Of a stretch of DNA of 36,121 bases, positions 1-36,121 are shown in pieces. The stretch spans positions 1-36,121 of the IMG/VR virus record IMGVR_UViG_3300042465_003543. One strand, given 5' to 3'. Source of the DNA: a virus. Every line of letters begins with the position of its first letter. The first letter of the stretch is position 1. Below the pieces are notes generated by a model that saw only the letters and a list, made by a program, of their open reading frames with translations, made no database searches and was not told the DNA's origin. The translations under genes were made by a program, and so were the position numbers.

Positions 1-279
1 CAACCAACCGCCTACCGCGACGCATCAGGTAGCCTTGTGTCGTTCCAGTATTTGCAGCGTGCTGTGATTAGGGTCACTGGTGGAGCGATTACGTTTCACC
101 GCTATCAAGAGTTCGCATCGTCTGAAACGGCATCGTACAACGGCACATACGTTGAAACCGGTTCGGTGGCCGCTATAGACCTCGACAACTTTGACTTAGA
201 CCCGCTGGCTGGCGGCTCGCCTGCGGTTGTTGCGATTGGCCCTACTGCTTCGTACACAATCCTCCTCTACGGCCAATGA
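1..279 (+). CDS. Partial gene, phage head/neck region protein of unknown function
   Basis: The reading frame is open from the first base, so the gene starts upstream of the window; a GTG at 37 is in frame but has no convincing RBS and is probably internal. The visible 92 residues are rich in Ala, Thr and Tyr and look like a small beta-rich structural protein (a segment near residues 30-60 alternates polar and aromatic residues). The TGA stop overlaps the ATG of the head-tail connector, which puts it in the head-completion operon between capsid and connector genes. I do not recognise the family. Confidence 0.7.
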   Translation, partial: QPTAYRDASGSLVSFQYLQRAVIRVTGGAITFHRYQEFASSETASYNGTYVETGSVAAIDLDNFDLDPLAGGSPAVVAIGPTASYTILLYGQ

Positions 280-593
280 TGGACGCAGGAACTCTTCGCG
301 AGCGGGTGACGGTGCAGCAGGCGACCGAGACGCGGAACCGCCTCGGAGAATCTATCTCCGAGTGGACGACGTTCGCAGAAGTGTGGGCCAGCGTGAACGG
401 TGTGTCGGCTCGCGAGTACCTTCTGGCAGGCCAGCAACAGATAGAACTTTCGCACCGCGTCAGGATGCGATACCTCACGGGGCTTACCCCCAAAATGCGA
501 CTGTCGTGGCGAGGCCGCACGCTGGAGATCATCTCGATCCTTGAGCACGAGAACCGCAGCATCCACGAACTGATTTGTCAGGAGGTGCAGTGA
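276..593 (+). CDS. Head-tail connector/adaptor (SPP1 gp16-like, Phage_H_T_join family)
   Basis: This 105-residue protein has the features of the small head-closure adaptors that bridge portal ring and tail: the N-terminal 'GTLRERVTVQQ' strand, a central 'W...AEVWASVNGVSARE' stretch, then 'HRVRMRYLTGL...MRLSWRGRTLEI' and a terminal strand. Length and motif order fit the SPP1 gp16 / HK97 gp9-like family (PF05521). The ATG at 276 overlaps the upstream stop (ATGA); a second ATG at 279 is an alternative. Its stop overlaps the start of the gp10-like gene, the usual order in siphovirus morphogenesis modules. Confidence 0.85.
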   Translation: MMDAGTLRERVTVQQATETRNRLGESISEWTTFAEVWASVNGVSAREYLLAGQQQIELSHRVRMRYLTGLTPKMRLSWRGRTLEIISILEHENRSIHELICQEVQ

Positions 594-1399
594 TGGCGGT
601 CGCTGGAATCAAACTCAATATCAACACTGCGGAACTCTCCAGTCTGCGACAGTCAATCCAGCGGTTCTTCCCGAACAAGCAGGCTGCGGAAGTGCTTGCG
701 CCGATCATCCGCAAGGCCATCAAGCCGACGGTGAACTACCTTCGGTACATCACGCCGGTCGGACCAACAGGGAACCTCAAACGTGCCGTGTCGAGCAAGG
801 TTGTCACCTACAAGCAGGACGGCGTCGCGGTTGGTATCGTTGGCTACACGCGAGCCGCGAAAGGATCGTCCATCAGTGCCGCAGGAGGGAGCGTTCGTGC
901 TGGCAAGGATCGCGCGTTTCACCAGTGGCTTGTAGAGTTTGGCACGGACGAGCGGAAGATCACTCGGGCCAAGCCGCGAGTCTACGCCAGAAAGAGCCCC
1001 ACCAAACCGTTCGCACGTCGCAGGAACGGGAACTGGGAAATGGTCATGGGAAAAGGCGTGTTGCATCTGGTTGAAGAGCGGACCCCTACCTACATCGCAT
1101 CGTCGTTCAACAAACTCGGCCCGTTCTCAATCATCAAATCTGCAGGCCGGGACGGACGGGTGGAAACCGACCCTGCCTACCCAAAGGCGTTCTTCCGTAA
1201 GTCAAAGACACCAATCATCATTCCAGAAATGCCAGCCGGGGGATCCACTGGGAATCCTCCGCTCCGGACGGCGTGGGAGCAAACGCAATCCGTCGTGGCT
1301 GATTCGCTTCGTCGCGACCTTGCGTTGACGCTGGAGCAGGCTTGGGAATCCCTCCGGTTCAGGGGGTCTGGCTCTGTCAACACCACGGACACGCTCTAG
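593..1399 (+). CDS. HK97 gp10-like tail completion / neck protein
   Basis: The 268-residue product follows the connector, where HK97 gp10-family proteins normally sit. The N-terminal half fits: a helix with 'AAEVLAPIIRKAIKP', then 'YITPVGPTGNLKRAV', a strand 'VGIVGYTRAAKG', and 'HQWLVEFGTDERK', which matches the family's 'ah.vEfGT' signature. It is longer than a typical gp10 (about 130-150 residues); the extra sequence lies between the GT motif and the C-terminal helix. The ATG at 593 is preferred because GGAGG (581-585) lies just upstream and it overlaps the previous TGA; a TTG further upstream is less likely. Confidence 0.75.
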   Translation: MAVAGIKLNINTAELSSLRQSIQRFFPNKQAAEVLAPIIRKAIKPTVNYLRYITPVGPTGNLKRAVSSKVVTYKQDGVAVGIVGYTRAAKGSSISAAGGSVRAGKDRAFHQWLVEFGTDERKITRAKPRVYARKSPTKPFARRRNGNWEMVMGKGVLHLVEERTPTYIASSFNKLGPFSIIKSAGRDGRVETDPAYPKAFFRKSKTPIIIPEMPAGGSTGNPPLRTAWEQTQSVVADSLRRDLALTLEQAWESLRFRGSGSVNTTDTL

Positions 1400-1436
1400 T
1401 CTGCAAGGGGAAAGGCTTCTTCTGGCATAGTGCGGT

Positions 1437-1856
1437 ATGCCACTCAAGAGCCCCGAGCAAGGCCTCGCTACCGTCCTTGTGTCCGATCCTGCGGTTGCGG
1501 CTGCGGTTGGTACGCGGGTGTATCCCGTCATCGCTCCAGCGACCGCTACCCTGCCGTTCGCAACGTGGCGAAGGTCCGGAGTCCAGCGGACGCATACGCT
1601 TTCCGGGCCGATGGGTATGCCTACCGTCGTGCTGTCGATTGACCTTTACGCCGAGACCTACGAGGCAGTAAGAGACCTCGCGGATCGTGTTCGGCGTGCT
1701 CTGGATGGGTACGGGGGTTCTCCATCAGACTCGGTATTAGTGGACAACGTAAGCCTTGACAACGAGGCCGACGGGTTCATCCAGTTGGCTGGCGGCGATA
1801 TGCCTCCGGTCTACAGTGTGACGCAGACGTACTCAATCATGTGGCAGGAGATATAG
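1437..1856 (+). CDS. Tail completion protein, DUF3168 / gp17-like
   Basis: The 139-residue protein resembles the DUF3168 tail-completion (tail terminator) family that caps the tail tube at the head end. Visible hallmarks are an N-terminal helix 'LATVLVSDPAVAAAVG', then 'TRVYPVIAP..ATLPFATW', a strand with 'LSIDLYAETYEAVRDLADRVRRAL' and a C-terminal 'VYSVTQTYSIMW' strand. Placement after the gp10-like gene and before the tail-tube candidate is standard for siphoviruses. The 37 bp gap upstream holds an AAGG-type RBS region. Confidence 0.8.
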   Translation: MPLKSPEQGLATVLVSDPAVAAAVGTRVYPVIAPATATLPFATWRRSGVQRTHTLSGPMGMPTVVLSIDLYAETYEAVRDLADRVRRALDGYGGSPSDSVLVDNVSLDNEADGFIQLAGGDMPPVYSVTQTYSIMWQEI

Positions 1857-1862
1857 CACACC

Positions 1863-2252
1863 ATGTCGATCACGACTCCACACGCAGGGACAGGCACGAC
1901 GCTGCGGCTCGGGGCTGACCTCTTCACAGTCACCAACATCGTTGTCTCTTACAACGACCCGACCGCTGACCAGGAGAAGATCGACGTCTCGCACCTTGGC
2001 CTGACGCAAGGTGCGTCCATCGCAACGCTCGATCGCCCGCTCCAAGGTTCTACGACCGACACGGGCCGCACTGTGCAGTTCGACTACCTCGGCCGCACGA
2101 TTATCGCCGATGCCTCGACAGGAACCTGCACGATCACCGTGAGCAGCGTTGCTCTGCTCTCGGCCATCGCGTACACCGTGAACGCCAGCACGCTGACGCT
2201 TGCGACCAACGACGCGATCCGGGGGCAGGCCACGCTCCGCATCGCTCGATAG
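1863..2252 (+). CDS. Probable major tail tube protein
   Basis: This 129-residue protein has the layout of short siphovirus tail-tube subunits: 'GTGTTLRLGADLFTVTNIV' followed by a loop ending in 'KIDVSHLG', which resembles the 'G..l.....v..v....p....d.iDvT.l' pattern of tube proteins, then beta-rich Thr/Ser/Val sequence. Position (after tail completion, before tail assembly chaperones) supports the assignment. It is shorter than lambda gpV and lacks an Ig-like C-terminal domain. The call depends on context and pattern, not on an alignment. Confidence 0.6.
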   Translation: MSITTPHAGTGTTLRLGADLFTVTNIVVSYNDPTADQEKIDVSHLGLTQGASIATLDRPLQGSTTDTGRTVQFDYLGRTIIADASTGTCTITVSSVALLSAIAYTVNASTLTLATNDAIRGQATLRIAR

Positions 2253-2272
2253 TCGCATGACGGAGGCCCGTC

Positions 2273-2593
2273 ATGGCGATTGCTTGCACTGGAGTCACAG
2301 CCGTCTGGAATGGGACGGCGTTCGGTGAGGTGTCCAAGATCGACGTGCAGCGTGGAGGCGAGTTGCCGATGGGCCGCTCGACTCGCTGGACGCTTGACGC
2401 AGGGACTATAGAAATATCGTCCTTCTCCACGACGCGGTTGACTGCTGACCAGTACGGTCTTAAGTCAACGCTTCAAGTGATTGGCGGCGGGCTGACCTTC
2501 ACCACGAAGGCCATCTGCCAATCGCTTCGTGCAACAGGGGCCGTCAACGACGTGACGCGGTACGTCGGCGTTTTCAAGATTGTCATGGAGTAG
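2273..2593 (+). CDS. Small structural protein in tail operon, unknown
   Basis: The 106-residue product is beta-rich, with Gly/Thr alternation, and contains 'CTGVTAVWNGTAFGEVSKIDV', a compact strand-turn-strand unit also seen in tube-like proteins. It lies between the tube candidate and the tail assembly chaperone G, so it may be a second tube-related or accessory tail protein. A GGAGG RBS lies 9-13 bases before the ATG. I do not recognise a named family. Confidence 0.6.
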   Translation: MAIACTGVTAVWNGTAFGEVSKIDVQRGGELPMGRSTRWTLDAGTIEISSFSTTRLTADQYGLKSTLQVIGGGLTFTTKAICQSLRATGAVNDVTRYVGVFKIVME

Positions 2594-2595
2594 AT

Positions 2596-2973
2596 ATGCC
2601 ACTCACAGCAGCAGAACTCGCAGCGCAAATCCTCGCGGCCGACGACCTCGGCATCCTCAAGGTCAACGTCAAGGAATGGCCCGACGCAGAAGGCAAGCCG
2701 ATGGTGCTCGGCATCCGCGTGATGACCGTTGGCGAACGCGACGGCTACGAACGCGAGTGGATCGGCAAGCGTGAAAGCGGCATCGAGAACTTCCGCACGA
2801 AGTTCCTCGCCCGCTGCCTGTGCCACCCCGAGAGCGGCGAGCGGCTGTTCACCGACGAGCAGATCGCCAGCCTAGCCAGCAAGTCAGCCAAGGTGGTGTC
2901 CACCTTGTTTGAGAAGGCGATGAGCCACAACGCGATGAGCGAATCGGACGTGGAGGAACTCGCAAAAAACTAA
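2596..2973 (+). CDS. Tail assembly chaperone G-like protein (0-frame product)
   Basis: The 125-residue protein fills the lambda gpG position directly before the tape measure gene. It has an N-terminal 'VKEWPDAEGKPMVLGIRVMTVGERDGYERE' segment typical of phage tail chaperones that track tail subunits, then an alpha-helical C-terminus with 'LSSKSAKVV'-like helices. Its last codons are GCA AAA AAC before TAA, so an A AAA AAC slippery heptamer sits immediately before the stop; a fraction of ribosomes should shift to -1 and continue into the T-like frame. Chaperones of this type assist assembly and are absent from mature virions. Confidence 0.8.
   Translation: MPLTAAELAAQILAADDLGILKVNVKEWPDAEGKPMVLGIRVMTVGERDGYEREWIGKRESGIENFRTKFLARCLCHPESGERLFTDEQIASLASKSAKVVSTLFEKAMSHNAMSESDVEELAKN
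2964..2970 (+). other. -1 programmed ribosomal frameshift slippery site
   Basis: The heptamer A AAA AAC is in the correct phase (GCA AAA AAC) and is followed directly by TAA at 2971. This is the strongest class of X XXY YYZ slip site, and the adjacent stop could itself stimulate slippage. The downstream -1 frame codes for a T-like chaperone, as in lambda and many siphoviruses. Confidence 0.85.
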
Positions 2974-3281
2974 ACCTCCGTCCGTCGAGGCAGTTCCTGT
3001 TTCGGCTGGCGGGGCATCTAGGAATGACGGTCGGCGAACTGGAACGCCGCATGACAACGAGAGAACTTGCGGAGTGGATGGCATACGTCCGCCACTTCCA
3101 AGCGATCCCCGACTCATGGGCGCAAACCGGCCTGCTCGTCTCCGCGATGATGGCTCCCTACAGCGCACGAGGACAATGCCCGAAGGCAAGCGACTTCAAT
3201 CCGATTGAGACGCCACCGCAGCACGTCCTACAGGCAAAGGACGCAATCATGGACTTGAAGAAGCAACTGGGATTCGACTGA
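2970..3281 (+). CDS. Tail assembly chaperone GT extension, made by -1 frameshift
   Basis: The -1 frame is open from the slippery site at 2964-2970 through to TGA 3279-3281 with no stop. Read from the slip site it adds 103 residues to G, giving a GT fusion of about 228 residues. The extension begins 'LRPSRQFLFRLAGHLGMTV' and continues 'ELERRMTTRELAEWMAYVRHF', which matches gpT/DUF4035-like chaperone tails ('RLA..LGMTV.EL...m...EL.EW.AY'). An internal ATG at 3024 has no good RBS and would remove the conserved 'FRLAGHLG' part, which favours frameshifting. The stop overlaps the tape measure ATG. Confidence 0.8.
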   Translation, partial: LNLRPSRQFLFRLAGHLGMTVGELERRMTTRELAEWMAYVRHFQAIPDSWAQTGLLVSAMMAPYSARGQCPKASDFNPIETPPQHVLQAKDAIMDLKKQLGFD

Positions 3282-6200
3282 TGGCAAGCGTGCTCGGACT
3301 AGCGTTGAAGGTTTCTGCGGATGCCACCGGCATCCAGCAGAGCCTCACGCCCGTCGAGCGTGCGCTCAAGCAACTGGACACCGAGGCCGCAAAGGTCACG
3401 GAGGTGTTCAAGACGTTCGCCACGGCGAGCGGCGGTGCTGGCAGGGCGCAGCAGCAGTTCGCCACGGACCTCGCGTTCTTGCAGTCGGCACTCCGCACGG
3501 GCAAGGTAGAAGGCGAGGAGTTTGCGGCCGAGTTCGCGAAGATTTCCGCAGAGGCCACCAAGACGGCCGAGGCGTTCCGCGAAGGTGCGGCTATCACCGC
3601 AGCCAACCGAACCGAGGAGGAGAAGCGGGCGGAAGAACTGGCGAGGCTGAACGAACTGCTGGAACTCGGTGCGATTGAGCAAGAGACGTTCAACCGTGCC
3701 GCAGCCGAGGCGAGTGGTGCGAACAAGGCAGCGGCGGCGGCGGCGGCAGAGGCAGCCAAGACAGCGGCAGCGGCCGACAAGACTCGTGCTGATCAAGCAA
3801 CGCGAGCCGCTGCGATTGTCGAAGCCAATCTCACCAAGGAGCAGAAGGCACAGCGAGACTACGGAGTCGCAACGCGGGAACTCAACGCGCTCCGCAAGGC
3901 TGGGCTTCTCACCGAGGCCGAGTATTCCACGGCGTTGCAGCGTGTCTCCAAGGACTACGCGAAGGCGACGCTAGCCGCCGACAAGTTCGCGGAGGAAGCG
4001 AAGAAGGGCGGAGACGCGGGGAAACTCAAGTTCAATGAACTCAGCGGCGTGCTGTCTGCTTTGCCGGGACCGATTGGCAACGTGGCTGGCAGGCTGTCAG
4101 GTCTGTCGAGTGCAGGCGAGGGGCTTGGCCGCGTGTTCGCAGGTGGACTGAACAAAGGGCTGGCGTCCGTCAGCACGCAGTTCACTGGCCTGCTCACGAC
4201 CACCAACCTCGCACTCGTCGGCGTGGCAGCGTTCGGGGCCGGTGCGGTGGCGGTTGCGAACGGGCTGGTCAACCTTGAAGATCGCGTCGAGAAACTCGGC
4301 AACACTGCCGACAAACTCGGCGTGTCGTTTGAGTTCATCCAGACGCTGGAGGCAGCGGCGGCGAGGAGCGGCACCAGCATAGATGCCGTAAGCACGGCGT
4401 TCGGTCGGCTACAGAAAAACGTCACTGGCGTGGACGAGGAGAGCAAGGCGGCACAGGCTGCGCTCAAGAGCATCGGCGTGACCTCGGAGGAGTTGCAATC
4501 ACTCAAGCCGGAAGATCAGTACAAACTCATCGGCGAGCGACTGCAAGCCATCGAGGATCCCGCGAAGCGAACGGCGGCGTCCCTCCAGTTGTTCGGCAAA
4601 ACGGGTGCCGACCTACTGCCGTTCTTCAAGAATCTCACCGGCGCGTCGGATGACATGGAGCGGTTCGGTCGTGCATTGACCGACGTGGACCGCAAGCGGA
4701 TTGACGATTTCGGTGCAGGCCTCGATGCGTTCGGGGTGGCGACGGAAGGCCTCGGCCAGACGCTGCTGCTGCCGTTTGTTGGACTTGGCGAAGGCGTGAC
4801 GAAGGCGTTCGCGGAAGTGGTCGCTGGCCTCACGTCGATTGTCGATCCCATTGGCAAGGTGCTGGAGCCCATCTTCACGCAGATCGGTCGCGTGATCGAG
4901 TTGATTGGCACGAACCTCGGCAACCTCGGGCGAGTAATCGGTGCGGTGCTTGAGCCGTTTGGCGTGATTGTGCAGGGGATCGCTCAAGCGTTTGAACCGC
5001 TGAACGACGCGGCCCTCAACTTCTTCAAGGCCATCAGCGATGGGGCGGTGGCGGCGACCGAGTTCGTGGTGTCCTTCACGTCTGTGGGGCTTGTGGCGGA
5101 CAACATGGGCGTGATCTCCGAGACGCTCAGCCGCATCGTCACCATCATCACCACGGCGTTCAGCAAGGCAGGCGAGTACGTTGCCAACCTTGCAGGGCAG
5201 TTCGGAGAACTTGTTGCCAGCACGCCGCTCCTGTCCGCATTTGGCGACGTGGCCTCGGCTGTGTTCGGGACCATCGCAACGGTGATCGGCAACCTTGTGT
5301 CTGGCATCGGCGAGTTCGTTGGCAACCTCTTGACGATTGCCGAGTATTGGCTCGGCATCGAGGAGTCCACCAAGAAAACCGCAGCGGCCACCGTGGCTGT
5401 CTCCGAGAACACCGCCGAAGTTTCCAAGGAAGCAAAGAAGGCAATCGAGGAGAGGGAGAAAACCTTCCAGCGTCTCCGCGAGGAAGTCAACAACGCGATT
5501 GATGACTCGCGGAAGTTTGGTGCGGCGGGCCGCGAAGCGGCGTTGCAATACGAGGCGTCGATTGAACAACTCAAGAAGCGGCTGTCCGCTGGCATCATTG
5601 ACGAGGAGCAGTTCCGTCGTTCGGTGAGAATGGCTGGACAGGCTTTTGACGATGAAATCAAGGCCATCGAAGATCGTTCAAAACTTGAAATCAAGGTCAA
5701 GGAGAACGCGGAAAAGGCCATCGAAAAGGTCGCTGACCAGATCGACAAGGCGGCGATCAAGGCCGAGGACTTCGGCAAGGCTGGCGACCGTGCGCTCGCG
5801 CAGTTCGCAGGACGAGCCGACTCGCTGAAACTCCAGTTCTCCGCTGGACTCATCGACGAGAAGCAGTTGGAGCAAGGCGTCGCCGCAGCCAACCGCGAGT
5901 ACGACAAGCAGATCGAAAAGATCAAGCAGGCGAACACCGAGCGGCAGAAGCAAATCGAGGATGACAGGAAGCGTTCGGATTCTTTGCTGGACGAAATGGA
6001 CAAGACGCGAGCCGTGCAGCGTGACCGCGAAGCGGTGGAGCGTGAGGTTGCCCGCGTGCGGCAGGAGGCAGCGGCCAACGGGTTCTTCACGCCAGAGCAG
6101 CGGCAACAGTTGCTCGACCTCCAGAAGTTGCAAGGCGACCTCGCTGAGAAGCAGCGGGCCGTTGCCCAAGGGTTTGAGAAGGGCTACGCCGAGGCGTTCG

Positions 6201-7045
6201 ACAAGACTCGCGACAAGTTCGACTCGCTCATCGTGAAGTCCGAGGAGTTCGGTGCAGCGGGGCAGGAGGCAGCACAGCGTCTTGCCAGCGGGCTCACCAA
6301 CGCTGCACAACTTGCTGAGCGTGGGGCGATTGGCGAGGAGGCCTACCAGCGTGAGGTCGCAAGGCAGGAGCGGCTGTACGAGAAGGAGATTGAAGGCCTC
6401 AAGAAAGCAGCCGATGAACGGCTCAAGGTCAACGAGGCTGTCGATCAAATCCTCTTGCTGCAATCCGTGAACGGCGACTCGCAGCGTGCCGAGGCGAAAA
6501 AGCAAGTCCTCGCCATCGAGCAGGAGATTGCCCGCGTTCAAGAGGAGATTGCTGCCGCACGCGAGGCCGACGATACCGAGGCGGTCAACGCTGGTGCGGC
6601 ACGCCTTGCACAACTTGACCAAGCAGCGGCGAAGGAGCGGGACATCGCCAGCGGTGCGGCCAAGCAGCGAGAGGACTTTCAGAAGCAATCCGAGAAGCAG
6701 TTGGAGAGCCAGAGCAAGGCACAGCAGCAGTACGCACAGCAGCAGACCAAGATTTTTGAGGAGCAGCAGAAGGCAGCAGCCGCCGAGGCCAAACGGCAGG
6801 AGGAACGCCTTGCGAAGTTGAACACGCTCGGCGCGCAGACGATCAAGTCGCAGGACGTGCGAACAACGGAAGGCGCAAGCCTCGTGCTTCAAACCATCGC
6901 CAGCGGGCAAGACCCGGCACTGATCCAGCAGCGTTTGCAGACCAAGTACCTTGAAGCCATCGCGGCTGGCATCGGTCAGGCGAGCAGCAACTACTTCAAC
7001 CAGCCCGTAGCCATCGTAGGCTACTCATCCTTCGGACAGCGATAA
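3281..7045 (+). CDS. Tape measure protein
   Basis: The 1254-residue protein sets tail length by spanning the tail tube lumen. It is the longest gene of the tail module and directly follows the G/GT chaperones. The N-terminal ~250 residues are Ala/Glu/Lys-rich coiled coil. Residues about 320-500 carry a hydrophobic segment and the 'FGKTGADLLPFFKN' type motif common in tape measures ('LFGktGaeLLp'). Residues about 500-720 are hydrophobic and Gly-rich and could form the membrane-active part at DNA ejection. The C-terminal third is again coiled coil. Six degenerate copies of an 'L...l..G.I...eF..a.....' unit occur near residues 67, 120, 201, 761, 847 and 1005. By rule of thumb (about 0.15 nm per residue) the tail would be near 190 nm. 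Confidence 0.92.
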   Translation: MASVLGLALKVSADATGIQQSLTPVERALKQLDTEAAKVTEVFKTFATASGGAGRAQQQFATDLAFLQSALRTGKVEGEEFAAEFAKISAEATKTAEAFREGAAITAANRTEEEKRAEELARLNELLELGAIEQETFNRAAAEASGANKAAAAAAAEAAKTAAAADKTRADQATRAAAIVEANLTKEQKAQRDYGVATRELNALRKAGLLTEAEYSTALQRVSKDYAKATLAADKFAEEAKKGGDAGKLKFNELSGVLSALPGPIGNVAGRLSGLSSAGEGLGRVFAGGLNKGLASVSTQFTGLLTTTNLALVGVAAFGAGAVAVANGLVNLEDRVEKLGNTADKLGVSFEFIQTLEAAAARSGTSIDAVSTAFGRLQKNVTGVDEESKAAQAALKSIGVTSEELQSLKPEDQYKLIGERLQAIEDPAKRTAASLQLFGKTGADLLPFFKNLTGASDDMERFGRALTDVDRKRIDDFGAGLDAFGVATEGLGQTLLLPFVGLGEGVTKAFAEVVAGLTSIVDPIGKVLEPIFTQIGRVIELIGTNLGNLGRVIGAVLEPFGVIVQGIAQAFEPLNDAALNFFKAISDGAVAATEFVVSFTSVGLVADNMGVISETLSRIVTIITTAFSKAGEYVANLAGQFGELVASTPLLSAFGDVASAVFGTIATVIGNLVSGIGEFVGNLLTIAEYWLGIEESTKKTAAATVAVSENTAEVSKEAKKAIEEREKTFQRLREEVNNAIDDSRKFGAAGREAALQYEASIEQLKKRLSAGIIDEEQFRRSVRMAGQAFDDEIKAIEDRSKLEIKVKENAEKAIEKVADQIDKAAIKAEDFGKAGDRALAQFAGRADSLKLQFSAGLIDEKQLEQGVAAANREYDKQIEKIKQANTERQKQIEDDRKRSDSLLDEMDKTRAVQRDREAVEREVARVRQEAAANGFFTPEQRQQLLDLQKLQGDLAEKQRAVAQGFEKGYAEAFDKTRDKFDSLIVKSEEFGAAGQEAAQRLASGLTNAAQLAERGAIGEEAYQREVARQERLYEKEIEGLKKAADERLKVNEAVDQILLLQSVNGDSQRAEAKKQVLAIEQEIARVQEEIAAAREADDTEAVNAGAARLAQLDQAAAKERDIASGAAKQREDFQKQSEKQLESQSKAQQQYAQQQTKIFEEQQKAAAAEAKRQEERLAKLNTLGAQTIKSQDVRTTEGASLVLQTIASGQDPALIQQRLQTKYLEAIAAGIGQASSNYFNQPVAIVGYSSFGQR

Positions 7046-7938
7046 TGGCGACAAGCGTAGTCCTCACCACCGAACTGGCGCGCGAGCAAGAGATTGACCG
7101 CTTGGGTGATCGTGTGGCACGGCGGACGTGGGTCTGCACGCTGTCTGACGATACGCTCACGGCGGCTCCAGTGGAGACGGTGGCAACGCAGATTCTCGCT
7201 GCTGTTGGCCTCCCAACTTTTGGGACAGCGCATCCGGAGTACCAGAGCCTGTTCTTTCGCAAATACACGATGACGGAACGATTCGGAGACTCTCCGTATC
7301 ACGTTCAACTTGTCGCCGAGTATGGGCTGCTCACGGCCAACGACCTCCTGACGCCGACGGCACAGGCAGCACAGTGGTCGTTTGAGGCGACGCAGGGGCA
7401 ACAGGCTGCGCTTTACTACTACCCAAACAGCGGCAGTGACACGGTGTATCCGCTCGTGAACTCTGCGAATGACTATTTTGAGGGGCTCGTCACGGACGAA
7501 ACAATGACGAAGGCCACGATGAAAAAAAACTACGCCAACTTCCCGACGGCGTTGATGGCAGCGACAAACAGCATCAACATTGACGGATGGTTTGGCGGCC
7601 CGCAGCACACATGGAAGATCATTGGCGTCAACGCCGAATACACCGTCGGCTTCCACAACTGGACCGTGGTTGACTACTGGGCAACGTCGGTGCAGATGAT
7701 GTACCGCCAGACGGGGTGGAAACTCCTGCTGCCAGACGTGGGCTGGAACTTTATTGACGGCGGACAGAAACGCAGGGCGATGGTGTTCGATTTCAAGAAT
7801 AGCGAGTGGGTAGCGTCTCCGAACCCTGTGGCACTGTATCAAGGAAACATCAACGTTACTGGCCGCCCTGACATTCTGCCGCGCCGCGTGAATCCAGAGG
7901 CGAACTTCGCATCACTATTCCCTGAAATACCAGCGTGA
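7045..7938 (+). CDS. Tail-tip region protein, unknown family
   Basis: The 297-residue protein starts at an ATG overlapping the tape measure stop (TAATG). In siphoviruses this position is usually occupied by the distal tail protein. The sequence is rich in Trp, Tyr and Asn and has beta-sandwich-like segments around 'HTWKIIGVNAEYTVGFHNWTVVDYW' (written here in two overlapping parts: 'HTWKIIGVNAEYTVGF' and 'HNWTVVDYW'), but I see no clear Dit motif. 'QTGWKLLLPDVGWNFIDGG' and 'KRRAMVFDF' suggest a folded virion domain. Role as distal tail or baseplate component is inferred from order only. Confidence 0.7.
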   Translation: MATSVVLTTELAREQEIDRLGDRVARRTWVCTLSDDTLTAAPVETVATQILAAVGLPTFGTAHPEYQSLFFRKYTMTERFGDSPYHVQLVAEYGLLTANDLLTPTAQAAQWSFEATQGQQAALYYYPNSGSDTVYPLVNSANDYFEGLVTDETMTKATMKKNYANFPTALMAATNSINIDGWFGGPQHTWKIIGVNAEYTVGFHNWTVVDYWATSVQMMYRQTGWKLLLPDVGWNFIDGGQKRRAMVFDFKNSEWVASPNPVALYQGNINVTGRPDILPRRVNPEANFASLFPEIPA

Positions 7939-8369
7939 TGAAACCCACAGGCCCGTTCTCTGCTTCGCAGTTCACGAGAGAATCCGCCGAGCGGATTGCC
8001 CGCGTGGTGCGGCGTGCCGAGACGGCACCTATGGCTGGCGTGCCCCTGACGTTTGACAAGCGGTTCCCGCAGCAAGAGCGGAAGGCCGTTCGCATTGGCA
8101 CGTTTTCTGGCTCGTGGCCCATAAGCGGGACCAAGACGGTCACGTTCAAGTATGTGACCGAGACGCCGAACACCGCGATGGTGACGAACCTAGTCTGCGG
8201 CCTCAATCCTGCTGGCTCCTGCGATGTGTCCATCGCACGCGAGGGCACGTCGTGGTTCCTGCTCCAGCCGAACCTTACGCAACTCCCCGGCTACTCAGCG
8301 GACGGTACGCAAGTGCTGGCCGTGGTCAGTGGAAATCTCGTGTTCGTCGGAACCACGTCGTGCTCCTGA
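7938..8369 (+). CDS. Tail-tip region protein, unknown
   Basis: The 143-residue protein starts with ATG 7938 in a TGATG overlap with the previous stop (a GTG at 7935 is an alternative one codon upstream). The N-terminal third is basic and helical ('ESAERIARVVRRAET'); the rest is beta-rich and contains two Cys residues in 'LVCGLNPAGSCDV'. No family is recognised. Translational coupling with the gene before and position before the polyserine protein suggest a small tail-tip component. Confidence 0.65.
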   Translation: MKPTGPFSASQFTRESAERIARVVRRAETAPMAGVPLTFDKRFPQQERKAVRIGTFSGSWPISGTKTVTFKYVTETPNTAMVTNLVCGLNPAGSCDVSIAREGTSWFLLQPNLTQLPGYSADGTQVLAVVSGNLVFVGTTSCS

Positions 8370-8386
8370 GATAGAAGCCAAACGCG

Positions 8387-9151
8387 ATGACGCTCGTACT
8401 CAAGGCTGGAGCGATCATTGTTGAAGGTGGACTCCTCGGCGCAGGGCAAGACTGCTGCTGCGGTTCGTCCTCATCGAGTAGCAGTTCGTCCTCGTCGAGC
8501 AGTAGTTCGTCATCGTCCAGTGACTCGTCCTCGTCGAGCAGTAGTTCGTCATCGTCCAGTGACTCGTCCTCGTCGAGCAGTAGTTCGTCATCGTCTAGCA
8601 GTTCGTCCTCGTCATCGAGCAGCAGTTCGTCATCGTCAAGCAGTGACTCGTCCTCGTCCAGCGGCTCGTCCTCGTCCAGTGGCTCGTCCTCGTCCAGCAG
8701 TGGGAGCAGTTCCTCATCTGCATCCGTGGAATGCACTACCGACGGAGACTGCGGATGCGAGCCTGGATACACCTACTATCCAGAGGCGGCGGGGAGTGGA
8801 CACAGCGGATGCTGCCCGCCCGGATCGTACTATGAAACCGGGCATGGCTGCTGGAATGGCGAGCCCGGAACAGAAACGGCGGCTGGCGAGAGTCGATTCT
8901 GCTGCTGCGGCAAATGCGGGCCAGCGTATCTCCCGCAGCCTGCGTCTGACGGCTCGACTCCGTGCCGAAAGTGCTCGATCTGTAAAGGCGAAGGACACGC
9001 TGGCGGGCCTTACGGAGACTTCATTTCGATGCTTGACGCATACGGCGCGCTCGGGGTTTCGACGCCACTGTCTGAAGTCCTGTGTGAAGACGGATTTTAT
9101 TTTGAGACGTGCGAGTTTGAGTTTGACCCAGACAATCCCAACAACTGCTAG
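8387..9151 (+). CDS. Polyserine-tract, cysteine-rich tail-region protein
   Basis: The 254-residue protein has three parts. Residues 1-26 end in a Cys triplet ('DCCCG'). Residues about 27-112 are almost pure serine, interrupted by single Asp or Gly. Residues about 113-254 carry many Cys in short clusters ('CTTDGDCGCEPGY', 'GCCPPGSYY', 'FCCCGKCG', 'CRKCSICKGEG'), suggesting disulfides or metal binding. The polyserine part is encoded by mixed TCG/TCC/TCA/AGC/AGT codons, so the protein sequence and not just a simple DNA repeat is maintained, although exact 39 bp units are present. It lies after the tail-tip genes and before two glycosyltransferase-like genes. I infer an extended, possibly glycosylated, surface-exposed linker plus a compact tip domain; this is not established. 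Confidence 0.75.
   Translation: MTLVLKAGAIIVEGGLLGAGQDCCCGSSSSSSSSSSSSSSSSSSSDSSSSSSSSSSSSDSSSSSSSSSSSSSSSSSSSSSSSSSSSDSSSSSGSSSSSGSSSSSSGSSSSSASVECTTDGDCGCEPGYTYYPEAAGSGHSGCCPPGSYYETGHGCWNGEPGTETAAGESRFCCCGKCGPAYLPQPASDGSTPCRKCSICKGEGHAGGPYGDFISMLDAYGALGVSTPLSEVLCEDGFYFETCEFEFDPDNPNNC
8486..8595 (+). repeat. 39 bp tandem repeat within the polyserine tract
   Basis: Bases 8486-8524 and 8525-8563 are identical 39 bp units, and 8564-8595 match the first 32 bases of a third. Each full unit is in frame and encodes 12 Ser plus one Asp. Such an in-frame repeat can expand or contract by slippage or recombination without a frameshift. Confidence 0.9.
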
Positions 9152-9570
9152 TGGCGACAAGAATGCAAAAAATCAAAGACGTGATGACGCCGAATCGACT
9201 CCGTGCGTTGAATGCTATGGCACTCTCAAAGCCCGACGGATTTTTGGAGAAGGTGCTGGAACTTCCGAGCGACGCCACAGCCAAAGACATTTTGGCGGTC
9301 ACGACCTCGCTGCAAGGTGGCTCAATCTCTTTGACTCAGAAAGCAAAAAACTTCGCCGTCGCCACGGCGAAACACATAGCAGCAGGGTCGCCAACGTGCA
9401 GCGACGAGGAGATAGGTCGCCGACACGACATCTGCCTCGGCTGCGAGTTCTTCAAAGACAACTCATGCAGCAAGTGTGGATGCCCAATCTCCAGAGATAA
9501 GAAGTTCATCTCAAAACTTGCGTGGGCAGATCAGTCGTGTCCCGTCGGAAAGTGGGGGCCAGCGTCGTGA
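9151..9570 (+). CDS. Small Cys-cluster (zinc-ribbon-like) protein, DUF6171-type
   Basis: The 139-residue protein starts with GTG overlapping the preceding TAG. The C-terminal 50 residues hold 'RHDICLGCEFF', 'NSCSKCGCPIS' and 'DQSCPVGKW', a C-x2-C / C-x2-C-x-C / C arrangement that probably binds zinc. I recall this 'RxxIC..C......C..CGC.......C....CP.GkW' module as common in small proteins near phage tail genes. The N-terminal part is helical and basic. Coupling to the polyserine gene upstream and the glycosyltransferase downstream (GTGA overlap) puts all three in one translation unit. Confidence 0.7.
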   Translation: MATRMQKIKDVMTPNRLRALNAMALSKPDGFLEKVLELPSDATAKDILAVTTSLQGGSISLTQKAKNFAVATAKHIAAGSPTCSDEEIGRRHDICLGCEFFKDNSCSKCGCPISRDKKFISKLAWADQSCPVGKWGPAS

Positions 9571-10319
9571 GCGACACGCATACCGGGCGAGCCGTTGATC
9601 GAAGGAGCCGCTTCTGCGGGTTTGCTGCGTTTGCCGCCTTTTATCACATCGCCGCGATGGGCAACTGGCAAGAGGTTGTCCTAGAGCAAAAGAGCATCAC
9701 TGACGCCGTGGGGCTGCGACCTCAATGCTTGCTGCTCGGCAGCGACGATGACGCGGCGTGGGCTCGCCAGCAAGGCCTCGACGTTCGATGGGTGCTGAGC
9801 GACTTGGGGCAATACGAAACTCCAACGCTTGAGAGGCTGCACGAGTGGTGCCTCAACAACAGGGACGGTGCTGTGTTGTATTTCCACACCAAAGGTGTGA
9901 GCAATCCGCAGCACGCTGGCAAGCGGTTCTGGCGATGGATGATGATGGAGCACGTCGTTGCGAGATGGGGATACAACCTCAGGCGGCTTGAGTTGGTTGA
10001 TCTGGTCGGCGTGTGCTGGCAAGACTCGCCGTGGATGCCGCATTTCAGCGGAAACTTCTGGATGGCTCGTGCAGATTGGGTGTCCGTTTTGCGGCATCCG
10101 CGAGCACACCGCGACACGGGAGGGCCGAGTGTGTGCGGCAATCCGTGGGAGCGAATGCACGCCGAACTATGGATCGGTTCTGAGCCGTGGCATTCTGTGG
10201 ATTCACTGGTATGCCGGAACGAAATCATCTGGGAGGCGGACTCGCCGTTCTATCGACCTTACGACGGCTTGACGTTTGACGAGGTTGCGAGACTCATGAC
10301 CTCACAGGTTCGGCCATGA
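9567..10319 (+). CDS. Glycosyltransferase-like protein
   Basis: The product of about 250 residues starts at GTG 9567, overlapping the previous TGA; an in-frame start 45 bases upstream lies inside the previous gene and is less likely. The signature is 'GAVLYFHTKGVSNP', then 'LVDLVGVCWQDSPWMPHFSGNFWMARADW', cited here as 'DLVGVCW' and 'PHFSGNFWMARADW'. This pattern belongs to a family of glycosyltransferase-like proteins found in phage and capsule loci, with 'FHTKG' and 'FSGNFWWA' cores. No transmembrane segment is visible, so it is cytoplasmic. It is immediately followed by a GT25-type gene and preceded by the polyserine protein. Confidence 0.65.
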   Translation: MSDTHTGRAVDRRSRFCGFAAFAAFYHIAAMGNWQEVVLEQKSITDAVGLRPQCLLLGSDDDAAWARQQGLDVRWVLSDLGQYETPTLERLHEWCLNNRDGAVLYFHTKGVSNPQHAGKRFWRWMMMEHVVARWGYNLRRLELVDLVGVCWQDSPWMPHFSGNFWMARADWVSVLRHPRAHRDTGGPSVCGNPWERMHAELWIGSEPWHSVDSLVCRNEIIWEADSPFYRPYDGLTFDEVARLMTSQVRP

Positions 10320-11635
10320 TGCAGTTGTTTGACCGAGTGGTTGTGATTTCCCTGCGGCGGCGAGCCGACCGGATGCGACGCCTGTCGGCAAGGATCGCCG
10401 AGTGCGGCTGGCCGTTCGCGGAGCCGCAGACATTCGATGCCGTAGACGGCAACGCGGTCCCGTGTCCCGGTCAGTGGAGGTCTGGTGGCGGTGCCTACGG
10501 TTGCCAGCAGTCTCACATACGGGTTCTCCAGAACGCCCTGATGGACGGCGTGGAGCGGATGCTCGTCATGGAGGACGATGCGGAGTTTAGGAACACATTC
10601 GCCGCAGACGCTGCGGCGTTTCTTGAGAACGTGCCAGACGATTGGGAATGCCTCATGCTCGGCGGGCAGCACATCGCCCCGGCCACGCCTGTGTGTGATG
10701 GTGTTGTCCGATGCAAAAACACGCAGAGGACTCACTGCTACGCGGTCACTCGCGAAGGCATGAGGACGCTGGCGAAACTCTGGTCAGAAAGCGTAAACCA
10801 CATCGACTGGGATATGGGTCCATGCCTCGGGATGCGGGGGAAAACTTACGCACCAGCGACGTTCCTCGTCGGTCAGGCCTCGTCGCAGAGCGACATCAAC
10901 GGCAGGAAGAATCCGACGCAGTTCTGGACGCCGCCTCGCGAGTCCTTGCCGCTCCTGTGGTTGCAGGCTCCGCGTGAAGTTGCGGAGCAGATGCGGGAGT
11001 ACGGATGCCACTACGGGGCCGACCTCGACAAGAAAGGCAACGACGTTGGACTCAATCGCGCCTTTCCCTCGCCGGGGCGATACGTCGGCGGCATCCAGAA
11101 GTTCATTGGACACGTCACATGGGAGTGCGAGTCGTTTGTTGAGAAGTTGGGGATAGCCACCATCTGGCATCCCAACGCGACCGACGCCTGTGCCGAAGCG
11201 TTGCTGGCTGACTGCTCTCCCAACGTAATCAAAGCGGACACGTTTGAGCAGGCAGCGGCGATGGCCTCGACGCTGTTCCCCGAACTGTTTACGCGCCGGG
11301 CGACCACCACGAAGCCGCCAATCCTGCTGATGAAAACTTCTCGGCAGATTGTTGAGTCGCTGCGAGGCATGAGGCTGATCCACACAGGACACTGGCGAAA
11401 CGAAGAAACAGGCGTGGACAACGGGCTGGCTGCGATCATTGGCGAAGGCAGAGCGTGCCTCCGCGAGTGGCATTCGGTGATGGAGCGGGAAGCAAACTGG
11501 ATGAACTCTGTCGTGGCTGTGTGGCATCCAGCGGCGACTAGAGAACTTGCTGCCACGGCAGGCAGGCGGGTTGTGGTTATAGAGGCCGACAGCATTGACG
11601 AAGCACGGAAACAGGTAGAAGCCGCAACGCTGTAG
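10316..11635 (+). CDS. Glycosyltransferase family 25-like protein with duplicated C-terminal module
   Basis: Residues 1-200 match GT25 (LPS-type beta-1,4-galactosyltransferase) proteins: 'VVVISLRRRADRMRRL' at the N-terminus, 'AYGCQQSHIRVLQNAL', the metal-binding 'MLVMEDDAEF', and 'THCYAVTREGMRTL'. These features place a nucleotide-sugar transferase in the cytoplasm. The protein is longer than a plain GT25 (439 residues). The extra C-terminal ~220 residues contain two related stretches, 'ATIWHPNATDACAEAL' with 'IKADTFEQAAAMA' and 'VAVWHPAATRELAAT' with 'IEADSIDEARKQV', so this part is an internal duplication of unknown function. It overlaps the upstream transferase by ATGA. The acceptor could be phage protein, phage DNA or host surface glycan. 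Confidence 0.8.
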   Translation: MMQLFDRVVVISLRRRADRMRRLSARIAECGWPFAEPQTFDAVDGNAVPCPGQWRSGGGAYGCQQSHIRVLQNALMDGVERMLVMEDDAEFRNTFAADAAAFLENVPDDWECLMLGGQHIAPATPVCDGVVRCKNTQRTHCYAVTREGMRTLAKLWSESVNHIDWDMGPCLGMRGKTYAPATFLVGQASSQSDINGRKNPTQFWTPPRESLPLLWLQAPREVAEQMREYGCHYGADLDKKGNDVGLNRAFPSPGRYVGGIQKFIGHVTWECESFVEKLGIATIWHPNATDACAEALLADCSPNVIKADTFEQAAAMASTLFPELFTRRATTTKPPILLMKTSRQIVESLRGMRLIHTGHWRNEETGVDNGLAAIIGEGRACLREWHSVMEREANWMNSVVAVWHPAATRELAATAGRRVVVIEADSIDEARKQVEAATL

Positions 11636-11676
11636 CGGTTGACAGCCCTGCCATAGTCGGGCGAAGGAGTTCGCCA

Positions 11677-11967
11677 GTGGCAGAGGATCACAACGTCACA
11701 ATCGACGGGAAGCGGTGGCTGCTGCGGTTCACGGCACTCCGTGGAGACGCGGCTGGCTGGACGTTCTTCGACAACGCGAAGCGGCCACGAATCTTGATTG
11801 ACGAAAAACTCAGGGGCGGCACTCGGCTTGAGACGATCCTGCACGAACTCGCCCACGCGGTCCTTGGTCCCACGATCAGTGAGGAGTCGATCACGGAACT
11901 CGCAAAGGTTCAGCGTCGCGTTCTCACGATGCTCAACTACAAGGAGGTGAAGGATGGCGAAGGGTAG
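11677..11967 (+). CDS. Small HExxH putative metallopeptidase
   Basis: The 96-residue protein begins at GTG 11677 with an AAGGAG RBS at 11664-11669. The motif 'ILHELAHAVLG' (H56-E57-x2-H60) is a zinc-dependent HExxH site like that in SprT/ImmA-type small peptidases. The segment before it, 'RPRILIDEKLRGGTRLETI', fits the strand and helix that usually precede this helix. No signal peptide or membrane segment is visible. It may process a phage or host protein, or be a degenerate scaffold. It overlaps the next gene by 14 bases. Confidence 0.7.
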   Translation: MAEDHNVTIDGKRWLLRFTALRGDAAGWTFFDNAKRPRILIDEKLRGGTRLETILHELAHAVLGPTISEESITELAKVQRRVLTMLNYKEVKDGEG

Positions 11968-12199
11968 CCTAACAGAGTCGGTGAGCAACGCGGTGAAGGA
12001 GTGCAAGCCATCTAGTTGGTGGGACGCGCTGCCGAAGGACGTGCAGGGCGAACTCATCGAGATTCGCAAAACTTTTCAGAGCGGTGGGTATCAGATCAAG
12101 CGGCTCACGCTGGCACGGATTCTTTCCGAAAAGTGCAAAGAGCGTGGCCTGCATACCTGTGCAACGAAAGGATTCGTTGAATGGCTGCAAAAAAACTAG
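11954..12199 (+). CDS. Small protein of unknown function, possible DNA-binding helical protein
   Basis: The 81-residue product has AAGGAGG just upstream and is predicted helical with 'SSWWDALPKDVQGELIEIRKTF' type amphipathic helices (Trp pair, then acidic/basic pattern) and a basic helix 'YQIKRLTLARILSEKCKERG'. It resembles small phage helix-turn-helix proteins adjacent to phosphoesterase genes, but I cannot name a family. Its end overlaps the metallophosphoesterase start by 19 bases, which suggests coupled expression. Confidence 0.6.
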   Translation: MAKGSLTESVSNAVKECKPSSWWDALPKDVQGELIEIRKTFQSGGYQIKRLTLARILSEKCKERGLHTCATKGFVEWLQKN

Positions 12200-13260
12200 A
12201 CGCCGCCGTAGCCGACGCGGTAGCCGACGCCTCGCGGCTGGCAACTGACGCCGAACTGGCACGCCTCCGCTCCGAGGTGGCAACGCTCAAGGGCAGATAC
12301 AAGGCTGCTCTGGCGGCTGTCGATGCCGAGCGGTCGCGTGCGGACTCGCTGCTTTCGCTCAAGGGTATCGAAGCGACACGTCGCTCCGCACCTGTTGCAA
12401 AAGGCCGGTCAAAGCAACACGACGCGACGATGGTTGTGCTGCTGTCAGACGTCCACTGCGAGGAGCGGGTCGATCCCGACACCGTGAACGGGCTGAACGA
12501 CTACTCGCTCGACGTGTGCGATGCACGGATGCACGAACTTGAGGAGCGGTTCTTCACACTGCTTGATCACGAGCGGCAACTCGCTCGCATCGACCGCGTG
12601 GTGGTGTGGCTCGGCGGCGACTTTATCAGTGGTCATATCCACGATGACACCGCTGAACTCGCTCAGTTGGCTCCGCTCTCTGCTACGCGGTGGATCGGTG
12701 AGCGGCTGCGCGCGTTCATCGACGCCGTTGCCGAGAACGCCAGCGAAGTGATCGTCGCAACGAACAGCGGCAACCACGGGCGAAGCACAGACAAACTCCG
12801 CATCGGAACGGAGATGGATCACTCGTTTGAACAGCATCTGTATCTCACGCTCGCGGGCAACGAGACTCGCAAGAACGTGCGGTGGCAAGTCGGAACGGGA
12901 TATCTCAACTATCTCGATCTCGACGGGTTCCGCGTGCGGTTCCATCACGGTCACGCGATCAAGTATGGTGGCGGCGTCGGCGGGATCACGATCCCCGTGA
13001 ACAAGGCAATCGCCGCATGGGACGCGATTGAACGAGCCGACCTGACGTGCTTCGGACACTGGCATCAGTTCTCGTGGCTCCGTGCTGGCCGATACGTCAG
13101 CAACGGAAGCGTGATTGGACACTCGGCCTACGCTACTCGCATCAAGGCCTCATACGAAGCACCGTGTCAGGCCGCGCTGGTCATTGACCACGGGCGGAAT
13201 GAGGTGACAATGGCGAAGCCGATCTACTGTGACCGCGATCTCAAAAAGGGGAAGTTATGA
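12181..13260 (+). CDS. Calcineurin-like metallophosphoesterase
   Basis: All core motifs of the calcineurin-like phosphoesterase fold are visible in this 359-residue protein: 'LLSDVHCEE' (D90, H92), 'WLGGDFISG' (D147), 'NSGNHGR' (N198, H199), 'FHHGHA' and 'CFGHWHQF' (H293, H295). These coordinate two metal ions and hydrolyse phosphodiesters. The N-terminal 70 residues form an Ala-rich coiled coil, an extension not needed for catalysis. Phage enzymes of this type are candidate nucleases or signal-nucleotide hydrolases; the substrate cannot be read from the sequence. The gene sits ahead of a DUF1599-like nucleotide-associated gene, and their ATGA overlap suggests one operon. Confidence 0.88.
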   Translation: MAAKKLDAAVADAVADASRLATDAELARLRSEVATLKGRYKAALAAVDAERSRADSLLSLKGIEATRRSAPVAKGRSKQHDATMVVLLSDVHCEERVDPDTVNGLNDYSLDVCDARMHELEERFFTLLDHERQLARIDRVVVWLGGDFISGHIHDDTAELAQLAPLSATRWIGERLRAFIDAVAENASEVIVATNSGNHGRSTDKLRIGTEMDHSFEQHLYLTLAGNETRKNVRWQVGTGYLNYLDLDGFRVRFHHGHAIKYGGGVGGITIPVNKAIAAWDAIERADLTCFGHWHQFSWLRAGRYVSNGSVIGHSAYATRIKASYEAPCQAALVIDHGRNEVTMAKPIYCDRDLKKGKL

Positions 13261-13784
13261 ACGACACGATTGAAGATGCGAACGAGTTGCTCCGCGCTGC
13301 TGTGAAAATCCGCCGCGAGAACCAAGCGGCTGGTAAGCCTCACGAAGATTGGTACAGCGTGCCGCAGGGGGAGACAGATCCTCGGTACTTCATCACAAGT
13401 ACCAAGGAAACGAAACCTCTGCCGGAAAAAACTCTGGCAGAGGTTCATTACCATCATGGATCGCATCCTACATCGCAGGCGTTCTTCGAACTGTGCGACC
13501 GGATCAAAGGGATGCACGCCAGCAAGAGTCGTGACTACGGCTGCCCGTCAGGCACTGATCCGCTGGCAAACATCCGCAACGGAGCCAAGTTCGTCGGCAT
13601 CCCGGCGTGGCGTGCTGCGATGGTGAGGCTCAGCGACAAGGTCACGCGGCTGGCGACGTTCAACGCAACCGGTCGGCTGGAGTTTGAAGGCGTCGAGGAC
13701 ACGCTGCTCGACTTGGCTTCGTATGCGTTGCTCTCGCTCGTCCTCTACCGCGAGGAACACGATGCAAAGTCAACTCACGAATGA
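13257..13784 (+). CDS. DUF1599-like (nucleotide modification associated) protein
   Basis: In the C-terminal 100 residues of this 175-residue protein the pattern 'SRDYG....DPLANIRNGAKFVGIPAWRAAMVRLSDKVTRL' (cited in parts: 'SRDYG', 'PLANI', 'VGIPAWRAAMVRLSDKV') followed by 'VEDTLLDLASYALLSLVLY' matches DUF1599/Nmad1, a MazG-like all-alpha family found in phages. Acidic residues in 'EDTLLDLA' would bind magnesium. The family is linked by comparative genomics to modified-nucleotide metabolism. The N-terminal 70 residues are variable and of unknown role. Confidence 0.75.
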   Translation: MNDTIEDANELLRAAVKIRRENQAAGKPHEDWYSVPQGETDPRYFITSTKETKPLPEKTLAEVHYHHGSHPTSQAFFELCDRIKGMHASKSRDYGCPSGTDPLANIRNGAKFVGIPAWRAAMVRLSDKVTRLATFNATGRLEFEGVEDTLLDLASYALLSLVLYREEHDAKSTHE

Positions 13785-13929
13785 TGACCTTGTGACGATG
13801 GAGCAGGCTGCACGTCGGTTCAGTGGTGCATACACTGGAACGAGCGGAACGCTTGCAGGGTACGTCATCCTGTTGCTCAAGGAAGTCCAGCGTCTCAAGG
13901 TGGAAGCAGCACATCGTAGCGAGCGATGA
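13762..13929 (+). CDS. Small hypothetical protein, 55 aa
   Basis: The frame begins at ATG 13762, inside the end of the DUF1599 gene, with GCGAGGA upstream; an internal ATG at 13798 would shorten it to about 43 residues. The product is helical ('GYVILLLKEVQRLKVEAA') with the motif 'MEQAARRFSGAYTG'. It is followed by the large hairpin at 13932-13992, so it is probably the last gene of this operon. No family is recognised. Confidence 0.5.
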   Translation: MQSQLTNDDLVTMEQAARRFSGAYTGTSGTLAGYVILLLKEVQRLKVEAAHRSER

Positions 13930-13931
13930 TC

Positions 13932-13992
13932 CGGACGGCGGGTTGAGCGGCGCGGGTTCCACTCCCTCCCCGCGTCGCTCCCCGCCTGTCCG
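13932..13992 (+). terminator. Large GC-rich hairpin, probable transcription end or processing structure
   Basis: The arms CGGAC/GTCCG, GGCGGG/CCCGCC and GAGCGGCGCGGG/CCCGCGTCGCTC pair in order (one G-T wobble), with a TT bulge on the left, a single T bulge on the right and a 12-base loop at 13957-13968. About 23 base pairs form. It begins three bases after the stop of the 55-aa gene. No T-tract follows, so intrinsic termination is not certain; RNA protection or processing is also possible. Confidence 0.65.
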
Positions 13993-14060
13993 TGAGGCTA
14001 TTGCTTCGCTATCGACGCGGAGGTACGATACCAATGAACGGCAATGAGGAGGGAAGTCCC

Positions 14061-14297
14061 ATGAACTATCTGACGATCGAGACGGCAGCAACGCGGCTCA
14101 AGTGTTCCACGAACGCTGTCCGAAGGGTTGCAAAGAACAACGGACTGGGGATTCTTGCGGATGGTCACAGGCTTGTTGCAATCTCCGAGAAGGAGTTGCC
14201 GTTCATCAAGCCGCATCTCCACAAGACGAGCGGCAATCCGGATTGGATTGCAGCAGGAAAGGCAAAGACGCGTTCACGGCGTCGGAAGCCAGCCTGA
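14061..14297 (+). CDS. Small helix-turn-helix DNA-binding protein (excisionase/MerR-like)
   Basis: The 78-residue protein begins at ATG 14061 after GAGGAGGG; an upstream in-frame ATG at 14034 also has a GGAGG and is an alternative. The pattern 'YLTIETAATRLKCSTNAVRRVAKNNGLGI' (in parts 'YLTIETAATRLKCS' and 'NAVRRVAKNNGL') followed by 'GHRLVAISEKEL' is the winged HTH of the excisionase/HTH_17 type: helix, turn, recognition helix, then a beta wing ending in a hydrophobic 'l'. The C-terminus is very basic. It sits alone directly before the duplicated regulatory element, so it is a candidate regulator of that element. Confidence 0.75.
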   Translation: MNYLTIETAATRLKCSTNAVRRVAKNNGLGILADGHRLVAISEKELPFIKPHLHKTSGNPDWIAAGKAKTRSRRRKPA

Positions 14298-14305
14298 TCC
14301 GGTCT

Positions 14306-14441
14306 CCATGTATATAGGGAATCGGAAGGAGCCCGAAACCGATTCACGGCGGCTCGTTTCCACGGCAGTGATGCGTAACACGGTTCCGCGTAACGGTTTA
14401 GCGTGCCGTGCAAACTCCCGCGTAAACTGTTTGTGACGCGG
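14306..14441 (+). promoter_or_regulatory. Duplicated non-coding regulatory element, copy A
   Basis: This ~135 bp stretch is collinear with 27009-27143 with at most small gaps. Shared blocks are CCATGTATAT, GGGAA, GGAGC, AAACC, GCGGCTCGTTT, GGCA, GCGT, CGTGCCG and two AAACT-type boxes. Copy A has the inverted pair CACGGCA (14361-14367) / TGCCGTG (14404-14410). Related 12-mers TGCCGTGCAAAC and CCCGCGTAAACT lie in tandem, with an inverted copy at the left arm. GCGTAA occurs three times (14373, 14388, 14420). The layout looks like operator or replication-initiator sites. Confidence 0.65.
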
Positions 14442-14549
14442 TTTCTTTTGCGGTGGTTGCGGGTGAACGTGGATTTTTCGACCACCACCCCCTCTAAAGA
14501 GCCCCCTAATAATAAAGAGGGCAATCCATCGGAGGCTGAAAACAGGCTC
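14442..14549 (+). other. Non-coding spacer between element A and promoter P1
   Basis: I see no gene here. Short inverted repeats are present (GGTGGT / ACCACC around a T-rich stretch at 14475, and CCCTCT / AGAGGG around 14488-14521), which could end or fold an upstream transcript, but neither is strong enough to call. AT content rises toward the promoter. Confidence 0.4.
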
Positions 14550-14603
14550 AAAAAAATATTCTGTAACCCCTATTGCGTTTTTCTGCCGATACCTTAAAAT
14601 GCA
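14550..14603 (+). promoter_or_regulatory. Repeated phage promoter, copy P1
   Basis: An A-rich UP-like block (AAAAAAATATT) is followed by CCCCTATTGCG, TTGCGT at 14573-14578 as -35, a 16-base spacer containing TTCTGCCGAT, and TAAAAT at 14595-14600 as -10. The same ~54 bp block recurs at 17731 and 19691, each time before a gene start, which strongly supports a promoter used by host sigma-70-type polymerase. Confidence 0.8.
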
Positions 14604-14648
14604 CCGGTCGCAGCAAACGAGCCGCGAAACACCAACGGAGAAAAAGCC

Positions 14649-14849
14649 ATGACCACCAAGTTTGCACTCGCCTCCACCGCATGGAGCCACGGCAAGACCG
14701 CTCTTTACCTCACGTCGTTCAGCACCAAAGGCGTCAAGTACAGCAGCGACGCCTCCAAGGCTCGCACGTTCCCCACTCATGCAGCCGCGAACGCCTTCCG
14801 CCGCAAGAACGAGCGGGGCTGGGGATGGGAAGTAGTTGCCGTTTCTTGA
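14649..14849 (+). CDS. Small hypothetical protein, 66 aa, first gene after P1
   Basis: The start is set by the ACCAACGGAG leader 9-18 bases upstream. The 66-residue product is basic and Ser/Thr/Ala-rich, ends 'ERGWGWEVVAVS' and has 'THAAANAFRRKNERG', suggesting a small helix-strand fold. It is the first gene transcribed from P1, so it may be made abundantly early. Family unknown. Confidence 0.65.
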   Translation: MTTKFALASTAWSHGKTALYLTSFSTKGVKYSSDASKARTFPTHAAANAFRRKNERGWGWEVVAVS

Positions 14850-14851
14850 TT

Positions 14852-14880
14852 CACACCAACACCAACACTAACACCAAAGG
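14852..14880 (+). promoter_or_regulatory. CACCAA-repeat translation leader (representative 1)
   Basis: Four near-copies of the hexamer ACCAAC/ACTAAC precede AAAGGAACC and the ATG at 14885. Similar C/A-only repeats ending in CGGAG or AAGGA occur before many neighbouring genes (14627, 15173, 15585, 19771, 20236, 20452). The unstructured C/A stretch should keep the RBS open. Confidence 0.65.
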
Positions 14881-14884
14881 AACC

Positions 14885-15169
14885 ATGATCATGTTCATCT
14901 ACGTCAGCATCATCCACGACACCAACAACAGCCCTGAGTTCCAACTTGAAGTGAACGACCGCCCCGTTGCAGCGTTCCCTCCGACTGTCGAGGGGCTGCG
15001 GAACCTTGGACGGATGATCGTGTTGCACTCTGACGATGGCTTCTCCTTCTCGTCCGACCTCGACTTCCCCGCTGAATGTGGCGTGTCGCTGTGTTCCGAC
15101 GAGATTTTCGCAAGCATCGACGATGGGATGGCTGCTGGACCGCGTAAGAGCGAGTTGGCTTTCGGCTGA
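14885..15169 (+). CDS. Small hypothetical protein, 94 aa
   Basis: The start is placed after the CACCAA leader and AAAGG; a second in-frame ATG at 14891 is possible. The protein is acidic with alternating strands ('MFIYVSIIHD', 'FQLEVNDRPVAAFPPTVEGL', here split) and ends 'GPRKSELAFG'. It contains several Ser-Asp rich loops ('HSDDGFSFSSDLDF'). I recognise no family. It is the second gene of the P1 unit, upstream of the GGCT-like gene. Confidence 0.6.
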   Translation: MIMFIYVSIIHDTNNSPEFQLEVNDRPVAAFPPTVEGLRNLGRMIVLHSDDGFSFSSDLDFPAECGVSLCSDEIFASIDDGMAAGPRKSELAFG

Positions 15170-15201
15170 TTCCCACCACCAACACCAAAGGAAACACGAC
15201 G

Positions 15202-15582
15202 ATGACCTACAAGAACGCGATGGTATTTGTTTACGGCACACTGCGGAGCGATGCTGACCCGTCCAACTCCCACCTACTCGGCGGGACGCTGCTCAGCACA
15301 TGCTGCACGGTTCGCGGTGAACTTTACGACTTCGGCCACTACCCCGGCATCGTGCTGAACGAGTTCGGCGGCGACGTGGTTGGCGAAGTGTGGTCGGTTC
15401 CCAAGACCAGCCTGAGCAGGCTCGACTACTACGAAGGCTCGCTGTACGTCCGCGTGATCACGGAGGCACGGCTGGCAGGCGGCGAAAAGATTCACGTCAT
15501 GGTGTACGAGGCCATCGACGTGGATGGGCTGGACAAGATCCCCGGCAACGATTGGGTCACTCGCAAAGTGGCAGCAGGCTGA
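15202..15582 (+). CDS. Gamma-glutamylcyclotransferase-like (AIG2/GGCT) protein
   Basis: The 126-residue protein carries the GGCT signature 'VFVYGTLRSD' (Y11-G12-T13-L14-R15) that binds the gamma-glutamyl group, 'GELYDFGHYPGIVL', 'VVGEVWSV' and 'LDYYEG' (around residues 73-78) with the acidic residue expected at the active site. Family enzymes cleave gamma-glutamyl amides to 5-oxoproline plus the free amine; BtrG in butirosin synthesis is a known example of removing a gamma-glutamyl protecting group. Here it lies ~2.5 kb upstream of an amidoligase and a glutamine amidotransferase, suggesting removal or editing of gamma-glutamyl conjugates. The leader at 15173-15191 sets the start. Confidence 0.85.
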   Translation: MTYKNAMVFVYGTLRSDADPSNSHLLGGTLLSTCCTVRGELYDFGHYPGIVLNEFGGDVVGEVWSVPKTSLSRLDYYEGSLYVRVITEARLAGGEKIHVMVYEAIDVDGLDKIPGNDWVTRKVAAG

Positions 15583-15610
15583 TTCACCAACACCAACGGA
15601 GGACACGACG

Positions 15611-15817
15611 ATGACGATTCAACTGGAAGTGACGAAGCGTGAACTGGACTTCCTTCTGCGTGGAATGTCTGCCTTGCTGATTGACGAGAACGAGCGCAGC
15701 ACCAGAAGGAACGGCGAGTACAAGCCAACGAAAAACTACCTTGCTGCTGAAGAACTGGAGTTGCGACTGATCAAAGCCGCATCCGCCGCAGCGAGGCAGG
15801 AGTCGCAAGTGCAGTGA
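15611..15817 (+). CDS. Small hypothetical protein, 68 aa
   Basis: ATG 15611 follows the leader CACCAACACCAACGGAGG (15585-15602). The 68-residue product is one long helical pattern ('VTKRELDFLLRGMSALL', 'YLAAEELELRLIKAASAAA') and could be a helical hairpin. Similar 'k.el..l..gl..l..' proteins are common in phages but have no assigned role. It belongs to the P1 unit. Confidence 0.6.
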   Translation: MTIQLEVTKRELDFLLRGMSALLIDENERSTRRNGEYKPTKNYLAAEELELRLIKAASAAARQESQVQ

Positions 15818-15867
15818 TTGCGAAGTGACAGCGGACTGATTCACAACCCCAAAACGGAGACACGACG

Positions 15868-15894
15868 ATGACCAACAGGAGGGACCAAGCATGA
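15868..15894 (+). CDS. Eight-codon leader peptide overlapping the next gene
   Basis: The frame ATG ACC AAC AGG AGG GAC CAA GCA TGA encodes MTNRRDQA. It has the standard CGGAGACACGACG leader of this region, and its stop overlaps the ATG at 15891 as ATGA. The codons AGG AGG GAC also serve as the Shine-Dalgarno of the next gene, so reading the mini-frame would pass ribosomes directly over that site. It may be a coupling device or the remnant of a gene start. Confidence 0.45.
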   Translation: MTNRRDQA

Positions 15895-16208
15895 AACCGC
15901 AGCAACTAATGGCGACCGGCCAGTGGAACCGCAGCGGAGTGTGGCCGCACTACCAAGGCGAAGGGCCGAAGTACCAGCACAGGACGCTTGACGTTCAACT
16001 GCAAGGCTTCGCCACGCAACGGAACTCGCGACGAAAAAGGGGCGTCACGAAGATGCGGATGTGGGTGCTGCTGGTGAACGGCAAGCCAGTGTCGCGTGAC
16101 TCGCGATTTGCCCTGCTCGCCGATCAAGCCGCAGTGATTGCCACGAACTCCGCGACCGGTTGCACCAGCGCGACGGTCATAACAGCACTGCAACGACAGG
16201 AGGACTGA
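15891..16208 (+). CDS. Small hypothetical protein, 105 aa
   Basis: The start at 15891 has AGGAGGG nine to fifteen bases upstream and overlaps the leader mini-frame. The protein is basic, with the N-terminal part rich in Gln/Trp ('ATGQWNRSGVWPHYQGEG') and a central strand 'RMWVLLVNGKPVSRD' followed by a helix 'ALLADQAAVIATNS'. No family is recognised. Confidence 0.6.
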   Translation: MKPQQLMATGQWNRSGVWPHYQGEGPKYQHRTLDVQLQGFATQRNSRRKRGVTKMRMWVLLVNGKPVSRDSRFALLADQAAVIATNSATGCTSATVITALQRQED

Positions 16209-16210
16209 AC

Positions 16211-16624
16211 ATGAAAATGGACATCGACATCTCGGACGATCTGCAGGAACTGCGGGAGCGAGTTGAAGTGATGGCAGTCTCGCGTGAGGACGCCGCCATC
16301 ATCACCCGTGCTGCACTGGAAATCGCACGGCTGCGTGGGAAAGAACCAGTAACCAAAGAGGAGCGAGTGATGTGGACTACATTCGGAACCGCTGCACCGC
16401 AGCGGGTGGAGTTTGTAAAGGACAGCAGGCCGGGGATGGCAATCATCAAGTACCGAGGTTGCCAGCCGTCAGTTCCGAAAGACACGCTGTTCGCAACAGA
16501 GTCAGAGTCGTGGCTGGCGTTGTGCGCAAAAGCCGCAGCCGACATGGAACTGCTTCACAAGCGTCTTGACTACTTGCATCGTGAGTACGACAAGGCAAAG
16601 AAGCGAGAGGAGGCACAGTCATGA
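16211..16624 (+). CDS. Hypothetical helical protein, 137 aa
   Basis: The ATG at 16211 follows CAGGAGG; an upstream in-frame ATG at 16160 lies inside the previous gene and is rejected. The N-terminus is an acidic helical stretch ('ISDDLQELRERVEVMA') and the C-terminus a charged coiled coil ('LLHKRLDYLHREYDKAKKREE'). Between them is a short beta-rich unit around 'PGMAIIKYRGCQP'. ATGA overlap with the next gene suggests coupling. Function unknown. Confidence 0.6.
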   Translation: MKMDIDISDDLQELRERVEVMAVSREDAAIITRAALEIARLRGKEPVTKEERVMWTTFGTAAPQRVEFVKDSRPGMAIIKYRGCQPSVPKDTLFATESESWLALCAKAAADMELLHKRLDYLHREYDKAKKREEAQS

Positions 16625-16830
16625 GCAACACCACGCTCTACATGATCTCGTATCACGACGAGGACACACCAAGCGGAGTCACGCGAGAGTGGTTCACGAC
16701 GTTCAACAAGGCGATGCGAAGGCTGCGGCAACTCAAGTTGAGTGACAGCGAGCGGGTCTACATTCGCGAAGTGCCGCGAACGAAGGTCGGGCTGGCCGAA
16801 TGGCTCAATACACACGCAAAGGTAGGGTGA
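16621..16830 (+). CDS. Small hypothetical protein, 69 aa
   Basis: The 69-residue product has a strand-helix-strand pattern: 'LYMISYHDED', then the helix 'FNKAMRRLRQLKLS' and the strand 'RVYIREVPRTK'. It starts with an ATGA overlap with the previous gene. This ferredoxin-like or dsRBD-like order is typical of small phage accessory proteins, but no family can be assigned. Confidence 0.55.
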   Translation: MSNTTLYMISYHDEDTPSGVTREWFTTFNKAMRRLRQLKLSDSERVYIREVPRTKVGLAEWLNTHAKVG

Positions 16831-16833
16831 ACC

Positions 16834-16959
16834 ATGAGCGAGCAAGGAGACTGCCGCAAACTCAAGCGTGACCGATACCACAAGTGGCTACGCAGGCGAT
16901 GGGAGCAGCGAGCCAAGAACGCCGAAGCAAAGCGATCAACCAAACAGGAGGCCAAGTGA
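16834..16959 (+). CDS. Very small basic protein, 41 aa
   Basis: The frame from ATG 16834 to TGA 16959 encodes a strongly basic peptide with Trp, Arg and Lys ('HKWLRRRWEQRAKNAEAKR'). It fills the gap between two genes with minimal spacing: three bases after the upstream stop, and its TGA overlaps the ATG of the next gene. The charge suggests nucleic-acid or ribosome binding, an inference only. Confidence 0.55.
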   Translation: MSEQGDCRKLKRDRYHKWLRRRWEQRAKNAEAKRSTKQEAK

Positions 16960-17459
16960 TGCAGACATTCCTTCCGTATCCGTCGTTCCGCGAGTCGGCA
17001 CGATGCCTCGACACGAAGCGGCTTGGAAAGCAGCGAGTCGAGTGCAAGCAAATCCTCGTCGCACTCGGTGCAGATGTCGGAGATCATCGCGGCAACCTGA
17101 TGTCTCGTTGGCGAAACCATCCGGCAGTAAAGATGTGGCGAGGCCACGAGCACTCGCTCGCGGAATACGCCGAGGTCATGTGCATCGTCTGGAAGCAACG
17201 TGGCTTCAAGGACACGCTGAGAGACCAGTTCAGCGAGACGTCACTAAGAATCTACGCATACGCCGAGTTGGCAAAAAAGAAATGGGGATCAAAGTGGAAC
17301 CCCGCGTCTGCGCCGAAGTGGCTCGGATGCGAGCGGCTCCACGCATCGCATCGCAGCAATCTGCTCCGCAAGGATGCAACTCACTACGGACAGTTCGGAT
17401 GGAGCGAGACTGCGGATCTTCCGTACTGGTGGCCGACTCAACAGGAGACAGCAGCATGA
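16959..17459 (+). CDS. MSMEG_6728-like protein / pyrimidine-dimer DNA glycosylase-like
   Basis: The N-terminus 'MQTFLPYPSFRESARCLDTKRLGKQRVE' (cited as 'MQTFLPYPSF' and 'RCLDTKRLGKQRVE') followed by 'WRNHPAVKMWRGHEHSLAEY' matches the MSMEG_6728 family, annotated in places as pyrimidine dimer DNA glycosylase/endonuclease V-like. The pattern 'RLGKQR.E..QIL' near the N-terminus and 'NHPAV.MW.g.e' are the conserved parts. The predicted role is repair of UV-damaged DNA. I recognise the pattern from memory; the enzymatic activity of this family is less certain than for T4 DenV. The start overlaps the previous TGA (TGATG). Confidence 0.75.
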   Translation: MQTFLPYPSFRESARCLDTKRLGKQRVECKQILVALGADVGDHRGNLMSRWRNHPAVKMWRGHEHSLAEYAEVMCIVWKQRGFKDTLRDQFSETSLRIYAYAELAKKKWGSKWNPASAPKWLGCERLHASHRSNLLRKDATHYGQFGWSETADLPYWWPTQQETAA

Positions 17460-17701
17460 TCCGTGATGTGCTTCGCACTGCGTGCGCGATCACCGTGATG
17501 GCTGTCGCGTGTTCACTGATCATTGAGACGCGGTTCCATCTCGCAGCAATCGAAACAGCGCAGCGTCAAGCGGTGATGCCATTGGCAGGCTTGCCGACTG
17601 TGCAGCCGCAGCCTCCCCCGGCGAGGGAGCCGGGAAGGCTGCGGTCTTTTGGGCGGGCTGTGCTTGATCTGGCCGACGCGGGGCTGGCGGTGCTTCGGTA
17701 A
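17456..17701 (+). CDS. Small membrane protein, 81 aa
   Basis: The 81-residue protein starts at ATG 17456 (ATGA overlap with the previous gene) after ACAGGAGACA. Residues 5-23 ('VLRTACAITVMAVACSLII') form a clear N-terminal membrane helix, followed by a Pro-rich linker ('VQPQPPPAREPG') and an amphipathic helix with 'LDLADAGLAVL'. It could be a spanin-like, holin-like or exclusion protein, but no lysis gene lies beside it, so no role is assigned. It is the last gene before promoter P2. Confidence 0.6.
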   Translation: MIRDVLRTACAITVMAVACSLIIETRFHLAAIETAQRQAVMPLAGLPTVQPQPPPAREPGRLRSFGRAVLDLADAGLAVLR

Positions 17702-17730
17702 AAACCGTGAAAACCACGGGAAATATCCAG

Positions 17731-17784
17731 AAAAAAATATTTTGTAGACCCTATTGCGTTTTTCTGCCGATACCTTAAAATGCA
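17731..17784 (+). promoter_or_regulatory. Repeated phage promoter, copy P2
   Basis: The block is nearly identical to P1: A-rich UP-like tract, TTGCGT at 17754-17759, a 16-base spacer with the same TTCTGCCGATACC, and TAAAAT at 17776-17781. The transcript leader carries the small hairpin CGCGT-GGAAA-ACGCG (17790-17804), also found after P3. It drives the amidoligase gene. Confidence 0.8.
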
Positions 17785-17833
17785 AGGGTCGCGTGGAAAA
17801 CGCGGTGACTGCCTCAAAACGGAGACAACAACA

Positions 17834-18667
17834 ATGAACGCTTCGGAAATCACCTTCGGCATCGAAATCGAAACCACCATGCCAGCCGGTTCGGTCCAGA
17901 CGGGCCATCACGGCGAAGGCATCCAAGTCCCTTGGCTACCGGCCGGTTGGCTGGCCGACGATGACCCGTCGATCCGCCCGCGTTCCGGCCGCATCGGCTG
18001 TGAGTTCGTCTCGCCCATCCTTCAAGGAGCCGAGGGGCTGCGTCAGTTGGTCGCGGTGGTCGCCGAAATCAAGCGTCGCGGCGGCTCGGTGAACGATTCC
18101 TGCGGCATCCACGTCCACGTTGGCTTCAACCGTCATGACACCGCTGCACTGGAGCGGCTTGTGTCACTGGTCGCCAACCACGAGAAGGCCATCTACGCCG
18201 TGACGGGGACCAAGAACCGTGAGCGTGGCGTCGGTAGCCGTTACGGGACGTGCTGGTGTCGGTCGGTCAAGCAGTACGGCAACGCTCGCACTGCACTGAC
18301 CCACCCGAGCGGACCGAGCCACTATCGCTACAACGTGGTCAACCTGACCAGCGAAAACCCGACCGCTGAGTTCCGTGCTTTCAGCGGCTCGCTCAACATC
18401 ACCAAGGTGATTGGCTACGTTCGCATCTGCGTCGGCATCGCACAGAAGGCCATCAAGTCCAAGCGGACTGCTCCCTTCGTCAGCACTCGCGACCGGTTTC
18501 GCACTGCCACCAACGAAGGCCAGTGCGAAGTCAACCGGATGCTGTTCAACCTGAAGTGGAGTTCGCGTCAGGCGTTCGGCGTGATCGAGTGTCCCGGTGT
18601 CCCGACCGTCAATGCCTGCAAGAAGATGATGCGTGAGATGGCAAAGCGATACGACCGTCAGCCGTAG
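17834..18667 (+). CDS. Amidoligase (Amidoligase_2, glutamine-synthetase-like ligase)
   Basis: The 277-residue protein has the amidoligase signature: 'TFGIEIETT' (E11, E13, metal and ATP binding), 'PSIRPRSGRIGCEFVSPIL' (the 'g.E.vSpil' motif around residue 55), and 'CGIHVHVGF' (around residues 91-99), with 'YRYNVVNL' and 'TAEFRAFSGSLN' further on. The family (PF12224) is an ATP-dependent carboxylate-amine ligase of the glutamine synthetase fold. Comparative genomics links it to gamma-glutamyl or peptide-like modifications, often with a glutamine amidotransferase and a GGCT-like protein, as here. The CGGAGACA leader sets ATG 17834; a start 54 bases upstream would begin before the promoter's transcribed leader. 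A perfect hairpin follows at 18677. Confidence 0.88.
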   Translation: MNASEITFGIEIETTMPAGSVQTGHHGEGIQVPWLPAGWLADDDPSIRPRSGRIGCEFVSPILQGAEGLRQLVAVVAEIKRRGGSVNDSCGIHVHVGFNRHDTAALERLVSLVANHEKAIYAVTGTKNRERGVGSRYGTCWCRSVKQYGNARTALTHPSGPSHYRYNVVNLTSENPTAEFRAFSGSLNITKVIGYVRICVGIAQKAIKSKRTAPFVSTRDRFRTATNEGQCEVNRMLFNLKWSSRQAFGVIECPGVPTVNACKKMMREMAKRYDRQP

Positions 18668-18676
18668 TGCTGGCTC

Positions 18677-18703
18677 CCCTCCGTAGCACGTTGCTACGGA
18701 GGG
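18677..18703 (+). terminator. Perfect hairpin after the amidoligase gene
   Basis: CCCTCCGTAGCA (18677-18688) pairs exactly with TGCTACGGAGGG (18692-18703) around a CGT loop. It begins ten bases after the stop and has no clear T-tract, so it may terminate, attenuate or protect the mRNA between the amidoligase and amidotransferase genes. The apex GCACGTTGC is shared with the hairpin at 20862. Confidence 0.65.
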
Positions 18704-18741
18704 TCGGATTCAAACGGAACAACCAAAACGGAGACAGAATC

Positions 18742-19374
18742 ATGTGCGGAATCTTTGGGTTCGTTGCGAAGAAGAACACGCGGGTCAACCTTTCGGTCCT
18801 ACGGGCAATCGCCACCATCACGGAGCGGCGTGGCCCTCACGCTTGGGGGATTGCTTGGGTGGACGGGGCTGGCAAGACCCGCACCTACAAGCAGCCGGGA
18901 GCCATCACCGACTCGCTGGCACTGCTGGCGATGGCGAAGGATGCACGGCTGCTGATCGGTCACTGCCGATGGGCCACTCACGGCGACCCAGAGAACAACA
19001 CGAACAACCACCCGCACGACGGCGGCGACTCGTGGATCGTTCACAACGGCGTGATCAGCCACTACGAGGCGATCGCGGAGCGGCACAGCCTCGACTTGCT
19101 GACCGACTGCGACTCGGAAGTGCTGGGAGCCATGATCCGCGACTTCCCCGGCAAGCCGATGGCAAGGGCGAAGCGAGCCTGCACCGAAGCGATGGGAGAC
19201 AATCCGTTCGCGATGATGGCACTGTGGCCCGACCGACTGATCGCAGCACGGGCAAACAACCAGCCGCTCCACGTTGGCGAGACGAAGGATTCGTTCTACC
19301 TCGCGTCACTTGCCTACGGGCTCCCGGGGACCGTCCGTCCGATCGCCAACGGCGAGATCGTTGAGTACGCTTGA
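18742..19374 (+). CDS. Class II glutamine amidotransferase (GATase type 2, Ntn-hydrolase)
   Basis: The protein begins 'MCGIFGFVAKK', so after Met removal Cys2 becomes the N-terminal nucleophile, the hallmark of GlmS/PurF-type glutaminases. Other family motifs are 'IGHCRWATHGDPENN' (Arg/Trp/Thr/His/Gly that bind glutamine), 'NNHPHDGG', 'IVHNGVISHYE' (Asn/Gly of the oxyanion site) and 'LLTDCDSEVLGAMI' (Asp-Ser-Glu). At 210 residues it is a stand-alone glutaminase domain with no synthase partner domain. It hydrolyses glutamine to glutamate and ammonia, and by context probably feeds ammonia to, or acts with, the amidoligase upstream. The CGGAGACA leader sets the start at 18742. Confidence 0.9.
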   Translation: MCGIFGFVAKKNTRVNLSVLRAIATITERRGPHAWGIAWVDGAGKTRTYKQPGAITDSLALLAMAKDARLLIGHCRWATHGDPENNTNNHPHDGGDSWIVHNGVISHYEAIAERHSLDLLTDCDSEVLGAMIRDFPGKPMARAKRACTEAMGDNPFAMMALWPDRLIAARANNQPLHVGETKDSFYLASLAYGLPGTVRPIANGEIVEYA

Positions 19375-19381
19375 CCACCGC

Positions 19382-19422
19382 TCCATCCTGTCGCGTGGCA
19401 CTCCGTCACGCGACAGGATGGA
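19382..19422 (+). terminator. Perfect 16 bp hairpin after the amidotransferase gene
   Basis: The 16-base arms 19382-19397 and 19407-19422 (TCCATCCTGTCGCGTG and its complement) pair without mismatch around a 9-base loop, starting eight bases after the stop. No T-run follows, so strict intrinsic termination is uncertain. A GAGGCGACG RBS region and the next gene follow closely, so some read-through is expected. Confidence 0.7.
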
Positions 19423-19447
19423 ACACCATACAGAAGGCGAGGCGACG

Positions 19448-19669
19448 ATGGCTGGCGATACGATCAATGTTTGGCACTGCCCGAAATGCGGAAAGGAACT
19501 CCGCTCAGTTGGAACGGTCAAGTGCGACGGTGAGTCGATGCCTGTTTTCCAGTGTCCGGTTTGCGTGGTTCGGCAGGACGTGTTCGGGGAGCCGTTCGAC
19601 GTGGCACTTACGTTCGCGGTGAACGCGGCTGGCAAGCCGGTCGATCCGGGCGATGACCGAGTTCTGTAA
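19448..19669 (+). CDS. Small zinc-ribbon protein, 73 aa
   Basis: The 73-residue protein has two CPxC knuckles, 'WHCPKCGKELRSVG' and 'FQCPVCVVRQDVFG', about 25 residues apart, forming a standard zinc ribbon. Its C-terminus is acidic and Val/Ala-rich ('LTFAVNAAGKPVDPGDD'). It is expressed after the amidotransferase and may be an adaptor in nucleic-acid or protein interaction. The start at 19448 is chosen because the upstream in-frame ATGs fall inside the amidotransferase gene or hairpin. Confidence 0.65.
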   Translation: MAGDTINVWHCPKCGKELRSVGTVKCDGESMPVFQCPVCVVRQDVFGEPFDVALTFAVNAAGKPVDPGDDRVL

Positions 19670-19690
19670 AAACACCGGAAAAAACGCGAT

Positions 19691-19744
19691 AAAAAAATAT
19701 TTTGTAACCCCTATTGCGTTCTTCTGCCGATTGTGTAAAATGCG
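19691..19744 (+). promoter_or_regulatory. Repeated phage promoter, copy P3
   Basis: The third copy has AAAAAAATATTTTG, CCCCTATTGCG, TTGCGT at 19714-19719, a 16-base spacer and TAAAAT at 19736-19741. The spacer keeps TTCTGCCGAT but then reads TGTG, giving an extended -10. The transcript leader carries CGCGT-GGGAA-ACGCG (19750-19764), matching the P2 leader hairpin. Confidence 0.8.
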
Positions 19745-19790
19745 GGGGTCGCGTGGGAAACGCGGCAAAACACCAACGGAGACAAGAACC

Positions 19791-20222
19791 ATGAACGCTA
19801 CGATCAGCAACGCGGTTGCCAAGGCCATGACGAAGTGCGAGAAGGCTGAACTGGCTTTTAACGCTGCCAGCCAAGCGGTGATCGACGCCGAGCGGGCTTT
19901 AGTGCTGGCAAGGGAAGCCCGTTACACGGCACAGCGGGAAGCCGCCGAGGCTGCGAAGGAGTTGAAGGCTGCGAAGGAGTTCAGCGAAGGCGAAGCAGCC
20001 ACCATCGGCATCGACTGGAGCCTTGCAAAGTCATCCTACTCCGGTGCTGCTGGCCGCTGCTGCTGCGGCTGTGCTGGCAACCACTCGGAGACGCCGGTTG
20101 CCATCAAGCGGCAGATCAACCGGATCAAGCGGTTGGCTGGTGAAGGGGTCACGCTCGACATCCAGCCGACCTACGTTGCTGCCGAGCAGAACGACCGCCT
20201 CTACATCGTGTACTTCAACTGA
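19791..20222 (+). CDS. Hypothetical protein with coiled coil and CCCGC cluster, 143 aa
   Basis: The first ~65 residues are an Ala/Glu/Lys coiled coil ('AERALVLAREARYTAQREAAE'-type, split across the region), followed by 'GRCCCGCAGNHSE', a tight Cys cluster that could bind zinc or an Fe-S centre. The end 'RLYIVYFN' looks like a short strand. Its position first after promoter P3 suggests strong expression. No family is recognised. The CACCAACGGAG leader sets the start. Confidence 0.6.
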   Translation: MNATISNAVAKAMTKCEKAELAFNAASQAVIDAERALVLAREARYTAQREAAEAAKELKAAKEFSEGEAATIGIDWSLAKSSYSGAAGRCCCGCAGNHSETPVAIKRQINRIKRLAGEGVTLDIQPTYVAAEQNDRLYIVYFN

Positions 20223-20235
20223 ACTGCTGCACCGC

Positions 20236-20260
20236 AACACCAACACCAACACCAACGGAG
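20236..20260 (+). promoter_or_regulatory. CACCAA-repeat translation leader (representative 2)
   Basis: Three copies of AACACC/CACCAAC run directly into CGGAG nine bases before ATG 20269. This is the longest and most regular example of the leader found before at least ten genes of the 14.6-20.5 kb region. Confidence 0.65.
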
Positions 20261-20268
20261 CAACGACC

Positions 20269-20448
20269 ATGACCCCCGCAAGCAAGATGGATTTCAAGAA
20301 GATCAAGGACGCGATCAACAGCCTTGGTAGGCCAGACCAGCGGACCTACCAGACCACCAAGGTAGGAGACAATCCTGCCAACGTGGACAACGTGCTGACG
20401 CTGATCGAAGAACTGTGCCAAGTGATTCGCAGGCAAGAGAACGGTTGA
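20269..20448 (+). CDS. Small hypothetical protein, 59 aa
   Basis: ATG 20269 is set by the leader described at 20236. The product is helical and mildly basic at the N-terminus ('DFKKIKDAINSLG') and ends 'VLTLIEELCQVIRRQENG', an amphipathic helix. The centre 'DQRTYQTTKVGDNPANV' is polar. No family is recognised. Confidence 0.55.
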   Translation: MTPASKMDFKKIKDAINSLGRPDQRTYQTTKVGDNPANVDNVLTLIEELCQVIRRQENG

Positions 20449-20476
20449 TTTCACCAACACCAACGGAGACAGAACG

Positions 20477-20854
20477 ATGATGACGAAAGATGGGATTCGC
20501 AGGCTTCGTGAGGATTTGAACGCGGCACTGACTGAGGTCGGGCTCAAGCACGGGCTCAAGATCAGTGCTGGCAACGCTACGTTCGACCTGTCCTCTGCCA
20601 CGTTCAAACTCGTGTGCAGCACGGTCACTGAGAGCGGGCGGGTGATCACTCCGCAGGCTTCCGCCTACTCGCGGGTGTCTGCCTTCTACGGGTGGCTTCC
20701 GCTGTTCTCGACGGTCAACATCAGCGGGACTGACTACACGATCATCGGATACAACGCTCGCAAGCGTAGTAATCCTGTGCTGGTCGAACGGAACGGAACG
20801 ACTTACGCCGTGAGCGAGTCCTTCGTGTCACGCAAGGCTGAGTCGGTTGGTTGA
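20477..20854 (+). CDS. Phage hypothetical protein, 125 aa
   Basis: The start follows CACCAACGGAGACAG; a second ATG is one codon downstream. The N-terminal helix 'IRRLREDLNAALTEVGLKHGL' precedes a beta-rich domain ('GNATFDLSSATFKLVCSTV', 'YTIIGYNARKRSNPVLVER'). This N-helix plus beta pattern recurs in phage accessory proteins of unknown role. A hairpin follows at 20862-20878. Confidence 0.6.
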   Translation: MMTKDGIRRLREDLNAALTEVGLKHGLKISAGNATFDLSSATFKLVCSTVTESGRVITPQASAYSRVSAFYGWLPLFSTVNISGTDYTIIGYNARKRSNPVLVERNGTTYAVSESFVSRKAESVG

Positions 20855-20861
20855 TCGCGGC

Positions 20862-20878
20862 GATGGCACGTTGCCATC
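20862..20878 (+). terminator. Short perfect hairpin with CGT loop
   Basis: GATGGCA pairs with TGCCATC around CGT just after the stop of the 125-aa gene. The GCACGTTGC apex is identical to that of the hairpin at 18677, suggesting a shared protein- or RNase-recognition element or a common origin. Confidence 0.5.
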
Positions 20879-20928
20879 ACGCTGGACTGATTGGTTAGAT
20901 TCGGTTTTCAAAAACGGGAGATGATGAA

Positions 20929-21816
20929 ATGAACGAGATGATTACTTGCAACGTGGCTGAGCGTGTTCGTGCGGCGTTCCCTTTCACGGTGGACAAGTTC
21001 CCACTCCGTGGACCGGAGAACATGGCGACACCGTTCTACGGGCTGTTCCGCAGCGACACGGGAACTGCGGTGGGCTACGGATCGGTCAGCGACCGGTACG
21101 TCCCTCACACGACGGATGACATCAACGCTCTGATCGAAGCCGCTGGCACGGCGTTCGGTGGGGTGGCCGATGTGCGTTGTCACTTCGACAACGGTCACTA
21201 CGTCACCGTGCAGCCGACGATGGAGCAGCGGCTTGCCGTGTTCGGAACGAGGGACAACGTGTTCCCTCGCATCGTGATCGACGCGGGATACGGTGGTCAG
21301 GCTTTCCGTGGTTCGCTCGGCCTGTTCCGCGATGCCTGCCGCAACATGATGATCATGCGGATGGCAGAGGGGACGAGCGTGTCGATCCGTCACACGTCGG
21401 GGCTCCGTCTCCAGATGGACGAACTGATCGCCACGTTCGCCTCGCTGGAAGCCGGATGGGAGAACCTGACAACTGTGGTCAAGCAGATGCAGCAACGCGA
21501 GGTTCGGATGGTGGAGTTCCTCAAGGCGATCTACGGGGAGCCGAAGTCCGATGAGGGACGCTCCGTGACGATGCACAAGAATCGCACTGAGGCCATCTTC
21601 CGGCGACTCTCCAGTGAGCGGATGGTCACGGGTCGAGGCCCGATGAACGCCGACTTCGTGGTCAGCGGATGGGAGGCTTACAACGCGGTGCAGGGTTACT
21701 CGCAGTGGGACAGCATCCGTCGCGGTCGCCCGAGCGAGATGGAGCGGATCGTTCGGTCCCTTCACGACGGTCGCGTGGTGAAGGCCGAGCGGCTGGCACT
21801 GACGATGGCTGTGTAG
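20929..21816 (+). CDS. DUF932 phage/plasmid-like protein
   Basis: The 295-residue protein matches the DUF932 (TIGR03299) family found in phages and plasmids: 'VGYGSVSDRYVPHTTDDINAL' with the 'vs.rY.p......' motif, 'GGVADVRCHFDNGHYVTVQ', 'VIDAGYGGQAFRGSLGLFRDACRNMMIM' (in parts 'GSLGLFRDACRN') and a helical 'EAGWENLTTVVKQMQQREV'. Its biochemical role is unknown; it is often near replication or recombination genes. An unusual RBS, ACGGGAGATGATGA, contains overlapping ATGs; the start at 20929 gives the best spacing from GGGAG. A strong terminator follows. Confidence 0.85.
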   Translation: MNEMITCNVAERVRAAFPFTVDKFPLRGPENMATPFYGLFRSDTGTAVGYGSVSDRYVPHTTDDINALIEAAGTAFGGVADVRCHFDNGHYVTVQPTMEQRLAVFGTRDNVFPRIVIDAGYGGQAFRGSLGLFRDACRNMMIMRMAEGTSVSIRHTSGLRLQMDELIATFASLEAGWENLTTVVKQMQQREVRMVEFLKAIYGEPKSDEGRSVTMHKNRTEAIFRRLSSERMVTGRGPMNADFVVSGWEAYNAVQGYSQWDSIRRGRPSEMERIVRSLHDGRVVKAERLALTMAV

Positions 21817-21855
21817 TTCACCGAATGACGCGCCCTAGTTGGTGGGGCTGCGTCG

Positions 21856-21904
21856 CCGGGGCGGGCGGGCGGTTCTCCGTTCCCCGCCCGCCCCGGTTCT
21901 TTTC
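21856..21904 (+). terminator. Rho-independent terminator
   Basis: The 14 bp perfect stem 21856-21869 / 21883-21896 (CCGGGGCGGGCGGG and its complement) with a 13-base loop is followed by TTCTTTT. This is the clearest intrinsic terminator in the window and ends the transcript of the 14.6-21.8 kb region before the replication module. Confidence 0.85.
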
Positions 21905-21931
21905 AAGAACGGCACAAACACCGAGGGAAAC

Positions 21932-22219
21932 ATGGACACTCCAATCAAGGTCTACAAGGCATACGTCTTCGATCAGTCCTGCGACTACTACCTGTGGGAA
22001 GGGACGCTGACGGAAATCGAAATCGACGGAGTTCAGATGGTGAGGCACGGTTCTTCTCTTGTTCCGCTCACGGAAGGATGGAACTTTACCAAGACTGCTG
22101 CGAAGCGAGACGCGGCGCAGAAGATGGCGGTGCTGATTGGCAAGTCGCAGGCGAGGCTGGACGCACTCCGAGACGAAATCCTGCACGAACAACTCGCGAG
22201 CGAGGAGGCTGCTCGATGA
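21932..22219 (+). CDS. Small hypothetical protein, 95 aa
   Basis: ATG 21932 follows ACCGAGGGAAAC after the terminator. The protein begins with a beta hairpin ('VYKAYVFDQSCDYYLWEG', 'EIEIDGVQMVRH') and ends in a charged coiled coil. It shares translational coupling with the next gene (ATGA). Function is unknown; location suggests a small accessory to the replication module. Confidence 0.6.
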   Translation: MDTPIKVYKAYVFDQSCDYYLWEGTLTEIEIDGVQMVRHGSSLVPLTEGWNFTKTAAKRDAAQKMAVLIGKSQARLDALRDEILHEQLASEEAAR

Positions 22220-22548
22220 CATACACATCAAGCCTGTGGGACACGGATGATTCACTCGGCCTTGGGTGCGTGGAAGTGGAATACGAGATGGAATACGAGA
22301 TCGATCCCGGCGATCCCGGTTGCTGGAGGACACCAAACGGAGACGGGTGGCCTTCGACTCCAGCATCCATTGAGATGAAGAACCTGACCATCACTGGTGT
22401 GTACCCGCCGAAGGGCGCAGCACTCCCGCTGCCACTGACGCCAGAGTGGATGGAACGGATCAAGCAGTGGGCCGACAGGAAGTTGGAACTTGATTGGCAG
22501 CGAGTGGAGCAGCACATCTTCAAGTCACTGGAAGGAAGCGAAGCATGA
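22216..22548 (+). CDS. Hypothetical protein, 110 aa
   Basis: The protein has an acidic, Asp/Glu/Gly-rich N-terminal part ('YEMEYEIDPGDPGCW') and a C-terminal helix ('WMERIKQWADRKLELDW'). Its central segment 'MKNLTITGVYPPKGAALPLPL' is beta-like. It overlaps the previous and the next gene by a few bases and is translated with the SNF2-like helicase. Confidence 0.6.
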   Translation: MTYTSSLWDTDDSLGLGCVEVEYEMEYEIDPGDPGCWRTPNGDGWPSTPASIEMKNLTITGVYPPKGAALPLPLTPEWMERIKQWADRKLELDWQRVEQHIFKSLEGSEA

Positions 22549-23909
22549 ACGTCCTCATCGTCTGTCCGATTGCAGTTGGCCCCGCGTGGATCAAGCAGAT
22601 CGGCCTCCTTGAAACAGGCAGCGTCAAGCCTTGGCAGTCACAACTTGATGCGGCACGTTGGGCTGCGGTGAAGCCTGCATCCATGCTTGCGAAGGACATG
22701 GGAACTGGCAAGTCCATCACGGCGTTGCTCGCCCTGAACGCTGGCTCGCTGAACCCTGTGCTGATTGTCAGCGGTGACAGCAAAGCACGGGCGAAGCGGC
22801 TGCGTAGCGAGGTCATGCGGAGCGGTGGTCGCGGTCTGTGTGCCATCGTCAACTACGACAGCGTCTGGCGTGGCGAAGTGAGCAAGGCCATCTGCGAAGT
22901 GCAGTGGGATGCCATCGTGCTGGACGAAAGCCATCGCATCAAAAGCCCGAACGGGCAGGCGAGCAAGTGGCTCGCGAAGTTCGCACGGAAGCAGCCGCAA
23001 GCCAAGCGTCTGCTCCTGACGGGAACTCCGATGCCTCACTCACCGCTCGACATCTTCGGTCAGTTCCGTTTCCTTGATCCAGACGTGCTTGGTGATTCGT
23101 TCGTCGGGTTCCGCAAGCGTTACGCAGATTGTGACGTTCGGTTCCCCGGCATGGTGAAGAAGTGGTTGCGTCAGGATGAACTCGCGGCCAAGACCGATCC
23201 GCACATCTGGCGAGTGAAGGTGGATGACGTTCTCGACTTGCCAGAAGCGATCCATGAAGTGCTTCCTGTTCCGCTGGAGGGGCGTGCTGGCAAGTACTAC
23301 GACGATCTTGAGCGGGACATGACCGCAGAGATAGAGGCTGGCACTGTGACGGTGAGCAACGCTCTCACGAAACTGCTGCGACTCCAGCAGGCGACGGGCG
23401 GCTACGCTCGCACCGACGAGGCTGGCATGGTGCTGATCGACGGGATGCCGAGCAAGGCGGCAACGCTGCAAGACAGGATGGAGGACTTGCCAGAGACGGA
23501 GCCGGTCGTGGTGTTCTGTCGGTTTCGCACTGACCTCAACGAAGTGCAGGCGATGGCACGACGGCTCGGTCGCACTTACGCGGAGTTGTCTGGCAACGCC
23601 AACACTCTGGCAGAGTGGCAGGAAGGCAGAGCGACGATCATCGGAGTGCAGATTCAGAGCGGAGGAGCAGGCATCGACCTGTCGCGGTCTGCTTACTGCT
23701 TCTACTACAGTCTTGGATTCTCGCTTGGCGAGTATGAGCAAAGTCTGGCACGGCTGCGGAGACCGGGGCAGACGCGATGTGTTCGCTACTATCACCTTGT
23801 TTCACAGGGGACGGTGGACGAACAGGTTTACGCAGCACTCAGGGAGCGTCGCAACGTCGTTGACGCGGTGCTGACACAACTTTCTCCGCGAACAGGAGCG
23901 GTGGCATGA
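22545..23909 (+). CDS. SNF2-family DEAD-like helicase
   Basis: The 454-residue protein shows the expected series of SF2 motifs: 'AKDMGTGKSITALLAL' (motif I, K56), 'NPVLIVSGDSKARAKR' (Ia), 'AIVLDESHRIKSP' (II, DESH at 127-130), 'LLLTGTPMPHSPLDIF' (III), 'VVVFCRFRTDL' (IV), 'VQIQSGGAGIDLSRS' (V) and 'SLARLRRPGQTRCV' (VI). These place it among compact phage SNF2-like translocases. Odd: the first 40 residues ('MNVLIVCPIAVGPAWIKQIG') also look like a motif Ia strand, before motif I. The role is probably DNA remodelling or unwinding in replication or recombination. Confidence 0.88.
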   Translation: MNVLIVCPIAVGPAWIKQIGLLETGSVKPWQSQLDAARWAAVKPASMLAKDMGTGKSITALLALNAGSLNPVLIVSGDSKARAKRLRSEVMRSGGRGLCAIVNYDSVWRGEVSKAICEVQWDAIVLDESHRIKSPNGQASKWLAKFARKQPQAKRLLLTGTPMPHSPLDIFGQFRFLDPDVLGDSFVGFRKRYADCDVRFPGMVKKWLRQDELAAKTDPHIWRVKVDDVLDLPEAIHEVLPVPLEGRAGKYYDDLERDMTAEIEAGTVTVSNALTKLLRLQQATGGYARTDEAGMVLIDGMPSKAATLQDRMEDLPETEPVVVFCRFRTDLNEVQAMARRLGRTYAELSGNANTLAEWQEGRATIIGVQIQSGGAGIDLSRSAYCFYYSLGFSLGEYEQSLARLRRPGQTRCVRYYHLVSQGTVDEQVYAALRERRNVVDAVLTQLSPRTGAVA

Positions 23910-24349
23910 GCAGTGATTTGGCAGAGATTGCACCGGAAGGACTGTCCGATCTTCTTGCGAGGATCGTGGCGAAGCAGGAGATCCGCGATGGCATCGCGGC
24001 TCAACTCAAGTCGGTCGAGAAGGAACTGGAATCTCTGGAGTCTCTCGCCTCGGAGCAACTCGGAGCCAGCGGTCTTGACGGTTGCAGGGTTGCAGGGAAA
24101 ACGTGGTGGATTGACGAGGCGTTGTACGTCTCTGCACCGAAGGAGAACAGGGAAAAGATCATCGAGGCTGCAGAGGGCGAAGGGCTGCAAGACGCGGTGT
24201 CTGTGAACACAGCAACGATCAAGTCGTGGCTGAGCGAGCGGGCGAAGCGGCTTGACACCAGCCTTGATGATGCTGCTGTCGGGACAAAGTTCGAAGGGCT
24301 GATTTCTCAGTTCGTGAAGGTTCGGCTGCGTAGCCGAGCGACCGGTTGA
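23906..24349 (+). CDS. Phage replication-module protein of unknown function, 147 aa
   Basis: The N-terminal 70 residues form a coiled coil ('LLARIVAKQEIRDGIAAQL' and 'VEKELESLESLASEQLG'), followed by a small beta unit around 'RVAGKTWWIDEALYVSAPKEN' and a helical end with 'IKSWLSERAKRLD'. Similar coiled-coil proteins commonly lie between a helicase and the single-strand binding gene in phages. No specific function can be given. It has an ATGA overlap with the helicase stop. Confidence 0.6.
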   Translation: MSSDLAEIAPEGLSDLLARIVAKQEIRDGIAAQLKSVEKELESLESLASEQLGASGLDGCRVAGKTWWIDEALYVSAPKENREKIIEAAEGEGLQDAVSVNTATIKSWLSERAKRLDTSLDDAAVGTKFEGLISQFVKVRLRSRATG

Positions 24350-24384
24350 TGGTTCGGAGTTCAACTTCAAAAGGAGTGATGCAG

Positions 24385-25161
24385 ATGAGTAAGTCCAAGG
24401 AGATCGCAGTGGTGGAACCCGAGATGGGATTCCTCGCGCTGCACGGTGATTCGGATTTCAAGGAAGCGATGCAGGCCAATCTCGCGACGGGCGAGACCAT
24501 CGCAGTCAGCGACTTGATTCGCATCAAGACGCCAGCCGGTGGAGGCAAGACGTGGCAGTACGTCAACTCCGACGGAGCGGAAGTGGAGTGCAAGGCTATC
24601 ACCGGTCTGCTCGTCTACTACGCCCCGCTCGGCCAGTTGTGGGGAAGCGACGAGCCGACGAAGGGACAGCGTCCGGTCTTGACGAGTTACGACCTCAAGA
24701 CCGCGATCCGCACCAACGACTCGCTCGGGGACATTGACCCTGAGCAGTTGGCTGCGTTCCGGATCGGCGATCGCACCTACGACTGGGAGGCGATGGGCAA
24801 GGAAGGCTCCCCGTTCGGATGGGGAAGCGGCAAGGGTGGCGTCGGTCGCCGGATCAAGGAGTCGCGCACGCTGGCGATCCTTCAGCCGGGGGAGGCGTGG
24901 CCCGTGCTGCTGTCCGTTGGCGGCGGCTCGCTCTCCACGATCTCTCCGTTCGTGAAGCGGCTCAAGGTCGCCCACTACCGCGTGATCGTGTCGCTCACCT
25001 TGCAGAAGGTGGCGAGCAAGAGTGGCATCGACTACTCGCAGATCGTTCCCGAAAACATCGGGACCATCAGCCGCGAGGAAGGGCTGGTGATCAAGGCTCT
25101 CTACACCGATCCGCTCACCCGGATCGCTACGCAGTTCGGCGTGACGCAGGACGCGTCGTAG
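24385..25161 (+). CDS. Phage single-strand DNA-binding-like protein
   Basis: The start ATG 24385 follows AAAAGGAG; upstream starts at 24346/24349 have no RBS. The pattern 'ISDLIRIKTPAGGGKTWQYV' and 'GAEVECKAITGLLVYY' (variant 'VSDLIRIKTPAGGGKTW' in this protein), then 'YDWEAMGKEGSP' and 'LSVGGGSLSTISPF', resembles a family often annotated as ssDNA-binding or helicase-partner in phages with DEAD/SNF2 and Prim-Pol genes. I infer ssDNA binding from context; the fold cannot be read with certainty. A perfect hairpin follows at 25184. Confidence 0.6.
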   Translation: MSKSKEIAVVEPEMGFLALHGDSDFKEAMQANLATGETIAVSDLIRIKTPAGGGKTWQYVNSDGAEVECKAITGLLVYYAPLGQLWGSDEPTKGQRPVLTSYDLKTAIRTNDSLGDIDPEQLAAFRIGDRTYDWEAMGKEGSPFGWGSGKGGVGRRIKESRTLAILQPGEAWPVLLSVGGGSLSTISPFVKRLKVAHYRVIVSLTLQKVASKSGIDYSQIVPENIGTISREEGLVIKALYTDPLTRIATQFGVTQDAS

Positions 25162-25183
25162 TCAGGGATGGCTCGTCGGTTTC

Positions 25184-25215
25184 GCCCCGTGCCGCGTGGA
25201 GACGCGGCACGGGGC
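25184..25215 (+). terminator. Perfect 14 bp hairpin
   Basis: GCCCCGTGCCGCGT (25184-25197) pairs with 25202-25215 around a GGAG tetraloop, 22 bases after the stop of the SSB-like gene. ATCTTC follows, a weak T-tract, so partial termination is plausible between SSB-like and Prim-Pol genes. Confidence 0.7.
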
Positions 25216-25247
25216 ATCTTCAACACTCACAGGGAGAAAGGTTCGCG

Positions 25248-27002
25248 ATGAATAACGGAGCATTGGCAGCATCATGCTGCCGCCACGGCTGGCGACTCGT
25301 GCCGCTGTTCGGTGTGGTCGAGCCGGAAGTCTGCACATGCTGGAAGGGACGTGACTGCGGAACACCGGGGAAGCATCCCAGCGGAGGAACCGCGTGGCAC
25401 TTGTCCGCGACCAACGACGAAGATGAAGTCATGAGTTGGTTTGATCAAGGAAGGCCGGTCAACGTCGGCTTGCTCCTTGGTCCCAAGTCTGGCGTGATCG
25501 ACGTGGAGTTGGACGGCGACGAGGCGAAGGCAGCGTGGGCTGAACTTGACCTCGGCGAAATCTGGACTCCGACCTACAAGGCCGGTCGCGGCCCGCACAG
25601 GCTGTTCAAATGGCAAGAGGACTTGCCAGCCGCAGCGGTGCGGAAAGTCCTTGGGATCGAAGTGCGGATCGGCAACGGAGGACTCGCTGCTCAGAGCGTG
25701 ATCCCCCCAAGCACGCACCACACCGGAGTCAGGTACGAGTGGGTTCGCGGAATGTCACCGGATGACGTGGAACTCCAGCCGCTTCCTGAGCGGCTGGTCA
25801 ATCTGCTGTTCAATGATGACGGGAGCGGGCAGACGAGAAGCATTTCGCGATCCCCTGCGAGAGAGATGCTGCATCGTCCGGTCCAGACCGGCGGCAGGAA
25901 CAGCGAACTCCACAGGTTTGCAGTCAGCGAGGCGTTCCGTGCTGGCCCGAACCTTGACAACGAACGTGAGCAGCAAGATTTGCTCCTCAAGATTCGTGCC
26001 GTCAACGCGATCCAGTGCAAGCCTCCGCTGGAGGACAGCGAGTGTGTTGCGATCTATCGCTCGGCGATTGGCTTCGTCCGCAAGAATCGTGCGGCTGGCG
26101 TGTCCGCTGACGCTGCGATCATCGCGGCTGAGTCGGCCACTCCTCCGTCCGTGTCGGCACGTCAGCCGGGACTTGCTCCTGTTGGGTGGCAGCGGGTGTT
26201 CACGGAGGTTGGGCTGTCGTTCTCTCCGATCACACCGGACTCGGACAGCGACCCGGAGTGGGGGCCGGGCGAGTGGAGCCTGACCATCATTCACAGCGAC
26301 CCGATTGAGTACCGGCTGCACGTTCCTCACTGGCAGGGTCTGACTCAGGACAGGACGGGGAACGTGACCCTGACCGTAGACCAATACCGATCCGCCCCGA
26401 AGGTCGCTGCGGCTGTGCTGGCAGCGACAGGGAGGATCATGCTGGACGATGACCCCAAGCGGTGGAGGCAGATTTGGGACGGCGGATACAAGGTCCGCGA
26501 CAACGTCGCGGCGGGCGAACGTGCAACCAAGCGGAACGCTCGCGGCATCAAGGCCAAACTGCTCGACAATCCGGGGGAAGAGTGGCCGGGAGCATCGAGT
26601 CTGCGGTATGTGCTTCTGGCCTCGTGGCTCTACGACCGGCTGTCGCAGGCATCGCAGCCGTCGGACGATGACATCCCTGACGCAACCGGCCGAGCGGCGT
26701 GGCGGCAGGACGGGACGCTGTGGTTTGCGTGGGGAAAACTGTGGGAGGACATCGAGCGGCAGCACAGGGTGGAGACAGGCGAACGGCTCGCTCTCAAGAG
26801 GCGTCTGCTGGCCCGTATGGGGGCATCGGAGGACTTCAGGCATGAGGAGTTCCGCCACATCGGTGGAGCCCGCAAATCGTATGTGGTGTGGTCTCGGCGT
26901 GAGTTCGCCGCGCTGGAGGAAATGGCAGCAACGCTCACGACCACCAGCGGCAAAGAGGAGGAACCACAGCCGCAAACGGCGGATCAGCCTCCAGAGGAAT
27001 GA
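25248..27002 (+). CDS. Prim-Pol domain primase/polymerase (PF09250-like) with PriCT-like domain
   Basis: The 584-residue protein starts at ATG 25248 after AGGGAG; earlier in-frame starts fall in the previous gene. Residues 1-180 show the Prim-Pol signature: 'GWRLVPLFGV', Cys/His 'CTCWKGRDCGTPGKHP', 'NVGLLLGPKSGVIDVELDG' with the acidic pair D85/E87 of the metal site, and 'STHHTGVRYEW' (H157/H158), the second catalytic box. Residues ~210-280 ('GRNSELHRFAVSEAF' and 'KPPLEDSECVAIYRSA') resemble a PriCT-1 domain. The last ~290 residues are Trp-rich and unassigned; I see no helicase Walker motif in this protein. It would make primers for phage replication. Confidence 0.85.
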   Translation: MNNGALAASCCRHGWRLVPLFGVVEPEVCTCWKGRDCGTPGKHPSGGTAWHLSATNDEDEVMSWFDQGRPVNVGLLLGPKSGVIDVELDGDEAKAAWAELDLGEIWTPTYKAGRGPHRLFKWQEDLPAAAVRKVLGIEVRIGNGGLAAQSVIPPSTHHTGVRYEWVRGMSPDDVELQPLPERLVNLLFNDDGSGQTRSISRSPAREMLHRPVQTGGRNSELHRFAVSEAFRAGPNLDNEREQQDLLLKIRAVNAIQCKPPLEDSECVAIYRSAIGFVRKNRAAGVSADAAIIAAESATPPSVSARQPGLAPVGWQRVFTEVGLSFSPITPDSDSDPEWGPGEWSLTIIHSDPIEYRLHVPHWQGLTQDRTGNVTLTVDQYRSAPKVAAAVLAATGRIMLDDDPKRWRQIWDGGYKVRDNVAAGERATKRNARGIKAKLLDNPGEEWPGASSLRYVLLASWLYDRLSQASQPSDDDIPDATGRAAWRQDGTLWFAWGKLWEDIERQHRVETGERLALKRRLLARMGASEDFRHEEFRHIGGARKSYVVWSRREFAALEEMAATLTTTSGKEEEPQPQTADQPPEE

Positions 27003-27008
27003 GCGAGC

Positions 27009-27143
27009 CCATGTATATGGGGAAAAAAATGAGGAGCAAAACCAGTTTGTAGCGGCTCGTTTTCCCGGCAAAGTGCGTTTGAGTCTAGGAAACAAGGCTC
27101 AAACGTGCCGGGAAAACTGCCGGGAAAACTTGTTTTGCCGAGG
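27009..27143 (+). promoter_or_regulatory. Duplicated non-coding regulatory element, copy B
   Basis: This stretch is collinear with 14306-14441. It contains the long inverted pair TTTTCCCGGCA (27060-27070) / TGCCGGGAAAA (27106-27116), an inner pair GTTTGAG (27077-27083) / CTCAAAC (27098-27104), and a tandem repeat of GCCGGGAAAACT at 27107 and 27119. Against copy A the pair A-T changes to C-G at the same stem position, a compensatory change. It lies between the Prim-Pol stop and the UvrD-type helicase. Confidence 0.65.
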
Positions 27144-27177
27144 GAACTTTTCTGTAATCAACCAAGGAGGCGTTACA

Positions 27178-28821
27178 ATGAAGATCGCAAGGCTTATCGG
27201 AGCGGCTGGAAGTGGGAAAACAACCGAACTCCTTCGGATCATGGAGTCGGCACTGCCGCAACTCGGGGACGATCCGCTGCGGCTCGGGTTCGCCTCTTTC
27301 ACGCGGGCTGCACGGGCAGAGGCTGTCGGGCGGGCATCCGCAGCGTGGGGCGTGGCTCCCGGTTTGCTGGATGGCGAGGGCTGGTTCCGTACCGTCCACT
27401 CCACGGCAAAGCGATGCCTGAGCATCCAGCCGGGGCAACTGCTCGGCGGCACGGCTGCCGACACGGAGTGGATCAGCAACGCGCTCGGTGTCCGCATCTC
27501 GACCATGATCGACGATGACACAGGCAAGCAGAAGTTCATCGGAGGAGTCGCCGGAGCCGCGCTGACGTGCTGGGACTTGGCTCGCAGCACGCTCCAGCCG
27601 CTGGACGCGATGATCCGCAAGGCCAGACGGATCGACGATCAGGTTCCTGACTTCGCAGAAGTTGTTCGCATCGCTGAGAAGTACGAACTGGCGAAGCGTC
27701 TGGAGGACCGCGTTGACTTCGCAGACTTGCTCCTGCGGTTCTCTGGTATTCGCGTCAGCGCGATGGACGGCGTGTCTCGCGTCGCGCCGGAAGGCGACTT
27801 GCCACCCGTGGAGGCGTGGCTGTTTGATGAGCAGCAGGATGCCAGCCCGTTGCTCGACGAAGCCTGCAAGCGTCTCGTCAGTGCCGACTCTGTTCGGTGG
27901 TGCTACGTCGTGGGCGACCCGTTCCAGTCGATCTTCGGTTTTGCTGGCAGTAGTTCGGAGTGCTTCCTTGGCTGGAAGGCCGACAAGGAGAGGATGATGC
28001 CGAAGTCATACCGATGCCCGAAGCCCATCTTGGAACTCGGCGAGCGATGCCTGCGGAGGATGCACCGTGGCTACTTCGATCGCAAGGTTGCTCCAGCAGA
28101 CCACGACGGTCGCGTTGTTGAAGCCGATATCGAACTACCGATGAACGTGGCAAAACCGAACGAGGACTGGCTGTTTATTGCTCGCACGAACTATGAGGCG
28201 ACACGGCTGTACGCTGCACTGAACGCAGCCGGAAAGCCAGCCCGATGGGTGAAGCAGCCGGAAGGAGTGTCAGCCAGATGCCAAGGCCTCGCGGCACTCT
28301 ATGCCTTGGAGAAAGGCAAGCAGATCAGCGGTGCAGAGTGGGGCAGAGCGATGGAACTGCTGCCATCGGTCAACAAGTCGAAGGAGCCGATGCTCGCTCG
28401 CGGGTCGAAGTCTGGCTGGTCAAAGCAGTCCGACGATTGGGACGTGATCTTCCCGAACGAGTTGGAGCAAGTCGGAGCCACGCAGCCGCTGATCGAAAAG
28501 ATTCGCAGCGGGAAGTGGTGCGGGCTGATTGATCGCGGAGAGGAGTGGCGTCGGAACGCCGAAAAGTGGGGAAGCGAACTTGCCTCAAGTTCCAAGATTC
28601 GCGTCGGCACAATCCACTCTGTGAAGGGGATGGAGGCCGACAACGTGGCGATGCTCACGACAATCAGCAAGCGAGTCGAGCAAGGACGCGAGGATGACCG
28701 CGACCAGCATGACGAAGAGTGCAGGATCGCCTACGTCGGCGTGACGCGGGCAAGAAGAAACCTGTATGTGATCAGTGAGAATCGGTACGGCAAGCCCGTC
28801 CCGTGCATGGAGGTTCTGTGA
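27178..28821 (+). CDS. UvrD/Rep-like SF1 helicase
   Basis: The 547-residue protein has the SF1A series: 'LIGAAGSGKTTELLRI' (motif I), 'FASFTRAARAEA' (Ia), 'FRTVHSTAKRCL' (Ic-like), 'AWLFDEQQDASPL' (II, D217-E-Q-Q-D221), 'VVGDPFQSIFGFAG' (III), 'PKSYRCPKPILEL' (IV), 'VGTIHSVKGMEADNV' (V) and 'RIAYVGVTRARRNLYV' (VI). AAGGAGG lies upstream of the ATG at 27178, so earlier in-frame starts inside the Prim-Pol gene and element B are rejected. It is shorter than UvrD (about 720), as phage versions often are. Expected role: 3'-5' unwinding in phage replication or recombination. Confidence 0.9.
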   Translation: MKIARLIGAAGSGKTTELLRIMESALPQLGDDPLRLGFASFTRAARAEAVGRASAAWGVAPGLLDGEGWFRTVHSTAKRCLSIQPGQLLGGTAADTEWISNALGVRISTMIDDDTGKQKFIGGVAGAALTCWDLARSTLQPLDAMIRKARRIDDQVPDFAEVVRIAEKYELAKRLEDRVDFADLLLRFSGIRVSAMDGVSRVAPEGDLPPVEAWLFDEQQDASPLLDEACKRLVSADSVRWCYVVGDPFQSIFGFAGSSSECFLGWKADKERMMPKSYRCPKPILELGERCLRRMHRGYFDRKVAPADHDGRVVEADIELPMNVAKPNEDWLFIARTNYEATRLYAALNAAGKPARWVKQPEGVSARCQGLAALYALEKGKQISGAEWGRAMELLPSVNKSKEPMLARGSKSGWSKQSDDWDVIFPNELEQVGATQPLIEKIRSGKWCGLIDRGEEWRRNAEKWGSELASSSKIRVGTIHSVKGMEADNVAMLTTISKRVEQGREDDRDQHDEECRIAYVGVTRARRNLYVISENRYGKPVPCMEVL

Positions 28822-29249
28822 TCGACTTTCATCCGCATACAGACCCGTGCCATCGCTGCCACGCAACGGCGTGGGAGTGCATCGGTGAGTTCGTTCCACG
28901 CAAAGGCAAGCCTGAGGACGTGCTGGACTGTGCGTTCTGCGGGCTGCGGACTCGCGTGCCTGCGGTAGCGAAACCAAAAGCAGCGAAGCCAAGCGGAGAG
29001 TTCCGATTTCAGTTCGGGCGTTTCAAGGGGATGACGTTCATTGAAGCAGCCGCCGAACCAAACGGACTGCGGTATCTGGAACATCTGCGCGATACGAATG
29101 AGAAACTGCGAGAGAGGATCTCCGAGTACCTGACGGAAAATGGACTTGACAGCAAGGCCTCCGATGGGGAGATTGTTGCCCTGACGGAAGGAACCGGAGC
29201 GTCAGCGTGCCAAGAGAAGCGTCCATCGTCGCAGCGATTGTTCGACTAG
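28818..29249 (+). CDS. Zinc-finger protein with DUF3820-like domain
   Basis: The protein starts at GTG 28818 overlapping the helicase TGA. The N-terminus has 'HTDPCHRCHATAWECIG' and 'VLDCAFCGLRTRV', a treble-clef or ribbon with four Cys. The C-terminal part 'GEFRFQFGRFKGMTFIEAA' and 'LRYLEHLRDTNEKLRERI' follows the 'f.fGk.kG.tl.e.......YL.wl.' pattern of DUF3820 (the exonuclease X C-terminal module). The whole may be a nucleic-acid-associated protein. It overlaps the VRR-NUC gene by 43 bases. Confidence 0.65.
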   Translation: MIDFHPHTDPCHRCHATAWECIGEFVPRKGKPEDVLDCAFCGLRTRVPAVAKPKAAKPSGEFRFQFGRFKGMTFIEAAAEPNGLRYLEHLRDTNEKLRERISEYLTENGLDSKASDGEIVALTEGTGASACQEKRPSSQRLFD

Positions 29250-29485
29250 CGAAGAGTCGCGGTTGGTGGACGATGAAGATTCACGGCGGGCCATTCCAAC
29301 TCGCTGGCGTCCCTGACCTTCTCTGCCTCAAGCACGGTCGCGCTGTGTTCCTTGAGGTCAAGCAGCCGGGAAAGAAGGCGACCCCACTGCAAGCACGCCG
29401 CATGAACGAGATCGAAACTCAAGGCGGTGCGATGTGTCACGTTGTCACAAGCAAGGAGGAAGCGGATGCCTGTCTACGAGATTGA
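29207..29485 (+). CDS. VRR-NUC domain nuclease
   Basis: The 92-residue protein is a compact VRR-NUC (PF08774) Holliday-junction-resolvase-like endonuclease. Catalytic residues are visible: 'GGPFQLAGVPDLLCL' (G34-V-P-D37), 'AVFLEVKQPGKKATPLQ' (E50-x-K52, Q62), 'MNEIETQGG'. GTG 29207 is set by GGAG at 29196-29199 and overlap with the previous gene. Phage VRR-NUC proteins are structure-specific nucleases for junction or flap processing, which fits next to the UvrD-like helicase. Confidence 0.85.
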   Translation: MPREASIVAAIVRLAKSRGWWTMKIHGGPFQLAGVPDLLCLKHGRAVFLEVKQPGKKATPLQARRMNEIETQGGAMCHVVTSKEEADACLRD

Positions 29486-29723
29486 GCGGAGAGTGGTTGC
29501 TGGTGACCTGATCATCAACCTTCGCGTGGACGCCGACGAAGGGCCGTGCGATCACTGCCAAGAGCACGCCGACGAAGTCGCGATGCTTGTTTCTACACTC
29601 GCAAGCGAGGGTGATGACGCTGTGGCTCTCGCTCACAAGATCATCGGGATGTTCTCCACGCTTACGAGTGTGTCTGTGTCGGACGAACAGGGCAACGGAT
29701 GCACGGTGCGGCATGACCATTGA
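29466..29723 (+). CDS. Small hypothetical protein, 85 aa
   Basis: The ATG at 29466 follows AAGGAGGAAGC, with overlap of the VRR-NUC end by 20 bases. The sequence begins with strands ('VYEIERRVVAGDLIINLRVDA'), then 'CDHCQEHADEVAMLVSTL' with a Cys pair, then a helix 'DDAVALAHKIIGMFSTL'. No family is recognised. Confidence 0.6.
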   Translation: MPVYEIERRVVAGDLIINLRVDADEGPCDHCQEHADEVAMLVSTLASEGDDAVALAHKIIGMFSTLTSVSVSDEQGNGCTVRHDH

Positions 29724-29892
29724 ACAACTCGTCTGCGTGACGATTGGGTTCACAGTCCAAGCCGCGACGTTCGCGGTTGGGATTCTGGTTGGATGCTCCC
29801 TCCGAAGAAAGGATTCTTCAAATGGCAACTGCCCAAAGGCAGCGCGCTGGAGCGACGTTGAACGTCGCAGCACTGAGGTCCGCTCTCAATGA
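29713..29892 (+). CDS. Small putative membrane protein, 59 aa
   Basis: The frame begins at ATG 29713 near the end of the previous gene. It has an N-terminal hydrophobic stretch ('LVCVTIGFTVQAATFAVGILVG') followed by a basic tail. It overlaps the start of the beta-clamp gene by 71 bases, so either it is genuinely overlapping or the frame is fortuitous. Hydrophobicity of residues 7-28 is the main support. Confidence 0.4.
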   Translation: MTIEQLVCVTIGFTVQAATFAVGILVGCSLRRKDSSNGNCPKAARWSDVERRSTEVRSQ

Positions 29893-30931
29893 CTTGTCAG
29901 ACGCGGTTCCGGCACGGACGCCGAACCCCGTCCTGACGAACATCTTGCTCTGCGATGGAACTATCACAGGCACGAACCTTGAAGTGCGAGTGTCGGAACA
30001 TATCGGCTACGACGGCGAGCCGCTGCTGCTTCCGTACTCGCGGCTCAAGGCCATCGTCAACGAGTGTGGCACGGCGGAACTGACGCTGACGGTCAAGGGC
30101 TCGTCGTGCATCGTGAAGGCGGGTCGCAGTGAGTGGAGGCTTCCTGCCGGTGAAGCATCCGAGTTTCCGGCGTGGCCTCGAGAGTCGGAGCCGAAGCCGC
30201 TCGTCCGCATCCCGTGTGATCAGTTCGCTCGCTCGGCGTGGAGCGTCTGCGGTGCAGCCGACACCAAAGGGGGGCGGTACGCCTTTGGTGCTGTGCTGAT
30301 CGAGGTCGCTGGCGACGAGTGCTGGACTGTCGCGAGCGACGGCAGGCGGCTGTATGCCTGCAAGATCGAACACGATCAAGCGATTGACGAGGCCCGCGTG
30401 CTGATCCCTGTTCACGCGGCCGAGATGATCGCCAAGGTCGCTAGCAAGTTCCCGGAAGCAGCCGTGCAGTTCTGTGCATCCGGCAGCGATGTGGAAGCGG
30501 ACCTCGGGGCTGCGGTCATCAACGTGCGGCTGGCGGCTGGCGAGTTCCCCAAGTGGCGCAAACTCGTTCCAAAGGCAGCGGACACGGCAACCGAGATGAC
30601 GCGGACTCTGCTTGAGTCTGCGACACGTTCTGCTGCCATCGTCGCCAGCGAGTCGAGCCGTGGTGTGCAGTACACGTTCGGAGGAGAGACGTTGCTGCTG
30701 GAAGGCAAGAGCAGCGAAATCGGCGAGTCCAGCGTTGAGTGTGCAGTCATGACCAGCGGAAACGACTGCCGCGTGAAACTCAATCCCGGCTACGTCGTGG
30801 ATTGGCTGAAGGAACTGCCGCTCGACGCCGAGCCGACCGTGAACATCGAAGCAAAGAACGGTGAGTCCGCAGTTGTGCTTCGCTGCGGTGACCATCTCGC
30901 CGTGATCATGCCGCTTTCGGAGGATGCATGA
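29822..30931 (+). CDS. dnaN: DNA polymerase III beta subunit (sliding clamp)-like protein
   Basis: The 369-residue length equals that of bacterial beta clamps (about 366). The typical three-fold layout is visible: domain 1 begins 'LNVAALRSALNDLSDAVP' and 'NPVLTNILLCDGTITGTNLEVRV', with 'LLLPYSRLKAIVNEC'; domain 2 has 'RYAFGAVLIEVAGDECWTVASDGRRLY'-type sequence (the 'vlveI.....vaTDGhrLa' motif); domain 3 has 'LEGKSSEIGESSVE' and ends 'LAVIMPLSEDA', where beta clamps end in 'vimPmr'. ATG 29822 is chosen over earlier in-frame starts because AAAGGA precedes it. The clamp tethers the replicative polymerase, and no polymerase gene is visible in the window. Confidence 0.88.
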   Translation: MATAQRQRAGATLNVAALRSALNDLSDAVPARTPNPVLTNILLCDGTITGTNLEVRVSEHIGYDGEPLLLPYSRLKAIVNECGTAELTLTVKGSSCIVKAGRSEWRLPAGEASEFPAWPRESEPKPLVRIPCDQFARSAWSVCGAADTKGGRYAFGAVLIEVAGDECWTVASDGRRLYACKIEHDQAIDEARVLIPVHAAEMIAKVASKFPEAAVQFCASGSDVEADLGAAVINVRLAAGEFPKWRKLVPKAADTATEMTRTLLESATRSAAIVASESSRGVQYTFGGETLLLEGKSSEIGESSVECAVMTSGNDCRVKLNPGYVVDWLKELPLDAEPTVNIEAKNGESAVVLRCGDHLAVIMPLSEDA

Positions 30932-31206
30932 CCCGCACATCGGACGTGGACAAGGTGAGACTCCGCGAGTTGTGGGACGAGGGCGAGTCGGTTGCCGACA
31001 TCGCTCAGGAACTCGGAATCACTACGTCATCTGTCTACAAGATTTCGATCGCAGACGGGTTTCCTGTTCGCGAGCGCGGCGGGAAGCCGAAGGCAGACCC
31101 CACCGTCGAGGAGATCTACGCAGCAGCCGCAGCCATCCGTGCGAAGTGGCCTGCCGAGCGGTTCGCTCAGTCAGGTGCTGGAGGGTGGAAGCCTCCGAAA
31201 GTTTGA
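30928..31206 (+). CDS. Helix-turn-helix protein, resolvase/sigma-like HTH
   Basis: The 92-residue protein has an HTH: 'KVRLRELWDEGESVADIAQELGITTSSVYKISIADG' (in parts 'LWDEGESVADIAQELG' and 'ITTSSVYKISIADG'), like the C-terminal HTH of resolvases or LuxR/sigma region 4. The remainder is basic and Ala-rich ('YAAAAAIRAKWPAERFAQSG'). It overlaps the clamp stop by ATGA. It is a candidate regulator of late or middle genes. Confidence 0.75.
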   Translation: MTRTSDVDKVRLRELWDEGESVADIAQELGITTSSVYKISIADGFPVRERGGKPKADPTVEEIYAAAAAIRAKWPAERFAQSGAGGWKPPKV

Positions 31207-31284
31207 CTTCCGTGGAATGATCTGTGCAGTCGCCTCCCAACGGATTGGGTGGCGTGGTTCCGTGGTCCCGAAGGAGATGAACGT

Positions 31285-31629
31285 ATGCGTGGTTTTCTTG
31301 CGATGGTGTTGATGCTGGCGTCGAGCGCGGCGATGGCCGACACGACGATCTGCATGAACGGTCGGTGTGGTATTCGTCAGCCGAAGGTTGTGGTTCAGAA
31401 CGTGACGGTCGTGTCCGCCCAAGAACACGCCGATCAGTTGGCCTCCACCAACACGTTCGTCCACTGCGGTCGGCGTGGCGGCGGATACGAAGGCCTCGGG
31501 TTCTCAACGTCCTCGCCCGATGCGGCGGTGCGGCGTTCGTGCTTCTACGGTCAGCGTCGCGTTCGTGAGATCGGGACTGCATGGTGTCCCGCTCGTCGCG
31601 GCTGGGTCGCTGTCGTGAGGTACGAGTGA
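31285..31629 (+). CDS. Exported Cys-containing protein with signal peptide
   Basis: The start follows AAGGAG nine bases upstream. Residues 1-20 ('MRGFLAMVLMLASSAAMADT') form a classic Sec signal peptide with a likely cut after 'AMA'. The mature part has 'CMNGRCG', 'FVHCGRRGGGYEGLGFSTSSPDAAVRRSC' (split: 'HCGRRGGGYEGLGFSTSS' and 'DAAVRRSCFYGQRRVRE') and ends 'GWVAVVRYE'. The mature part contains five Cys, so disulfides in the periplasm are likely. I recall similar domains in planctomycete proteins. A phage-encoded secreted protein might act on the host envelope or in superinfection exclusion. Confidence 0.75.
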   Translation: MRGFLAMVLMLASSAAMADTTICMNGRCGIRQPKVVVQNVTVVSAQEHADQLASTNTFVHCGRRGGGYEGLGFSTSSPDAAVRRSCFYGQRRVREIGTAWCPARRGWVAVVRYE

Positions 31630-32210
31630 TGCCGACGTGGGCTGACGTGCTCTCTGTGCCGGGGTTCTCATCTGCCGCCATCCGCAGCACGCTCAACGCG
31701 AGCGTGAAGCGGATGCAACCAGCGAGGATTCTGGAAGTCGGCTCCTACATGGGATCAACAGCCGTCGCGATGTGTCACGAGAACATCGCGGAGGTGATCC
31801 ACATGGTGGACAACCACAGCGAGTTCGGTCAGGCCAGTGCAGCACTCGCCGGGACGGTCCACCGCTTCGGCCTCCCGGCGGTGCTGCACGATATGAACTG
31901 GTTTCATCCACTTCCAGACAACGTGTTCGGTGGAGACACGTTCAACGTCTACTTTTACGACGGCTCGCACGGCGAAGAAGATCACGCCAGAGAACTTGCG
32001 ATTGCCTTGCCATACCTCGAGGAATCATTCCTCTACATGGTGGATGACTTCACTGTTCACCCGCACGTTGCTCGCGGGTGCGAGTCAGGGCTGAAGTCTC
32101 TCTCCGACAAGGTGGAAGTCGTGAGCAGGATGGTCTACGAGAGCAAGTCTGAGAACAACGCAGACGGATACTGGAATGGCTTGCTTGTCGCTTGGTGCAG
32201 GAAGAAGTGA
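31629..32210 (+). CDS. Methyltransf_24-like SAM-dependent methyltransferase
   Basis: The 193-residue protein has 'ARILEVGSYMGSTAVAM' (SAM-binding motif I), 'VYFYDGSHGEEDHARELAIALPYL' and 'LYMVDDFTVHP', the 'DG.H....v..Dl....l..g....DD' motif of Methyltransf_24 (a class I fold). The start ATG 31629 overlaps the upstream TGA (TGATG). A second similar gene follows at once. Substrate unknown; sugar or peptide methylation are typical for this family. Confidence 0.7.
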   Translation: MPTWADVLSVPGFSSAAIRSTLNASVKRMQPARILEVGSYMGSTAVAMCHENIAEVIHMVDNHSEFGQASAALAGTVHRFGLPAVLHDMNWFHPLPDNVFGGDTFNVYFYDGSHGEEDHARELAIALPYLEESFLYMVDDFTVHPHVARGCESGLKSLSDKVEVVSRMVYESKSENNADGYWNGLLVAWCRKK

Positions 32211-32839
32211 TGCCAGCAGAAATCACGCTGTATGACGAGTTCGGTCAGGCCATCCGCAGTGTGATCCGTGCTGCCGGATACGAGTCCGTGCTGGAGATTG
32301 GTTCCTTTGATGGACTTGGCTCGACGCAAGTGTTCATCGAAGCACTCAGCCACGCGCAGACGCCTCGGATGGTTTGCCTTGAGACGGATGAGGAACGCTA
32401 CAAGAAACTCGTCGCGAACGTCGCTCACTGCTCGTGGGTCGTTCCGCTGCGCCAGCCGTCCATCTCGCTTGGCTCGCTTACTCCCGAGGAGTTTGAACGC
32501 GACGTGTGGGAGTCGCCGCACAATCACCTCCGATACCCTCACGAGGCGGTGCGTGGATGGTGGGAAGAAACGCTGGGGTGCTACCACGAAGGAGTGCCGG
32601 GATTCCTTGAAGTCTCCACCGAAAAGTTTGACGTGGTGCTGGTGGATGGCGACGAGTTCTCAGGGTACGACGATTACCGTCTGGCGAAGGATCGCTGCCG
32701 CTGCCTGATGCTTGACGATGTGCATCATGCCTACAAGTGTGCGAGGGCTCACCACGAACTCAAGCACTCGCCTGAGTGGCGGCTGGTGTGGGAGAGCGAC
32801 CGCGTTCGGAACGGCGCAGCCATCTGGATTCGCAAGTGA
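32210..32839 (+). CDS. Second Methyltransf_24-like protein
   Basis: The 209-residue product has 'YESVLEIGSFDGLGSTQVFIE' (cited as 'VLEIGSFDGLGSTQ') and 'FDVVLVDGDEFSGYDDY' with 'RCLMLDDVHHAYKC', the same class I motifs as the previous gene with a different middle part. The two are adjacent, with a TGATG overlap, and may be diverged duplicates or act on different positions. It ends in GTGA overlap with the next glycosyltransferase. Confidence 0.7.
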   Translation: MPAEITLYDEFGQAIRSVIRAAGYESVLEIGSFDGLGSTQVFIEALSHAQTPRMVCLETDEERYKKLVANVAHCSWVVPLRQPSISLGSLTPEEFERDVWESPHNHLRYPHEAVRGWWEETLGCYHEGVPGFLEVSTEKFDVVLVDGDEFSGYDDYRLAKDRCRCLMLDDVHHAYKCARAHHELKHSPEWRLVWESDRVRNGAAIWIRK

Positions 32840-33534
32840 ACATCACGATCAGCGGCTACAACCGACCGGCCTACCTTGACCAAACCTGTCAAGCGGTGTC
32901 GCGGTGCATCGGCGTCTCAAGCAGCCGCGTGGTCGTGCTGCTCGACCCGTGCGACGAGACTGAGGAAAGCCAAGGCATCGCGGCCAAGTATGGCTATGAA
33001 TCACTCGTTTTTGACCGTCACGCAGGGTGCAATGATGCCATCTACACCAGCCTGCGATATGGGTTTGAGATCATGCAGTCGGAGTTTCACGTCCACTTTG
33101 AAGATGACACCGTGCCGACTCGCGATGCTCTGCTCTGGTTCTCGTGGGCGAGGGACACCTATCGGCATCGGCCCGAAGTGTTCACGGTCAGCGGGTATCA
33201 ACAGTCGAGCAGCGGCAAGATTGGCGAGTGCGGAATACGGCGATGGTTCACGCCGTGGGGGTGGGGAACGTGGAGCGACCGCTGGCATCAGATGGCGAAT
33301 CGCTGGACAACTACAGATGGCCCGTCGTGGGACATCATCGTGAATCACGTTCTGCGCGGGCCGAGGTGGGAAGCGTTCCCGACCGTGAGCCGCATTCAAA
33401 ACATCGGGGCCGAACGAGGCACGCACGTTGCCAACGCTGAGTGGCACGCGAAGTATCACCACGTCCCAGTGACCGCCGACGATCTTGAAGGCGGGCCGGT
33501 GCTCGACTTCACGGAAGTGGAGCCATACCTGTGA
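32836..33534 (+). CDS. Glycosyltransferase-like protein (GT-A fold, family 2-like)
   Basis: The 232-residue protein starts with GTG 32836. 'ITISGYNRPAYLDQTCQAV' is the N-terminal nucleotide-sugar strand; 'SEFHVHFEDDTVPTRDAL' contains the metal-binding EDD motif, and 'FTPWGWGTWSDRW' is typical of phage and capsule GT-A proteins. There is no membrane segment. It is translationally coupled to the methyltransferase upstream and to the next gene. Confidence 0.75.
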   Translation: MNITISGYNRPAYLDQTCQAVSRCIGVSSSRVVVLLDPCDETEESQGIAAKYGYESLVFDRHAGCNDAIYTSLRYGFEIMQSEFHVHFEDDTVPTRDALLWFSWARDTYRHRPEVFTVSGYQQSSSGKIGECGIRRWFTPWGWGTWSDRWHQMANRWTTTDGPSWDIIVNHVLRGPRWEAFPTVSRIQNIGAERGTHVANAEWHAKYHHVPVTADDLEGGPVLDFTEVEPYL

Positions 33535-34166
33535 TCTTGATCGTGGAAGCCTACCGACCGCAGGACGAATCGCGTCTGGCTGAGATCAAGTCGTGCGTGA
33601 AAGCCAACGGCGACCTCGGCATCTTCGAAGATTTTCAGCCGATGAAAAGCGACACCGGGCGGCTGCGGTACGGTCAAGTGTTTCGCACCTGCGCCGAGCG
33701 GTATCCCGGTCGCGTGTGCGTGTTGGCGAACGCAGACATCGTATTTGACGAGTCAGCCAAACTCCTGCCGTACCTAGTCCGCAAGGGCAGGCTCGTCACG
33801 CTGACGCGGTGGGAGAACGATTCGACGCCGCGAATGCTTGGGCAGTATCGGGACGGGCGATTCTACAGCGGGTCGCAGGACGTGTGGGCCTTCATCGGCG
33901 GCGAACTCGTAGGCCTCGGCGACCGCACCGCTCTCGGGTACATCGGATGCGATCAGGCGATTGCGGGCGAGGCGATGAACGCGGGCATCGAAGTTGTGAA
34001 CCCTGCCCTGTCGATCAAGACGAGGCACGTCCATACGGTTGGAGGCAATCGCGGACCTGACGAGTTGAGTTGCCTTGGGACGTATGCGTACCCTGAGTTG
34101 ACTACGACACGCTGCACTGGGTCCGTTGTGTACCACCAATGGCCCGAGGAAAAGCATGAAGGCTGA
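33531..34166 (+). CDS. Glycosyltransferase-like protein
   Basis: The 211-residue protein starts with GTG 33531, overlapping the previous stop. 'RVCVLANADIVFDES' (an 'NADI.fd' core), 'GSQDVWAFIGGELVG' and 'LGYIGCDQAIAGEAMN' form the pattern of a small family of phage/capsule glycosyltransferase-like proteins ('aNaDi.fd..', 'sqD.w.F', 'G.pGcD'). It closes a four-gene cassette of two methyltransferases and two glycosyltransferases that could modify a shared substrate. Confidence 0.7.
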   Translation: MILIVEAYRPQDESRLAEIKSCVKANGDLGIFEDFQPMKSDTGRLRYGQVFRTCAERYPGRVCVLANADIVFDESAKLLPYLVRKGRLVTLTRWENDSTPRMLGQYRDGRFYSGSQDVWAFIGGELVGLGDRTALGYIGCDQAIAGEAMNAGIEVVNPALSIKTRHVHTVGGNRGPDELSCLGTYAYPELTTTRCTGSVVYHQWPEEKHEG

Positions 34167-34452
34167 CATTGTAGAGCGACTGCGGGCGTGGGTTCACACC
34201 GTCAAGGCAGTCCCGGCAAGCGACCTCATGGACGAGGCGGCGGACGAGATTGAGCAACTGCGGAACGGTGCAGTAGAGAGACGCGAAACGGTGCAGTGTC
34301 CGCACGTTGTCGGCAAGACAACTCTGCACTGCTCCCTCACGCCGCTCGCGCTCACCGACGCGGAGCAAAAGGCGATTACGGAGGCGAGTGATTTCTACGT
34401 CGGCACTCGTACAGGAGTGACGCTTCGCGGCCTGCTAAAGCGGCTGAATTGA
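34156..34452 (+). CDS. Small protein with C-terminal 'LTDAE...LLKRL' module
   Basis: The 98-residue protein starts at ATG 34156 with GAGGAAAA upstream. The N-terminal half is a helix ('DIVERLRAWVHTVKAV', 'LMDEAADEIEQLRNG') with a short beta part; the C-terminal ~35 residues ('LTDAEQKAITEASDFY', 'LRGLLKRLN') form a module shared with the next three genes. No family is recognised; length and module suggest a small dimeric protein. Confidence 0.6.
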   Translation: MKADIVERLRAWVHTVKAVPASDLMDEAADEIEQLRNGAVERRETVQCPHVVGKTTLHCSLTPLALTDAEQKAITEASDFYVGTRTGVTLRGLLKRLN

Positions 34453-34477
34453 GAACACGCAGGATCAGGAGCATCGC

Positions 34478-34807
34478 ATGAGTGACGAAACTACACCGCA
34501 GGACGACAAGGCGATGTCTCCTGCATCCGCTGGTTCTCACGGGGAATCCCAACTGGAGCGGGGTGCCGAAATCGTCCACTGCGCCATGCGGTGGTATCGC
34601 GAGGGCACCACAAAGAAGTGGCAGGGCGGCAACAGTTACGCCGAAGACAGGGCGAGGCTTGCGGCGCGGAGGATTGCGAGGATTTTTCAGCCCACGCTCA
34701 CCGACGAGGAGCGGGAGGCGGTGGAGTGGGCGGAAGAACTCGCTGGAAACTGCGAAGAGTTTGATCGCGTTGACACGCTGCGCAACCTACTAGAGAGAAC
34801 GAAGTGA
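34478..34807 (+). CDS. Small protein with 'LTDEE...LLERT' module
   Basis: The 109-residue protein has an N-terminal helix-rich part ('LERGAEIVHCAMRWYREG', 'RARLAARRIARIFQ') followed by the shared module 'LTDEEREAVEWAEELAG' and 'LRNLLERTK'. A weak CAGGA RBS lies upstream. The genes in this tail end of the window encode variations on a single small domain. Confidence 0.6.
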   Translation: MSDETTPQDDKAMSPASAGSHGESQLERGAEIVHCAMRWYREGTTKKWQGGNSYAEDRARLAARRIARIFQPTLTDEEREAVEWAEELAGNCEEFDRVDTLRNLLERTK

Positions 34808-35067
34808 CTAAAACGCAATGTCAAGTTCCGTCGCAAATAAACGTGACGCTCACAGACGAGCAGCGAGAGTCATTGCGGGCGTCCTTGTCAGGCGGTGCAG
34901 GAGGCCCGCTGGTTCATCCACCGCAGCCCGCGCTCACCGCCGATGAGTGGGAAGCCGTCTGGCTGGCAATCGGAATGTTCGCGGAAGGGCCGGAGCATAT
35001 CAAGCGACATGAGGAAATGGCCGACGCGCTGCGGGGCCTACTGGAGCGGCTTGGAGGTGCAAGGTGA
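34804..35067 (+). CDS. Small protein with two 'LTxxE' modules
   Basis: The 87-residue protein starts at GTG 34804, overlapping the upstream stop. It has a degenerate copy 'LTDEQRESLRASLSGG' near residue 16 and a full copy 'LTADEWEAVWLAIGMFAEG' with 'ADALRGLLERLGG' at the C-terminus, with an intervening Pro/His linker. This is the same module as in the neighbouring genes, here doubled. Confidence 0.6.
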   Translation: MTKTQCQVPSQINVTLTDEQRESLRASLSGGAGGPLVHPPQPALTADEWEAVWLAIGMFAEGPEHIKRHEEMADALRGLLERLGGAR

Positions 35068-35291
35068 GCGACTTCGCAGACCAGATGGCCGAGTGGCGAA
35101 AAACGCTCTGGGGTACTGGGCCGTGTCCAGATTCGTCGCAGGAAACCTTCACGCTTACAGACGAGGAACGGAAGGCGTTGAATCGCGGAATCGACGCTTT
35201 GTACGGCGTGGAGGACGTATCGGATGGTGCGTGCCGCAGAGACGATGCCGCAGCGAGGACGCTCCTCGCGTTACTGGAACGACTGAAGTGA
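35064..35291 (+). CDS. Small protein with 'LTDEERKAL...LLERL' module
   Basis: The 75-residue protein starts at GTG 35064, overlapping the upstream stop (GTGA). It has an N-terminal 'FADQMAEWRKTLWG' helix and the shared C-terminal module 'LTDEERKALNRGIDALYG' plus 'ARTLLALLERLK'. The repeating gene family and tight overlaps suggest a tandem array with divergent sequences. Confidence 0.6.
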   Translation: MSDFADQMAEWRKTLWGTGPCPDSSQETFTLTDEERKALNRGIDALYGVEDVSDGACRRDDAAARTLLALLERLK

Positions 35292-35347
35292 GAACGATGC
35301 GATCTGCGGCGCAGTCCACTCCATCGCGTGGTTCTGGAGACACACAC

Positions 35348-35515
35348 ATGACAATCACTCAAATAATCGGCGCTGCACTGATCTCATCACCATTTGCGGG
35401 CGTTGCTGTGTTGTGCCACATGCACGGCGGCTGGCCCGCCGTTGCTGTAGTGTTTGGTGCGAGCGGAGCCGTTGTTGCTGTTATCGCACTTGGGTGTCGA
35501 CTTCTGGTTCCATAA
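35348..35515 (+). CDS. Small two-helix membrane protein, 55 aa
   Basis: The start ATG 35348 has TGGAGACA upstream. Residues 4-24 ('TQIIGAALISSPFAGVAVLCH') and 30-52 ('PAVAVVFGASGAVVAVIALGCRLL') form two hydrophobic helices with a short Gly/Trp linker. It could be a holin-like or other membrane protein of the phage, but no endolysin lies beside it, so the role is not assigned. Confidence 0.55.
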   Translation: MTITQIIGAALISSPFAGVAVLCHMHGGWPAVAVVFGASGAVVAVIALGCRLLVP

Positions 35516-35553
35516 CACGGAAGATGATAGGCCCGCGAAGGAGGGGCCACGCT

Positions 35554-36121
35554 ATGACGAATGACGATGCTCGCGAGTCCGATCCATGGACTGGTTATGC
35601 GTGGAGCAAGGACAAGCCGACCACCCAAGGGTTCTACCTGTACCGCGACGCTAGCGGCCAGTGCCTCATGCAAGTAGGACGTTACAAGGATTTGCAGCAG
35701 GGGATGCCAGACACGCTATACGCTTACCCGCAGGTCGCCGGGCGCAGTAAGTCGGTTGAGTTCGACACGGTTGAGCGTTCTGACGGCGAGTGGCTGAACG
35801 TCACGCACGTTTACGGGACGCCCGCAATACAAGGCTGGATTCCTGTGGAGGCCGGACTGCCGGAGAAAGGAATCGCCGTTTTAGGTTTTCGGTCGGGAGA
35901 CTCGCACTTTGGGTGCGAGTACGGAATAGCGTGGCGAGAGATCGACGATGAATCTCAACCCGGCCTGCGCTGGAATGAGTCAGGCAGGCCAACGCACTGG
36001 ATGCGTCTTCCTGCACCTCCGCGTGATGAGGCACCGTACAGCGTCATGCTGTGGGTGACAGACGCGGATCGCGAGAAAATCATTGATGGCCTTTCCGGCC
36101 AACACGCCCTCACCGACGAGG
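35554..36121 (+). CDS. Partial gene, DUF551-containing protein
   Basis: The frame from ATG 35554 (GAAGGAGGGG upstream) is open to the window end, at least 189 residues. Residues ~105-150 ('GWIPVEAGLPEKGIAVLGF', 'RPTHWMRLPAPP') match DUF551 ('W.pv...LP..g..Vl.......HWmplp.pP'), found in small phage and prophage accessory proteins. The visible end reads 'LSGQHALTDE', so the 'LTDEE' module of the preceding genes is beginning at the window edge, linking this gene to the array. Confidence 0.75.
   Translation, partial: MTNDDARESDPWTGYAWSKDKPTTQGFYLYRDASGQCLMQVGRYKDLQQGMPDTLYAYPQVAGRSKSVEFDTVERSDGEWLNVTHVYGTPAIQGWIPVEAGLPEKGIAVLGFRSGDSHFGCEYGIAWREIDDESQPGLRWNESGRPTHWMRLPAPPRDEAPYSVMLWVTDADREKIIDGLSGQHALTDE

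Follow-up and report, generated by a model that had tools for sequence, protein, structure and literature searches.

The window, that is, the whole stretch of 36,121 nucleotides of viral DNA that was analysed, carries three enzyme genes on its plus strand. The first (15202..15582) encodes a gamma-glutamyl(amine) cyclotransferase-like protein of 126 residues, the GGCT, that belongs to PF06094 (E 4.3e-22, 79 bits; Pfam cut-off 22.8) and PHROG 2520. The second (17834..18667) encodes an amidoligase of 277 residues, PF12224 and PHROG 2443, with a predicted glutamine synthetase/carboxylate-amine ligase fold; the comparison with PF12224 (Amidoligase_2) that an earlier note on this DNA had proposed gave a score of 71.9 bits (E 9.6e-20), above the Pfam gathering score of 22. 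The third (18742..19374) encodes a stand-alone class II glutamine amidotransferase (glutaminase) domain of the GlmS type, the GATase, which has 210 residues with an N-terminal Cys2 and exceeds the Pfam cut-off for PF13522 (GATase_6; E 8.6e-13, 49 bits). The open reading frames and the Pfam scores confirmed both the positions and the identities that the earlier note had given to these genes.

The same note had reported that all three proteins keep their signature residues, and the alignments bore this out: catalytic positions were invariant or nearly so among homologues and no loss of catalytic residues was seen. In the amidoligase, Glu11, Glu13, His93, Glu179 and Arg181, which make up the ExE, His and ExR active site, were found in 100% of 151-161 homologues. 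Similarly, Cys2, Arg76, Asn102, Gly103 and Asp124 of the GATase were present in 100% of 81-82 homologues, so that the N-terminal cysteine nucleophile, the Asn-Gly of the oxyanion hole and the arginine and aspartate for glutamine are all in place. The GGCT retains the YGxL motif (Tyr11, Gly12, Leu14) and the catalytic Glu78, and Gly12, Pro48, Asp75, Glu78, Tyr82 and Arg84 were conserved in 100% of 13 homologues; an alignment of eight GGCT sequences was too diverse for the scan and a closer set of four was used instead. The ratios of dN/dS against G001, the closest relative with all three genes, were 0.28 for the GGCT, 0.25 for the amidoligase and 0.11 for the GATase, and the G001 GGCT, located upstream of its amidoligase, was 74% identical.

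Profile searches of the PDB matched the GGCT to YtfP (1xhs) and to GGACT (3jub), and the GATase to the glutaminase domain of GlmS (1xff/4amv, E about 4e-17). The C-terminal sugar isomerase domains of GlmS are absent from the GATase, where the open reading frame ends at 210 residues, and the NCBIfam glmS model scored 88 bits against a cut-off of 418, with only the glutaminase part aligned. A sequence search of the PDB gave no match for the amidoligase. However, the AF2 model (pLDDT 82) retrieved YbdK (1r8g/1tt4), glutamine synthetase (4lnn), GshF (3ln7) and PafA (4bjr) with Foldseek, all at E<1e-3. No fusion of the amidoligase with the GATase or the GGCT was found in a Rosetta-stone search (amidoligase-GATase fusions, 0 among 220 and 113 open reading frames), and long amidoligases had no recognised extra domain apart from a marginal LIM match.

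The three genes are not contiguous. Several small open reading frames and a Pyr_excise gene separate the GGCT from the amidoligase, and the GGCT, 2.2 kb upstream, is in a different transcription unit. A promoter-like direct repeat of 75 bp (17731..17805, + strand; TTGCGT-16-TAAAAT with an upstream A/T tract) lies directly before the amidoligase, while a copy with 83% identity (14550..14624, +) heads the upstream unit, to which the GGCT belongs. A third copy, 87% identical, is found at 19691..19765 (+), so the copies at 17731 and 19691 bracket the amidoligase, the GATase and the zinc-ribbon gene described below. Comparable elements occur directly before the G001 amidoligase (TTGACG-TATCAT) and in L322 (TTGACG-TATAAT); a generic sigma-70 promoter scan gave the repeats no score. 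An upstream in-frame ATG at 17780 lies within the -10 box of the repeat and is a poorer candidate for the amidoligase start than 17834, which is preceded by a ribosome-binding site (GGAG).

The GATase gene is followed by a small gene (19448..19669, +) for a CPxC...CPVC zinc-ribbon-like protein with weak rubredoxin/zinc-ribbon matches. Homologues with 50-70% identity (tblastn) adjoin the GATase in L002, L016, L018, L097 and L098; in several close relatives the gene is found close to the GATase, in either orientation. The protein is possibly an accessory of the amidoligase-GATase unit. A search for a small conserved neighbour that might serve as a peptide substrate found only this zinc ribbon tracking the GATase in close relatives, and none across the wider set. 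The Pyr_excise/MSMEG_6728-type gene (16959-17459) was considered as a cassette member and rejected, because it is commoner in relatives that lack the amidoligase (21/27 vs 1/7) and because only three of 80 Pyr_excise loci had an amidoligase. PADLOC anti-phage defence models gave no match.

No relative of the window at the DNA level was present in the phage collection searched. The amidoligase and the GATase were found in exactly the same eight of 34 related phage records (Fisher 5.5e-8, uncorrected for kinship), and an amidoligase was present within the fetched flank at 69 of 80 GATase-anchored loci, the GATase being downstream of the amidoligase in most relatives. Together these observations strongly support a functional unit of amidoligase and GATase. 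Around 25 GGCT-anchored phage loci, an amidoligase was nearby at 17 and both partners at 15, as compared with an amidoligase at only three of 80 loci around the control gene, Pyr_excise. Thus, the co-occurrence of the three genes that the earlier note had suggested examining in related phages is far beyond chance. Relatives exist without any of the three, and the trio is therefore removable cargo.

The position of the GGCT is less firm. One possibility is that the amidoligase and the GATase are one system, and that the GGCT is an accessory without relation to it that lies close by only by chance; the separate promoter-like repeats and the intervening genes favour such an arrangement, as does the presence of the GGCT in only two of the eight amidoligase-bearing lineage records and none of the 26 others (p 0.05). 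We nevertheless consider it unlikely, because the enrichment over the control gene is large and because the order GGCT, amidoligase, GATase is kept in G001 and in L020/L021. Across 50 amidoligase-GATase phages, ten had a GGCT; GGCTs of different subfamilies stand beside amidoligases (L004), and PF06094 proteins are not confined to phages, being present in the ordinary cells that served as controls. Since few relatives have a GGCT and the gene sits in the upstream transcription unit, it is the looser partner of the pair. The linked trio of the earlier note consequently holds strongly for the amidoligase and GATase and, across phages, for the linkage of the GGCT, while an obligate part for the GGCT in this phage, in a lineage where three of nine amidoligase-bearing phages (the window included) have one, is weakly supported.

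The combination has been described before. The gene set of phiEco32/LUZ24/RIO-1-like phages was named a "peptidoglycan modification cassette" in PSA-HP1 (PMC5498523), the same enzymes are encoded by ORFs 21-29 of UFV-P2 (PMC3890496), and MW202615 carries them as well. As in these podoviruses, the window has a PF12224 amidoligase, a class II GATase directly or closely after it and a PF06094 GGCT in one early region. It differs in the length of the GATase, 210 residues vs about 390-570, and in the lack of the second ligase of the full cassette, PF14395 (COOH-NH2 ligase), for which none of the 50 window open reading frames gave a Pfam match. PF14395 was likewise found in 0 of 31 records of the broader group of the window (G001 and 30 more), as compared with 11 of 16 other records above the cut-off. 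A scan of the window for an ATP-grasp protein gave none; such proteins of phages, however, have weak scores even where the cassette is well known, and the record could be incomplete. Phages of Arthrobacter cluster AL (Salgado genes 97-99; PMC5513430) have a compact GGCT, amidoligase and GATase in the same order and no PF14395; unlike the window, the genes are contiguous, the identity is about 30% and the host is an actinobacterium. Firmicutes prophages (TPDSL_ph1, PMC11253131; C. clostridioforme, PMC11318856) also have a GGCT close to an amidoligase, but there are two amidoligases and the passages that describe them mention no GATase alongside. OM43 phages (PMC10580990) share the PF12224-PF13522 pair, with no mention of a GGCT. 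The locus is thus a compact member of a known phage amide-ligation cassette, without PF14395 and with no ATP-grasp found. The precedent in comparative genomics to which the earlier note pointed is correct: this gene set is reported from phages in papers that cite Iyer et al. 2009 (PMC5498523, PMC3890496, PMC5513430, PMC11253131). The enzyme identities, active sites and linkage given in that note are supported, but its combination of writer, ammonia source and eraser had been published as a phage cassette and is not new. The literature search found no experiment on any cassette member, and the papers repeat the peptidoglycan target as a hypothesis.

The reading that we favour, with a probability of roughly one in two, is a glutamine-dependent amide synthetase composed of the amidoligase and the GATase, with an optional GGCT eraser, that probably acts on envelope peptides. 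The N-terminal cysteine of the glutaminase would release ammonia from glutamine, and the adjacent amidoligase, which has a predicted glutamine synthetase fold, would activate a carboxylate with ATP and amidate it with that ammonia; we infer that the two proteins are coupled as the subunits of an amidotransferase. Where present, the GGCT-like enzyme could remove gamma-glutamyl groups as 5-oxoproline and so trim or clear gamma-glutamyl amides. As target, a carboxylate on a peptide of the host envelope (the peptidoglycan stem peptide) is most likely; both this target and the purpose, an altered cell surface during infection, for instance against competing phages, are taken from the published hypothesis. 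The host of this uncultured phage is probably a member of the Planctomycetota.

Alternatively, the pair may amidate a carboxylate of a phage or host protein, or add an amine or peptide to it, with the GGCT removing gamma-glutamyl marks. GGACT-type relatives of the GGCT (3jub) act on gamma-glutamyl-lysine, and PafA and Dop, which act on proteins, are among the structural neighbours of the amidoligase model. However, the model fits YbdK, whose substrates are small molecules, better than these, and among relatives the pair is not accompanied by any conserved gene for a peptide or tag, making this alternative improbable. A contribution to nitrogen and amino acid metabolism, in which glutamine and gamma-glutamyl compounds are scavenged for the infected cell, was proposed for the planctomycete-associated Phage-ZRK32, which has a GATase, amidoligase, GGCT and glutathione synthase and reportedly promotes growth on nitrate and ammonium (PMC10945688). 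The tests described in that report were of the whole phage, not of the genes; moreover, ammonia release needs no ATP-consuming ligase and the cassette occurs in phages of very different hosts, so we hold this explanation to be more doubtful still. Decoration of phage DNA by the pair is very improbable: a distant GATase relative in L157 carries a fused amino acid:DNA transferase domain (PF18724), but the fetched flank of L157 lacks an amidoligase, and neither a hydroxymethylase or thymidylate synthase homologue nor a base kinase or pyrophosphorylase turned up in the scan of the window, leaving the modified base suggested by the earlier note unsupported.

Returning to the amide synthetase, phage amidoligase cassettes are widespread, and if the target is peptidoglycan, chemical modification of the envelope by phages would be common to very different hosts. 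One ligase and one 210-residue glutaminase represent the simplest form of the cassette to purify and assay. The existence of amidoligases without a GATase shows that the latter is not universally needed. We tentatively suggest, as an unlikely extension, that the compact pair works by itself as a glutamine-dependent synthetase on a peptide or protein of the planctomycete envelope, while its prophage relatives, in a single event, lost the glutaminase and switched the amine donor through a His-to-Thr replacement in the CGxHxH motif, giving two clades with different amide modifications in the same host group. The approximately 40 prophage-type amidoligases without a GATase, from planctomycete chromosomes and related viral contigs, form one nested clade that lost the GATase and in which a histidine of the catalytic motif is a threonine, a natural comparison for the contribution of the glutaminase.

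Profile searches placed three open reading frames where the earlier note had put them, with families on which Pfam and the PHROGs agree. The 36,121-base IMG/VR virus record encodes a gamma-glutamyl cyclotransferase-like protein (GGCT, 15202-15582; PF06094; PHROG 2520, gamma-glutamyl cyclotransferase), an amidoligase (17834-18667; PF12224; PHROG 2443, amidoligase) and a class II glutamine amidotransferase domain (GATase, 18742-19374; PF13522; PHROG 14519, glutamine amidotransferase), all above the Pfam cut-offs. In profile comparisons, the GATase matched the glutaminase domain of GlmS (1xff, 4amv), where the match ended, with no GlmS isomerase domains, and the GGCT matched the YtfP and GGACT structures. 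No PDB relative of the amidoligase was found by sequence. Its AlphaFold2 model (pLDDT 82, pTM 0.85) matched YbdK, glutamine synthetase, bifunctional glutathione synthetase and PafA (E < 1e-3) and thus has a predicted carboxylate-amine ligase fold; the TM-scores, about 0.4-0.6, support the modelled fold, not any specific reaction. The catalytic positions of all three enzymes are intact and were invariant across homologues, and dN/dS of the three genes relative to G001, the closest relative bearing the trio, was 0.11-0.28.

The proposed linkage of the three genes proved real by four sets of counts, drawn from viral records that may be fragments and with p-values that ignore the kinship of the phages. 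An amidoligase was present in the fetched flank of 69 of 80 viral loci retrieved with the GATase profile only, usually immediately upstream. Within 10 kb of the GGCT in 25 GGCT-anchored viral loci, 17 had an amidoligase and 15 both partners, versus 3/80 (amidoligase), 3/80 (GATase) and 1/80 (GGCT) for loci anchored on the common Pyr_excise gene as control (Fisher p about 6e-11, or about 5e-9 with near-copies merged); the sole GGCT in the control adjoins an amidoligase-GATase pair. The phage's SNF2-type helicase served as anchor for 34 whole records of its lineage: PF12224 and PF13522 occurred in the identical eight (p 5.5e-8), and PF06094 in two of these versus none of the other 26 (p 0.05). 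PF06094 was found in 10/50 GATase-bearing records and 1/32 GATase-less prophage-type records. In that one (L004), the GATase-less amidoligase is immediately followed by a GGCT of another subfamily (10789-11424), the two activities apparently having been paired independently. Confidence in the enzyme identities and linkage is high.

The amidoligase, the GATase and a zinc ribbon form a unit (17834-19669) bracketed by copies of a 75-bp promoter-like repeat at 17731 and 19691, and a third copy at 14550 heads the upstream unit with the GGCT. The copies are direct repeats, each just 5' of a gene start. Related elements stand directly in front of the amidoligase in G001 (TTGACG...TATCAT) and occur in the relative L322 (TTGACG-TATAAT), suggesting an early promoter reused to build accessory units. 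Gene order is kept in G001 (GGCT, two small genes, amidoligase, GATase). L322 lacks all three genes, and its neighbouring DUF932 gene is 97% identical to that of the window, so the trio is removable cargo; the slot often carries Pyr_excise instead. A Pyr_excise/MSMEG_6728-family gene, also present in the window (16959-17459), is common in the lineage and found mainly in members lacking the amidoligase-GATase pair, as though it were alternative cargo. Leaders of the type CACCAACACCAAMGGAG recur before many start codons between 14628 and 20480 (e.g. 14847, 15181, 20248) and constitute a recurring ribosome-binding context.

By established enzymology, a class II glutaminase beside a ligase of the glutamine synthetase fold points to glutamine-dependent amidation. 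GGCT-like enzymes remove gamma-glutamyl groups by cyclisation, which yields 5-oxoproline. The GATase would thus hand ammonia to the amidoligase, a coupling held with fairly high confidence, while the optional GGCT could, by virtue of this cyclisation, trim gamma-glutamyl amides; that it is a functional partner in this phage is held with moderate confidence.

The precedent named in the earlier note for such gene sets is correct: papers citing Iyer et al. 2009 report the same genes in phages. UFV-P2 ORFs 21-29 encode PF14395, PF12224, GATase, ATP-grasp and AIG2 (PMC3890496); RIO-1-like phages have a "Peptidoglycan Modification Cassette" said to be common to phiEco32, LUZ24, PaP3 and others (PMC5498523); and the genes are described in Arthrobacter AL phages (PMC5513430), OM43 phages (PMC10580990) and Phage-ZRK32 (PMC10945688), with amidoligase and GGCT in prophages (PMC11253131; PMC11318856). 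The Arthrobacter Salgado record contains them as well. The window locus is therefore one more case of a published gene set. No enzyme assay on cassette members was found in the portions of this literature available. What sets the locus apart is its compactness: the GATase is a glutaminase only, the window lacks PF14395, the second ligase of full-form cassettes, and no ATP-grasp was recognised among its ORFs. PF14395 was found in 0/31 records of the broader group and, above cut-off, in 11 of 16 other records.

The published hypothesis that the target would be peptidoglycan stem peptides is reasonable, because cassette carriers infect very different hosts; judged on its own evidence, an envelope or peptidoglycan target falls short of even odds. 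At locus L157 (8482-10380), a distant class II GATase carries a fused amino acid:DNA transferase domain (PF18724), which points to DNA modification as one use of this glutaminase domain. Near the tail genes, a serine-rich tandem repeat (8444-8720) lies within ORF 8387-9151, and a glycosyltransferase family 25 gene (10316-11635) adjoining the tail region could decorate the virion or host surface.

Genome matches of the amidoligase were mostly in Planctomycetota (Pirellula, Rhodopirellula, Stieleria and relatives), with a few in Bacillota, Bacteroidota and Omnitrophota, and this sequence distribution is suggestive, though not proof, of a planctomycete host for the window phage. In a quick tree of 135 amidoligases, with some long branches, Thr or Ser replaced the second His of the catalytic CGxHxH motif in 43, a single group (support 99) nested among GATase-bearing amidoligases. 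A GATase was nearby in 84 and absent in 8 of the His-type enzymes, versus 2 and 41 of the Thr/Ser type; in L184, one of the two exceptions, a second, His-type amidoligase adjoins the GATase. The correlation reflects a single evolutionary event and so counts as no more than a lead. About 40 prophage-type amidoligases (many of L028-L089, and L173-L193), many in planctomycete chromosomes, have Thr for the second His and no GATase; this clade has a conserved 112-aa acidic ORF downstream and, on the opposite strand at a distance of about 2.6 kb, a TerL-like ORF.
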